A DNA stretch of 39,415 nt, taken from IMG/VR virus record IMGVR_UViG_3300025671_000171, positions 1 to 39,415 of that record; one strand, 5' to 3'. Both the position numbers and the translations under genes were made by a program. This DNA comes from a virus. The notes beneath the pieces were generated by a model. That model was not told where the DNA came from. It worked only from the letters and a program-made list of their open reading frames with translations, and made no database searches. This document shows positions 1-39,415 of this stretch, piece after piece. Each line of letters starts with the position of its first letter. The stretch's first letter is position 1.

Positions 1-41
1 AGCTCATGCAAGAATACGAACGATTGCGAGGTGGTCAATAA
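1..41 (+). CDS. 3' end of ejection protein gene (continues from 38351-39334)
   Basis: These bases encode the last dozen residues (reading LMQEYERLRGGQ) and the TAA stop (39-41) of the protein that is complete at 38351-39334. It appears here only because the circle was opened inside this region. The stop overlaps the start of the next gene as TAATG, so the two ejection-protein genes are translationally coupled. Confidence 0.85.
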   Translation, partial: LMQEYERLRGGQ

Positions 42-122
42 TGGCAACTCTACAAGAAATAGAGGCTGAGTTATCGAGGCGTGGTCTATCAAGACAACAG
101 CAAATAGAGGCTGAATTGTCGA
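1..122. repeat. Terminal redundancy, left copy (matches 39294-39415)
   Basis: The first 122 bases match the last 122 base for base except position 5 (c) against 39298 (a). This is what a circular or circularly permuted genome gives when written as a linear contig, and implies a unit of 39,293 bases. Genuine short direct terminal repeats are the alternative. The single mismatch is synonymous (CTC/CTA, Leu) in the overlapping gene end and may be population variation or a contig-edge error. Confidence 0.9.
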
Positions 123-1924
123 AGAGAGGTCTAGACGTTGTAAACCCAAAATGGGCAGCTGAGCAGGCATCCAATATAGATGGAGTACCTAGCCAACCAG
201 AGCCAGATCCAGAGACTAGAACGGTTGGAGATGCATTAAAAGGCGCGTTTGAAACTGGGATAGCATTGGTTGGCGGCGGTCTTGCTGGCAGTTATGGCTA
301 TGTTGGTGGACTCGCGGAAAGCCTGGTTAAAGAGGCGGCTAGTGGACAGTTTGACGCGGACAGAATAAGACAGTTAACCGAGCAAAGAGCGGCTGAATTT
401 GCAAGACCTTTCATGCCAGAATCAGAAGCGGGAAGAGAATATACGCAGACTATTAGCGAATTACTCGGAAATATTCCGATGATCCCACAACTAGCTATAG
501 AGCAACAAGCATTAAAAAATCTGGGGAGAGCAGGATTGCAGGTTATCCCAGCAAAGACTAAGGTAATCAATGATAATTTGGCTCAAGCGGCTAAGATTGT
601 GAGAGAGCAGGCTTTCAACCGCAATCAACAATCTGCCAATCTTCCTTTGGGGTCTGTGGGTGCTCAAGCATTGAGTGATGCACAGATTAGAGCTGAAGCG
701 GCAAAGAATTTACCAGTACCCATATATCTAACCAAGGGGCAATCTACAAGAGAATTTGATCAGCAACGATTCGAGAGAGAAACAGCAAAGCTAGAGGATG
801 TTGGCGAACCATTAAGACAGAGATTTGCAGATCAGAACAGCCAATTGATACAGAATTTTGACTCATTCATAGACGAGGTTGGAGCAGAATTATATTACCC
901 TTTAGAGATCGGGGAATCTGTTGTTAAAGCGATTCGAGCCGATGCAGCCAAAGATAAGGCTAAGATTAGAACGCTCTACAATCAGGCTAGAGAGGCCGGA
1001 GAGATGGGTAGAAAGGTAGATCTGAACCCTCTTTCTGACTACTTGAACGCTAATAGAGCAGAACGAGCTGAAAATAGCATAATGACCAAAACACAACGTC
1101 AATTAGAGGTTCTGGAGGTCGCTGGAGGATCATTTGAAGAAGGTACTCTATCATTGCGCCAAATGAGTTTAAACGAGGCTGAAGCTGTTAGGCGCTTCAT
1201 AAACCGCAATGTAAACGATGCAGATCCTAATGATGTGAGGATAGCCACGAACCTTAAGAACCTCATAGATGCCTCCACAGAAGGACAGGGAGGTGAAAAA
1301 TACAAGGCAGCTAGAAAGGCTAGGTTTGATTATGCGGAGAAGTTCGAGAACGTTGGATTAATAGACAATCTGTTAACAACCAAGCGAGGAACCGTAGACA
1401 GAAAGATCGCTCTAGAGGATGTTGTCAGGAAGTCGGTAATATCCTCAGCCACCCCCTACCAATCTACCTACCACCTCAGAAAGCTGCTACAAAATGCAGG
1501 CGAAGAAGGAAAGCAGGCGTGGAGAGAGTTACAGGGTTCAACGTTGAGACACCTAAAAGACCAGATGACTAAAAACGTAGCACGCAATGAAAGAGGTGAT
1601 CCGGTTGTTTCGGCTGCGGCTCTAGATCGTGAGTTAATGGCATTAGATAGAAATGGAAAATTAGATCTTCTATTTGGCAAGAGTGGAGCCCAGAAACTAC
1701 GAACTATTAATGATGTAGCAAAAGTGGTTCTAACCTCACCTCCTGGATCTGTTAATCATTCCAATACTGCTACGGTATTAGCTGGATTGATGGACATTGC
1801 TGTAAGTGGATCGAGCGGAGTACCCGCCCCTGTTTTCACCTCTGTTAAGTTATTGACTGATGGTTTGAAAGACAAGAAATTAAAGAAACGTGTCGCTGAT
1901 GCTTTAAAAACTGAAGAGGAATAA
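41..1924 (+). CDS. Putative DNA ejection / internal virion protein (627 aa)
   Basis: This is a large, charged, Gln/Ala/Arg-rich protein placed directly after two other ejection-type proteins and before the tailspike, the position of P22 gp16-like proteins that leave the capsid with the DNA and help it cross the envelope. The N-terminus carries a near-repeat of IEAELS-RGL at residues 7-16 and 22-31. Residues about 70-95 form a Gly/Ala-rich hydrophobic stretch that could insert in a membrane. The rest looks alpha-helical, with long helices at about 200-330 and 470-530. The start overlaps the upstream TAA. I recognise no enzymatic motif, so the role is inferred from position, composition and size. 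Confidence 0.6.
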   Translation: MATLQEIEAELSRRGLSRQQQIEAELSKRGLDVVNPKWAAEQASNIDGVPSQPEPDPETRTVGDALKGAFETGIALVGGGLAGSYGYVGGLAESLVKEAASGQFDADRIRQLTEQRAAEFARPFMPESEAGREYTQTISELLGNIPMIPQLAIEQQALKNLGRAGLQVIPAKTKVINDNLAQAAKIVREQAFNRNQQSANLPLGSVGAQALSDAQIRAEAAKNLPVPIYLTKGQSTREFDQQRFERETAKLEDVGEPLRQRFADQNSQLIQNFDSFIDEVGAELYYPLEIGESVVKAIRADAAKDKAKIRTLYNQAREAGEMGRKVDLNPLSDYLNANRAERAENSIMTKTQRQLEVLEVAGGSFEEGTLSLRQMSLNEAEAVRRFINRNVNDADPNDVRIATNLKNLIDASTEGQGGEKYKAARKARFDYAEKFENVGLIDNLLTTKRGTVDRKIALEDVVRKSVISSATPYQSTYHLRKLLQNAGEEGKQAWRELQGSTLRHLKDQMTKNVARNERGDPVVSAAALDRELMALDRNGKLDLLFGKSGAQKLRTINDVAKVVLTSPPGSVNHSNTATVLAGLMDIAVSGSSGVPAPVFTSVKLLTDGLKDKKLKKRVADALKTEEE

Positions 1925-1926
1925 TC

Positions 1927-3738
1927 ATGGCTTGGACTCCAATTTCTGGAACTATGACTCAATACCAAACAAGTACGGGAGATCTAGCCAGCAGCTATTA
2001 TCTCAAATTCTATCAATCCGGCACGACTACAGCTTTTAATATGGCTACAGACTCAACCGGAGGAACCACGCTTGCAAAATGTCAGCTAGATAGTTCAGGT
2101 TATCCCACCACGGACGGATCGACTAGATTTATCCCACACGTTAACCAGAAATATAAGATCGTTCTATACAAAAATTCTACGGACGCAGACGCAAATACAA
2201 CAGGCAACGCGGATTGGGTTATAGATGCAGTTGATCAGGCGGCAATAAAAGCAGAGAATGAGATAATATTTGAAACTGTAGCAGCGATGGTTGCAGACAC
2301 TACTCTATCAGTAGGGGATCACGTTAGAACGCTTGGCTATACTACCATAGGTGATGGAGGCGGTAATGAATATGATGTTGTGGCAGCGGCTACTGGTACG
2401 GATGATGGAGGTTCCTATATTGATTTAGCTACACATCAAGCTAAAGGACTATTCCCTAACGACTACTACAGCGTAAAGCATTTTGGATCTGTTAGTGATG
2501 GCTCTACTGATGATACAGCGGTTATTTTGGTGGCTGCGGCTGCATATAAATATATACACATTCCCTATAACACTAAATACGACCCTCAAACGTTATTAGC
2601 CACTCTACCGACGGATGTTGTAATTTTCGACGCCTCAATGATCAATAGTTTCAACTCAGCGGGAGAGACTACTAAAGAAGTAGGTCTCATATCAAAAGAT
2701 ACAGCTGCAAGCGATACGCACTGGTTAATAGCAAGTGACCACCATGCGATTTTGCAGTTATCCAACTTCGGCGGCGCTGGCACTACTTCTGCGAGCCAGA
2801 GAAAGGGGTCAATGGTATGGACAGCCGGTAAATTTGAAAACGCCTCAGCTACTAATAAGAATGGGTGGCGAGGTGGCGCAATCAAGCAATTCACAAAAGA
2901 AAGTAGCGGATCGTACTGGATAGAAACCCTTAGATGCTTGGCTCCTTGGGCGGCGATAGGTGGCGACTATGAGAGGTGGAAGACTGGCGAATCTGTATCA
3001 AGCGGCGATTATAGAACGAATGATGATCAACATTATGTAGCAGCGTCTACGGGTACGACCGGAGCGACAGGACCAACTCATACTACAGGCACCGTTTCGG
3101 ATGGTGGAGTAGATTGGACATGGATTGATACAGCAGACAGAACTATCTATCAGATTGATGAGTACGGTAGATTCCTAATCGGTACAGGTTCAGCAGGGTC
3201 TACTTTTCGGCATAAGGTTGGCCTAACTGATCCCGTGGGCAATTATGTTGGTCAATTTGCAGCAAGAGGTACATCCAAAACGGTTAGACTTGCCTTCTAC
3301 CCTACGGATGGCGCAGACGCAGAAGAGTTACAGCCTTATATACTAGCTCAAGCTGGTGTTGGGCTAAGGATCTTCAGCAGCACTGGCACAGAGATAGCAA
3401 GATTCAATGACGATTTGGGAACCTATCTAAAAGAAAACGCTAGATCCTGGACAATGGTTAGCGATGGTGATACCACTCCAAGCGTGGATGGTGTTGCAAC
3501 TATTTACACTCAGAATACAGGGGCCACCTCGATTACCGCGTTTGATGATGGTGATGATGGACAGGTTGTAGATCTTGTCATCATTGATGCTAATACGACT
3601 TTAGTACATAGTTCCACGTTCATGCTGGCTGGTAGCGTGAATCTAACCACTCCGGCGGCATATACGACTGTCACATTCCAGAAAGTACCTTCATCAATTT
3701 CTAACCGTTGGATCGAGATAGGGAGAAGCGAGAAATAG
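1927..3738 (+). CDS. Tailspike / tail fibre, pectate-lyase-like (603 aa)
   Basis: The N-terminal 110 residues (opening MAWTPISGTMTQYQ, then YYLKFYQSGTTTAFNMATDS) look like the head-binding domain shared by many podoviral tailspikes. A region around 180-210 with the pattern VKHFGSVSDGSTDDTAVI is the usual entry into a right-handed beta-helix of pectate-lyase-like spikes. A segment near 355-400 rich in TGATGPTHTTG resembles small carbohydrate-binding insertions. The protein is probably a trimer that binds, and possibly cleaves, a surface polysaccharide, so it sets host range. Catalytic residues cannot be assigned by eye. It lies 2 bases after the ejection gene and just before the lysis genes. 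Confidence 0.75.
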   Translation: MAWTPISGTMTQYQTSTGDLASSYYLKFYQSGTTTAFNMATDSTGGTTLAKCQLDSSGYPTTDGSTRFIPHVNQKYKIVLYKNSTDADANTTGNADWVIDAVDQAAIKAENEIIFETVAAMVADTTLSVGDHVRTLGYTTIGDGGGNEYDVVAAATGTDDGGSYIDLATHQAKGLFPNDYYSVKHFGSVSDGSTDDTAVILVAAAAYKYIHIPYNTKYDPQTLLATLPTDVVIFDASMINSFNSAGETTKEVGLISKDTAASDTHWLIASDHHAILQLSNFGGAGTTSASQRKGSMVWTAGKFENASATNKNGWRGGAIKQFTKESSGSYWIETLRCLAPWAAIGGDYERWKTGESVSSGDYRTNDDQHYVAASTGTTGATGPTHTTGTVSDGGVDWTWIDTADRTIYQIDEYGRFLIGTGSAGSTFRHKVGLTDPVGNYVGQFAARGTSKTVRLAFYPTDGADAEELQPYILAQAGVGLRIFSSTGTEIARFNDDLGTYLKENARSWTMVSDGDTTPSVDGVATIYTQNTGATSITAFDDGDDGQVVDLVIIDANTTLVHSSTFMLAGSVNLTTPAAYTTVTFQKVPSSISNRWIEIGRSEK

Positions 3739-3773
3739 CTTGATTAGTGCAAAGAATAATCTAAAATTAAGAT

Positions 3774-4070
3774 ATGCATGATCACGAAATACCATCATTT
3801 ATATTATGGACAATAATCCTTGGCTACTCAGTAATAGCGGTACAGTTTAGTAAGTTGCTGAGTACGTCGAAGAATGAGCGCGGTAGGAAAGCCCTTCTAT
3901 ACTTGATCGGAATTTTTATATTATGCTCATTTTGTGGGTATGCGTCACATTTTATTCCATCTAGTTATAAATGGATTATTATAGGCGGCCATATTATTTT
4001 ATCTATCCTTACATGGCTATATATCCTTACACACCAAGTTGAAGTCGTTATCAACATTTTCAGAGATTAG
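3774..4070 (+). CDS. Small membrane protein in lysis module (98 aa, three TM)
   Basis: Three hydrophobic segments are visible at about residues 8-27, 41-60 and 69-86, joined by short charged loops. Together with its place directly before an endolysin and a 3TM holin, this suggests a second holin, antiholin or other lysis helper. The ATG has only a weak ribosome site (taaga). No family is recognised. The next gene follows after 2 bases. Confidence 0.6.
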   Translation: MHDHEIPSFILWTIILGYSVIAVQFSKLLSTSKNERGRKALLYLIGIFILCSFCGYASHFIPSSYKWIIIGGHIILSILTWLYILTHQVEVVINIFRD

Positions 4071-4072
4071 CT

Positions 4073-4306
4073 ATGGATTTTCTTGAGATGTTCACGGGGC
4101 CGAGCGGCGGATCACATGCGGCGTTTTATATAATCGGCATTGTTACTGGTTGGGGAATAGCTCAGAAAACGATTGTTAAACGAGCGGATGAGCGAGTAGA
4201 AGAGCTGAAACAGAGAATAGAGAAGCTGGAATCTAGATTAACTGATGTAGAGGATTCACGATTTGAGGCAATCATTAACGTTAATACCACCTCACCGGAC
4301 CACTGA
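4073..4306 (+). CDS. Membrane-anchored coiled-coil protein, lysis module (77 aa)
   Basis: One transmembrane segment (about residues 16-33, YIIGIVTGWGIAQ) is followed by a heptad-rich helix (about 36-63) with regular Leu, Val and Ile. This one-helix-plus-coiled-coil shape is common for i-spanin-like or accessory lysis proteins, but no Rz signature is certain. Its 3' end overlaps the TTG start of the endopeptidase by 44 bases, so expression of the two is probably coupled. Confidence 0.6.
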   Translation: MDFLEMFTGPSGGSHAAFYIIGIVTGWGIAQKTIVKRADERVEELKQRIEKLESRLTDVEDSRFEAIINVNTTSPDH

Positions 4307-4688
4307 CAAACACGGGTCTGGATCCTATGGCGCGGCTAGAGGCGATCGTAGTCATCGAGGCATAGATTATGCTGCATATCCTGGCTCTACCCTACTCTCA
4401 CCTGTTTCTGGCCTGGTTAACCGGATTGGATATCCCTACTCTAGGCTTGGTCCAAAAGGCGATTATCAGCTAATTGAGATCCAAGTAGATGATCAAACTA
4501 TGGCTAAGTTCTTTTATTTAGATCCACTTGTTCAGCCTGGTAGGAAGGTCATGCGAGGCCAACCATTGGGAATAGTCCAAGATTTAGGAAAGGTCTACCC
4601 AGGCATAACAAACCACTTTCATCTAGAGATATGGATAGAAGGCCAGCACGTTAACCCTCAAATATGGTTAGATAACTACGGTGAATAG
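4263..4688 (+). CDS. M23-family peptidoglycan endopeptidase (endolysin)
   Basis: The family is LytM/lysostaphin-type zinc metallopeptidase, which cuts peptide cross-bridges in peptidoglycan. The first zinc motif is H31-RGI-D35 inside RGDRSHRGIDYAAYPG. The second is H118-F-H120 in ITNHFHLEIW. Both are intact, and spacing and length (141 aa) fit a compact phage lysin with no separate binding domain. There is no signal peptide, so it should depend on the holin. The start is TTG at 4263, preceded by AGAGGA; no suitable ATG exists before the catalytic core. The gene overlaps the upstream coiled-coil gene and sits 2 bases before the holin. Confidence 0.85.
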   Translation: MRQSLTLIPPHRTTDKHGSGSYGAARGDRSHRGIDYAAYPGSTLLSPVSGLVNRIGYPYSRLGPKGDYQLIEIQVDDQTMAKFFYLDPLVQPGRKVMRGQPLGIVQDLGKVYPGITNHFHLEIWIEGQHVNPQIWLDNYGE

Positions 4689-4690
4689 CA

Positions 4691-5080
4691 ATGGGGTTCT
4701 TTTCTAAGTTATTGGGCGATACAGCAGCGGCTCCTATCGAGGCGATTGGTAACATCATTGATGATATACATACGTCTACTGAAGAGAAGCTAGAAGCTGA
4801 ACAGACTCTATACAAGGTTCAGGCTAAATTACAAGGTTTGCAGGCTGAGATAACCAAACAAGAAGCCACTCACAGGACCGTATTCGTTGCTGGTTGGAGG
4901 CCAATGATTGGCTGGGTATGTGGTACAGGTATAGCAATAAACTTCATTTTAGCGCCTCTCGTTAGTCCGTGGTGGATCATCCATACTGCTAACCCTGATG
5001 CTCTATTTACCCTATCACTAGCCATGATGGGTGTTGCTGGGTTACGGACGGTCGAAAAGGCTAAAGGTTTAACTCGTTAG
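4691..5080 (+). CDS. Holin of the 3TM family
   Basis: Residues 1-60 hold an amphipathic/coiled N-terminus. They are followed by the diagnostic sequence GWRPMIGWVCGTGIAINF (from about residue 68) and further hydrophobic segments to about residue 118, ending in a short basic tail. This is the arrangement of the GTA/3TM holin family (PF11351). It would form inner-membrane lesions that release the M23 endolysin encoded immediately upstream. It is the last gene of the rightward late operon, and its stop meets the leftward early operon tail to tail (5077-5080). Confidence 0.85.
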   Translation: MGFFSKLLGDTAAAPIEAIGNIIDDIHTSTEEKLEAEQTLYKVQAKLQGLQAEITKQEATHRTVFVAGWRPMIGWVCGTGIAINFILAPLVSPWWIIHTANPDALFTLSLAMMGVAGLRTVEKAKGLTR

Positions 5081-5568
5081 ACTCCCCTCAATAGCGTATT
5101 GTTCATGTCACGTTGTCGGAACTCTTCTTTCTGTTCCTCAGTCATACTATCCCATTTGACATAGAGGCCATTTGCCATTATTCCCTTTCTATCCTTAATC
5201 TCATTCCAAGCTATATAGAAACAGTCCTCAAGCTTCCATCCGTTATACTCACACAGCGCGTATAATGCTCTCATAGCAGCTCGGTAGGAACCGTTTATAA
5301 CACACTTTGCGCACATCCCAATTCCACTGTGAGCAAAGCTATCCAGTTTAAACTCATATTCAAACAGATTTTGAAACCTCGCAGCATTGACTATGCATAC
5401 CGCTATGTCTCCTACTGCATCCATTCTATCAAGCATACTGCTTGCCGTTAGATACTCTCCTATCTCTTCCAACGCCTTAGCTTTCTGATGAGCCTCTGTT
5501 GACTGATCATAGATACCTCTAACAATAGCCCAACCCTCAACATTGCGTTTAAATTCGCTAAACCTCAT
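5077..5568 (-). CDS. MazG-like nucleotide pyrophosphohydrolase (163 aa)
   Basis: An all-alpha NTP pyrophosphatase signature is visible: E34-E35-I-G-E38 followed by D47-R-M-D50-A-V-G-D54, the acidic residues that bind magnesium in MazG-type enzymes. The C-terminal pattern IAWNEIKDRKGIMANGLYVKW is typical of phage members of this group. Such enzymes hydrolyse nucleoside triphosphates, and phage copies are often linked to dNTP-pool or (p)ppGpp control. A cluster of Cys (C78? and CAKC near 107-110) is unusual for the family. It is the last gene of the leftward operon, and its ATG overlaps the upstream stop (TAATG). Confidence 0.7.
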   Translation of the reverse strand: MRFSEFKRNVEGWAIVRGIYDQSTEAHQKAKALEEIGEYLTASSMLDRMDAVGDIAVCIVNAARFQNLFEYEFKLDSFAHSGIGMCAKCVINGSYRAAMRALYALCEYNGWKLEDCFYIAWNEIKDRKGIMANGLYVKWDSMTEEQKEEFRQRDMNNTLLRGV

Positions 5569-5687
5569 TAGTCATCCCCCATGATTAATTTATACCCTCC
5601 GAATAGTGCCAGAGCAAACCCGATGGGCGGCATGAAAGGTATAGCAAACACTCCTACAACACCAGTTAACAAGTAAAGCATGTTCAT
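5568..5687 (-). CDS. Tiny membrane protein (39 aa)
   Basis: The sequence runs M-N-M-L-Y-L-L-T-G-V-V then continues hydrophobic almost to its end (YKLIMGDD), so it is essentially one or two membrane helices. A ribosome site (GGAGAT, about 8 bases ahead) supports the ATG at 5687, and the stop overlaps the next start. No family is recognised. It belongs to a run of very small membrane proteins in the leftward operon. Confidence 0.6.
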   Translation of the reverse strand: MNMLYLLTGVVGVFAIPFMPPIGFALALFGGYKLIMGDD

Positions 5688-5700
5688 AATATCAATCTCC

Positions 5701-5904
5701 TTATTTTCCATCAAACGGGTTAATCTTATTCCAAAATGTTCTAGGTTCTTCCTGTCCTAGCTCAGACTCTATATAATAGAAACCATCAACTGCTCTTTCA
5801 TATGCCCACACATGCCAGTTCATGTGTCCTATCAGGATTCCGACAGCAACCGGAACCCCCTTTTCTCTGATAAACCTCTTACATTTTTCTATTTCGTTTT
5901 TCAT
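5701..5904 (-). CDS. Small protein of unknown function (67 aa)
   Basis: It starts MKNEIEKCKRFIREKG, with a short hydrophobic stretch (VPVAVGILIGHMNW) and an aromatic, acidic C-terminal half (HVWAYERAVDGFYYIESELG). No recognised domain. It overlaps the 3' end of the upstream 53-aa gene by 26 bases and belongs to the same leftward operon. Confidence 0.55.
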   Translation of the reverse strand: MKNEIEKCKRFIREKGVPVAVGILIGHMNWHVWAYERAVDGFYYIESELGQEEPRTFWNKINPFDGK

Positions 5905-6040
5905 ATTCGCAAAACTCCTTGTATGCTGCCATTGGTCTATGTGTTAACTTGTCTATCTTCCTTTTCGCTGATATTAGGTTGCACAAGAAGAAGACTAATA
6001 TCAATCCGGTCACGAAAAACACTCCACTCCATTCTATCAT
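5879..6040 (-). CDS. Small membrane protein (53 aa)
   Basis: An N-terminal transmembrane helix (GVFFVTGLILVFFLCNLI, about residues 6-23) is followed by a basic tail ending KRNRKM. The start overlaps the stop of the preceding gene as ATGA, and the end overlaps the next gene. This tight packing supports real translation. No family recognised. Confidence 0.6.
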   Translation of the reverse strand: MIEWSGVFFVTGLILVFFLCNLISAKRKIDKLTHRPMAAYKEFCEYEKRNRKM

Positions 6041-6171
6041 TGTAAACCTCTCATGCATTCAGACATTTGTTGAAACATCTCAATCTGATCCAGCCGTTGA
6101 TTCATGCTATTCAGTTGAGTACCCATAATTACGACTAAGACTGCCAGTATTACCAAATTCCATTTATCCAT
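6037..6171 (-). CDS. Small membrane / coiled-coil protein (44 aa)
   Basis: One transmembrane helix (WNLVILAVLVVIMG, residues 4-17) is followed by a short amphipathic helix (LNSMNQRLDQIEMFQQM). AGGTGAAGC lies just before the ATG at 6171, which overlaps the end of the 341-aa-frame gene upstream; the stop overlaps the next start (ATGA). The shape is like phage accessory spanin or membrane-anchor peptides, but no function can be assigned. Confidence 0.6.
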   Translation of the reverse strand: MDKWNLVILAVLVVIMGTQLNSMNQRLDQIEMFQQMSECMRGLQ

Positions 6172-7150
6172 GCTTCACCTCGCTCAACCAATCCCATGAT
6201 CTACCATTCCTTGCTACTACCCTACCCTCTAGCTCTTCCAAAACCTGCTTGGCCGTATTCTTGGAGCCGCCACACTTTTCTACCAGAGTATCGTATTTCA
6301 GGTTTGGTACTGACCTGTTAATGATGGCAGTACGCATTTTAGTACGGTACTTATCTGAGGTTGTTCCGGTACGGTTAGGCGGTACTGAATCCCGTTTAGT
6401 ACTCGTTTCGGTACTATTTGGGCCATTTAGTACTGAAACCGGACGCTCAGCCCAATCATTTGACTCACTTTTAACCTGTTTTACTGGTCGTGATGTCATA
6501 GTCGCTGCGGCTCCTAAACTAACTTCCATGCAGACCAGAATGAATGTCAAGCACCACATTGTAATAAGCGTAACAATCTCAACAGGCTTTCCAGTGAGCT
6601 TTGATAGATACCCAAACACAGCCATAGCGCCAGATTCAAACCTGCCATTCTTAGATTCTAGCTTAGCCAAGCGCTCCCTAGCATTGCTGAGCTTCTCTTC
6701 AAGCACAGCCTTTTGGTCTCCGACTTTTCGAGCGTTCCAAGGATTTTGGGTGGCTAGCAGGGTGGCTATCTCTAGATTCCTGGCTGATATTTGGTCCTTC
6801 AGATCGTCTATAGTATCTCTAATCACAGCAATCTCAGGATCAGCTTTGTTTGTACCTGCATTCAACCACGCAGCTGAAGACACGAAGATCGTAAATACTA
6901 ACAATCCAACAGTTGCGATGGCAGACATCCCCTTTAATAACCAGCCTGGCAGCTTCTTAGCGTAGAAGAAGGTCAAAGAGAATAGGGCGATTGCAAATAG
7001 ATACGAGTATCTAGGGTCGAAGTTTGATCCATAATCGAATGCAAATGAGCTAGTGCAATAAGCTACACCCAGCGTCATTACAATTAAGAATATCCGTGAT
7101 GTTAATATGTCTAAGAATCCGTTAGCGGCTCTTTCTAGTCTTCCTTCCAT
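6164..7150 (-). CDS. Membrane protein with coiled coil and C-terminal winged-helix-like domain
   Basis: The start is taken as the ATG at 7150 (MEGRLERAANG) because GGAGGAAG precedes it. An earlier ATG at 7189 in frame has no such site. Three hydrophobic segments lie in the first 100 residues, then a coiled coil of about 60 residues (DTIDDLKDQISARNLEIA... to ARERLAKLESKNG), then another membrane helix (IVTLITMWCLTFILVCM). The tail is Ser/Thr-rich, and about 50 C-terminal residues (PNLKYDTLVEKCGGSKNTAK) look like a helix-turn-helix. A membrane anchor joined to a DNA-binding-like domain is unusual for a phage early protein. No named family. Confidence 0.6.
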   Translation of the reverse strand: MEGRLERAANGFLDILTSRIFLIVMTLGVAYCTSSFAFDYGSNFDPRYSYLFAIALFSLTFFYAKKLPGWLLKGMSAIATVGLLVFTIFVSSAAWLNAGTNKADPEIAVIRDTIDDLKDQISARNLEIATLLATQNPWNARKVGDQKAVLEEKLSNARERLAKLESKNGRFESGAMAVFGYLSKLTGKPVEIVTLITMWCLTFILVCMEVSLGAAATMTSRPVKQVKSESNDWAERPVSVLNGPNSTETSTKRDSVPPNRTGTTSDKYRTKMRTAIINRSVPNLKYDTLVEKCGGSKNTAKQVLEELEGRVVARNGRSWDWLSEVKHG

Positions 7151-7319
7151 TTTTCTTCCTCCTTCGTTTAAGAATCTTGTGCAGATCACAGCGTCTACAG
7201 ATCCGCACAGTGAATATCCAATGTGTTATGTAAGTTATGATTACTAGATAGATCAGTAAGATCCCAATCTGAACAACCAGTAAACAATCGCTACACCCGT
7301 TAATAAAAGACAAATCCAA
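7122..7319 (-). CDS. Small membrane protein with basic Cys-containing tail
   Basis: The frame encodes a strong transmembrane helix (VVQIGILLIYLVIITYITHW) and then a highly basic tail (RICRRCDLHKILKRRRKK). No ATG exists: the farthest start is a TTG at 7319 behind AGGAG, but that overlaps the better-supported 31-aa gene in another frame. The real start may be a later TTG or CTG coupled to that gene's stop. It overlaps the start of the following membrane protein by 29 bases. Confidence 0.45.
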   Translation of the reverse strand: MDLSFINGCSDCLLVVQIGILLIYLVIITYITHWIFTVRICRRCDLHKILKRRRKKNGRKTRKSR

Positions 7320-7348
7320 TCAACTCCTGTTAGTTTCCTGTCATCCAT
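7253..7348 (-). CDS. Micro-protein with one TM helix (31 aa)
   Basis: The ATG at 7348 has the best ribosome site of the neighbourhood (AAGGAGG, 6-7 bases ahead). The product begins MDDRKLTGVD and then forms one hydrophobic helix (WICLLLTGVAIVYWLF). It overlaps the end of the 75-aa gene upstream and the 65-aa membrane frame downstream. It is too short for family assignment. Confidence 0.55.
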   Translation of the reverse strand: MDDRKLTGVDWICLLLTGVAIVYWLFRLGSY

Positions 7349-7557
7349 TTTAGATCCTCCTTGTTTCTCATCCAGACCGTTATTTCCTGTTCAATTACAT
7401 CTCTAATTTTAGTTACAGTCAGATCCCGTAATTCTATTGATGTGATCTGATCCATAATGATATCTGTTAGCGCTACTTGCTCGCTGAAACTATCCGCTAG
7501 AAAATATTTACTAATGATATCTGCTACTTCTTCCCTACATACGTTACGTCCTATCAT
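7330..7557 (-). CDS. Hypothetical acidic protein (75 aa)
   Basis: AAGGAGA stands 7 bases before the ATG at 7557. The protein looks fully helical (EEVADIISKYFLADSFSEQ, then DLTVTKIRDVIEQEI) and has no membrane segment. No recognised domain; small helical phage proteins at this operon position often bind host proteins, but nothing here shows a partner. Confidence 0.6.
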   Translation of the reverse strand: MIGRNVCREEVADIISKYFLADSFSEQVALTDIIMDQITSIELRDLTVTKIRDVIEQEITVWMRNKEDLKWMTGN

Positions 7558-7613
7558 GTGACTCTCCTTGAATTGTTAGAGTGGGAGAGGGTACTACATG
7601 ATCCCTCAGTTAA

Positions 7614-7856
7614 TTAAAATGGCATATCGTCGTCAAAAGCTTCCTGCTTGTTGCTCTCCTTTGTCCCATATCCTCCTTCTTGCTTCTCCTTAAATGATAA
7701 TGACATATACTTCACGCCATTCTTGCTCTCGTTAAGCCATGATGAAATGTAATACTCAACTCCATCAATCATAGCCTGCCCTTTGTAATCTGGATGTGTA
7801 TCCTTCTCCTTCTCCTTGTTTCTGAATAATGCTCCACTATTGTCTTTCTGGTTCAT
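7614..7856 (-). CDS. Small SSB-tailed protein, recombination module (80 aa)
   Basis: The last six residues, DDDMPF, copy the acidic C-terminal tip of single-strand DNA-binding proteins, which recruits SSB partner enzymes. The middle (DGVEYYISSWLNESKNGVKYMSLSFKEK) could be a short beta sheet. Its ATG overlaps the stop of the YqaJ-type exonuclease by four bases. The most likely role is a mini-SSB or an adaptor that uses the SSB-tip docking site during recombination. The N-terminal part is too short for a standard OB fold, so DNA binding itself is inferred. Confidence 0.65.
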   Translation of the reverse strand: MNQKDNSGALFRNKEKEKDTHPDYKGQAMIDGVEYYISSWLNESKNGVKYMSLSFKEKQEGGYGTKESNKQEAFDDDMPF

Positions 7857-8500
7857 GCTGTCACCTCATAATCGTATGTTTCGATAATTTGCGTATAGTC
7901 CTCAACTAACTTAAAAAACTTCTCTTCTCTCCTTTGTAGTCTCTCCACTTCCTCCTTCACTTGGTTAATGTGTAGCCTGCATATAAACAGGCGCTTGTCT
8001 TCTGGAAACTCTGCGCAGTAGCTAACGAAGTCGATCCATTGTCTGCCAGTGTGGTACATGTTGCCAATAATCTGCCATTTATAGGCAGGGTCATACGATT
8101 GACGCTTCAGGTTGGTAAGATGAACGTTAGCTATTACCGACTTAATCTCGATCAATCCATCATCTCCCACTAAACCATCGGGGCTACAACCAACCAGGCC
8201 ACAGTCAAAGAATCCGCCGTTTGTTACTTCTGAGAATGTTCGGTCTTCATAAGCCATTCGCGCTACAGGCTCTTGTTCGTGGCCTCTTTCCATATGATCA
8301 TTCGAGTAAGAAGATCCAGCAGGGCGGCCTGTGATGCGTTCTACAGCTATTGTCATGGCTAGCTTCTTAGCTGGTTCGCCGAAAGCCTTACCATCATTCG
8401 CCATGATCTTACCGAAGCTGGAGCCTGTTAGCTTGCCAGCCCTCAGTAAATACCATTCGTCGCTATTCTGTTCAACGTTGTGAAATTGCATTATTGACAT
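7853..8500 (-). CDS. YqaJ / lambda-exonuclease-family nuclease (215 aa)
   Basis: The metal-binding core of the PD-(D/E)XK fold is plain: S106-P107-D108-G109 in VGCSPDGLVGDDG, then E118-I-K120 in LIEIKS. The N-terminus (QNSDEWYLLRAGKLTGSSFGKIM) matches the opening of the YqaJ viral recombinase family, and the tail holds the usual long helices. Such enzymes resect 5' strands of double-stranded DNA to load an annealing protein. The start ATG at 8500 follows GGGAG and overlaps the gene before it by 10 bases. Neighbouring genes supply an SSB-like tail protein and a candidate partner (8491-8988). Confidence 0.88.
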   Translation of the reverse strand: MSIMQFHNVEQNSDEWYLLRAGKLTGSSFGKIMANDGKAFGEPAKKLAMTIAVERITGRPAGSSYSNDHMERGHEQEPVARMAYEDRTFSEVTNGGFFDCGLVGCSPDGLVGDDGLIEIKSVIANVHLTNLKRQSYDPAYKWQIIGNMYHTGRQWIDFVSYCAEFPEDKRLFICRLHINQVKEEVERLQRREEKFFKLVEDYTQIIETYDYEVTA

Positions 8501-8988
8501 TCTCCCACAAGTTGGAGCTCAAGATCGGGAGTGATAGTCATTCTCTTCTTAACCGCATTGAGATTGCCATCACGCTGAAAAGCCGCTTTAGCGTTATCCC
8601 ATGCCTTAGAGCCTGGCACGAGAGGCGGCAGGGTGGTTCTAGGCTTCTCTGTTGAGATGCGTAAACCTTCTACCGTATCTCTGCCAAACCGGACTGAGCT
8701 ATCTACATAAACCGTAACAGGTAGGTTCTGCCAGTCATCTATAAACTTGGACCCACTGAGGCTTGCAAGGGTCCGGCTGTTTGTTGCGTTCAAGATCATG
8801 GGCTTCAGCTTCTCACCTTGTCGAATTTCCTTCTCGACAAAGTATGCAGTATTGAAAAGATCCTTGGATTTCTTCGATTTGTCACTCTCAAGCTTCACCT
8901 GAGATATTGTAAGCACAGTAGGCTCTACAATGTCAGCCGAGCTGAGGTAGGGCGAGTTGAAAGCTTTTCTGTAATGAGTCTTTTCCAT
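8491..8988 (-). CDS. Conserved phage protein, candidate recombination partner of the exonuclease (165 aa)
   Basis: This is a mixed alpha/beta protein with the stretch LKPMILNATNSRTLASL followed by FIDDWQNLPVTVYVD and RFGRDTVEGLRIS. I have a sense of similar phage proteins but cannot name the family. It is translated first (GGAGAT before ATG 8988) and overlaps the exonuclease. In such operons the nuclease usually pairs with a single-strand annealing protein, and none of the known annealases (Erf, RecT, Beta, Sak) is evident in this window. That makes this gene a candidate partner, as inference only. Confidence 0.6.
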   Translation of the reverse strand: MEKTHYRKAFNSPYLSSADIVEPTVLTISQVKLESDKSKKSKDLFNTAYFVEKEIRQGEKLKPMILNATNSRTLASLSGSKFIDDWQNLPVTVYVDSSVRFGRDTVEGLRISTEKPRTTLPPLVPGSKAWDNAKAAFQRDGNLNAVKKRMTITPDLELQLVGECQ

Positions 8989-8990
8989 TT

Positions 8991-9197
8991 CTATATCTCC
9001 ACTAAATTTGTTTTATCAATTGCCATTTCTCTAACTAAGATAATGGCAGCCTTTAATTTACAATCCTCTACAGCTTTTGTAGCGCGGTATCTGTGGAAGG
9101 GTCCGTAGAATGTAGCTACAGCCCAACCACCCACTGTTAACTCAGACGAGTACCATTTGTGCCTAAGCGTTGTCTTTAACTGGTTGTGACGTTGCAT
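8991..9197 (-). CDS. Hypothetical protein (68 aa)
   Basis: The product is mixed charged/aromatic (HKWYSSELTVGGWAVATFYGPFHRY, then an alpha-helical end KAVEDCKLKAAIILVREMA). The ATG at 9197 has a poor ribosome site and lies inside the 37-aa gene upstream in a different frame, so translation may be coupled. No recognised family. Confidence 0.5.
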   Translation of the reverse strand: MQRHNQLKTTLRHKWYSSELTVGGWAVATFYGPFHRYRATKAVEDCKLKAAIILVREMAIDKTNLVEI

Positions 9198-9276
9198 TTG
9201 AGAAGCCGTCCATAGCCCGAGATGTGAAGAGGAACCCTAGAAGGGGCAAGCAAAGCATGAATTTGATCAGGTCCAT
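9163..9276 (-). CDS. First gene of the leftward operon: signal-peptide-like peptide (37 aa)
   Basis: The ATG at 9276 has an excellent ribosome site (AAGGAGATAC). The sequence MDLIKFMLCLPLLGFLFTSRA looks like a signal peptide or single membrane anchor; the remainder (SNATSQPVKDNA) is short and polar. As the first product from the leftward promoter it may be an early membrane-acting peptide. No family recognised. Confidence 0.55.
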   Translation of the reverse strand: MDLIKFMLCLPLLGFLFTSRAMDGFSNATSQPVKDNA

Positions 9277-9434
9277 TTATGTATCTCCTTGTCGTGTTGG
9301 TATGATCTAACTATAACGTTGTAATTTATAATTGTGAAATAACGTGTTCTCATAAAAAGTAACTACTACTATTACTTTATATTATTAGTAATAACTACTA
9401 CTATTAATTATACTCGCTACAAGGAGGTGTCAAA
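9277..9434. promoter_or_regulatory. Divergent control region between leftward and rightward early operons
   Basis: The region is very AT-rich. A 15-base direct repeat (taactactactatta) occurs at 9360-9374 and 9392-9406. Between the copies lies an inverted repeat ATTACT/AGTAAT (9371-9376 and 9387-9392). A possible rightward -10 TATACT is at 9409-9414, only about 20 bases from the first rightward start. The layout (two divergent operons, repeated sites, a Cro-sized HTH gene next to them) is that of an operator region. Which protein binds is inference. Confidence 0.65.
9310..9338 (-). promoter_or_regulatory. Leftward early sigma70-like promoter
   Basis: Read on the minus strand: -35 TTCACA (9338-9333), a 17-base spacer and -10 TATAGT (9315-9310). 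Each box matches the consensus at five of six bases with ideal spacing. The predicted start is some 40 bases before the first leftward gene. Confidence 0.7.
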
Positions 9435-9623
9435 ATGAACTATCAACAAATTATGGCAGAACTGAAAGAAGCAGGATGGAGCAACTATCGTATTAACAAG
9501 GTGACAGGATTAAACACTAAGACTCTTCAAAATCTACGAGATGGATTAGTGACCAATCCCAGACTAACTACGCACAATACTATCATTGCGTTGTACAACA
9601 AGGAGATCAAAAGGGATGTTTGA
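9435..9623 (+). CDS. Cro-sized helix-turn-helix protein (62 aa)
   Basis: The sequence reads like a minimal HTH: IMAELKEAGWSNYRINKVTG (helices 1-2), LNTKTLQNLRDGLV (recognition helix), then a short C-terminal helix. Size and position (first rightward gene beside the repeated operator-like sites) match a Cro-like repressor that would control the divergent promoters. AAGGAGG precedes the ATG. No partner CI-type repressor is seen, so its role may be timing of early transcription rather than lysogeny. Confidence 0.7.
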   Translation: MNYQQIMAELKEAGWSNYRINKVTGLNTKTLQNLRDGLVTNPRLTTHNTIIALYNKEIKRDV

Positions 9624-9810
9624 TTTTAATGTGATAGCGAACGAAAAACTCAATAGAGCTGTGATTGATGTAGGCTCAGTTAGATATGTTATAGAGATGA
9701 ACGCGCAGCATTGCTATAGCGCTTTGATCTACAGGGATGTTGAAGGCGGCTATCATTGTAATAGTAAGTCAATTTATTTTGAAATGGGTTTTGAAACGAG
9801 GGAGATTTAG
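9616..9810 (+). CDS. Hypothetical protein (64 aa)
   Basis: The start is placed at ATG 9616 (MFDFNVIANEK) because AAGGAG stands about 11 bases ahead; an earlier in-frame ATG at 9586 has none. The gene overlaps the HTH gene by 8 bases. The product seems to be a small beta-rich domain (AVIDVGSVRYVIEM, SALIYRDVEGGYHC). No recognised family. Confidence 0.55.
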   Translation: MFDFNVIANEKLNRAVIDVGSVRYVIEMNAQHCYSALIYRDVEGGYHCNSKSIYFEMGFETREI

Positions 9811-9812
9811 AC

Positions 9813-10037
9813 ATGGATTGTACAGACTGCGGGTTGCAGATTAGCTCAGAAGACGAGCTAAGAGGCTATGAGATGTGTTTGAAGTGCCGACTAGACGAAC
9901 CTATGGATCTCATTAACAAACTGATGAGAGAAGGCTGGGGAAGCCAAAGCGCAGCTGATGAGGTACAGCGCAGGCTAAAACTGAATGATTCAGACACGCT
10001 AGCAGCTGCTTATTATTGTGAATTGTATCGAGAGTAA
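9813..10037 (+). CDS. Small zinc-ribbon-like protein (74 aa)
   Basis: Two Cys pairs, C3-x2-C6 and C22-x2-C25 (MDCTDCGLQ... MCLKCRLD), form a likely treble-clef or zinc-ribbon knuckle. A helical region with WGSQSAADEVQRRLKL follows. GGGAGAT precedes the ATG. Probably a nucleic-acid- or protein-binding accessory factor; no family name assigned. Confidence 0.6.
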   Translation: MDCTDCGLQISSEDELRGYEMCLKCRLDEPMDLINKLMREGWGSQSAADEVQRRLKLNDSDTLAAAYYCELYRE

Positions 10038-10245
10038 TCACCATCAAATATATGTTTTCTATCCTGTTAAGGTCAAGCCGAAGCAGGGTAGCAAAGTTAT
10101 CATTTGCCGGAAATCTTCAGTAGAAATAGCAGTGTTTGAAGGCAGTCAATTTTTAATCAATCAGAACGTTGTGCAGGATGTGAAGTGGTGGGGATATCTT
10201 CCGAAGCATCCTAATACACTAAATACACAATGTAGGAAATTATAG
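10018..10245 (+). CDS. Hypothetical protein, paralogue of 10503-10685 (75 aa)
   Basis: The frame opens with GTG at 10018, overlapping the zinc-ribbon gene by 20 bases; no ATG is available. The core YVFYPVKVKPKQGSKVIICR...VKWWGYLPKHPN is repeated as a diverged copy 455 bases downstream. Over 166 aligned bases (10057-10222 against 10512-10677) I count 23 differences and no gaps, about 86% identity. Function unknown; the aromatic WWGYLP motif is the most distinctive part. Confidence 0.55.
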   Translation: MNCIESNHHQIYVFYPVKVKPKQGSKVIICRKSSVEIAVFEGSQFLINQNVVQDVKWWGYLPKHPNTLNTQCRKL

Positions 10246-10246
10246 C

Positions 10247-10486
10247 ATGCAAAGTTTAACGCAGGATAAGGAAGGAATAGTAGCAAATGGTGTGCGTTAC
10301 AAGTACAAAGATCTTGGCGTAGATCCTAATAATGTAAGAGTTTTTCAGACAAACGGAAGGCTATTTGTCAACGGGAAAGAAGTAACCAAGGGAATAGAGA
10401 AGAGGCAGGATGATGGGTTGGGTTATATCCCAATTCTTTTGGGCGCGGTGGCGGGTATTTTATTGGCGATTTGGAAAGCTATTTAA
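10247..10486 (+). CDS. Small tail-anchored membrane protein (79 aa)
   Basis: A polar N-terminal region of about 58 residues (VRVFQTNGRLFVNGKEVTKG) is followed by a C-terminal transmembrane helix (GYIPILLGAVAGILLAIWKAI), giving a tail-anchored arrangement. It sits between the two copies of the duplicated gene and may have been carried with the duplication or inserted between copies. No named family. Confidence 0.55.
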   Translation: MQSLTQDKEGIVANGVRYKYKDLGVDPNNVRVFQTNGRLFVNGKEVTKGIEKRQDDGLGYIPILLGAVAGILLAIWKAI

Positions 10487-10502
10487 TGAGATAATCGCTT
10501 GA

Positions 10503-10685
10503 GTTTACATCTTCTATCCTGTCACGGTAAAGCCAAGGCAGGGTAGCAAGGTGATCATATGCCGGAGAACGACAGTAGAGATAGCAGTGTATGAAGGCAG
10601 TCAATTTCTAATCAATCAGAACGTAATCAGTGATGTTAAATGGTGGGGATATCTTCCGAAGCATCCTAATACACTAAGATCATAG
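10503..10685 (+). pseudogene. Diverged second copy of the 10018-10245 gene, no start codon
   Basis: Translation gives YIFYPVTVKPRQGSKVIICR and the shared ending WWGYLPKHPNTLRS. The reading frame is open with no frameshift, but a TGA stands directly before it and there is no ATG, GTG or TTG at the expected place. The first usable start would be an internal GTG near 10551. The frame is preserved despite 23 of 166 base changes, which suggests selection until recently, or use of an unusual start. The stop TAG lies within the stem of the terminator below. Confidence 0.6.
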
Positions 10686-10709
10686 CCTAGGGAAACCTGG
10701 GCTTTTTTT
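10684..10709 (+). terminator. Intrinsic terminator
   Basis: Stem AGCCTAGG / CCTGGGCT (8 pairs, one G-T) closed by a GAAA tetraloop and followed by seven T (703-709). It is a textbook Rho-independent terminator closing the first rightward transcript segment, so genes beyond need antitermination or the promoter in the following gap. Confidence 0.85.
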
Positions 10710-10836
10710 AATCATATCAAGGAGCTACAAAATCATAAAAAACTTTAAAATAAAATTTGCATCATAAATATTTATCATATATATTTATATTCATAGAGAG
10801 CGCAATACAGCGCGATCAAACCAAGGAGATATAGAC
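10710..10836 (+). promoter_or_regulatory. AT-rich regulatory gap with 12-bp palindrome
   Basis: The stretch is almost all A/T. A perfect palindrome ATAAATATTTAT lies at 10764-10775, followed by a second AT-rich half (catatatatttat). A possible -10 TATATT with TTGCAT 17 bases upstream is a weak sigma70 match. A ribosome-like AAGGAG at 10720 is followed by no normal start codon. A new promoter or an origin-type unwinding element are both possible; the sequence decides neither. Confidence 0.4.
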
Positions 10837-11043
10837 ATGAATACACCAGAAAACACATATTACATGCATACGATCAGTGGGGATGTTGCTACAGAACAGG
10901 AGTGGAAAGACGATTTCAACTCAACTGATCTAGAAACATGGTTTGGCAGGCCAATAGAGGAATGCGTTACGCTGGACTGGCTTGGTGACCAAGAGTATTT
11001 GGTGGAAGTGAAGCAAGTAGATGGAGATTGGGTAGAGGCTTAG
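10837..11043 (+). CDS. Hypothetical acidic protein (68 aa)
   Basis: AAGGAGAT precedes the ATG. The protein is strongly acidic (EQEWKDDFNSTDLETWFG, then LDWLGDQEYLVEVKQVDGDW). It looks like a DNA-mimic-type or protein-binding small phage protein in charge only; no specific family is recognised. It is followed at once by a hairpin terminator. Confidence 0.6.
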   Translation: MNTPENTYYMHTISGDVATEQEWKDDFNSTDLETWFGRPIEECVTLDWLGDQEYLVEVKQVDGDWVEA

Positions 11044-11061
11044 ATTAAAAATACTAACCGA

Positions 11062-11088
11062 AAAGGCTGGCATTGCGCTGGCCTTTCT
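11062..11088 (+). terminator. Probable intrinsic terminator or attenuator
   Basis: AAAGGCTGGC pairs with GCTGGCCTTT around a 5-base loop (10 pairs, two G-U). The T-tract is short (TTTCT), so termination may be partial. Confidence 0.45.
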
Positions 11089-11102
11089 AATAGGGAGGCA
11101 AT

Positions 11103-11270
11103 ATGGCTATCACACCGAATGAAGCAGTGGAAAACTACGCTGAAAAGCAGCGGAAAAAAGGACTCAGACCGCTCTATATATGGGTTCCAGAGGACAAGAG
11201 AGATCAGGTTAAAGAGTATGTCAGAATACTTCGAGATCAGCATATTAAACAAAAGGAGGGTAAGGAATGA
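11103..11270 (+). CDS. Short protein resembling MazE-like (DUF3018) antitoxins (55 aa)
   Basis: GGGAGG precedes the ATG. The segment KQRKKGLRPLYIWVPEDKRD (residues 15-34) matches the start of the MazE-like antitoxin family, in which a basic run is followed by GLRP-x-IWVP. The family usually has a toxin gene just downstream. Here the next gene is a 49-aa secreted-type peptide, not a MazF/PemK-like toxin, so a stand-alone regulator or host-toxin antidote is possible. The stop overlaps the next start (ATGA). Confidence 0.55.
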   Translation: MAITPNEAVENYAEKQRKKGLRPLYIWVPEDKRDQVKEYVRILRDQHIKQKEGKE

Positions 11271-11416
11271 AACAATTAATAGTATTTGGATTGGCGTTTT
11301 TGGTAGGTGAATATCAGACAGGAATGACTAAACAATGTATTTATGATTATCTGGGTAGTAAATATACGATAACGATAGACAGTTATAAATTATGTCCGAT
11401 GAGTATTGATGTGTAG
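11267..11416 (+). CDS. Small exported protein with two Cys (49 aa)
   Basis: AAAGGAGGG precedes the ATG. A short hydrophobic N-terminus (MKQLIVFGLAFLVG) looks like a weak signal sequence, followed by TKQCIYDYLGSKYTITI and KLCPMSIDV, with two Cys that could form a disulphide in the periplasm. I recall comparable tiny phage proteins without known function. Confidence 0.6.
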   Translation: MKQLIVFGLAFLVGEYQTGMTKQCIYDYLGSKYTITIDSYKLCPMSIDV

Positions 11417-11433
11417 TAAACTGAAAGATCAAA

Positions 11434-11453
11434 CCCCTAGTTAGGGCTAGGGG
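11434..11453 (+). other. Stem-loop after the exported-peptide gene
   Basis: CCCCTAG (434-440) and CTAGGGG (447-453) form a perfect 7-bp stem with a 6-base loop. No T-run follows, so this is a weak terminator or an mRNA-stability hairpin. Confidence 0.45.
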
Positions 11454-11488
11454 CGAAATACACGGCTGTAGTACAAGGAGTAGCCAAA

Positions 11489-11608
11489 ATGAAAGTAAAT
11501 AGAGTGCAATTAGCAACCCAAACCGCAACCTTAACGTATGAGGGTATTATACATGAAAGAAGAGATCACTGTAAAACGTGGGAACCTTGGATTCACTATA
11601 GCGACTAA
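11489..11608 (+). CDS. Short leader-type ORF overlapping the replication gene (39 aa)
   Basis: CAAGGAG stands 10 bases ahead of ATG 11489. The reading frame (MKVNRVQLATQTATLTYEG...) ends 55 bases inside the replication protein gene in a different frame. It may serve as a translational coupler or a small regulator; the product has no recognisable domain. Confidence 0.4.
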   Translation: MKVNRVQLATQTATLTYEGIIHERRDHCKTWEPWIHYSD

Positions 11609-12326
11609 TTCAGTCATTAAAGATCCAGAACTAAGCCTGCAAGCAAAAGGTCTATATGTTTATTTAGTAAGCAATACTGTAGACTGGAAAATATACAAGA
11701 ACGAGGTCGAAAACCACTCAACTAATGGAAGAGATGCCACAAACTCAGCTTGGAAAGAGTTAGTTAAAAATGGCTGGATTACTAGCACTCCTATACATGA
11801 GGACGGTAAATTATCAGGTTGGAAACATGAGGTCCGATGTGATCTAGGTAGAGAAAGAGATGATAGAGATCAGACTTACTGGAAATCAGACTTACTGGAA
11901 ACCTGTCATACTGAAAACCCGCAACTAATAAAGACCAATATAAAAAAAGACCAATATAAAAAGAATACTGTATCTAACGATACTTTGAGTGAATTTGAAT
12001 TATTCTGGAAAGCCATCTCTACTGTATACAAAAAGTACAGATTCAATACTGGAAGCAAGCAGGAAGCATTGAAAGTATTTAAGAAGATGAAAGGCTTGGA
12101 TGTGGTAGAGTTGATCAAACAGACAGACATTAGACTAGCGAATAAGAGAAAATTGCTAGACTCTAAACAGTTTGCTCCAAACCCTAAGAACGTTTCCGGC
12201 TGGTTAAGGTATCGAGGCTGGGAAGATAATCTAGACTTAGTTACTAATAGCGCAGCGAATAGCGGAGCATATCCCCCCCCAACGTTCCGCGCCGCCCCCC
12301 CCACACGAGTAATCAGAGATCTATAG
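11553..12326 (+). CDS. Replication initiator / helicase-loader-like protein (257 aa)
   Basis: The start is placed at ATG 11553 (MKEEITVKRGNLGF) with GAGG nine bases ahead; an upstream in-frame ATG at 11538 lacks a site. The N-terminal 90 residues are a winged-helix domain (LSLQAKGLYVYLVSNTV, NSAWKELVKNGWITS). A variable linker follows, then a C-terminal domain (FELFWKAISTVYKKYRFN ... PKNVSGWLRYRGWEDNL) like phage helicase loaders. It lies just before the DnaB helicase, as lambda O/P-type genes do. The linker holds two 16-bp tandem duplications and the tail two C8 runs (listed separately). Confidence 0.75.
   Translation: MKEEITVKRGNLGFTIATNSVIKDPELSLQAKGLYVYLVSNTVDWKIYKNEVENHSTNGRDATNSAWKELVKNGWITSTPIHEDGKLSGWKHEVRCDLGRERDDRDQTYWKSDLLETCHTENPQLIKTNIKKDQYKKNTVSNDTLSEFELFWKAISTVYKKYRFNTGSKQEALKVFKKMKGLDVVELIKQTDIRLANKRKLLDSKQFAPNPKNVSGWLRYRGWEDNLDLVTNSAANSGAYPPPTFRAAPPTRVIRDL
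11869..11962 (+). repeat. Two independent 16-bp tandem duplications in the initiator linker
   Basis: Unit one (around cagacttactggaaat) is doubled over 11869-11901. Unit two (around agaccaatataaaaaa) is doubled over 11930-11962. Each unit is 16 bases, not a multiple of three, so each duplication shifts the frame by one. Both lie in the linker between the two domains. Confidence 0.8.
12273..12302 (+). repeat. Two C8 homopolymer runs near the 3' end of the initiator gene
   Basis: Runs of eight C occur at 12273-12280 and 12295-12302, in an otherwise AT-rich genome. They encode PPP and AAPP in the last 20 residues. A one-base slip in either would change the C-terminus and the distance to the helicase start. 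Confidence 0.8.
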
Positions 12327-12341
12327 CAAGGAGGCTATGAC

Positions 12342-13610
12342 ATGCTGGAATATACGCTAATCGGAACCGCGCTGGTAAAACCAGAACTTTTAGTTAGTTC
12401 GGACGTACTACCAGAATATTTTGAGAATGAGCAACTACGCAATATCTGGATAGAGATTCAGAACCTCATATCACGCAATGAACACATAGATTATTTGACT
12501 GTTCAACAGGCAATGATGAGCAGAGGAGAGGATTTAACTGTTTACCTCGCCAGATTGATGAAAGAGGTTATTCCGTGTTCAACTAATTCAGCTATGGAAA
12601 CACTAAGCGCTAAGATGGCTGATAGATACCGTTTAAATGGCGCCAGAATCGCTTGTGAGCAGCTTTTACATGATATTGATAGTCATGGTCAGGAAAGTAT
12701 AGACAAAGCCATAGAGAGCCTTATGAGCCTTTCTAGGGAGTCTAAGAAATGGAGTCACACGCTACAGGAGGGTATTACCAGAGCTGTGGAGATGATGGAA
12801 TCTGCAATAGGCTGTGAAAATGGGATAGTGGGAGTCAGGACAGGATTAGATGAGCTAGATCAAAAGTTGGGCGGTCTACATAAGTCAGATTTGGTTGTGA
12901 TAGCTGGACGTCCGGCGATGGGGAAAACAGGGTTAGCTATGAACTTGGCTTTAAACTGTGATGTTCCGTGCGGGATCATTTCTTCAGAAATGTCTGTTGA
13001 ACAATTAGCGCTCAGGTCAATGTCGTTACGATCTGATATTGATATGAATAAGCTGAGAATAGCTAAACATTCAGAGTATGAGCAGAGCAAGCTATTTGCC
13101 TGCATACAGAATGATCTATTAAGAAAGAAGATGTTTATTAACGATAAAGGCGGGATCACTATAGGCGAGATCCAGCGGCAAGCTAGGGAGTGGTCGCAGA
13201 AACATGGTATTAAAATATTATTTGTAGACTACATACAGAAGATAAAGCCAAACACAGCCAAATCTAACAAAGTAGAGGCGGTTGGAGAGGTTGCAGAAGG
13301 TTTAAAGAACATTGCTAAAGAGCTTAATATTCCCGTAGTCGGTTTAGGTCAGGTTAACCGAGGGGTTGAGCAAAGAGAGGATAAAAGACCGCACATGTCA
13401 GACTTAAAAAATTCTGGCGATATCGAACAAGAAGCCGATGTTGTTTTAATGATTTATAGAGATGATTATTACAATCCTGAATCAACACAAAAAGGCGTAG
13501 CTGAATTGTTAATAGAAAAGAATCGCAACGGGCCATGCGGAAGATTGAAAGTTGGTTTTAAACCGGAAACAGTATCATTCACTAATTTGAATCATTGTGT
13601 AGGTTTTTAA
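12342..13610 (+). CDS. Replicative DNA helicase, DnaB family (422 aa)
   Basis: Residues 1-100 match the N-terminal DnaB domain that contacts primase. The RecA-like core has a Walker A at about 189-197 (GRPAMGKTG), SSEMS (helicase motif 1a), Walker B ILFVDYIQ, and the GLGQVNRGVEQREDKRPHMSDL region with the DIEQEADVV motif. All are intact. It unwinds DNA at the fork as a hexamer and is probably loaded by the preceding protein. There is no fused primase domain, so host DnaG is presumably used. GGAGG precedes ATG 12342, 15 bases after the previous stop. Confidence 0.93.
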   Translation: MLEYTLIGTALVKPELLVSSDVLPEYFENEQLRNIWIEIQNLISRNEHIDYLTVQQAMMSRGEDLTVYLARLMKEVIPCSTNSAMETLSAKMADRYRLNGARIACEQLLHDIDSHGQESIDKAIESLMSLSRESKKWSHTLQEGITRAVEMMESAIGCENGIVGVRTGLDELDQKLGGLHKSDLVVIAGRPAMGKTGLAMNLALNCDVPCGIISSEMSVEQLALRSMSLRSDIDMNKLRIAKHSEYEQSKLFACIQNDLLRKKMFINDKGGITIGEIQRQAREWSQKHGIKILFVDYIQKIKPNTAKSNKVEAVGEVAEGLKNIAKELNIPVVGLGQVNRGVEQREDKRPHMSDLKNSGDIEQEADVVLMIYRDDYYNPESTQKGVAELLIEKNRNGPCGRLKVGFKPETVSFTNLNHCVGF

Positions 13611-13623
13611 TTATTGTTATACT
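13595..13623 (+). promoter_or_regulatory. Candidate internal promoter after the helicase gene
   Basis: -35 TTGTGT (595-600), a 17-base spacer and -10 TATACT (618-623). The -10 is strong and the -35 moderate. It would drive the YopX-like gene and the array-flanked gene downstream. Confidence 0.45.
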
Positions 13624-13677
13624 AACGGCCTAGTCCTAGATTGGGTCGTTAAACTTTATTAAACCAAGGAGATTAAT

Positions 13678-13842
13678 ATGAGCAAAGATTTTTTGGCAGC
13701 AGGCACGACTTTATTTCTAACTGCGCTAGGGTATCACAGCGGCTTGGGTGTTTATGAGGCGTTTTTTATTTCTTTCACGAGCACAGTGATGGCGGGAGCG
13801 ATGTTCGGAGGGATCACTATGTTACTAAGATTTGGAGATTAA
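13678..13842 (+). CDS. Small membrane protein (54 aa)
   Basis: AAGGAGAT precedes the ATG. Two hydrophobic helices (FLAAGTTLFLTALGYHSG and TSTVMAGAMFGGITMLL) fill most of the protein, with a short acidic end. No family recognised. The stop TAA is followed by one base and the YopX-like start. Confidence 0.6.
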   Translation: MSKDFLAAGTTLFLTALGYHSGLGVYEAFFISFTSTVMAGAMFGGITMLLRFGD

Positions 13843-13843
13843 T

Positions 13844-14227
13844 ATGGATAGAATGAGAGAAATTAAATTTCGGGGTTACACGAGACAGGAAGATAAAAAC
13901 AAGTGGGTTTATGGCTCTTTGGTTGTATATAAATCAAGTAACGTTCAAATAGTAACGCCATCAATTTCTTATTTTGTTGACCAAAAATCGGTTGGTCAAT
14001 TCACGGGATGCTATGATGGCGGAGGAAATGAGATTTATGAAGGCGACATACTGGGCGGTATTTGCGTTCATGGGTCAATAGCTGATGCTGTAGTTGTTTT
14101 CAAAGATGGCAGGTTTTCAGTGGAGCAAAATACCGGAGAGAAATACGCAGATGACGTTTGCTACTATGCAGCGTATATGATTATCGGTAACAAATTTGAA
14201 AACCCTGAAATGATGGAGCGTGATTGA
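13844..14227 (+). CDS. YopX-family protein (127 aa)
   Basis: The start is ATG 13844 (MDRMREIKFRGY), with GGAGAT ahead. The family pattern is present from end to end: REIKFRG at the N-terminus, WVYGSL, VGQFTGCYDGGGNEIYEGDIL in the middle and IIGNKFENPEMM at the C-terminus (PF09643). YopX-like proteins are common in phages and prophages; their biochemical role is unknown. It is followed by an overlapping start of the next small gene. Confidence 0.88.
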   Translation: MDRMREIKFRGYTRQEDKNKWVYGSLVVYKSSNVQIVTPSISYFVDQKSVGQFTGCYDGGGNEIYEGDILGGICVHGSIADAVVVFKDGRFSVEQNTGEKYADDVCYYAAYMIIGNKFENPEMMERD

Positions 14228-14388
14228 TGAGTGATTTTATATTTGGTAGTCTTACTATTATGCCCCTGGCTGGTATACTTACAGGTAACAACACCCCTCC
14301 CGCTACCCATAGAACAGCGCCCTGCGAGGGGTTACTCATTTTTGTGGTTGTGAAAATTGCATTAAATAACGGTAAATGTTATTATTAG
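14227..14388 (+). CDS. Small hypothetical protein ahead of array 1 (53 aa)
   Basis: The ATG overlaps the YopX stop (TGATG). The product is hydrophobic with a Pro/Thr-rich centre (TGNNTPPATHRTAPC). It contains a terminator-like inverted repeat in its coding region, and its stop lies one base before the first pentanucleotide array. It could instead be only a leader reading frame; codon bias gives no clear answer. Confidence 0.4.
   Translation: MSDFIFGSLTIMPLAGILTGNNTPPATHRTAPCEGLLIFVVVKIALNNGKCYY
14293..14347 (+). terminator. Possible terminator just before array 1
   Basis: ACCCCTC (14293-14299) and GAGGGGT (14336-14342) are perfect 7-bp arms with a long 36-base loop, followed within a few bases by a T5 run. 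The long loop lowers confidence. Confidence 0.4.
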
Positions 14389-14389
14389 C

Positions 14390-14514
14390 GCAAGGCAAAG
14401 CAGAGCATAGCAGAGCATAGCAATGCATCGCATAGCACCGCAATGCATCGCAAAGCAGCGCAAGGCAAAGCAGGGCATCGCAGTGCATCGCAATGCAGGG
14501 TATCGCACCGCAAA
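14390..14514 (+). repeat. Pentanucleotide array 1: (GCANN)25
   Basis: Twenty-five consecutive 5-base units in perfect phase. GCA is fixed in 24 of 25 (unit at 14500 is GTATC). The last two bases vary; in order they are AG AA GA TA GA TA AT TC TA CC AT TC AA GC AG AA GG TC GT TC AT GG TC CC AA. It starts one base after a stop codon, has no spacer and no insertion or deletion, and lies in the 5' leader of the 194-aa gene. It is not a CRISPR array. Confidence 0.97.
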
Positions 14515-14519
14515 GAACT

Positions 14520-14538
14520 CATTAACTAATTGTTAATG
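14520..14538 (+). promoter_or_regulatory. Inverted repeat between array 1 and the 194-aa gene
   Basis: CATTAAC (520-526) and GTTAATG (532-538) are perfect 7-bp arms around TAATT, followed by TTTTAT. This could be an operator or an AT-rich attenuator hairpin. Confidence 0.5.
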
Positions 14539-14569
14539 TTTTATAAATTAAACACAAGGATATATCGAT

Positions 14570-15154
14570 ATGATTAGGACAGCAACGCTAAACTATAGCG
14601 GTTTAAACTCACTTCTATTAAACAACCCGCAGACCGTAGACAGCCTCAATAAATACTCTAAAGCTTTGGCAGTAATTAACAAAAAGCGACTTAAGACCGA
14701 AGAAGATATCAATCACAGATACGAACTAGAAGTGTCTGCTAAGGTTTATTGGAGTGATGAGCTAGGCATTCAAATCCCAACGAGTTGGATTGTTGCGAGC
14801 GTTGCAAAAGTTTCACACAAGGTTTCAAAAATTGCTAAAGCCGACATTAGAGCGTCGTTTTTCCCTTCAGACGAGTATGTTAAGCTTAAATATGAAGGGG
14901 AATCTAGCATTAAGAAGAAAGATGATATTGTGCTGAACGAGTCTTATAGATGGCTATTTCCCACAAAACAAGGGCAAGTCAAGGTTATGAAAGCGTTCCC
15001 GATATTTAGGGATTGGAGCTTCTCAGTTGATGTTGAGTATGATGATTCTATATTGCCAGAAGAAGAGCTGTACAGAATAGCGGCTCACGGCGCAAAATAT
15101 AACGGTTTTGGAGACTTTCGGCCAACATTCGGAAGAGCGATATTATCTGTTTAA
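14570..15154 (+). CDS. Array-flanked protein of unknown function (194 aa)
   Basis: ATG 14570 is preceded by AAGGAT. The protein begins MIRTATLNYSGLNSLLLNNP and has an alternating beta/alpha character with a basic middle (SKIAKADIRASFF). It ends in YNGFGDFRPTFGRAILSV (177-194). The glycine/arginine loop G179-F-G181-DFRPTF-G188-R189 loosely resembles the C-terminal glycine-rich loop of RAMP/Cas6-type RNA-binding proteins; this is a motif resemblance only. I know no named family. The gene is bracketed by GCANN arrays on the same strand: array 1 ends 55 bases before it, array 2 begins 6 bases after its stop. The neighbours (YopX-like, NinB-like, NinG-like) place it in the middle, DNA-metabolism region. 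Confidence 0.8.
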   Translation: MIRTATLNYSGLNSLLLNNPQTVDSLNKYSKALAVINKKRLKTEEDINHRYELEVSAKVYWSDELGIQIPTSWIVASVAKVSHKVSKIAKADIRASFFPSDEYVKLKYEGESSIKKKDDIVLNESYRWLFPTKQGQVKVMKAFPIFRDWSFSVDVEYDDSILPEEELYRIAAHGAKYNGFGDFRPTFGRAILSV

Positions 15155-15160
15155 TTCAAT

Positions 15161-15280
15161 GCACAGCAGCGCAAAGCAACGCAAAGCAAAGCACAGCAGC
15201 GCACAGCAACGCAGAGCAAGGCAGAGCAAGACAAGGCATAGCAGAGCAAAGCACAGCAATGCACAGCAGCGCAAAGCAAC
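15161..15280 (+). repeat. Pentanucleotide array 2: (GCANN)24
   Basis: Twenty-four units in perfect 5-base phase; 23 begin GCA (unit at 15231 is ACAAG). The free dinucleotides are CA GC AA AC AA AA CA GC CA AC GA AG GA AG AG TA GA AA CA AT CA GC AA AC. The 20 bases at 15161-15180 recur exactly at 15261-15280. Only two T occur in 120 bases, so the + strand transcript would be almost U-free and poorly structured. A degenerate unit (tcaat) precedes it. It is the immediate 3' flank of the 194-aa gene. Confidence 0.97.
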
Positions 15281-15309
15281 GACCATTTAACAAATTAAGA
15301 GGGAACACA

Positions 15310-15726
15310 ATGAAAGAGATAATAGAACAGCTAGATAAGATGGGGCTTATTAAATATGGCTCTGTTATTACAGGAGAGCTTATTAGGGGCATGGCAGGAA
15401 TAGAGCTACCAGAAACGGGAACTAGAGATCAATTCAAAGACGCGGCACTAAAGGAACTAACGATAACGGATTACATTAGAGGTAAGTTGATATCTAAGGG
15501 CATGTATTTACATGCAACCAAGGGCGATTATAGAATTCTATCTCCATCCGAGAATAAGGATCAGGTGCTAGCATATATGAAGAGCGCCGATGGTAAGCTA
15601 AAGAGAGGGATTCGGTTATACGATAACACACCAAAACAATACCTAGACAACAACATTAAGACCAGGATTCACTTGCGGCAAGATTCAATCAATGAACAGA
15701 AGAGGCGACGAGATAACCTTAACTAA
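15310..15726 (+). CDS. Hypothetical protein (138 aa)
   Basis: The start is ATG 15310 (MKEIIEQLDKMG) behind AGAGGG; an earlier in-frame start at 15259 would lie inside array 2 and has no site. The N-terminal half looks helical with a possible winged-helix (GMAGIELPETGTRDQFKDAAL, LTITDYIRGKLISKG, GDYRIL), and the C-terminal end is basic (EQKRRRDNLN). It may be a DNA-binding protein of the nin-type region. No family named. Confidence 0.6.
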   Translation: MKEIIEQLDKMGLIKYGSVITGELIRGMAGIELPETGTRDQFKDAALKELTITDYIRGKLISKGMYLHATKGDYRILSPSENKDQVLAYMKSADGKLKRGIRLYDNTPKQYLDNNIKTRIHLRQDSINEQKRRRDNLN

Positions 15727-15739
15727 CAGAGGGTATGAA

Positions 15740-15925
15740 ATGGCCGAGGACGTTAGGGAATATCTAGTAGATCTAGTAGGAGATATTGACACGGATATTA
15801 CAAAGCTTTGTACGTTGATGAATACTATTAGAGAAGTGGATAAAGGGAAGCTACTTCAAGCTGTGAAGGTGGCGGATGAACTTCTAGGAATCATGCTAGA
15901 GATTGCAATGGAAGTGAGGAAATAG
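15740..15925 (+). CDS. Hypothetical helical protein (61 aa)
   Basis: The start is set at ATG 15740 (MAEDVREYLVDL) because AGAGGG lies 7 bases ahead and the site just clears the upstream stop; a longer frame from 15692 overlaps the neighbour without a site. The protein is acidic and all-helical (TDITKLCTLMNTIREVD, LLQAVKVADELLGIML). Function unknown. Confidence 0.55.
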   Translation: MAEDVREYLVDLVGDIDTDITKLCTLMNTIREVDKGKLLQAVKVADELLGIMLEIAMEVRK

Positions 15926-15927
15926 AC

Positions 15928-16395
15928 ATGGAGGGAAACTATTTTTTAATTAAAAAGATTAGTCACGAGACAGTTACTAACTGTCATAGATATGTAGATG
16001 ATACTATCAATGCCTTAATTACTGAAGGCAAGATTGCAGCGGTCAAAGTTGAAGAATACAAGCATCCACGCTCACTATCTGCTAATGCTTTGTACTGGAT
16101 GTGGATGGATGATCTAGCAAAGCTATTCAACAGTAAGGGAATGACAATAGAAGGGAATGGATACGACAAGGAAGATTGCCACGATTTATGCCGAAGCATG
16201 TTTCTTGGATATGTAGAAAAGAAGCTATCCAAGACTCACATCAAAACACTAAAATCAACTCGCACACTAGACAATAACCAATTCTGTCACTATCTAAGAC
16301 AGATAGAAGAGTGGAGCATTGAAAAACTAAAACACGTACTACCTGACCCAGCAGATAATCAATATAGAAAATGGGAGCAAAAACAAAATGAATAA
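15928..16395 (+). CDS. ninB: NinB-like recombination protein (155 aa)
   Basis: The pattern RSLSANALYWMWMDDLAKLF, a central HDLCRSMFLGY and a C-terminal block with TRTLDNNQFCHYLRQIEEWS and VLPDP match lambda NinB (Orf), a homodimeric single-strand DNA-binding recombination mediator that can replace RecFOR functions. Length is right for the family (about 145-155). It is the second recombination gene group in the genome besides the exonuclease operon. It overlaps the following HTH gene by 8 bases. Confidence 0.8.
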   Translation: MEGNYFLIKKISHETVTNCHRYVDDTINALITEGKIAAVKVEEYKHPRSLSANALYWMWMDDLAKLFNSKGMTIEGNGYDKEDCHDLCRSMFLGYVEKKLSKTHIKTLKSTRTLDNNQFCHYLRQIEEWSIEKLKHVLPDPADNQYRKWEQKQNE

Positions 16396-16672
16396 TGAGA
16401 CCAGAGCCGCAGAGCATAGAGCATATACAGTAGAGAGCAAGCAGGATGAGAGAGACAAGATAGCAGAGGATACAAGGAAATATTTAGAAGGTGGCAATAG
16501 TATAGAATTTGTGCCAGTATTGACTAGAGATCAGATATTCTCTCGTTGTGCGCTTAATCCGAAACGTGCGATTGCAGTACGGATGAGAGGGGAAGGAAAG
16601 ACAATCACAGAGATAGCTCGTAAATTGGGAGTAACGGGACCGACAATTAGAAATTGGGTAAAGACAGGATAG
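16388..16672 (+). CDS. Helix-turn-helix protein (94 aa)
   Basis: The C-terminal 35 residues (AIAVRMRGEGKTITEIARKL then GVTGPTIRNWVKTG) are a clear homeodomain-like HTH of the Hin/transposase type. The N-terminal 55 residues are polar and helical (AEHRAYTVESKQDERDKIAE). It may be a transcription factor for the middle region or a DNA-binding recombination helper. Confidence 0.7.
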   Translation: MNNETRAAEHRAYTVESKQDERDKIAEDTRKYLEGGNSIEFVPVLTRDQIFSRCALNPKRAIAVRMRGEGKTITEIARKLGVTGPTIRNWVKTG

Positions 16673-16681
16673 GGAGATAAC

Positions 16682-17158
16682 ATGGCGGTAAAAAGGACAC
16701 CGGCAGATCAGTGGTTTAGTAAATGTGTACGGATTAGAACAAACTGGACTTGTGAATACTGTGATATTAACTACGAGCATGACAAAGGATACCTGCATTG
16801 CTCTCATTACATATCTAGAGCCCATCACATCACTAGATACAATCCTATAAATGCTATGGCTCACTGCCAGAGATGCCACGAACAATTGGGGGGTGGTAGG
16901 TGGGGAGGCGGTAACATAGCAGAATTTGCACATCACTATGACGAGATACACGGACCCAAAAACCGAGAAAAGATTAGGAAGATTAGTCACTATCCATTCC
17001 CAAAGCATAAACGACACATTAAGGACATATCGACACACTTCCGGCAGGAGTTTGCTAGACTAGAGCAGTTAAGACTGGATGGCAGAATAGATAGGCTGGA
17101 GTTCGAGCCGTATACTGGATGTATTGAGTTATTGGATCTAGAGGAAAGGATATGTTGA
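16682..17158 (+). CDS. NinG-like HNH protein, possible Holliday-junction nuclease (158 aa)
   Basis: A zinc-binding HNH core reads C37?-x2-C in WTCEYCDINY, then LHCSHYISRAHHITRYNPIN and CQRCHEQLG. This matches the HNH region of the lambda NinG (Rap) family and related phage HNH proteins. The C-terminal half is helical and basic (PFPKHKRHIKDISTHFRQ). With NinB two genes upstream it would act on branched recombination intermediates. It could instead be a general HNH nuclease; the synteny favours NinG. The stop overlaps the CsrA-like start by 7 bases. Confidence 0.72.
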   Translation: MAVKRTPADQWFSKCVRIRTNWTCEYCDINYEHDKGYLHCSHYISRAHHITRYNPINAMAHCQRCHEQLGGGRWGGGNIAEFAHHYDEIHGPKNREKIRKISHYPFPKHKRHIKDISTHFRQEFARLEQLRLDGRIDRLEFEPYTGCIELLDLEERIC

Positions 17159-17436
17159 TTATAGAGAGGTTTCCAGGCCAGATTATCAGAGTAGAGGATG
17201 AGCCGTGGATGTTAGGAGAGTCTACAAAGAGCTATTGCGTGCTTGAGAGTCAGGGCCACAGGATACGGATCATGCGGTCTAGTGATATGATATGGGGAGA
17301 TCTAACGGTCAAGCTGCTTGCTTCAGATCAAGACAAGGCAAAGCTGGGTTTTGTTGCTCCATCTCACATCAAGATCTACAGAGAAGAAATCTACCCGTTT
17401 ATGAGGGATAAAGATGGCTTACCGAGAATTGATTGA
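17152..17436 (+). CDS. CsrA-like RNA-binding protein with internal insertion (94 aa)
   Basis: The N-terminus (MLIIERFPGQIIRV) and the segment KLGFVAPSHIKIYREEIYPF (64-83) follow the CsrA/RsmA pattern, where strand 1 is MLILTR-x-GE and the last strand plus helix is IG-AP-V-VHREEIY. The RNA-contacting Leu and Arg are kept (R77 in YREEIY, equal to CsrA R44). Between them about 30 extra residues (roughly 18-48) are inserted, making the protein 94 aa instead of about 60. CsrA dimers bind GGA motifs in leaders of mRNA. A phage copy could redirect host carbon/virulence/biofilm control or regulate its own messages. Position directly before the Q-like gene suggests a role in the late switch. Confidence 0.72.
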   Translation: MLIIERFPGQIIRVEDEPWMLGESTKSYCVLESQGHRIRIMRSSDMIWGDLTVKLLASDQDKAKLGFVAPSHIKIYREEIYPFMRDKDGLPRID

Positions 17437-17758
17437 AGATATGCTGACTGAGTGGGGCAAAGCGGCTCGACAAGGTTCAATACATATCAACTACAAGCCA
17501 GGGATTCTTGGACAGATCAAAGGATCTACGGTGCGATCTGCTACGATTACAGATAAGGACTACATGCTTGTAGATCAGGCTGTTAGCGAGCTGAAGAAGA
17601 TGGACGCTCAACTACATGATGTAATATCAAAATACTATCTAGAAATGAAGTCTATGCGAAGGATTGGAATGGATCTGAGAAAGAGTACATCTACAATCTC
17701 ACAATACAAAGAAAGCGCAATAACTTATGTAGCTTGTTATGTCAATCTAAAAAGTTGA
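17414..17758 (+). CDS. Q-like late antitermination / late regulator protein (114 aa)
   Basis: The protein is basic and helical with a C-terminal HTH-like region (VISKYYLEMKSMRRIGMDLR then KSTSTISQYKESAITYV) typical of phage antitermination Q/ArpU/RinA-type regulators. It is the last gene of the rightward early/middle operon and is directly followed by a strong promoter-like sequence and the long late leader, exactly where Q acts. It overlaps the CsrA-like gene by 23 bases. The assignment to a Q subfamily is not certain. Confidence 0.68.
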   Translation: MAYRELIEDMLTEWGKAARQGSIHINYKPGILGQIKGSTVRSATITDKDYMLVDQAVSELKKMDAQLHDVISKYYLEMKSMRRIGMDLRKSTSTISQYKESAITYVACYVNLKS

Positions 17759-17783
17759 CGATCGAACAGAAATAGGGTAAAGT
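17755..17783 (+). promoter_or_regulatory. Candidate late promoter
   Basis: -35 TTGACG (755-760), a spacer of exactly 17, and -10 TAAAGT (778-783). The -35 box is 5 of 6 and overlaps the stop codon of the Q-like gene. It matches the place of lambda pR', driving the late operon of 18119 onward. Confidence 0.6.
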
Positions 17784-18118
17784 TAGGTAAGATGCCCATC
17801 GTGGCACTGATTGTTAACTTGCTATCGTACGTTGGTTGACTATCTTGGGCTGTTGGCTGGTACCAATGGCCTACAACCTATGGCCGTGGTTGCATGAGGG
17901 GTTGATATCTTGGCGGATTGGCAACCCTTCATGCGCACTTCTCGGTTTCAGGTTGTGATGCAAGCAAACGGTAAGACACTTCATCACGTAAAGAATCCTG
18001 TTCACTAACGGCTGAGAATGTTATCTAAACTCAAATCATACTATCGCAAAGCTAGACGTTTCTTTTGTCGGCTTTGTGTTTATATTCTATTGAAAATTAT
18101 CTATAGGCTAGACAGCTA
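17784..18118 (+). ncRNA. Late leader region, structured, no gene seen
   Basis: About 335 bases between the probable late promoter and the first late gene contain no credible reading frame or tRNA. The main structure is a 13-bp stem, 17892-17904 paired with 17922-17934 (GCATGAGGGGTTG with CAACCCTTCATGC, one G-U), around a 17-base loop. A second weaker hairpin uses GGCC/GGCC near 17868-17886. No T-run follows the big stem, so it is not an ordinary terminator. In lambda-type phages this place holds the short late-leader RNA on which Q acts; that is the likely role here. Confidence 0.5.
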
Positions 18119-19222
18119 ATGAGACAACACGACCTTTGCTACATGACCAGTAGCTCAACCGGCTCACCGTTCAGCACTAGCTCTGTAACAGGGTACAATG
18201 ATTTTCAAGATTTCTACGCGCAGAATGAGACATTCACAGCATCATTTAAAGATGGCTCTAATCATTACATGGTTGCTATTTGTTCGCTAAACGGCTCAAA
18301 TAATGTCGTGGTTGATCAGATATTAATGTCTAGCGCAGGACCAACTACACTATCAGAGCCAACGTTCAGCGGCACTGTTGATATCGTTATCGGCGCGACA
18401 ACAATGAACACGGAGCATAGGAGGTTCAGGAATTGCTCTTCTAACGATACCTCACACGCTCATCATAGGCACATGAATAGCTACATGTTTTACGGCTCTA
18501 CAAACACATCATATACAAATGATACACTCTATCTCATGCCTCACGGAGTTGATGTATCGGGCTGGTATTATGGGTTTTACACAAGCGAGAAAGCTGCGAC
18601 AGCTGCAAATTATAGGCTAGGACTCTATGATATTAATGAAGCTGGCCATCCTGACATTTTGCTAATGCAGTCAGCAGAGATAACACACGCAGCAGCGGAC
18701 GAAGTTGAATCAGATTTGAATAATACTCTGACGATCACAGCTATTACAGTAGCTAATCCTGGAGTCGTAACATACACCGGAACAGATCCTAGCAACGGAG
18801 ATCGAGTCTACATAACCGGAGCTAACAACGTTACTAATGTGAATCAAACTAGCTTTTTAGTATCTAACGTTAACACGGGGTCTAACACTTTTGAGCTGCA
18901 AGACCTGACGGGTGCAAACTACACCACAACGGGCACAGCAGCGACAACTGGCACAGTGCATTTCCCAGTATTTCTTAGCGCAGGGGATTACATAAGCGCG
19001 TTTGTCTGTGATACTAACGCTCTAGCCTTTAATGGGCCACTTAGTTCGGATGAGATGTGCAAGCCTTCTTCGTTCGGGGTTAGAACAGGGATGACGACCG
19101 TACTACATATTTACAAGACGTTCACATATGGGGCCTTAACTGATACTCCAGACATGACAACGGGTTGGACAGACTCAGCCTCCAATATGATTGGAGTTGG
19201 CTTGCTGATGGTGGAGGGGTAA
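18119..19222 (+). CDS. Virion / tail appendage protein (367 aa)
   Basis: It is Thr/Ser/Asn-rich and beta-rich throughout, as in virion proteins. Residues about 1-90 (MRQHDLCYMTSSSTG..., VTGYNDFQDF) resemble the start of many phage structural proteins. Around 200-270 the stretch ITAITVANPGVVTYTGTDPS ... FLVSNVNTGSNTFELQ resembles the small beta domain often found in phage tail proteins (sometimes labelled E1-FCCH-like). The ribosome site before ATG 18119 is weak. First gene of the late operon. Receptor binding or decoration is possible; no catalytic motif. Confidence 0.6.
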   Translation: MRQHDLCYMTSSSTGSPFSTSSVTGYNDFQDFYAQNETFTASFKDGSNHYMVAICSLNGSNNVVVDQILMSSAGPTTLSEPTFSGTVDIVIGATTMNTEHRRFRNCSSNDTSHAHHRHMNSYMFYGSTNTSYTNDTLYLMPHGVDVSGWYYGFYTSEKAATAANYRLGLYDINEAGHPDILLMQSAEITHAAADEVESDLNNTLTITAITVANPGVVTYTGTDPSNGDRVYITGANNVTNVNQTSFLVSNVNTGSNTFELQDLTGANYTTTGTAATTGTVHFPVFLSAGDYISAFVCDTNALAFNGPLSSDEMCKPSSFGVRTGMTTVLHIYKTFTYGALTDTPDMTTGWTDSASNMIGVGLLMVEG

Positions 19223-19716
19223 TGCTAACTAAGGCTCAAAGAAAATATCTTCAATCTAAAGGTATATCTGTTGTTCTGATAAACGGAACTACTGTAAAGG
19301 GCGGAGATGAACAGTACAGCGCACAATTAGCAGACGTTAACGCACTGTCAGACTTTAAGTCTTGGGTTAAAGATGAAGTTAGCGCCCAGGTAGATGAAAA
19401 GCTTTCTGCCAAATATGATAGAGCTACTAATCAGAGATACAGAGCTAAGCATATGGAAGCGCTAGCGTTCAAGAACACGACTTACCTTGGATCACAAGAC
19501 GACTATCAATACATAAAAGAAGAGGCATTAGAGCGCGGCATAACTATGTTACAAATGGCAGACATGATAATATCAGCAGCTAACACATACAATGCTAACG
19601 TTGCAGCAGTTGAGAGACGAAGAGTAAAATTTAATATGGATGTAGACGCAGCAGCAAATATAGAAGATGTTCAAACGCTATGGGATTCAGCATATACAGC
19701 TATTGAGGCTCTTTGA
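19222..19716 (+). CDS. Virion-associated protein with helical C-terminus (164 aa)
   Basis: GGAGGGG precedes ATG 19222, whose first base is the last base of the upstream TAA. The N-terminus is MLTKAQRKYLQSKGISVVLI; the rest is helical (SQDDYQYIKEEALERG, MADMIISAANTYNANVAAVE). The position between two structural genes suggests a tail-fibre assembly or virion protein. No named family. Confidence 0.55.
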   Translation: MLTKAQRKYLQSKGISVVLINGTTVKGGDEQYSAQLADVNALSDFKSWVKDEVSAQVDEKLSAKYDRATNQRYRAKHMEALAFKNTTYLGSQDDYQYIKEEALERGITMLQMADMIISAANTYNANVAAVERRRVKFNMDVDAAANIEDVQTLWDSAYTAIEAL

Positions 19717-20402
19717 TGGCTGGATTGGGGTTCGCAGGTTTACCGTTAGGTGATTCAGTTGCATTAGGCTCTATTGAAGCGGCAGCAGGCGGAGCAACAA
19801 CATACACCAAAACAACAAGCCTAGACGCTCTACTACAGAAGCAGAACAACCTCAAAACTACATCAATTGACGCCCTGATACAAAAGACCACAACGCTACA
19901 AGCAAGCCTAGATGCTGTACTACAAAACAGCACAACTAAAACTACAAGTCTAGATGCATTAGTCCAAAAACAGAATAACCTAAAGACAACAAGCCTAGAT
20001 GCATTAGTACAGAGGACTTACACACTATTAACAAGTTTGGACGCCATAATAACGGATGGCGTTACAAAGGTATTGACTACATCATTAGATAGTTTAGTCC
20101 AGAAAACCTACACGCAAACGACCAGTCTGGACGCATTAATTCAAGATGCATTCACGATAGCAACAACAGTAGATGCATTAATACAAAAGACATACACGAA
20201 AACGACCAGTATAGATTCAGTATTAGGCAAGCAATACGTATTGACAGCAGCTATTGATAGCTTGATACGAAAGAACAATATAACCCTAACAACCTCTCTA
20301 GACGCTTATATAAGTGATGGTGAGATATGGGTTGTACAAACTAACAATGCTTCAACATGGTCTGCTCAAACTAACAACTCATCAACTTGGACGGTACAAT
20401 AA
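19716..20402 (+). CDS. Tandem-repeat structural protein (228 aa)
   Basis: After a Gly/Ala start, residues about 25-205 are twelve repeats of 13-15 residues built on TTSLDALxQK plus a short spacer (variants TTSIDALIQK, TTSLDSLVQK, TTVDALIQK). Hydrophobic residues recur at fixed positions, fitting a solenoid or trimeric fibre shaft. The end repeats TNNSSTW (NNASTWSAQTNNSSTW). The start ATG overlaps the previous stop (TGATG). Likely a fibre or appendage; receptor unknown. Confidence 0.65.
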   Translation: MAGLGFAGLPLGDSVALGSIEAAAGGATTYTKTTSLDALLQKQNNLKTTSIDALIQKTTTLQASLDAVLQNSTTKTTSLDALVQKQNNLKTTSLDALVQRTYTLLTSLDAIITDGVTKVLTTSLDSLVQKTYTQTTSLDALIQDAFTIATTVDALIQKTYTKTTSIDSVLGKQYVLTAAIDSLIRKNNITLTTSLDAYISDGEIWVVQTNNASTWSAQTNNSSTWTVQ

Positions 20403-20893
20403 TGGTAGCAACAGTTCAGATAGTCGAAAAAAACGGTACAGCAGGAACCAACACTCAAAAAGACAGTGGCACAGTTAGGTTCAAGAACGCGGATAACTCA
20501 ACTGTAAATACTTCAGATCCTATGGTAGTACCTACGTCTGGTTCTGATTACAGCTATGACAAATGGTTACGGCTAAAGGTTACAGTGGCTCCAGATACAA
20601 ACCTGACAAACCTCAAATGCTATTCTGATGGATCTATAGGATTTGGTACTGGCGTTACTCCCTACGCTAAAGCTGTAGCTACATATGCGACCCCTTCACA
20701 GCCTACTACTATTGCAGGCTATGCAACACTGGCCAGCTATACGAGTGGATCAGCCTTGGATCTTGGTACAGCAGCGGTCACAGGAACGGGTGAGAAAGGC
20801 TCACACGCGGTTTTGATGTTGAAGGTGGATTCAACTGCAAGTGCTGGAACGTTAACGGCCGAACAAATTACGTTCAGCTATGATGAGCTGTGA
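20402..20893 (+). CDS. Beta-rich virion protein (163 aa)
   Basis: The ATG at 20402 overlaps the preceding stop (TAATG). The product is small, Thr/Ser-rich and beta-like (MVATVQIVEKNGTAGTN, WLRLKVTVAPDTNLTNL), ending with a Ca2+-domain-like AEQITFSYDEL. It is probably a decoration or fibre-associated protein. I do not recognise a named family. Confidence 0.55.
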   Translation: MVATVQIVEKNGTAGTNTQKDSGTVRFKNADNSTVNTSDPMVVPTSGSDYSYDKWLRLKVTVAPDTNLTNLKCYSDGSIGFGTGVTPYAKAVATYATPSQPTTIAGYATLASYTSGSALDLGTAAVTGTGEKGSHAVLMLKVDSTASAGTLTAEQITFSYDEL

Positions 20894-20924
20894 CATTAAC
20901 CTTTACAGCGAGTGAGTTGTAGGT

Positions 20925-21731
20925 TTGATAACATGGTTAGCAAGCTATCCAAAATCTGGAAATACGTATCTAAGACTATTGCTAAATGCTTATTTGTGTA
21001 ACGGCAATATAGATATAAATAATTTGGTTTTTGGTGGGGGTGATCATCGGAAGTATTACTATCAGGTAGTTAGCCCTCTTCCATTAACCAAACTCAACAG
21101 AGAAGATATTTTACTTCTTAGAAATGCCGCACTAATGAATATGGCAGTAGGATCGTTTCAGAAACCATGCCTAATTAAGACTCATAACATAAACGGCATA
21201 GCAAACGACATTAAGCTAATACCAAACAATCTAACAGAACAAGCCTTCTACATTGTTAGAGATCCTCGAAATGTTGTTGTGAGCTTCGCAAGGCATATGA
21301 AGCTGTCAATAGACGATTCTATAGATTGCATGAACGATAGATTGTATTCTATTAGCAACGATAATAGGTTCTTTCATGTTTTGGGTAACTGGTCTGAGAA
21401 CGTTTCTAGTTGGTTAAATGCTGAATTCAAAGTTAATCTAATCAAGTATGAACGGTTAGTATCTAATACGAGAGAAGTGCTAGAGAACGTACTGAAAGCA
21501 TTAGGAATAGACATTAACAACGAATTGTTAGATAATGCTATCAAAGCTACATCGCTGGACAAGTTGAGAGATCAAGAGAGCAAAGGTTTTGAGGAGAAGC
21601 CTAATAACGACTTTCAGTTTTTCAACGGTTCAACAGATTATGAAAAGGATCTGACTAGAGAGCAGATTAAACGGATTGAAGACGATCATTGGCAAGTTAT
21701 GGAGATGCTAGGATATGCAGCCACACGCTAA
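20925..21731 (+). CDS. Sulfotransferase-like protein (268 aa)
   Basis: The 5'-phosphosulphate loop is Y8-P-K-S-G-N-T14 (ITWLASYPKSGNTYLR) and the 3'-phosphate motif is at about 109-121 (YIVRDPRNVVVSF), both characteristic of PAPS-dependent sulfotransferases. The enzyme would move sulphate from PAPS to a hydroxyl of sugar, lipid or protein. The start is TTG 20925, required because the first motif begins at residue 3 and no ATG exists before residue about 65. It is an unusual cargo in a late operon. The target is unknown; sugars added by the glycosyltransferases at 29338-32102 are candidates. Confidence 0.8.
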   Translation: MITWLASYPKSGNTYLRLLLNAYLCNGNIDINNLVFGGGDHRKYYYQVVSPLPLTKLNREDILLLRNAALMNMAVGSFQKPCLIKTHNINGIANDIKLIPNNLTEQAFYIVRDPRNVVVSFARHMKLSIDDSIDCMNDRLYSISNDNRFFHVLGNWSENVSSWLNAEFKVNLIKYERLVSNTREVLENVLKALGIDINNELLDNAIKATSLDKLRDQESKGFEEKPNNDFQFFNGSTDYEKDLTREQIKRIEDDHWQVMEMLGYAATR

Positions 21732-22062
21732 AGTTACAACGGATGATGATGGAACTATTCACGCTATATCAGATATACACAGTCTTACAATACTTCCTGA
21801 TGGTCAATCCAAAGCATTTAATCGAAACTTTCTTACTAAAAAGGTCGGAGGTGGCAAGTTACATGCTCGGTTAAATAATCTAGCTGCTAGAATTCAACAA
21901 GATAAAATAACTTTGCCTGAAGCTTGGGCAGAGATAGAGGGATGGGTCGAAGAGCTTAACGAACCACGGCATAAGAGGTGGTTAGTTGGCGAGTTAGATG
22001 GAGTTAGATGTTATATAAACGGCAATAACATCATAATGACCAAACAAGACCTGTATCAATAA
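21715..22062 (+). CDS. Hypothetical protein upstream of terminase (115 aa)
   Basis: The start is ATG 21715 (MQPHAKVTTDDDGT), overlapping the sulfotransferase end by 17 bases. Another frame at 21689 is a shadow. The protein has a mixed beta N-terminus and helical middle (LHARLNNLAARIQQDKITL then PEAWAEIEGWVEELN). No family recognised. Confidence 0.55.
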   Translation: MQPHAKVTTDDDGTIHAISDIHSLTILPDGQSKAFNRNFLTKKVGGGKLHARLNNLAARIQQDKITLPEAWAEIEGWVEELNEPRHKRWLVGELDGVRCYINGNNIIMTKQDLYQ

Positions 22063-22078
22063 GCCAACCCACGGGAGC

Positions 22079-22097
22079 TTAATCTACGGTAGATTAA
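22079..22097. promoter_or_regulatory. Perfect 9+1+9 palindrome before the terminase genes
   Basis: TTAATCTAC, one G, GTAGATTAA, placed 11 bases before the small terminase ATG. It is symmetric in both strands, so it could be an operator, a terminase/pac-type recognition element or an mRNA hairpin that masks the ribosome site (none is obvious for the next gene). Confidence 0.6.
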
Positions 22098-22107
22098 AAT
22101 AGATACT

Positions 22108-22374
22108 ATGGCACTAGGAAAAAAAACAGGTGGTAGAAAGAAGGGTACACCCAACAAGAAAACCTCTTCAGTTCAAGAAAAGCTGGATAGGTTGGGTTGT
22201 GATCCAATTGAAGGAATGGCCATAATAGCTAATAGAGCTATGGCTGAAGGAGATTTACCTTTAGCTGGATCAATGTATAAAGAATTGGCTCAATACGTTG
22301 CACCCAAGCGTAAGACAGTAGAGCTATCAAATGAAGAAGGGTCAGGACCGCTAAGGATCGAATGGAAATCGTAA
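22108..22374 (+). CDS. Putative terminase small subunit (88 aa)
   Basis: A basic N-terminus with GKKTGGRKKGTPNKKTS is typical of a group of small terminase/DNA-binding proteins that precede TerL. A helical region follows (VQEKLDRLGCDPIEGMAI, NRAMAEGDLPLAGSMYKELA). It overlaps the terL start by 13 bases. It would recognise the packaging site and regulate TerL. Confidence 0.65.
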   Translation: MALGKKTGGRKKGTPNKKTSSVQEKLDRLGCDPIEGMAIIANRAMAEGDLPLAGSMYKELAQYVAPKRKTVELSNEEGSGPLRIEWKS

Positions 22375-23609
22375 TTCCTTATAAGCCTAGAGAGCTTCAA
22401 TTAGAATTCCATCAAAATATGAAAAGATGGAATCTTCTAGTTTGTCATAGGCGGTTCGGCAAGTCAGTTTGTGCTATCAACCAGTTAGTTAAGTCATGTC
22501 TAACCTGTACTTTAGAGCGGCCTAGATTTGGTTATATAGCACCTTTCTATAAACAAGCTAAACAGATAGCTTGGGATTACTCTAAACACTACTCTAGACC
22601 GATTCCAAATATTAAAATAAACGAAGCCGAGCTTAGGATTGACTATCCGAACGAAGCTAGACTGCAATTGTTTGGAGCTGATAACCCTGATTCAATGAGA
22701 GGGTTATACTTTGATGGTGTTGTGCTGGATGAGTATGGAGATATGTCACCACGACTATTTACTGAGGTAGTTAGGCCAGCATTATCAGATCGCAAGGGAT
22801 GGGCGCTCTTTATCGGATCTGCTAAGGGTGGAACTATCTTTCATGAGCTTTATGAGTTAGTCAAAGATGATCCTGACTGGTATGTTCAAGTCTATAAAGC
22901 CTCTGAGACAGGAATAATTGACTCGGATGAACTAGCCTCAGCACGAAAGTTAATGGATGAGGACGAGTACAACCAAGAGTATGAATGTTCTTGGACTGCA
23001 AGCATTAAAGGCGCGTACTACTCTAAGCAGCTGATAGAGGCTGAGGCAGATAATAGGATTACTTCAGTACCCTACGAGAAGCACCTAAAAGTCCATACGT
23101 TTTGGGATTTGGGTGTTAGTGATGCAACTTCAATATGGTTTGTGCAGGCGCATGGGAAAGAAATCAGATTTATCGACTACTACGAAGCAGAGGGTGAAGG
23201 ATTGCCCCACTACGCAAAGATCCTGCAAGACAAGGGTTATATATATGACCGCCATTGGGCCCCGCACGATATCAAGGTTAGGGAATTGGGAAGCGGACGT
23301 AGTAGAATTGAGACCGCTAGATCGCTAGGTATTAACTTCGATATTGCTCCAAATGATTCTATTCACAATGGGATTAACGCGGCTAGAGTCATATTTAATA
23401 GATGTTGGTTCGATGAGAAGAGATGTAAAGAAGGTATTCAAGCGCTAAGAAACTACAAGAAGGACTACAACGAGCGCAGGAGAGAATTCTCTAGAAACCC
23501 ATTACACGATTGGTCATCCCATGCAGCGGACGCATTCAGATATTTTGCTGTTAGTTGGACAGACAAGAAGGATCGTAAACCAGTACAAGCTAAGGTGAAT
23601 ATCGCATGA
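22362..23609 (+). CDS. terL: Terminase large subunit (415 aa)
   Basis: The ATPase Walker A is near residues 29-35 (CHRRFGKS), Walker B is VVLDEY with D123-E124, and a coupling motif follows (FIGSAKGG). The C-terminal nuclease has DLGVSDATSIWFV and a closing HDWSSHAADAFRYFA, the usual metal-binding acids of TerL. It cuts concatemers and pumps DNA into the procapsid through the portal encoded next. Length is slightly short of classic TerL but complete. The start overlaps TerS and the stop overlaps the next coiled-coil gene (ATGA). Confidence 0.92.
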   Translation: MEIVIPYKPRELQLEFHQNMKRWNLLVCHRRFGKSVCAINQLVKSCLTCTLERPRFGYIAPFYKQAKQIAWDYSKHYSRPIPNIKINEAELRIDYPNEARLQLFGADNPDSMRGLYFDGVVLDEYGDMSPRLFTEVVRPALSDRKGWALFIGSAKGGTIFHELYELVKDDPDWYVQVYKASETGIIDSDELASARKLMDEDEYNQEYECSWTASIKGAYYSKQLIEAEADNRITSVPYEKHLKVHTFWDLGVSDATSIWFVQAHGKEIRFIDYYEAEGEGLPHYAKILQDKGYIYDRHWAPHDIKVRELGSGRSRIETARSLGINFDIAPNDSIHNGINAARVIFNRCWFDEKRCKEGIQALRNYKKDYNERRREFSRNPLHDWSSHAADAFRYFAVSWTDKKDRKPVQAKVNIA

Positions 23610-23752
23610 ACATGGAGCAAATGCAGGACTTGAAACGAATGAAAGCAGATATCGAGGCGTTAAAGCAGCGAGTCAAAGAAATTGAAAACCGACCAAAACC
23701 AGGCCGGAAACCAAAGAGATCAGAGAATGCTATCAGACAGTCAAATAGCTAG
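23606..23752 (+). CDS. Short coiled-coil protein between terL and portal (48 aa)
   Basis: The ATG overlaps the terL stop. A strong heptad coil (MQDLKRMKADIEALKQRVKE) is followed by a basic tail (NRPKPGRKPKRSEN). The reading frame overlaps the portal start by 26 bases. The basic tail could contact DNA. Function not known. Confidence 0.55.
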   Translation: MNMEQMQDLKRMKADIEALKQRVKEIENRPKPGRKPKRSENAIRQSNS

Positions 23753-25724
23753 TATTGTAGCGGCGGAAGAGTCGCAAGCGATTGGGTATCTTGGAGAAGG
23801 TTCTGAGATCCAACAAAACAGAGCTACACTCCTAGACTACTACAACCAACGTCCGTATGGTGATGAGATCGACGGACAAAGCCAAGTAGTAACGAGTGAT
23901 GTTAGTGACGTTATAGAAGGAATGTTGCCTCAACTGTTACGAATGTTCACGCAAGGCCGGACGATAGGCTCATTCTCTTCTACTGACCCAAACTACGATC
24001 AAGAAGCCCAGCAAAAAGAAGAATATTCTAATTGGGTATTTATGCAACAGCACGATCCTGTTCTAATCCTTCACAATATGTTCAAAGATGCTCTCCTGCA
24101 ATATACGGGAGCGGTTAAGGTTGTATGGGATGAGTCTGAAGAGTCTGACGAGGAACGTTATAAAGGTCTCTCTCAGGATGAGCTAACTAAACTCGAACTA
24201 GATACTAATTTTGAAGTTAAAGAGATCCTCCAAGACGAAGAAACCGGATTGATGGACGTAGTTGGGGAAAGAGTTAACAAGAGCGGAAAGGTTTGTATAG
24301 AGAATATCCCACCCGACGAGCTACTCATAGCAAGAAGGTCCAGAGGATTCGATAAGCCTCCATTCATCGGCCAATATACCCCTAAAACGCGCTCAGAGCT
24401 TCTAGAAATGGGTTTTGATCGTAATGTGGTAATGAGTCTAGGCCAAGATAATCAAGATGACAGTGAGGTTAAGCTTTCTAGAGAGTTTAATTTAGAGGGT
24501 GGAGTAGATAGCAATCCTACGGGCGACAAATCCAAAGACCTCATCTATCTAGGCGAATACTATTTATACATAGATGCGGATGAAGATGGTATATCCGAAT
24601 ATTGGCAAGTTTTCTTCGCTGAAGGCAGAGTGTTAGAAAAGACTCGCATAGACGACCACCCATTTTGTGTTTGCGTACCTGTACCGATGCCTCATAGAGC
24701 AATAGGGACGTGCCCAGCTGACCAGGTAGCTGACCTTCAATTTCTGAAATCAACACTTGTTCGACAGCTTCTCAACAACATATACGCTACTAACTACAAC
24801 CGAATGATAGTTAATGAGCGTGTAGACCTGGACGACCTATTGACGCCTAGAGCTGGAGGCGTGATACGTGTAGACGGTTCTGGGCCAGTGGGTGATAGTG
24901 TTACTCCACTAGTCTCGCAACCTCAAACTCAAGGTATTTTACAGGCTATTGAATATACCGATTCAATGCGAGAGATCAGGACTGGAATAACGCGCTACAA
25001 CCAAGGGTTAGACACTGAGAGCCTTAACAAGACCGCTACAGGCTTCCAAGGCATACGTGACATGTCACAGATGCGAATAGAGCTTATAGCGCGTGTGTTT
25101 GCTGATACGGGCGTTAAGAAGATATTCGAGCGGATTATAGAGCTGGCTAGCAAATATCAAAATGAACAGATGCAATTGCGAGTTCACGGTCAGACGTTAG
25201 ATATCGACCCTTCAGCATGGCACTATAAAACGCAATGCAATATAGATATTGGATTGGGTAGCGGAGACAGGCAGGAGAAAGTAGCTAATCTGTCATATTT
25301 CTATCAACAGCAGAAAGAATTATTACAGTTGGGAAGCCCTCTAGTTGACTCTAAGAAGCTCTACAACACTCTGGAAAAGGTTGCTGTAGAGGTTGGGTTA
25401 AAGGGTGCAGATCTGTACTTCAACGATCCGGAGGTTCCTCAAGAGCTTCTACTTGCAGAGAATGAGCAATTGAAACTAATGGTTCAACAGATGCAGGCTC
25501 AAATGAACAACCCGCTAGCCGAAGCTGAAGCAGTCAAAGCGCAAGCAGCTTTACAATTAAAGCAGATGGATGCTCAGATTAAAGTTTTACAAGAGCAAGT
25601 CAAGGCTCAAGGCAAGACCGCTGAACTACAGCAGAAAGAGCGGTTCCACGATGATGAGATGGCTTTGGAATTAACTAAGATAGAAGCGCAGAATAGTGTT
25701 AACGTACCAGGTAGCCTAATATGA
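23727..25724 (+). CDS. Portal protein, P22-like (665 aa)
   Basis: The start is ATG 23727 (MLSDSQIASIVAAEES); a TTG frame from 23682 lies inside the coiled-coil gene. The sequence has the layout of P22-type portals: helical N-terminus (QPYGDEIDGQSQVV-like RPYGDEIDGQSQVVTSDVSD), large wing, then a long C-terminal Gln/Ala-rich helical barrel (NEQLKLMVQQMQAQMNN ... KQMDAQIKVLQEQVKAQ). Twelve copies would form the unique vertex through which DNA passes and where the tail machine attaches. The length is in the family's usual range (about 650-720). Confidence 0.88.
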   Translation: MLSDSQIASIVAAEESQAIGYLGEGSEIQQNRATLLDYYNQRPYGDEIDGQSQVVTSDVSDVIEGMLPQLLRMFTQGRTIGSFSSTDPNYDQEAQQKEEYSNWVFMQQHDPVLILHNMFKDALLQYTGAVKVVWDESEESDEERYKGLSQDELTKLELDTNFEVKEILQDEETGLMDVVGERVNKSGKVCIENIPPDELLIARRSRGFDKPPFIGQYTPKTRSELLEMGFDRNVVMSLGQDNQDDSEVKLSREFNLEGGVDSNPTGDKSKDLIYLGEYYLYIDADEDGISEYWQVFFAEGRVLEKTRIDDHPFCVCVPVPMPHRAIGTCPADQVADLQFLKSTLVRQLLNNIYATNYNRMIVNERVDLDDLLTPRAGGVIRVDGSGPVGDSVTPLVSQPQTQGILQAIEYTDSMREIRTGITRYNQGLDTESLNKTATGFQGIRDMSQMRIELIARVFADTGVKKIFERIIELASKYQNEQMQLRVHGQTLDIDPSAWHYKTQCNIDIGLGSGDRQEKVANLSYFYQQQKELLQLGSPLVDSKKLYNTLEKVAVEVGLKGADLYFNDPEVPQELLLAENEQLKLMVQQMQAQMNNPLAEAEAVKAQAALQLKQMDAQIKVLQEQVKAQGKTAELQQKERFHDDEMALELTKIEAQNSVNVPGSLI

Positions 25725-25984
25725 CACCAGAAGAGAAGAAGAAACGCAAGGGAGAAGATGCCAAGCGACTATTAAGCGATCCAGTATTGAAAGAGGCGTT
25801 GTCTACTCTCAGAAACACATGCTTCAATAATATTGAATCCTCTTCACACGACCAACAAGGTCAGCGTGAGGATTTGTATTACATGCTGAGATGCATTACA
25901 GCATTCGAACGGCAGTTAAAGCAGTATATACAGGAAGGCACGGTAAGCGTGTACAATTCAAACGTTAACAGATTAATAAGGTAA
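25721..25984 (+). CDS. Small conserved head-region protein (87 aa)
   Basis: The ATG overlaps the portal stop by four bases. Basic N-terminus (KKKRKGEDAKRLLSDPVLKE) and a helical end (RCITAFERQLKQYIQEG). Small helical proteins of this type often sit between portal and scaffold in related phages; the role is unknown. Confidence 0.6.
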   Translation: MTPEEKKKRKGEDAKRLLSDPVLKEALSTLRNTCFNNIESSSHDQQGQREDLYYMLRCITAFERQLKQYIQEGTVSVYNSNVNRLIR

Positions 25985-25989
25985 ATTTT

Positions 25990-26910
25990 ATGAGCATAGC
26001 CAACCCACAGGGAGCTAGCATTAGTGAAGCAGTAAGTAAGTTGAAAGGCATTCTAGCGGAGCCCTCCGAGCCAACCACAGAACAGAATGCACAGCCTGAA
26101 GCCAAACAGGAGCAGATCAACCAAGCGAAAGAGCCGGAAACGCAGTCTAAGACTAGCGACACAGAAGCCCCTAGCAGACGACGAAAAGCGAAATTAGGCG
26201 ACCGTGAGATAGAGTTTGAAGTGTTGACCGATGACGTTGATCTAGATTTGATTCCTAAAGGATTGATGATGGAGAGCGATTATCGGCAGAAAACTATGTC
26301 TCTAGCTGATGAGCGGAAAGCTTTTGAAGCTAACAAATCTGAATTCGATACTAAGTTAGCAGAACTCCAAGACCTGGTATTAATGGAAGCTGATAATTTA
26401 GAATCGGAAGAGATGAAACAGCTAAAAGAGTATGACCCAGATCAGTATTGGAAACAGTTTGATCAGTTAAAAGGCAAAGCTGAACGTTTAAAGGAGTACA
26501 AATCTAAACGTGATGCCGAGCTATTAGAGCAACAGCAAAAGCTATTTGAGGCTGAGACAGCTAAATATACTCAACTAATTCCAGAATGGTTAGACGAGAG
26601 TGTTAAGCAGTCTGATGCGAAGATGATTATAGACTCACTATCTAAGATTGGATTCAGTCAAGACGAGATTGGTGGTTTATATGATTCGAGAATGATAGCG
26701 ATTGCTAGAAAGGCAGCTCTATATGATCAAATTCAAAAACAGAACATTGAGGCGAAACGAGTTAAACCGGTTCCGAAGTCTTCAAAACCAGCGGCAACGA
26801 CTGAAGCAGCGGAAAAAACGCACGGTCAGAAATCAATGGATAGACTCAGGAAAACCGGAAAGCTAGGTGACGCACAAGCAGCTATTAGAAATTTAATCCT
26901 CGGAGGATAG
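25990..26910 (+). CDS. Scaffolding protein (306 aa)
   Basis: The product is highly charged and helical, with a Gln/Pro/Glu-rich N-terminus (EPTTEQNAQPEAKQEQ) and long coiled regions (about 100-200: DERKAFEANKSEFDTKLAEL, KGKAERLKEYKSKRDAELLE). It lies directly before the major capsid gene and 3 bases before the capsid start. Both features are those of a head-assembly scaffold that is removed on maturation. No protease gene is evident nearby. Confidence 0.82.
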   Translation: MSIANPQGASISEAVSKLKGILAEPSEPTTEQNAQPEAKQEQINQAKEPETQSKTSDTEAPSRRRKAKLGDREIEFEVLTDDVDLDLIPKGLMMESDYRQKTMSLADERKAFEANKSEFDTKLAELQDLVLMEADNLESEEMKQLKEYDPDQYWKQFDQLKGKAERLKEYKSKRDAELLEQQQKLFEAETAKYTQLIPEWLDESVKQSDAKMIIDSLSKIGFSQDEIGGLYDSRMIAIARKAALYDQIQKQNIEAKRVKPVPKSSKPAATTEAAEKTHGQKSMDRLRKTGKLGDAQAAIRNLILGG

Positions 26911-26913
26911 ACA

Positions 26914-28838
26914 ATGACAGTACCAACTAATACAGTTACAGAATTCGACCTCGGAACCGGCGGAGCAGATTCGACCCGTGAAGATTTGAGCGATATCATC
27001 TACAATATTGCGCCTTGATTTCTAGGGCCATTTTATGTAGTATCGTAGGCTATGCCTACACAAGTACAATGCAAACAATGTGGGAAAGCTCAAGAAGTTA
27101 TCCCAGCCAGAGCCAAGACTTATAAGTTTTGTTCTTATGAGTGCAGAGGCAAATGGCGAAAAGAAAACTGGACTGGAAAGAATCATCCAAACTGGAATGA
27201 TGAGGCTAGAGCTAAATCATGCAAGGGTTGTGGTGGTGAATTCAGACAGAAAAAGACAGAGGCTATATCAACTTTCAGAAGTCGAAAGTTTTGCTCCAAG
27301 CCTTGTGCTGATAAGCATGGTTTTAGATATTCTGGATCGGATCATCCAAATTGGAGAGAAGATTCCAGGCGAAAAAATCGTAGTGGTCAGCATAAGAAAT
27401 GGAGAGATGCTGTAATAAGCAGAGATAAAGCCAAATGCTGTCATTGTGGTGAGAGTGATATTGAATTACACGCTCATCATATAAAATCATACAAAGATTA
27501 TCCAGAATTGAGATTTGATGTCGATAATGGGTTGACTCTTTGTTACGTTTGTCATTGGAAAGTGCATACTGCGCAAAATGCAAACGGGGTGAATTCGGGG
27601 GAAGCCTCAGCACGTAAAGGTGGTGGTAATCCCGAGCCAAGCTTGAATGGAAACATTCTTGAAGGTGTAACGACTAGAGGACGAGCCTACAGGAGATGGG
27701 TAGGCAACTGTGATTACTGTGGCAAGGTGATCAGCAAAGCATTGAGCGATGTTAAAGGTAAAAAACGTCATTATTGCAATAAAAGCTGTTCATCAAAAAA
27801 CAGAATCAAGTTGTATGGCCCAATCAAACGGCAGTAATTCCTCCAAGAGCGCCCTGGCCGAAAGGTATGATATAGTCTGAGCTGCAACGGAAACTTGCAG
27901 AAGCAGTAATTAAAAAAGCTGCGATAACAAAACTGACAGAAACCCCATTCATGACCTCGATCCCACGAGTTGGAGCTTCCCAGGTTTATCACGAATGGCA
28001 AACCGATACCCTAGACGATATCGGAACCAACCGAGCTATTGAGGGCGACGACCCAACAGCTAAGACCTACAGCGCTTCTACTCGTGTGGGTAACTACTGC
28101 CAGATCTCGCAAAAAACCGTTAGTGTGTCGGGTACTGCAATCAAATCAAACCATGCTGGCTTTGCTAGTGCGTTATCTTACCAAGTCGCTAAACGTGGTA
28201 AAGAGCTTAAGCGAGATATGGAGAGAGCGTTAGTATCTAACCAAGCCTCTAGTGCTGGCGGTGCTGGTACTGCTAGATCCTTGGCATCTGTAGAATCATG
28301 GCTATCTACTAACAAAACCTCTGAGGGTACTGGAACGGCTCAAACTACTCCAGGCTTTGCGAGTGGTACTGTAGCAGCTCCTACTGATTCAACCGTAGCA
28401 GGTACTTTCGAGAAGGTTCCACTAGATGCCATTATCCAAGAGATCTATGTAGAAGGTGGCGAGCCTACTGTGATTATGGTAGATCCTTTCAACCGTACTA
28501 AGATTTCAGGTTTTAGCGGTATCTCAACCCTTCAAACCGATGCCAACATGAATTCTGATGTTTCATTGATTGGAGCGGTGGACTTCTACAAATCAAACTT
28601 TGGTATCTTGAAGGTAGTTCCAAATAGGTTTATGCGTTCAGCCAAGTGGAGTGATTCAGTATCTACTGCGCTAATCCTAGACCTTGATTATTGGGCAGTT
28701 GCTTACCTTCGACCGTTCGAGCTTAATCCTCTGGCTAAGACTGGCGATAGTGAAAAACGTCAAATGCTGGCTGAATTTACGCTCGAATCTCGTAACGAGG
28801 CGGCATCGGGTAAAGTAACTGATTTGACAGTTTCATAG
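26914..28838 (+). CDS. Major capsid protein, split by a group I intron: exons 26914-27015 and 27936-28838 (334 aa spliced)
   Basis: Exon 1 encodes 34 residues (ending DLSDIIYNIAP) and is then stopped by TGA at 27016-27018. Exon 2 resumes with TETPFMTSIPRVGASQ. Joining CCT (27013-27015) to ACA (27936-27938) restores the continuous capsid reading ...IYNIAP-TETPFM, which fits the N-terminal region of SU10-like/DUF5309 major capsid proteins. The rest (RKGKELKRDMERALVSNQ, VSLIGAVDFYKSNFG, KTGDSEKRQMLAEFTLES) also fits that family. The uninterrupted in-frame part from 27951 is 295 aa; without splicing the protein would lack the N-terminal segment. GGAGG precedes the ATG. Confidence 0.88.
27016..27935 (+). 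ncRNA. Group I self-splicing intron (920 nt) in the capsid gene
   Basis: Exon 1 ends in U (27015) and the intron ends in G (27935). P1: exon GCCU pairs with intron GGGC (27025-27028), giving the U-G wobble at the splice site. P4: UUCGGG (27594-27599) pairs with CCCGAG (27631-27636). P6a: GAAUG-GAAA-CAUUC (27645-27658). P7: GACUA (27672-27676) pairs with UAGUC (27873-27877). These are in the canonical order, with the P7 3' strand in GAUAUAGUC. A P9-like hairpin CUGCAA/UUGCAG is at 27882-27900. P3 and P8 were not fully resolved by eye. Confidence 0.88.
27052..27837 (+). CDS. HNH homing endonuclease inside the intron (261 aa)
   Basis: Residues 1-100 hold two zinc-finger-like Cys clusters (CKQCGKA..., FCSYECRGKW and CKGCGGEF..., FCSKPCADK) with NHPNW motifs. 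The HNH core is at about 120-172 (KKWRDAVISRDKAKCCHCG, LHAHHIKSY, NGLTLCYVCHWKVH). From about residue 178 to 208 the frame runs through the ribozyme strands P4-P7. A third Cys cluster (CDYCGKV..., HYCNKSCSSK) then fills the P8 loop. It would nick intron-less capsid alleles so the intron spreads. The start lies in a GTAGGC/GCCTAC hairpin (27045-27059) with no good ribosome site, so translation is probably limited. Confidence 0.85.
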   Translation: MPTQVQCKQCGKAQEVIPARAKTYKFCSYECRGKWRKENWTGKNHPNWNDEARAKSCKGCGGEFRQKKTEAISTFRSRKFCSKPCADKHGFRYSGSDHPNWREDSRRKNRSGQHKKWRDAVISRDKAKCCHCGESDIELHAHHIKSYKDYPELRFDVDNGLTLCYVCHWKVHTAQNANGVNSGEASARKGGGNPEPSLNGNILEGVTTRGRAYRRWVGNCDYCGKVISKALSDVKGKKRHYCNKSCSSKNRIKLYGPIKRQ

Positions 28839-29011
28839 GCGAACGGTTAACTAGCATCTTTACATATTGTGAGGGTGCTAGTAATGAGTGTCACACTTAG
28901 TGTCTTTTCCATATGGGTATATATATATCACCCAAGACGAAAAGACACCTAGTGTGACATACTGGCAAAGAGTAATTATGTCTTACCAAGAAACAAAGGG
29001 TGGAAATATGT
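28839..29011. terminator. Large inverted repeats after the capsid gene
   Basis: First, ACTAGCA (28850-28856) pairs with TGCTAGT (28876-28882). Second, a 21-base arm 28889-28909 pairs with 28939-28959 (19 of 21 positions; the two mismatches are adjacent), with an inner TGGGT/ACCCA in the loop. The stem ends in CTTTTC. This is a cruciform-sized, two-strand-symmetric structure that probably ends or throttles capsid transcription, or stabilises its mRNA. No gene of useful size lies here. Confidence 0.65.
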
Positions 29012-29341
29012 ATGAGTAGGAAGCTTCTAGATTATGATCCATTAACAAGAACGGCTGAATGGCATTTTTACGATGAGATGTCGAAGAAAACCTATATCAA
29101 GACTGTACAGGATGTAGAGCCAATCTTGGAGACTAACAAGAGGAAGCAGAATTCTCTGAACACATCCCGTTTTACCAAAAAGGATGATATGTATCACTTT
29201 GCATCGGTTCCAAATTCTGTATTGTTGGAATGGAAGCAAAAATACAACATAGACTGGAACAGAAAAGAGGATCTACCAAAGATCGAGAAGCTGTTAATGT
29301 CTAGTGAATATAAATATCTAAGGACTGTTGATAGGATATGA
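29012..29341 (+). CDS. Conserved podoviral protein of unknown function (109 aa)
   Basis: The start is ATG 29012 (MSRKLLDYDPLTRTAEWHFY) behind GGTGG; the longer GTG frame adds 4 residues. The pattern DYDPLTRTAEWHFYDEM, QDVEPILETNKRKQN and HFASVPNSVLLEWKQKYNID is one I have seen in other podoviral structural regions. It is probably a small virion or assembly protein. The stop overlaps the next ATG. Confidence 0.6.
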   Translation: MSRKLLDYDPLTRTAEWHFYDEMSKKTYIKTVQDVEPILETNKRKQNSLNTSRFTKKDDMYHFASVPNSVLLEWKQKYNIDWNRKEDLPKIEKLLMSSEYKYLRTVDRI

Positions 29342-30714
29342 TTGAAGACCTAAAACGAGCTAAAGGAATAGTCGATTCAGAACCCGACGAGGCTATGAGA
29401 ATATGCTGCGAGGTGATGAACAAGGAGCTGGATTCGGATGTAGGCCAGATGGCGTTATTCATGGCTGGTTACATCATGATGAATGCAGGTAGAACAGGCA
29501 TTGCTTACCATATGTTTATGAGATGCGCTCAGTTAAAGCCTAATGAGCCTGAAATATACTCGAATATGGGTATGTGCTTGGAAGAGGATAAGCCAGAAGA
29601 GGCTGTTAAGCTGTTTAAGAAGGCTATGAAGCTGAAGCCTGGGAACGTTACAGCAATGGCTAATCTTGCTTTGATGAACCTCCAAATGGGAAGGCCGGAC
29701 GAATGCATAAACTTATGTAATCGAGTACTCAAAACTAATCCAGAATCGAGAGCAGCTCATCACAACAAAGGCTTAGCCAAGTTGATGAAACGAGACTTTA
29801 GCGGCTGGGATGAGTATTTTAAAACGTTAGGCGTTAAACATAGAGAGGCCAGATCTTACGGTTTGCCGGACTGGAACGGCGAAGAAGGAACGGTATTAGT
29901 CTATGGTGAGCAAGGTGTGGGTGATGAGATCATGTTCGCGTCATGCTTTGAAGACCTGCAAAAGACCAACAAGATCATATTTGACTGTGACAAAAGGCTT
30001 GAGTCAATATTCAAACGTAACTTTGATTTTGAGATTCATGGAACAAGATTCAGCGACAAGCCTATTGAGGTTTCAGAAACTCCAGACTACCAATGTGCTA
30101 TAGGTCAATTACCCTACTTCTTTAGAAGAAATGAATCAGACTTCCCTGGCAAGCCTTACCTCAAGCCAGATCCAGAACGAGCCATTCAATGGGAATCAAT
30201 ACTAGAAAGAGGTCCGAGAATTGGCATAGCTTGGAATGGCGGCACTAAGGGCACTAGACAACAATACAGATCTACAGATTTAGAGCAGTTTAAACCCATC
30301 ATAGATATGGACGCTCAGATAGTTAATCTCGAATATAAGCCTGTAGATGACGATCAGATGAAGGAATACGGTATCACGAATTGGCCTAGAGCTGTTCTAA
30401 AAGGCTGTGATCTAGAAGATACTTTAGCATTAATCAGTAGATTGGATTGTGTTGTTACAGTTTGTACTACTGTTGTCTATTTAGCGGGGGCTCTTGGGAT
30501 ACCCTGTTATGTTATAGTTCCTGAATATTGCGGTTATAGATATCATAGTTTTGGCTCATCATTTCCGTGGTATAATAGCGTGAAGCTGTATAGAGGTGGT
30601 TTTAACAAATCAATCAGGGAGATTAAAACGGATGTTGAAAATATTCATCGGATACGACCCACGCGAGACCGTAGCTTACCATGTACTCTGTCACTCAATA
30701 CTAAGGCAGGCTAG
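29338..30714 (+). CDS. TPR-containing glycosyltransferase-like protein (458 aa)
   Basis: The N-terminal 150 residues are TPR repeats (AGRTGIAYHMFMRCAQLKPN, NMGMCLEEDKPEEAVKLFKK, GRPDECINLCNRVLKTNP). From about 180 onward a Rossmann-like domain follows (GTVLVYGEQGVGDEIMFAS, IGIAWNGGTKGTRQQYRS, LISRLDCVVTVCTTVVYLAG), like GT9/GT-B-type glycosyltransferases with TPR modules. It would add sugars to a target recruited by the TPR. Placement in a late operon between capsid and tail genes suggests virion or host-surface glycosylation. Confidence 0.72.
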   Translation: MIEDLKRAKGIVDSEPDEAMRICCEVMNKELDSDVGQMALFMAGYIMMNAGRTGIAYHMFMRCAQLKPNEPEIYSNMGMCLEEDKPEEAVKLFKKAMKLKPGNVTAMANLALMNLQMGRPDECINLCNRVLKTNPESRAAHHNKGLAKLMKRDFSGWDEYFKTLGVKHREARSYGLPDWNGEEGTVLVYGEQGVGDEIMFASCFEDLQKTNKIIFDCDKRLESIFKRNFDFEIHGTRFSDKPIEVSETPDYQCAIGQLPYFFRRNESDFPGKPYLKPDPERAIQWESILERGPRIGIAWNGGTKGTRQQYRSTDLEQFKPIIDMDAQIVNLEYKPVDDDQMKEYGITNWPRAVLKGCDLEDTLALISRLDCVVTVCTTVVYLAGALGIPCYVIVPEYCGYRYHSFGSSFPWYNSVKLYRGGFNKSIREIKTDVENIHRIRPTRDRSLPCTLSLNTKAG

Positions 30715-31294
30715 CGGGCCAGTTAGTTTTACACCCATCAATAAGCGCAATATTCCAGAATTCACTAGAGGGATGGAAGATGGGTCTACAGAGTTCAGTT
30801 TTTCGCGGTTCCTCACTCCCTATCTAACAGGGTTCAGTGGCCAGGCATTATTTATGGATTGTGACATGCTTGTTAGATGCGATATCTACGAGCTACTAGC
30901 CTACGGTACAATCAGTAGTGCCGTTAGTGTTGTACAGCATGATTACACACCCAAACCAGATAAGAAATTCCTCGGCAATACCCAGCACATATACCCAAAA
31001 AAGAATTGGTCTAGCCTGATGTTGTTTAATTGCAGCCATACAGACTGTTTTAACCTTCATGCATACAAGATTAACCACTGTACAGGTAAATATTTACATC
31101 AATTTGAATGGGCGCAGGATGGAGTTGGAGCTATACCTCTAGACTACAATCATTTAGTGGGAGAATATGACCCCAATCCAGACGCTAAAATAGCCCATTT
31201 CACACTAGGTACGCCATGTTTCAAGGGATACGAGAGTCAAGAGTTTGCTGACGAATGGTTCGCTGAAAGGGAAATGATGCTACATGCAGACTAA
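30632..31294 (+). CDS. Glycosyltransferase, GT-A / GT8-like (220 aa)
   Basis: The start is ATG 30632 (MLKIFIGYDPRETVAYHVLC); the earlier 30596 frame overlaps upstream coding. The opening IFIGYDPRE and the metal motif D-C-D in QALFMDCDMLVRCDIYEL are those of GT8-like nucleotide-sugar transferases (DxD binds Mn2+). The tail has WAQDGVGAIPLDYNHLVGEY. It overlaps the preceding gene by 83 bases. Sugar and acceptor cannot be deduced. Confidence 0.75.
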   Translation: MLKIFIGYDPRETVAYHVLCHSILRQASGPVSFTPINKRNIPEFTRGMEDGSTEFSFSRFLTPYLTGFSGQALFMDCDMLVRCDIYELLAYGTISSAVSVVQHDYTPKPDKKFLGNTQHIYPKKNWSSLMLFNCSHTDCFNLHAYKINHCTGKYLHQFEWAQDGVGAIPLDYNHLVGEYDPNPDAKIAHFTLGTPCFKGYESQEFADEWFAEREMMLHAD

Positions 31295-32102
31295 TCCTAG
31301 CATTAACTTCTTTGGGCCAAATGAAGAGATAGCATCGGGAAGATACCGCAACATAATGCCGTTTAACTGGCTAAAGGATAATGGGTGGGAAGTAGGCAAC
31401 GATGTGCTAGTGACCATGAAGCATAGATGGCCATTCAACCCTTTAGAACCATACTCTAAATATATATTTGACGTATGCGACGATCATTTCGATACAATGT
31501 TTAGAGAGCATTATCTAAAACACTGTAACGAATCCAACCTTGTCACCTGCAATTCGGAAGAGATGTCTAGAATCATCAAGGAACGGACCGGAAGAGAGGC
31601 TCAAATAATACCTGATCCTATCGAATACGACACACAGCCAGCACACTATAAAGATAGATTCCTGACGTTTGGCAATGAGTGGAATATTGCATTGTTGCGC
31701 AATGTACCGAACCTATTAAAAGCCCTAAACGGTAGATCGTTAGATATTATTTCTAAGCCTGTAGAACCCTCAATTATTCCTTGGAGCCGTGAGGCAATGA
31801 TAGAAGGGTTTAAACGTGCTGGAGCTGTTATTATTCCAGTAGGTAATAAGATAGCTAAGAGCGCTAATCGGTTGTTGGAATCAATTAATGCGGGATGTTT
31901 TGTAATAGCTAACAGCATGCCAGCCTATGACGAATTCAAGGATTTTTCGTGGATTGGTGATATCGCTCAAGGTATAGACTGGTATTTAAACAACAAGGAA
32001 GAGGCTCTAATTAAGGTAGAAGCAGGTCAGAGGTATATACTCGACCGCTACACTATCGACAAGGTAGGGCCGATGTGGGAGAAAGCAATTGGGTCATGTT
32101 AA
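31284..32102 (+). CDS. Glycosyltransferase, GT-B / group 1-like (272 aa)
   Basis: Residues 1-60 include ASGRYRNIMPFNWLKDNGWE; the C-terminal half has the donor-site pattern NRLLESINAGCFVIANSMPA, as in GT4-type transferases, where EAMA-GCPVI-type residues bind the nucleotide sugar. The protein is short for GT-B (usually over 350), so one Rossmann lobe may be reduced. It overlaps both neighbours and belongs to the sugar cassette. Confidence 0.68.
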   Translation: MQTNPSINFFGPNEEIASGRYRNIMPFNWLKDNGWEVGNDVLVTMKHRWPFNPLEPYSKYIFDVCDDHFDTMFREHYLKHCNESNLVTCNSEEMSRIIKERTGREAQIIPDPIEYDTQPAHYKDRFLTFGNEWNIALLRNVPNLLKALNGRSLDIISKPVEPSIIPWSREAMIEGFKRAGAVIIPVGNKIAKSANRLLESINAGCFVIANSMPAYDEFKDFSWIGDIAQGIDWYLNNKEEALIKVEAGQRYILDRYTIDKVGPMWEKAIGSC

Positions 32103-32673
32103 TCAGAGGATCTTTTTAGAACGGATGGGAGGCCAGCTACACGGGCCTGTATTAGAGGTTGGCAGCAAAGACTACGGAAACACACAGGACTTTAGATCTT
32201 TAGTCAGCGGTGAATACGTTGGTTTAGATTTGGAGGACGGTAAAGGCGTTGACGTAGTACATGATCTATCAGACGGAGTTGGACCACTCAAAAAAGGCCA
32301 TTTTAATCTGATTATATGCTGTTCGATCTTAGAGCATGTAAAGAACCCCTGGATAGTTGCTGAAACATTAATGGATCTACTGAGCGATAACGGAAAGATC
32401 TACATTTCTACTCCGTGGATTCAACGTTACCATAAATATCCAGACGATTATTGGCGGTTCACTCTTCCAGCGCTTAAACTGTTATTTAATAGATTAGAGT
32501 TAACCAAGCCATATCTAAGCACCTTCACAGCTGGCGAGTTCATGGATCTTGAAACATATCCAGACTGCGACAACTCACTTGCAATAATGCACGATGGCAG
32601 AAAGTACCTACCTTGCTACGAATTACACACTATTGGGCTGAATAATGGCAATAAACACATACGCGAACCTTAA
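32089..32673 (+). CDS. SAM-dependent methyltransferase (194 aa)
   Basis: A class I methyltransferase fold is indicated by motif I VLEVGSKDYG, GLDLEDGKGVDVVHDL (acidic end of strand 2), and LIICCSILEHVKNPW then YISTPWIQRYHKYPDDYW. The start is TTG 32089 with GGGAG eight bases ahead; ATG 32125 would cut into the region before motif I. It is likely to methylate a sugar or lipid in the same cassette. It overlaps the glycosyltransferase end. Confidence 0.78.
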   Translation: MGHVNQRIFLERMGGQLHGPVLEVGSKDYGNTQDFRSLVSGEYVGLDLEDGKGVDVVHDLSDGVGPLKKGHFNLIICCSILEHVKNPWIVAETLMDLLSDNGKIYISTPWIQRYHKYPDDYWRFTLPALKLLFNRLELTKPYLSTFTAGEFMDLETYPDCDNSLAIMHDGRKYLPCYELHTIGLNNGNKHIREP

Positions 32674-33259
32674 AACAGCAATTGAGGCTTGGTCACATAG
32701 AACAGATATTTCTAATGTGATAGATAACTTCATAGAGCTAGCAGAGAATGAGATAGACAAGCGATTAATGCTCAGAAATAACGAGTTGAGAGCTATTGCA
32801 ACCATGTCCACCTCAGAGCGATTCTTGGCGCTTCCTGACCGTTTTTTGAAGATGCGTAGGCTTACATTAGTAAACGGCACATTGAACTACGAGATAGCCT
32901 ATAGAAGCCCTGAATCAATGCCTGTGCAAGATAGCGCAGGCAGGCCAAAATACTTCACTGTAACATCACAACTTGAGTTCGATAGAACAGCAGACTCAGC
33001 CTATACACTGGAAATGAGCTACTTTTCTAGGATCGTACCTCTAACCTCTTCCAACACATCAAACGACACGCTCACAGATTACCCTGATTTGTACCTGTGG
33101 GGATGCCTTGTTCAGCTCGCATTGTGGGAGCAAGATTTTGACAAAGCGAATATTTATCAGGGCAAATTTGATAGATCCATTGAAGAGGCTAACAAGCAGG
33201 AAAGAAAAGGTCGGTATGGTACAGCACCACGCATGATGAAAGAAGGATCTACCCCATAA
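32645..33259 (+). CDS. Head-tail adaptor protein (204 aa)
   Basis: The sequence (INTYANLKTAIEAWSHRTD, NFIELAENEIDKRLMLRNNE, RFLALPDRFLKMRRLTLVNG) is that of the P22 gp4-like/podoviral adaptor family that forms the ring under the portal. The position before the gp10-like gene supports this. The first residues are coupled to the end of the methyltransferase gene (overlap 29 bases). Confidence 0.78.
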   Translation: MAINTYANLKTAIEAWSHRTDISNVIDNFIELAENEIDKRLMLRNNELRAIATMSTSERFLALPDRFLKMRRLTLVNGTLNYEIAYRSPESMPVQDSAGRPKYFTVTSQLEFDRTADSAYTLEMSYFSRIVPLTSSNTSNDTLTDYPDLYLWGCLVQLALWEQDFDKANIYQGKFDRSIEEANKQERKGRYGTAPRMMKEGSTP

Positions 33260-34692
33260 TGTATAAAACGATTCCTGTACAAGTTGTGGGTGGCTCGAAT
33301 CCATCAAGGTCAAAGGCAGTATCGCAAGAAAGAACTTTAAACCTTTATCCTGAATCAGTGCCTTCTGGATCGCATCCTTCTACCCTCTACCCGTGGCCAG
33401 GCTCAACTCAATTTAGTGATGGCACAGGATCAGGCGCGTCTAGAGGTATCTACACACACGAACGAACGGGAGTAGTTTACAAGATAGCAGACACTACGCT
33501 CTATTCTATGGATTCTAACGGGGTAGAAACATCAATAGGAACGATAGCTGGAAGCGGTTTAGTAATATTTGAGTCTCTTTATGACAATATAGTCAATATA
33601 GGAACGAAGCTTTTAATAACTTCTAACACTAAAGGCTATGTTTATGATGTTGACTCAGGTAGTCTAACAGAGGTGACGGATGCTTCATATGTTGCGGGCG
33701 GTTCTGTAGTCGCTATTAATTCGTTCGCAATATGGCAGCTAGATAAAAACCGTTACGCGGTGGGTGATGTTGGTGATCCTGCATCTATTCAGGCGGAAAA
33801 TATCAGTACAACCATAACATATGGCGACGATTTAGTCAGGATCTTTAAATACAAAGAAACAATATACATGATGGGTTCTGTTGGTGTAGAGCCATATTAT
33901 ATAGGTTCATCCGGCACTAATCCTTTAGTTTCAATTCAAAATAGTTCAATGCCTGTTGGGTTAATAGATCGTGGTTGTGTAGACTCTAATGATTATGCAA
34001 TGTATTGGATTGGCAGCGATAAGATCCTATACAGAGCTACAGCATACCAACAACAGAGCGTCACAACTCCATCAATAGCTGGCGCATTCTTTGATCTAGA
34101 CTTTACTGGGTCTAGAGTAAAATGTATAAAGTTTGCTGGTCAAAACTTTGTAATGGTCCTGACTAACTCTAAAAGCTGGGTTTACTGCGAGACAACTAAC
34201 CTATGGATTGAACTCGCCTACACTGCCAACGAATACCCCTATCTTGCCTACGATTATACCTACGCTTACGGAACCCACTACATCCAGTCTAGACTTGATT
34301 CTAGAGTATTAAAACTAGATCCTAACGTCTATACTGATAACAACCAAACGACGATTAGAGAGCGTGTTACGGCGCCTATAAACGGCGGTCAGCTTGGCTT
34401 GGAGGGTGGGCGTTTTACGGTAAAGCGCGCTGAGATAGTTTGCGCGAGTGGCATAGGGAATTTGAGTGAAGCAAATCCATTAATTATGATCAGCAATTCC
34501 ATAGACTTCGGCCAATCGTTTTCTAATGAGTCTTGGATTCGAGCAGGAAGAGATGATGAGAACAATCTGAGGGTTGAATACGATTTCATAAGATCATGCA
34601 GGCAAATACAATTCAAAATAAGAACCTCAGACCCAAACTTTTTTAACTTTCAATCATTCGCTATTGATGTTCAGCGAGGTGGCCAGTTTTGA
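33259..34692 (+). CDS. Packaged-DNA stabilisation protein, P22 gp10-like (477 aa)
   Basis: The opening TIPVQVVGGSNPSRSKAVSQ and the NLYPES motif are typical of the phage stabilisation family (PF11134), which closes the portal channel after packaging. The long, beta-propeller-like body (RGIYTHERTGVVYKIADTTL, YDWIGSDKILY-like YWIGSDKILYRAT) fits the known fold. It directly follows the adaptor and precedes a tail protein, as in P22 (gp4-gp10-gp26). Overlaps the upstream stop by one base. Confidence 0.82.
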   Translation: MYKTIPVQVVGGSNPSRSKAVSQERTLNLYPESVPSGSHPSTLYPWPGSTQFSDGTGSGASRGIYTHERTGVVYKIADTTLYSMDSNGVETSIGTIAGSGLVIFESLYDNIVNIGTKLLITSNTKGYVYDVDSGSLTEVTDASYVAGGSVVAINSFAIWQLDKNRYAVGDVGDPASIQAENISTTITYGDDLVRIFKYKETIYMMGSVGVEPYYIGSSGTNPLVSIQNSSMPVGLIDRGCVDSNDYAMYWIGSDKILYRATAYQQQSVTTPSIAGAFFDLDFTGSRVKCIKFAGQNFVMVLTNSKSWVYCETTNLWIELAYTANEYPYLAYDYTYAYGTHYIQSRLDSRVLKLDPNVYTDNNQTTIRERVTAPINGGQLGLEGGRFTVKRAEIVCASGIGNLSEANPLIMISNSIDFGQSFSNESWIRAGRDDENNLRVEYDFIRSCRQIQFKIRTSDPNFFNFQSFAIDVQRGGQF

Positions 34693-35192
34693 CGCAGGTG
34701 GATCCATTCGTTTATCCAATACCGCAACGACTTCAAGAAGATCCTGAAGTAAGAGCATATTTTGAGTATTTTAGTAGGTGGGCGCATGATATGTGGCTAC
34801 GGACGGGTGGAAGTGAAGACGCTGTATCTGATACAGGTGTCAGAGAGTCTTACCCCTGGGCGCAGGACTTCATAGGAGATGACAAGAACAGTATACAGGC
34901 TCTTTATTCCTGCGGCACTGAAACGCAAATCATAACAACTAAGACGATCTCTAGAGAAACCTATACCGCAGTAGATAACATGTTTGTGTATATGACTAAT
35001 GATTCTACTCTATATCTTCCTGCTAACCCTGTTAGGAATAGCGTTGTATATATGACTAAGGATGCAAGCAGGTCTAGAGTGAACGGTAACGGTAAAACTA
35101 TAAACGGAAAGAGTGAGTATGTGTACTACAGGCCAGAGCTGGCCAGGGTATTCCAATATTTTATAGATAGTGATGAGTGGCGTATAAGATGA
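34689..35192 (+). CDS. Tail protein, possible tail needle/knob (167 aa)
   Basis: The start is TTG 34689 (behind AGGTGG), overlapping the gp10-like stop. The N-terminus MTQVDPFVYPIPQRLQEDPE is a likely tail-binding peptide. The C-terminal half has a repeated beta pattern and NGNGKTINGKSEYVYY. P22 places gp26 (needle) here; the length is shorter and no long coiled coil is visible, so it is either a stubby knob or another tail-tip protein. Confidence 0.55.
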   Translation: MTQVDPFVYPIPQRLQEDPEVRAYFEYFSRWAHDMWLRTGGSEDAVSDTGVRESYPWAQDFIGDDKNSIQALYSCGTETQIITTKTISRETYTAVDNMFVYMTNDSTLYLPANPVRNSVVYMTKDASRSRVNGNGKTINGKSEYVYYRPELARVFQYFIDSDEWRIR

Positions 35193-35335
35193 GTTATGAA
35201 GGTGATAACAGTCAGCACGAGCGGAGTATAGAGCAGATCCTAGAGGATATGCTAGTACAACTGAAATTACTGTATCTAGTGCTAGAGGAAGCGGTAGAGA
35301 CAGGCATAAAGAAAGAGGATCTTGACAATGAGTAG
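35189..35335 (+). CDS. Short coiled-coil protein (48 aa)
   Basis: The ATG overlaps the upstream stop by four bases and the 3' end overlaps the next gene by 8 bases. The product is a short helical peptide (HERSIEQILEDMLVQLKLLY) with Leu/Ile at heptad positions and an acidic end. Likely a tail assembly helper; no family recognised. Confidence 0.5.
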   Translation: MSYEGDNSQHERSIEQILEDMLVQLKLLYLVLEEAVETGIKKEDLDNE

Positions 35336-35903
35336 CATACTTGACGGTAAGGGCAGGGGATATAGAGCAGGAGTTAACTCTAATAACCAGTTGGAAACTT
35401 TCTCTGTTACTGAAAGCAGAATAGCAGACATATCTAAGACTGGGTATTCGTTTCTAGTAGCAACTGATTTTGTATCGCTTACTACAACAGGATCTTTCAA
35501 CGGGCTGTTATATATAAAAAACAATAGTACTGTAAGGGATATCTTTATTAAAACCATAAGAGTGTGCTCGGCTGAAACGGGCTATGTCCAGATTAGGGCT
35601 ATCAGGAACCCATCTACAGGAACTCTTATATCTGATGCTAACTCAGCCGACAAACTATCTGCTAACGCAGGGTCGAGCGTAGTGTTTGATGGGCTGGCCT
35701 ATGCTGCAAGCGGCGATGGGAAAACGGTTACTGATGGAGACAACTGGACGCAATTTATAAACAGAAGTCCAGGACATAGCGTTCAAGACTATGAAGGAGC
35801 AATCGTTATACCTGGCGGGAAATCAATGGCTTTAACAGCTAAACCGTCTGTATCTATGACGATATGCGTAGAGGTTCAATTGTGGTTCGAGGGGGATGAA
35901 TAA
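35328..35903 (+). CDS. Virion/decoration protein, paralogue A (191 aa)
   Basis: The start is ATG 35328 (MSSILDGKGRGYRAGVNSNN). The signature DGKGRGYRAGVNSNNQLETF is shared with the next gene (DGGGSGYRAKVNKNNQICKF), as are the mid patterns (LYIKNNSTVRDIFI against LYLKNNENQDLHI) and the RNPSTGT/RNPTAGT pair. They are tandem paralogues, beta-rich, and probably tail or capsid decoration proteins. Confidence 0.6.
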   Translation: MSSILDGKGRGYRAGVNSNNQLETFSVTESRIADISKTGYSFLVATDFVSLTTTGSFNGLLYIKNNSTVRDIFIKTIRVCSAETGYVQIRAIRNPSTGTLISDANSADKLSANAGSSVVFDGLAYAASGDGKTVTDGDNWTQFINRSPGHSVQDYEGAIVIPGGKSMALTAKPSVSMTICVEVQLWFEGDE

Positions 35904-36493
35904 TGTATTTAGAAGATGGCGGCGGATCGGGCTACAGAGCGAAGGTCAACAAGAATAATCAGATTTGTAAATTCTCAGTCAGTAAGGCGGAGGAACGAAA
36001 AGCGACAAAAGATGGGCGCAGTTACAACATTAATACCGGATCTATTGAATTGACTTCTGCTAATGAGAGCGCTGTACTTTACCTGAAGAACAATGAAAAT
36101 CAAGACCTGCATATCACGAGTATTATAGCGATTCTCGGCCAATCTACAGGCGGTTCTGCTACTGATGACGTCATAGTTGAGGTGTTGAGAAACCCCACAG
36201 CAGGCACCGTGGTTAGTGATGCAACGGCGGTAGGTGTTAACAGTAATAGAAATTTCGGTAGTAGCAACACGCTTACGGCTGATGTATATAAGGGCGCAGA
36301 GGCTAAGACGTTAACAGATGGCGACCAACACATTTTAAGCTTAATATCCGAAGGAACTAGAGTATCATTTGAGATAGATGAGGTTCTGCCGAAGGGTTCA
36401 AGTATTGGTGTTACTATAAACCCACCTGCTTCTAATACCTCAATGGACGTGATGGTAGCCATACTCTGTCACCTGGAAGATCCTAATGATTAA
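35903..36493 (+). CDS. Virion/decoration protein, paralogue B (196 aa)
   Basis: See paralogue A for the shared motifs. Identity at protein level is moderate by eye, so the duplication is old. The gene is coupled to A by a one-base overlap and to the next by 8 bases. Function unknown beyond likely virion association. Confidence 0.6.
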   Translation: MYLEDGGGSGYRAKVNKNNQICKFSVSKAEERKATKDGRSYNINTGSIELTSANESAVLYLKNNENQDLHITSIIAILGQSTGGSATDDVIVEVLRNPTAGTVVSDATAVGVNSNRNFGSSNTLTADVYKGAEAKTLTDGDQHILSLISEGTRVSFEIDEVLPKGSSIGVTINPPASNTSMDVMVAILCHLEDPND

Positions 36494-36911
36494 GTCTGCA
36501 ATAATAGACGTTTTTACTGGCAGAGCGGCGAGAGTTAGTCGTTTTGGTGAGGTGGTCACTGGCAGGTATGATTACAGTGATCCGCAATTCCAGAGCATGT
36601 CTAGCACTGGAACGGCGTACAATTTCTTTGCCCCTATTTCTAACAAAAGACTCGTAATCACAGACATTTTAGTTGATGCGGATAGGAATGTTAGCGGGGC
36701 TACTCCGGCGACCATAGACATTTACGAATCATCCGGCTCAACTGATACAACGATTGATAAGCAGATATTGAAGCTGGAGTTGCTAAAGAACAGTTTTAGA
36801 GATTTTACCGCGCTGAATCTTATTGTTTCTACTGGAAAATGGGTTAACGCTAAGACAGATGACGCGACTGTTAATATCACTATCGCTGGATATTATGTGA
36901 AAGAAGTTTAA
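36486..36911 (+). CDS. Virion-associated beta-rich protein (141 aa)
   Basis: The sequence (MIKSAIIDVFTGRAARVSRF, ITDILVDADRNVSGATPATI) has the same style of beta-rich, Thr/Ser-rich composition as its neighbours and may be a further, more diverged member of the same family. No named family. Confidence 0.55.
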   Translation: MIKSAIIDVFTGRAARVSRFGEVVTGRYDYSDPQFQSMSSTGTAYNFFAPISNKRLVITDILVDADRNVSGATPATIDIYESSGSTDTTIDKQILKLELLKNSFRDFTALNLIVSTGKWVNAKTDDATVNITIAGYYVKEV

Positions 36912-36925
36912 GGCGGGAAATACTA

Positions 36926-37267
36926 ATGACTACACTAAACAGCTTTGTATCAGAGACTCAGCTAACAGGTTCAGAGTCTACTTTAGTTTCAACTAACACG
37001 ACTGAGAAGAAGTTTATCGGAAAGATGACATTAACAAACACGTCTACTAGCAACGTAGAGGTTACATTATGGCGCATAGCTTCAACAACTACGGGAACTA
37101 CGGGAAGCGGTGGTAACTGGATCTTTAAAGAGACTATTCCAGCGGGAAAGGTGGTTACTGTAGATAAGCTACAAGGTCATGTTCTGGGCGTAAGTATGAA
37201 AATTTCAGGGTTAGCTGGAACGGCTAGCGTTATCAATGTGGATGTGAGCGGAACTACTGAGACATGA
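36926..37267 (+). CDS. Virion-associated small protein (113 aa)
   Basis: The product is Thr/Ser-rich and beta-like throughout (KKFIGKMTLTNTSTSNVEVT, VINVDVSGTTET). GGCGGGAAA precedes the ATG. Likely a decoration or tail protein, in the same string of genes as 35328-36911. The stop overlaps the GNAT start. Confidence 0.55.
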   Translation: MTTLNSFVSETQLTGSESTLVSTNTTEKKFIGKMTLTNTSTSNVEVTLWRIASTTTGTTGSGGNWIFKETIPAGKVVTVDKLQGHVLGVSMKISGLAGTASVINVDVSGTTET

Positions 37268-37665
37268 TTCGACCAGTAACCCTGGCAGATATGGATTTCT
37301 GTCAGAGCATTGCTATTAAATTCTGCGAGATAGCCGGAACTAACTACGATAGATCCACTGTTGAGAATACTGTAGAACAACTAATTAATAACGGTATTAT
37401 GATTAGAAGCGATCGCGGAATTATAGGGGGTCTAGTCTTCCCTTTATTTATGAGCGGCGAGACAGTGGCACAGGAATTCTTTTGGTATTCAGAAGGCAAG
37501 GACGGCAAAGAGTTATTGGAAGCCTTTGAAGATGCAGCAAAAGAGAAGGGAGCAACAAAAATTATAATGGTTAGTCTTCACAACGAATATCAATCAAAGA
37601 TAGATAAAATCTATACAGATCTAGGTTATATAGAGTCAGAAAAATCTTTTATTAAGGGGATATAG
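37264..37665 (+). CDS. GNAT-family acetyltransferase-like protein (133 aa)
   Basis: The sequence MIRPVTLADMDFCQSIAIKF opens as a GNAT domain, and the closing part (KEKGATKIIMVSLHNEYQSKID then YTDLGYIESEKSFIKGI) is the usual final strands and helix. The acetyl-CoA loop (Q/R-x-x-G-x-G/A) is not clear, so activity is uncertain. Related GNAT-like genes occur just before ejection-protein genes in other podoviruses. Confidence 0.68.
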   Translation: MIRPVTLADMDFCQSIAIKFCEIAGTNYDRSTVENTVEQLINNGIMIRSDRGIIGGLVFPLFMSGETVAQEFFWYSEGKDGKELLEAFEDAAKEKGATKIIMVSLHNEYQSKIDKIYTDLGYIESEKSFIKGI

Positions 37666-37666
37666 A

Positions 37667-38341
37667 ATGGCGGTATCAACAGGAGCAGCATTATTGGCGG
37701 GTGGTCTAGCGGCATCGACAGCCTACGGTGCAAACCGACAAAAGAAGGCAGCAGAGGCGGCAGCAAACGCGCAAACACAAGCGGCAGAGCAAGGTATAGG
37801 ATTCCAGAGGGAAGCGCTACAGTCCTTTAATGAGCGCACAGAACCATTCAGACAGCTTGGAGTTGGTGTGTTGCCACAATTAACACAGCAGGCAGGCATG
37901 GGTCAGAGTCCGTTATTCAGCGCTCTACAAGACGATGTGACCAGGCGCGTATTCGCAAATCAAGCGGCGCAAGGCAGGACTGGCGGCACAGAAACCGCTG
38001 TAGCTCTAGCTAATGCTCTAGCACCATTACAAATACAGCAGCAGCAACAACAGTTTGCTAACTTATACGATCTTGCAAGACTTGGCTCTAATGTTGCGGC
38101 GGGACAAGGTACAGCAGGATTAAGTACGGCTGGGAACCTGGCGAATCTAGCTGGGAATATTGGTCAGGCTCAATCTCAAGGACAGATAGGAAAAGCTAAC
38201 GCAATCAATCAAGGCTTGGGTGGTCTAGCGAGCCTAGCAGGTTTTGGCTTAGCTGGAGGGTTTGGCGGTGGCGGCGGTGGGTCAGGATTGGGCGGTGGTT
38301 TAATGTCACCTTCAACACTTTCTAATACCTGGTACGCATAG
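37667..38341 (+). CDS. DNA ejection protein, gp7-like (224 aa)
   Basis: The N-terminus (MAVSTGAALLAGGLAASTAY) is hydrophobic and Ala/Gly-rich, followed by Gln/Ala-rich helices (EAAANAQTQAAEQG, RQLGVGVLPQLTQQAGM) and a Gly-rich tail (GFGGGGGGSGLGGG). This is the composition of small ejection or transfer proteins in P22-type phages. It leaves the head first and may form part of the trans-envelope channel with the next two products. Confidence 0.68.
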   Translation: MAVSTGAALLAGGLAASTAYGANRQKKAAEAAANAQTQAAEQGIGFQREALQSFNERTEPFRQLGVGVLPQLTQQAGMGQSPLFSALQDDVTRRVFANQAAQGRTGGTETAVALANALAPLQIQQQQQQFANLYDLARLGSNVAAGQGTAGLSTAGNLANLAGNIGQAQSQGQIGKANAINQGLGGLASLAGFGLAGGFGGGGGGSGLGGGLMSPSTLSNTWYA

Positions 38342-38350
38342 GGGGGATAC

Positions 38351-39334
38351 ATGACAAACCTATTCAATGAGTTCATTAAAGGCCAACAAGCAGCGCAGAA
38401 TTTTCAACTCAATAAAATGAGACTTGCTCAGGCTAATGCACTATTCCCAGCTGAACAGCAGATAAAACAACTAGAGATAGAGAGATTGCAGCAAGCATTG
38501 GCTACTGGAAAACAAGCAGAATTTCAGCAGGCACAGCAGAAAGAGCTAGCGGGCTACACGTTCAACCCTGCAACTGGTCAATACTCTATTAATCCAGCTC
38601 TGAAACAACAAATAGAAGCAACAAAGGCTCTCGCAGCTAAACCAGAATTAAAGGTAAGTGATATATCCTCTATTAACAAGGATCTGACAGCGTTAACTAA
38701 GGATGCCAGAGGTATTAAAGCGGCTGCTGATAGCTTGATAAGCCTTAAAGAGAGTTCAAGCCCAGCTTCAAAACTTGCAGCTGTGTTTAAGTTTATGAAA
38801 GCGTTAGATCCAACCTCTGTAGTAAGAGAAACAGAACAAGGTCAGGTTTATGAGTCTCAAGGCATACCAGAACTATTATTAGGCAAGCTAAATAATATAA
38901 CCGGAGAAGGCAAGCTTACTGGTCAGGCGTTCCAAGACCTCGTAGATACCTCAAAAATAATGGCTAACTCAGCCCTAGAGACCTCTAGAGAAGAGGCTAT
39001 AAGCTTTTTAGATGTATTCTCAGAGCTTCCAGATGACAGACGAGCAGCTTTTGAAAAGAGGGTTCCAACACTGTTCGACGTTTCCAATATTAAACCGATT
39101 AAACCAGATCAACCTGCAATGGTAAATATTGGGAGTGGGCGCAATAAGCGAATAGTGCCTGCGGATGCTATTCCGGTTACAGAGCTTACTAATGAGCAGC
39201 TAATGCAAGAATACGAACGATTGCGAGGGAGTGGGCGCAATAAGCGAATAGTGCCTGCGGATGCTATTCCGGTTACAGAGCTTACTAATGAGCAGCTAAT
39301 GCAAGAATACGAACGATTGCGAGGTGGTCAATAA
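38351..39334 (+). CDS. DNA ejection protein, gp20-like (327 aa as drawn)
   Basis: GGGGGG precedes the ATG. The N-terminus is long, Gln-rich and helical (MTNLFNEFIKGQQAAQNF, AEQQIKQLEIERLQQALA). The middle is helical and charged. The C-terminus carries a 32-residue tandem duplication (GSGRNKRIVPADAIPVTELT ...) at about 260-325. If the duplication is an artefact the true protein is 295 aa. It sits between the gp7-like and the large ejection gene; the three probably form one ejection set. Confidence 0.65.
   Translation: MTNLFNEFIKGQQAAQNFQLNKMRLAQANALFPAEQQIKQLEIERLQQALATGKQAEFQQAQQKELAGYTFNPATGQYSINPALKQQIEATKALAAKPELKVSDISSINKDLTALTKDARGIKAAADSLISLKESSSPASKLAAVFKFMKALDPTSVVRETEQGQVYESQGIPELLLGKLNNITGEGKLTGQAFQDLVDTSKIMANSALETSREEAISFLDVFSELPDDRRAAFEKRVPTLFDVSNIKPIKPDQPAMVNIGSGRNKRIVPADAIPVTELTNEQLMQEYERLRGSGRNKRIVPADAIPVTELTNEQLMQEYERLRGGQ
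39131..39324 (+). repeat. 96-bp tandem duplication at the contig edge
   Basis: The unit at 39131-39226 recurs at once at 39227-39322, identical over 98 bases with no differences. It adds exactly 32 codons, so the frame is kept. Perfect identity beside the assembly join suggests a very recent event or an assembly error. Confidence 0.9.
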
Positions 39335-39415
39335 TGGCAACTCTACAAGAAATAGAGGCTGAGTTATCGAGGCGTGGTCTATCAAGACAACAGCAAATAG
39401 AGGCTGAATTGTCGA
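39294..39415. repeat. Terminal redundancy, right copy (matches 1-122)
   Basis: See the left copy. It includes the end of the gp20-like gene (stop 39332-39334) and the first 82 bases of the large ejection gene. Confidence 0.9.
39334..39415 (+). CDS. 5' end of the large ejection protein gene (complete at 41-1924)
   Basis: The first 27 codons and one extra base are a second drawing of 41-122. They encode the N-terminal near-repeat IEAELSRRGL/IEAELSKRGL of that protein. Not an additional gene. Confidence 0.9.
   Translation, partial: MATLQEIEAELSRRGLSRQQQIEAELS

Follow-up and report, generated by a model that had tools for sequence, protein, structure and literature searches.

The closest described relatives of the locus analysed here are VIPR (Viral Interference Programmable Repeat) systems, phage systems of RNA-guided DNA recognition that were first described in 2026 and proposed as a forerunner of CRISPR, as set out in a preprint (bioRxiv 2026.04.26.720920; PMC13142463). 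They combine a vap gene and the RAMP protein Vipr with vrRNAs made of 9-16 YNNGG repeats and a 3' tail, with the motif worded as 'GGY/NN motifs, or a related consensus' (PMC13142463). According to the same text, the NN bases pair with double-stranded DNA at a 1-nt skip that falls mostly on codon wobble positions, and the ribonucleoprotein (RNP) represses competing phages and satellites (PMC13142463). The Vipr of Escherichia phage SUSP1 forms an RNP with 5-nt tandem-repeat RNAs, and the preprint reports RNP formation for SUSP1 and P. fulva VIPR, and DNA binding and repression for SUSP1 (PMC13142463).

Here we consider a stretch of 39,415 nucleotides (the window) from IMG/VR virus record IMGVR_UViG_3300025671_000171, in which two arrays of phased GCANN units flank the gene of a 194-aa protein. 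A 5-nt period is also a property of the sites of TRAP, which binds (G/U)AGNN RNA such that each subunit reads a fixed triplet and two spacer bases, the spacer bases holding no targeting information. We consider it highly probable that the window contains a VIPR locus resembling that of SUSP1 (type II), built on GCA/NN, and that its arrays are guide RNAs for DNA targeting, because the 194-aa protein is homologous to Vipr, the arrays are SUSP1-like and the accessory gene is related to a SUSP1 gene.

Two arrays and their neighbouring genes

The locus runs from a promoter-like site through array 1, a hairpin, vipr and array 2 to a vap-like gene, with the following features:

14357..14385, + strand: promoter-like site, TTGCAT, 17-base spacer, TATTAT (read directly)
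14390..14514, + strand: array 1, 25 GCANN units predicted to form the repeat tract of a guide RNA (vrRNA)
14515..14544, + strand: 3' tail of array 1, GAACT, hairpin CATTAAC-TAATT-GTTAATG, then TTTTAT
14570..15154, + strand: vipr, 194-aa protein of predicted RAMP (Cas7-like) type, PHROG 4652
15161..15280, + strand: array 2, 24 GCANN units between vipr and vap, second predicted guide RNA
15281..15303, + strand: stretch downstream of array 2, with a weak hairpin followed by the vap ribosome-binding site (AGAGGG)
15310..15726, + strand: accessory gene of vap type, 138 aa, distantly related to the gene next to vipr in SUSP1

The sequence-only reading had described 25 and 24 phased units with GCA kept in 47 of 49 and no indel, and unit counts and shuffles bear it out: a pattern of five phased GCA units has 33 matches in the window as opposed to none in 100 dinucleotide-preserving shuffles, and the phase is unbroken in both arrays. 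The fixed bases are G 25/25, C 24/25 and A 25/25 in array 1, and G 23/24, C 24/24 and A 24/24 in array 2. All four letters occur at the fourth and fifth bases, and NN is near saturation in these arrays while GCA is exact in 47/49 units. Outside both arrays, the window held no fixed-triplet run of at least five units at steps 4 to 12. Array 2 begins 6 bases past the stop of the 194-aa gene (15154), as had been noted; the stop codon seen 1 base before array 1 is indeed present (TAG, 14386-14388), but it closes merely a 53-codon ORF, the upstream part of which is absent from relatives. The opening four units of array 2 equal its closing four exactly (GCACAGCAGCGCAAAGCAAC, 15161-15180 and 15261-15280), a 20-base duplication hinting that arrays may grow by internal duplication.

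The 194-aa protein falls into PHROG 4652, which PHROGs annotates as unknown function only. Its sole PDB sequence match was 36pp, 'SUSP1 Vipr protein' (E=1e-15), and a family profile again found only this entry (E=3.5e-33); identity to SUSP1 Vipr is 26-27% over 86% of the query. An AlphaFold2 model (pLDDT 91.6) was compared with known structures by Foldseek, and all 50 matches listed were CRISPR effector-complex structures of types III or VII, 37 of those listed at E<=0.001; Csm3/Cas7-family subunits were matched with E from 5.7e-5, probability about 1, TM about 0.5 and 10-16% identity. By homology, then, the 194-aa protein is a Vipr, a minimal RAMP homologue, with a predicted RNA-binding RAMP fold and a Gly-rich stretch close to its C-terminus. 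A TRAP-like identity had also been considered and was dropped after the 36pp match and the RAMP-fold Foldseek matches. The 138-aa protein encoded downstream aligned with the product of the SUSP1 gene beside vipr in hhalign (Prob 89.8, E=1.8e-6); its AlphaFold2 model (pLDDT 90.0) had no significant match among PDB folds.

Ahead of array 1, the promoter-like site has a TGT before TATTAT, forming an extended -10, and its predicted start lies inside the first GCA unit. A generic promoter/terminator scan of the window gave no excess over shuffles and did not list this site, so the array 1 promoter is our inference; its sequence is identical in two close relatives, L112 and L113, and this conservation argues that it may well be real. 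The 7-bp hairpin in the tail of array 1 is modest (-5.6 kcal/mol, z -1.55). For array 2, promoter/terminator scanning and folding found no clear promoter or structured tail, and this array probably rides on a vipr-vap transcript. An Rfam search of the window and five loci matched no known RNA family.

As for the wider context, the window's genes include a DnaB-like helicase, NinB, NinG, antitermination Q, terminase, portal and an SU10-type capsid, and the DNA matches of the structural genes are weak, most of them being to phages of Pelagibacter and Vibrio. Several other features of the window caught our attention. The gene of a 229-aa protein contains 42-45-base repeats (19898-20216) encoding TTSLDALVQK-like peptide repeats. 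The protein encoded at 20925-21731, with N-terminal MITWLASYPKSGNTYLRLLLNAYL, resembles sulfotransferases by eye, and genes at 29338-32673, which look TPR-, glycosyltransferase- and methyltransferase-like by eye, might constitute a glycan-modification block in the phage. Finally, an exact 96-base tandem duplication (39131-39324, 100% identical) within the last gene, at the record end, is either a duplication of very recent date or an artefact of the assembly end.

Turnover of the arrays and codon phase of the free bases

The relatives L112 and L113 have near-identical flanks and Viprs 97% identical to that of the window. Their first arrays hold 13 and 16 units against 25 in the window, and the NN of these arrays differ from the window's everywhere but close to the 3' end; the second array counts 18 units in L112 against 24, while in L113 it ends at the contig edge. 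The 5-base phase is retained in both relatives. That unit count should change among close relatives while phase stays had been set beforehand as a test, and the counts of 13, 16 and 25 agree with it. Turnover of NN and of units at a kept phase is, judging from these sequences, the picture expected of a rapidly changing guide.

If NN pairs with coding DNA at a 1-nt skip, all the NN of an array should lie in one codon phase, whereas with skips of 0, 2 or 3 the codon phase would cycle along the array. We compared 108 non-redundant GCA arrays with codon-phase dinucleotide frequencies from genes of similar G+C. Over the whole set, skip 1 was ahead of skips 0/2/3 by 66-68 log units; it was best for 58 of the 108 arrays, with 27 and 23 falling to the other skips (0 and 3 being indistinguishable), and codon positions 1-2 were favoured (69, 32, 7). 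Arrays simulated from real genes with skip 1 and the wobble base skipped gave 60/25/23 and 72/22/14, while those simulated under other skips gave an order different from that observed. The signal was lost when N2 was shuffled within arrays (z 7.1), and reversed or cross-unit dinucleotides had no codon-position preference. The window's two arrays by themselves do not decide the skip rule in this test. What is new is that the codon-phase fit of NN in GCA arrays was obtained without any known target, and it supports the view that GCA guides as a group follow the 1-nt-skip rule of the published GGY guides.

These data bear on the best-surviving alternative, namely that Vipr coats GCANN RNA as a TRAP-like filament or sponge and so regulates its own mRNA, with NN as uninformative spacers. 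A 5-nt period with a fixed triplet would, taken alone, fit such coating, and array 2 does sit in the untranslated stretch ahead of vap. We nevertheless regard it as very improbable, given the codon-phase signal over the 108 arrays and its loss on shuffling, the fact that near-identical relatives differ almost only in NN, and the use of NN in DNA targeting by SUSP1 relatives, as reported in the preprint (PMC13142463). The two free bases, which had earlier been taken for filler, would thus carry guide information in the service of DNA targeting.

Searches for the targets themselves covered three kinds of material and yielded none for the window's arrays. Decoded arrays from all loci, searched against 1.24 Mb at skips 0-2, gave no excess over shuffles. 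Five seeds of 8 or 9 units, taken from the window's arrays and written with a 1-nt skip, had exact matches in 11, 16, 11, 10 and 1 stretches of IMG/VR; we attribute these matches to chance, since extension past the seed matched at most half of the bases and the genes look unrelated. A tblastn search of three decoded peptides of 24-25 aa against phages returned nothing credible.

Linkage of arrays and Vipr across loci

We surveyed the association between arrays and protein from both sides. In the array-first survey, IMG/VR was scanned for nine phased GCANN units, yielding 97 stretches of which about half were simple 5-mer microsatellites; the diverse arrays came from 39 other loci, which together with the window make 40. 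Profiles seeded with the 194-aa and 138-aa proteins found a Vipr homologue at 29/40 and an accessory homologue at 23/40 of them. In the protein-first survey, 56 Vipr loci were gathered without regard to arrays, and sense-strand arrays of at least 8 G[CA]ANN units were present at 43/56, with antisense arrays at 0/56; a homologue of the 138-aa protein occurs at 52/56, always on the vipr strand. The 13/56 relatives lacking an array of at least 8 units under this criterion are explained in part by looser triplets or a cut contig. At control steps of 4, 6, 7 and 8, arrays were found at 0, 2, 1 and 0 of 61 loci, and the same array finder detected the GGT/NN arrays of the SUSP1 genome. The control triplet ACG gave 21 stretches, 4 of them diverse, where GCA had given 97 and 36; distant Viprs are encoded at two of the ACG loci, and this control is therefore itself contaminated by VIPR.

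The tie between arrays and homologues of the 194-aa protein (29/40 by array, 43/56 by protein) had been anticipated by the sequence-only reading, which took the arrays as a track for a protein binding one subunit per 5 bases and named the 194-aa protein as the candidate. SUSP1 Vipr homology and linkage make this essentially right, one subunit per 5 bases being the predicted stoichiometry. Its other suggestions, an iteron, a packaging or recombination site, or a movable cassette, found no support.

A DNA-level element, that is, an iteron-like origin or a site for packaging or recombination whose double-stranded DNA the 194-aa protein binds, could draw on the DnaB-like helicase and recombination genes that adjoin the locus. 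We hold it to be even less probable than RNA coating, as the arrays are always in the sense orientation relative to vipr, loci often have several arrays with covarying RNA hairpins between them, and the protein has the predicted RNA-binding fold of RAMPs. The least credible alternative is a functionless, decayed microsatellite produced by slippage of a GCANN 5-mer and later mutation, for although the same IMG/VR scan met many simple 5-mer runs and array 2 has its internal 20-base duplication, mutation should strike GCA like NN, in conflict with the preserved triplets and near-saturated NN of the window, and the tie to a single protein family is strong whether one starts from the arrays or from the protein.

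The organisation of arrays and tails varies among relatives. One of them (L114) has three arrays, two of which precede strong terminator-like hairpins with T runs and the third a weaker hairpin; in some others, linkers of about 55-66 nt separate successive arrays. Over 18 tails, selected for a shared ACGCG-hairpin form and therefore describing that subset, 97.2% of cells are paired, double changes occur in 10/14 pairs, and covariation is 0.712 as compared to 0.188 in shuffled and at most 0.16 in slid versions. At four further loci (L018, L050, L083, L105), arrays follow one another at nearly even intervals (about 111 bases in L105), joined by linkers that are very short or form hairpins; these are multi-guide VIPR arrays.

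The fixed triplet, too, differs between Vipr relatives: most have GCA, and we also found GAA (L160), mixed GMA, GGT (SUSP1), GGC, CGA (L228) and ACG (L233). The CGA run (L228:7500-7620) and the ACG run (L233, reverse strand, around 2195) accompany distant Viprs and were chance finds of the control scan. Distant Vipr homologues also lie by low-NN-diversity runs (GCAAG/GCATG) in L071, L072 and L090, with GGC as the best triplet. In a quick tree, which has several long branches and whose deeper placements are unsure, the window falls within a 48-row group whose called triplets are GCA but for one GAA, with SUSP1 apart. This Vipr branch is carried by only 2 bacterial assemblies, both MAGs. We tentatively raise the possibility, leaning somewhat against it ourselves, that GCA/NN VIPRs form a branch of large size, viral for the most part, that has a code to itself. 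On this view Vipr lineages, reading different triplets (GCA, GAA, GGY, GGC, CGA), would be mutually orthogonal RNA-guided systems, and arrays of 20-27 units would read DNA targets of 60-80 bp by gapped pairing.

Proposed mechanism and comparison with known systems

Under our preferred reading of the window as a VIPR locus, a promoter of its own would drive an array 1 transcript terminated at the hairpin, while array 2 would be part of the vipr-vap transcript. Each array would yield a vrRNA along which Vipr subunits align, one per 5 nt, with the GCA triplets gripped by protein and left unpaired. The NN would then pair with DNA in the pattern NNxNNx..., the skipped base corresponding to the codon wobble position, and the RNP, aided by Vap, may repress genes of a competing phage or satellite in a shared host.

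The window offers a clear example of VIPR from a phage that has not been cultivated, in which guides, protein and accessory gene occur together, and its close relatives differ chiefly in guide content. The codon-phase test represents independent, target-free support for the published non-contiguous code in a branch whose triplet differs, and it would be applicable to other VIPR sets even where neither hosts nor targets are known. Furthermore, variation of the fixed triplet between Vipr lineages makes protein-RNA recognition testable through triplet swaps.

Turning to known systems, the backbone subunits of class 1 CRISPR effectors (Csm3/Cas7 RAMPs) share the predicted RAMP fold of the window's Vipr. 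On the other hand, the window has one small protein and 5-nt fixed-triplet units with no contiguous free spacer; a tandem-repeat scan of the window found no CRISPR repeat-spacer array, and no cas families were found among the subset of its proteins scanned. TRAP matches the arrays in period, whereas its fold is unrelated to the RAMP fold predicted for the window's protein. The SUSP1 VIPR (type II, 36pp) differs from the window in that array 1 of the window has a simple hairpin as its tail, and the published VIPR guides have GGY in place of GCA and 9-16 units as opposed to 24-25. In other respects SUSP1 is the nearest counterpart: both loci lie in phage genomes, both have homologous Viprs with a related gene adjoining, from which we infer a type II-like layout for the window by its vap, and in both, arrays of a triplet and NN at a 5-nt step run on the gene strand and flank genes.
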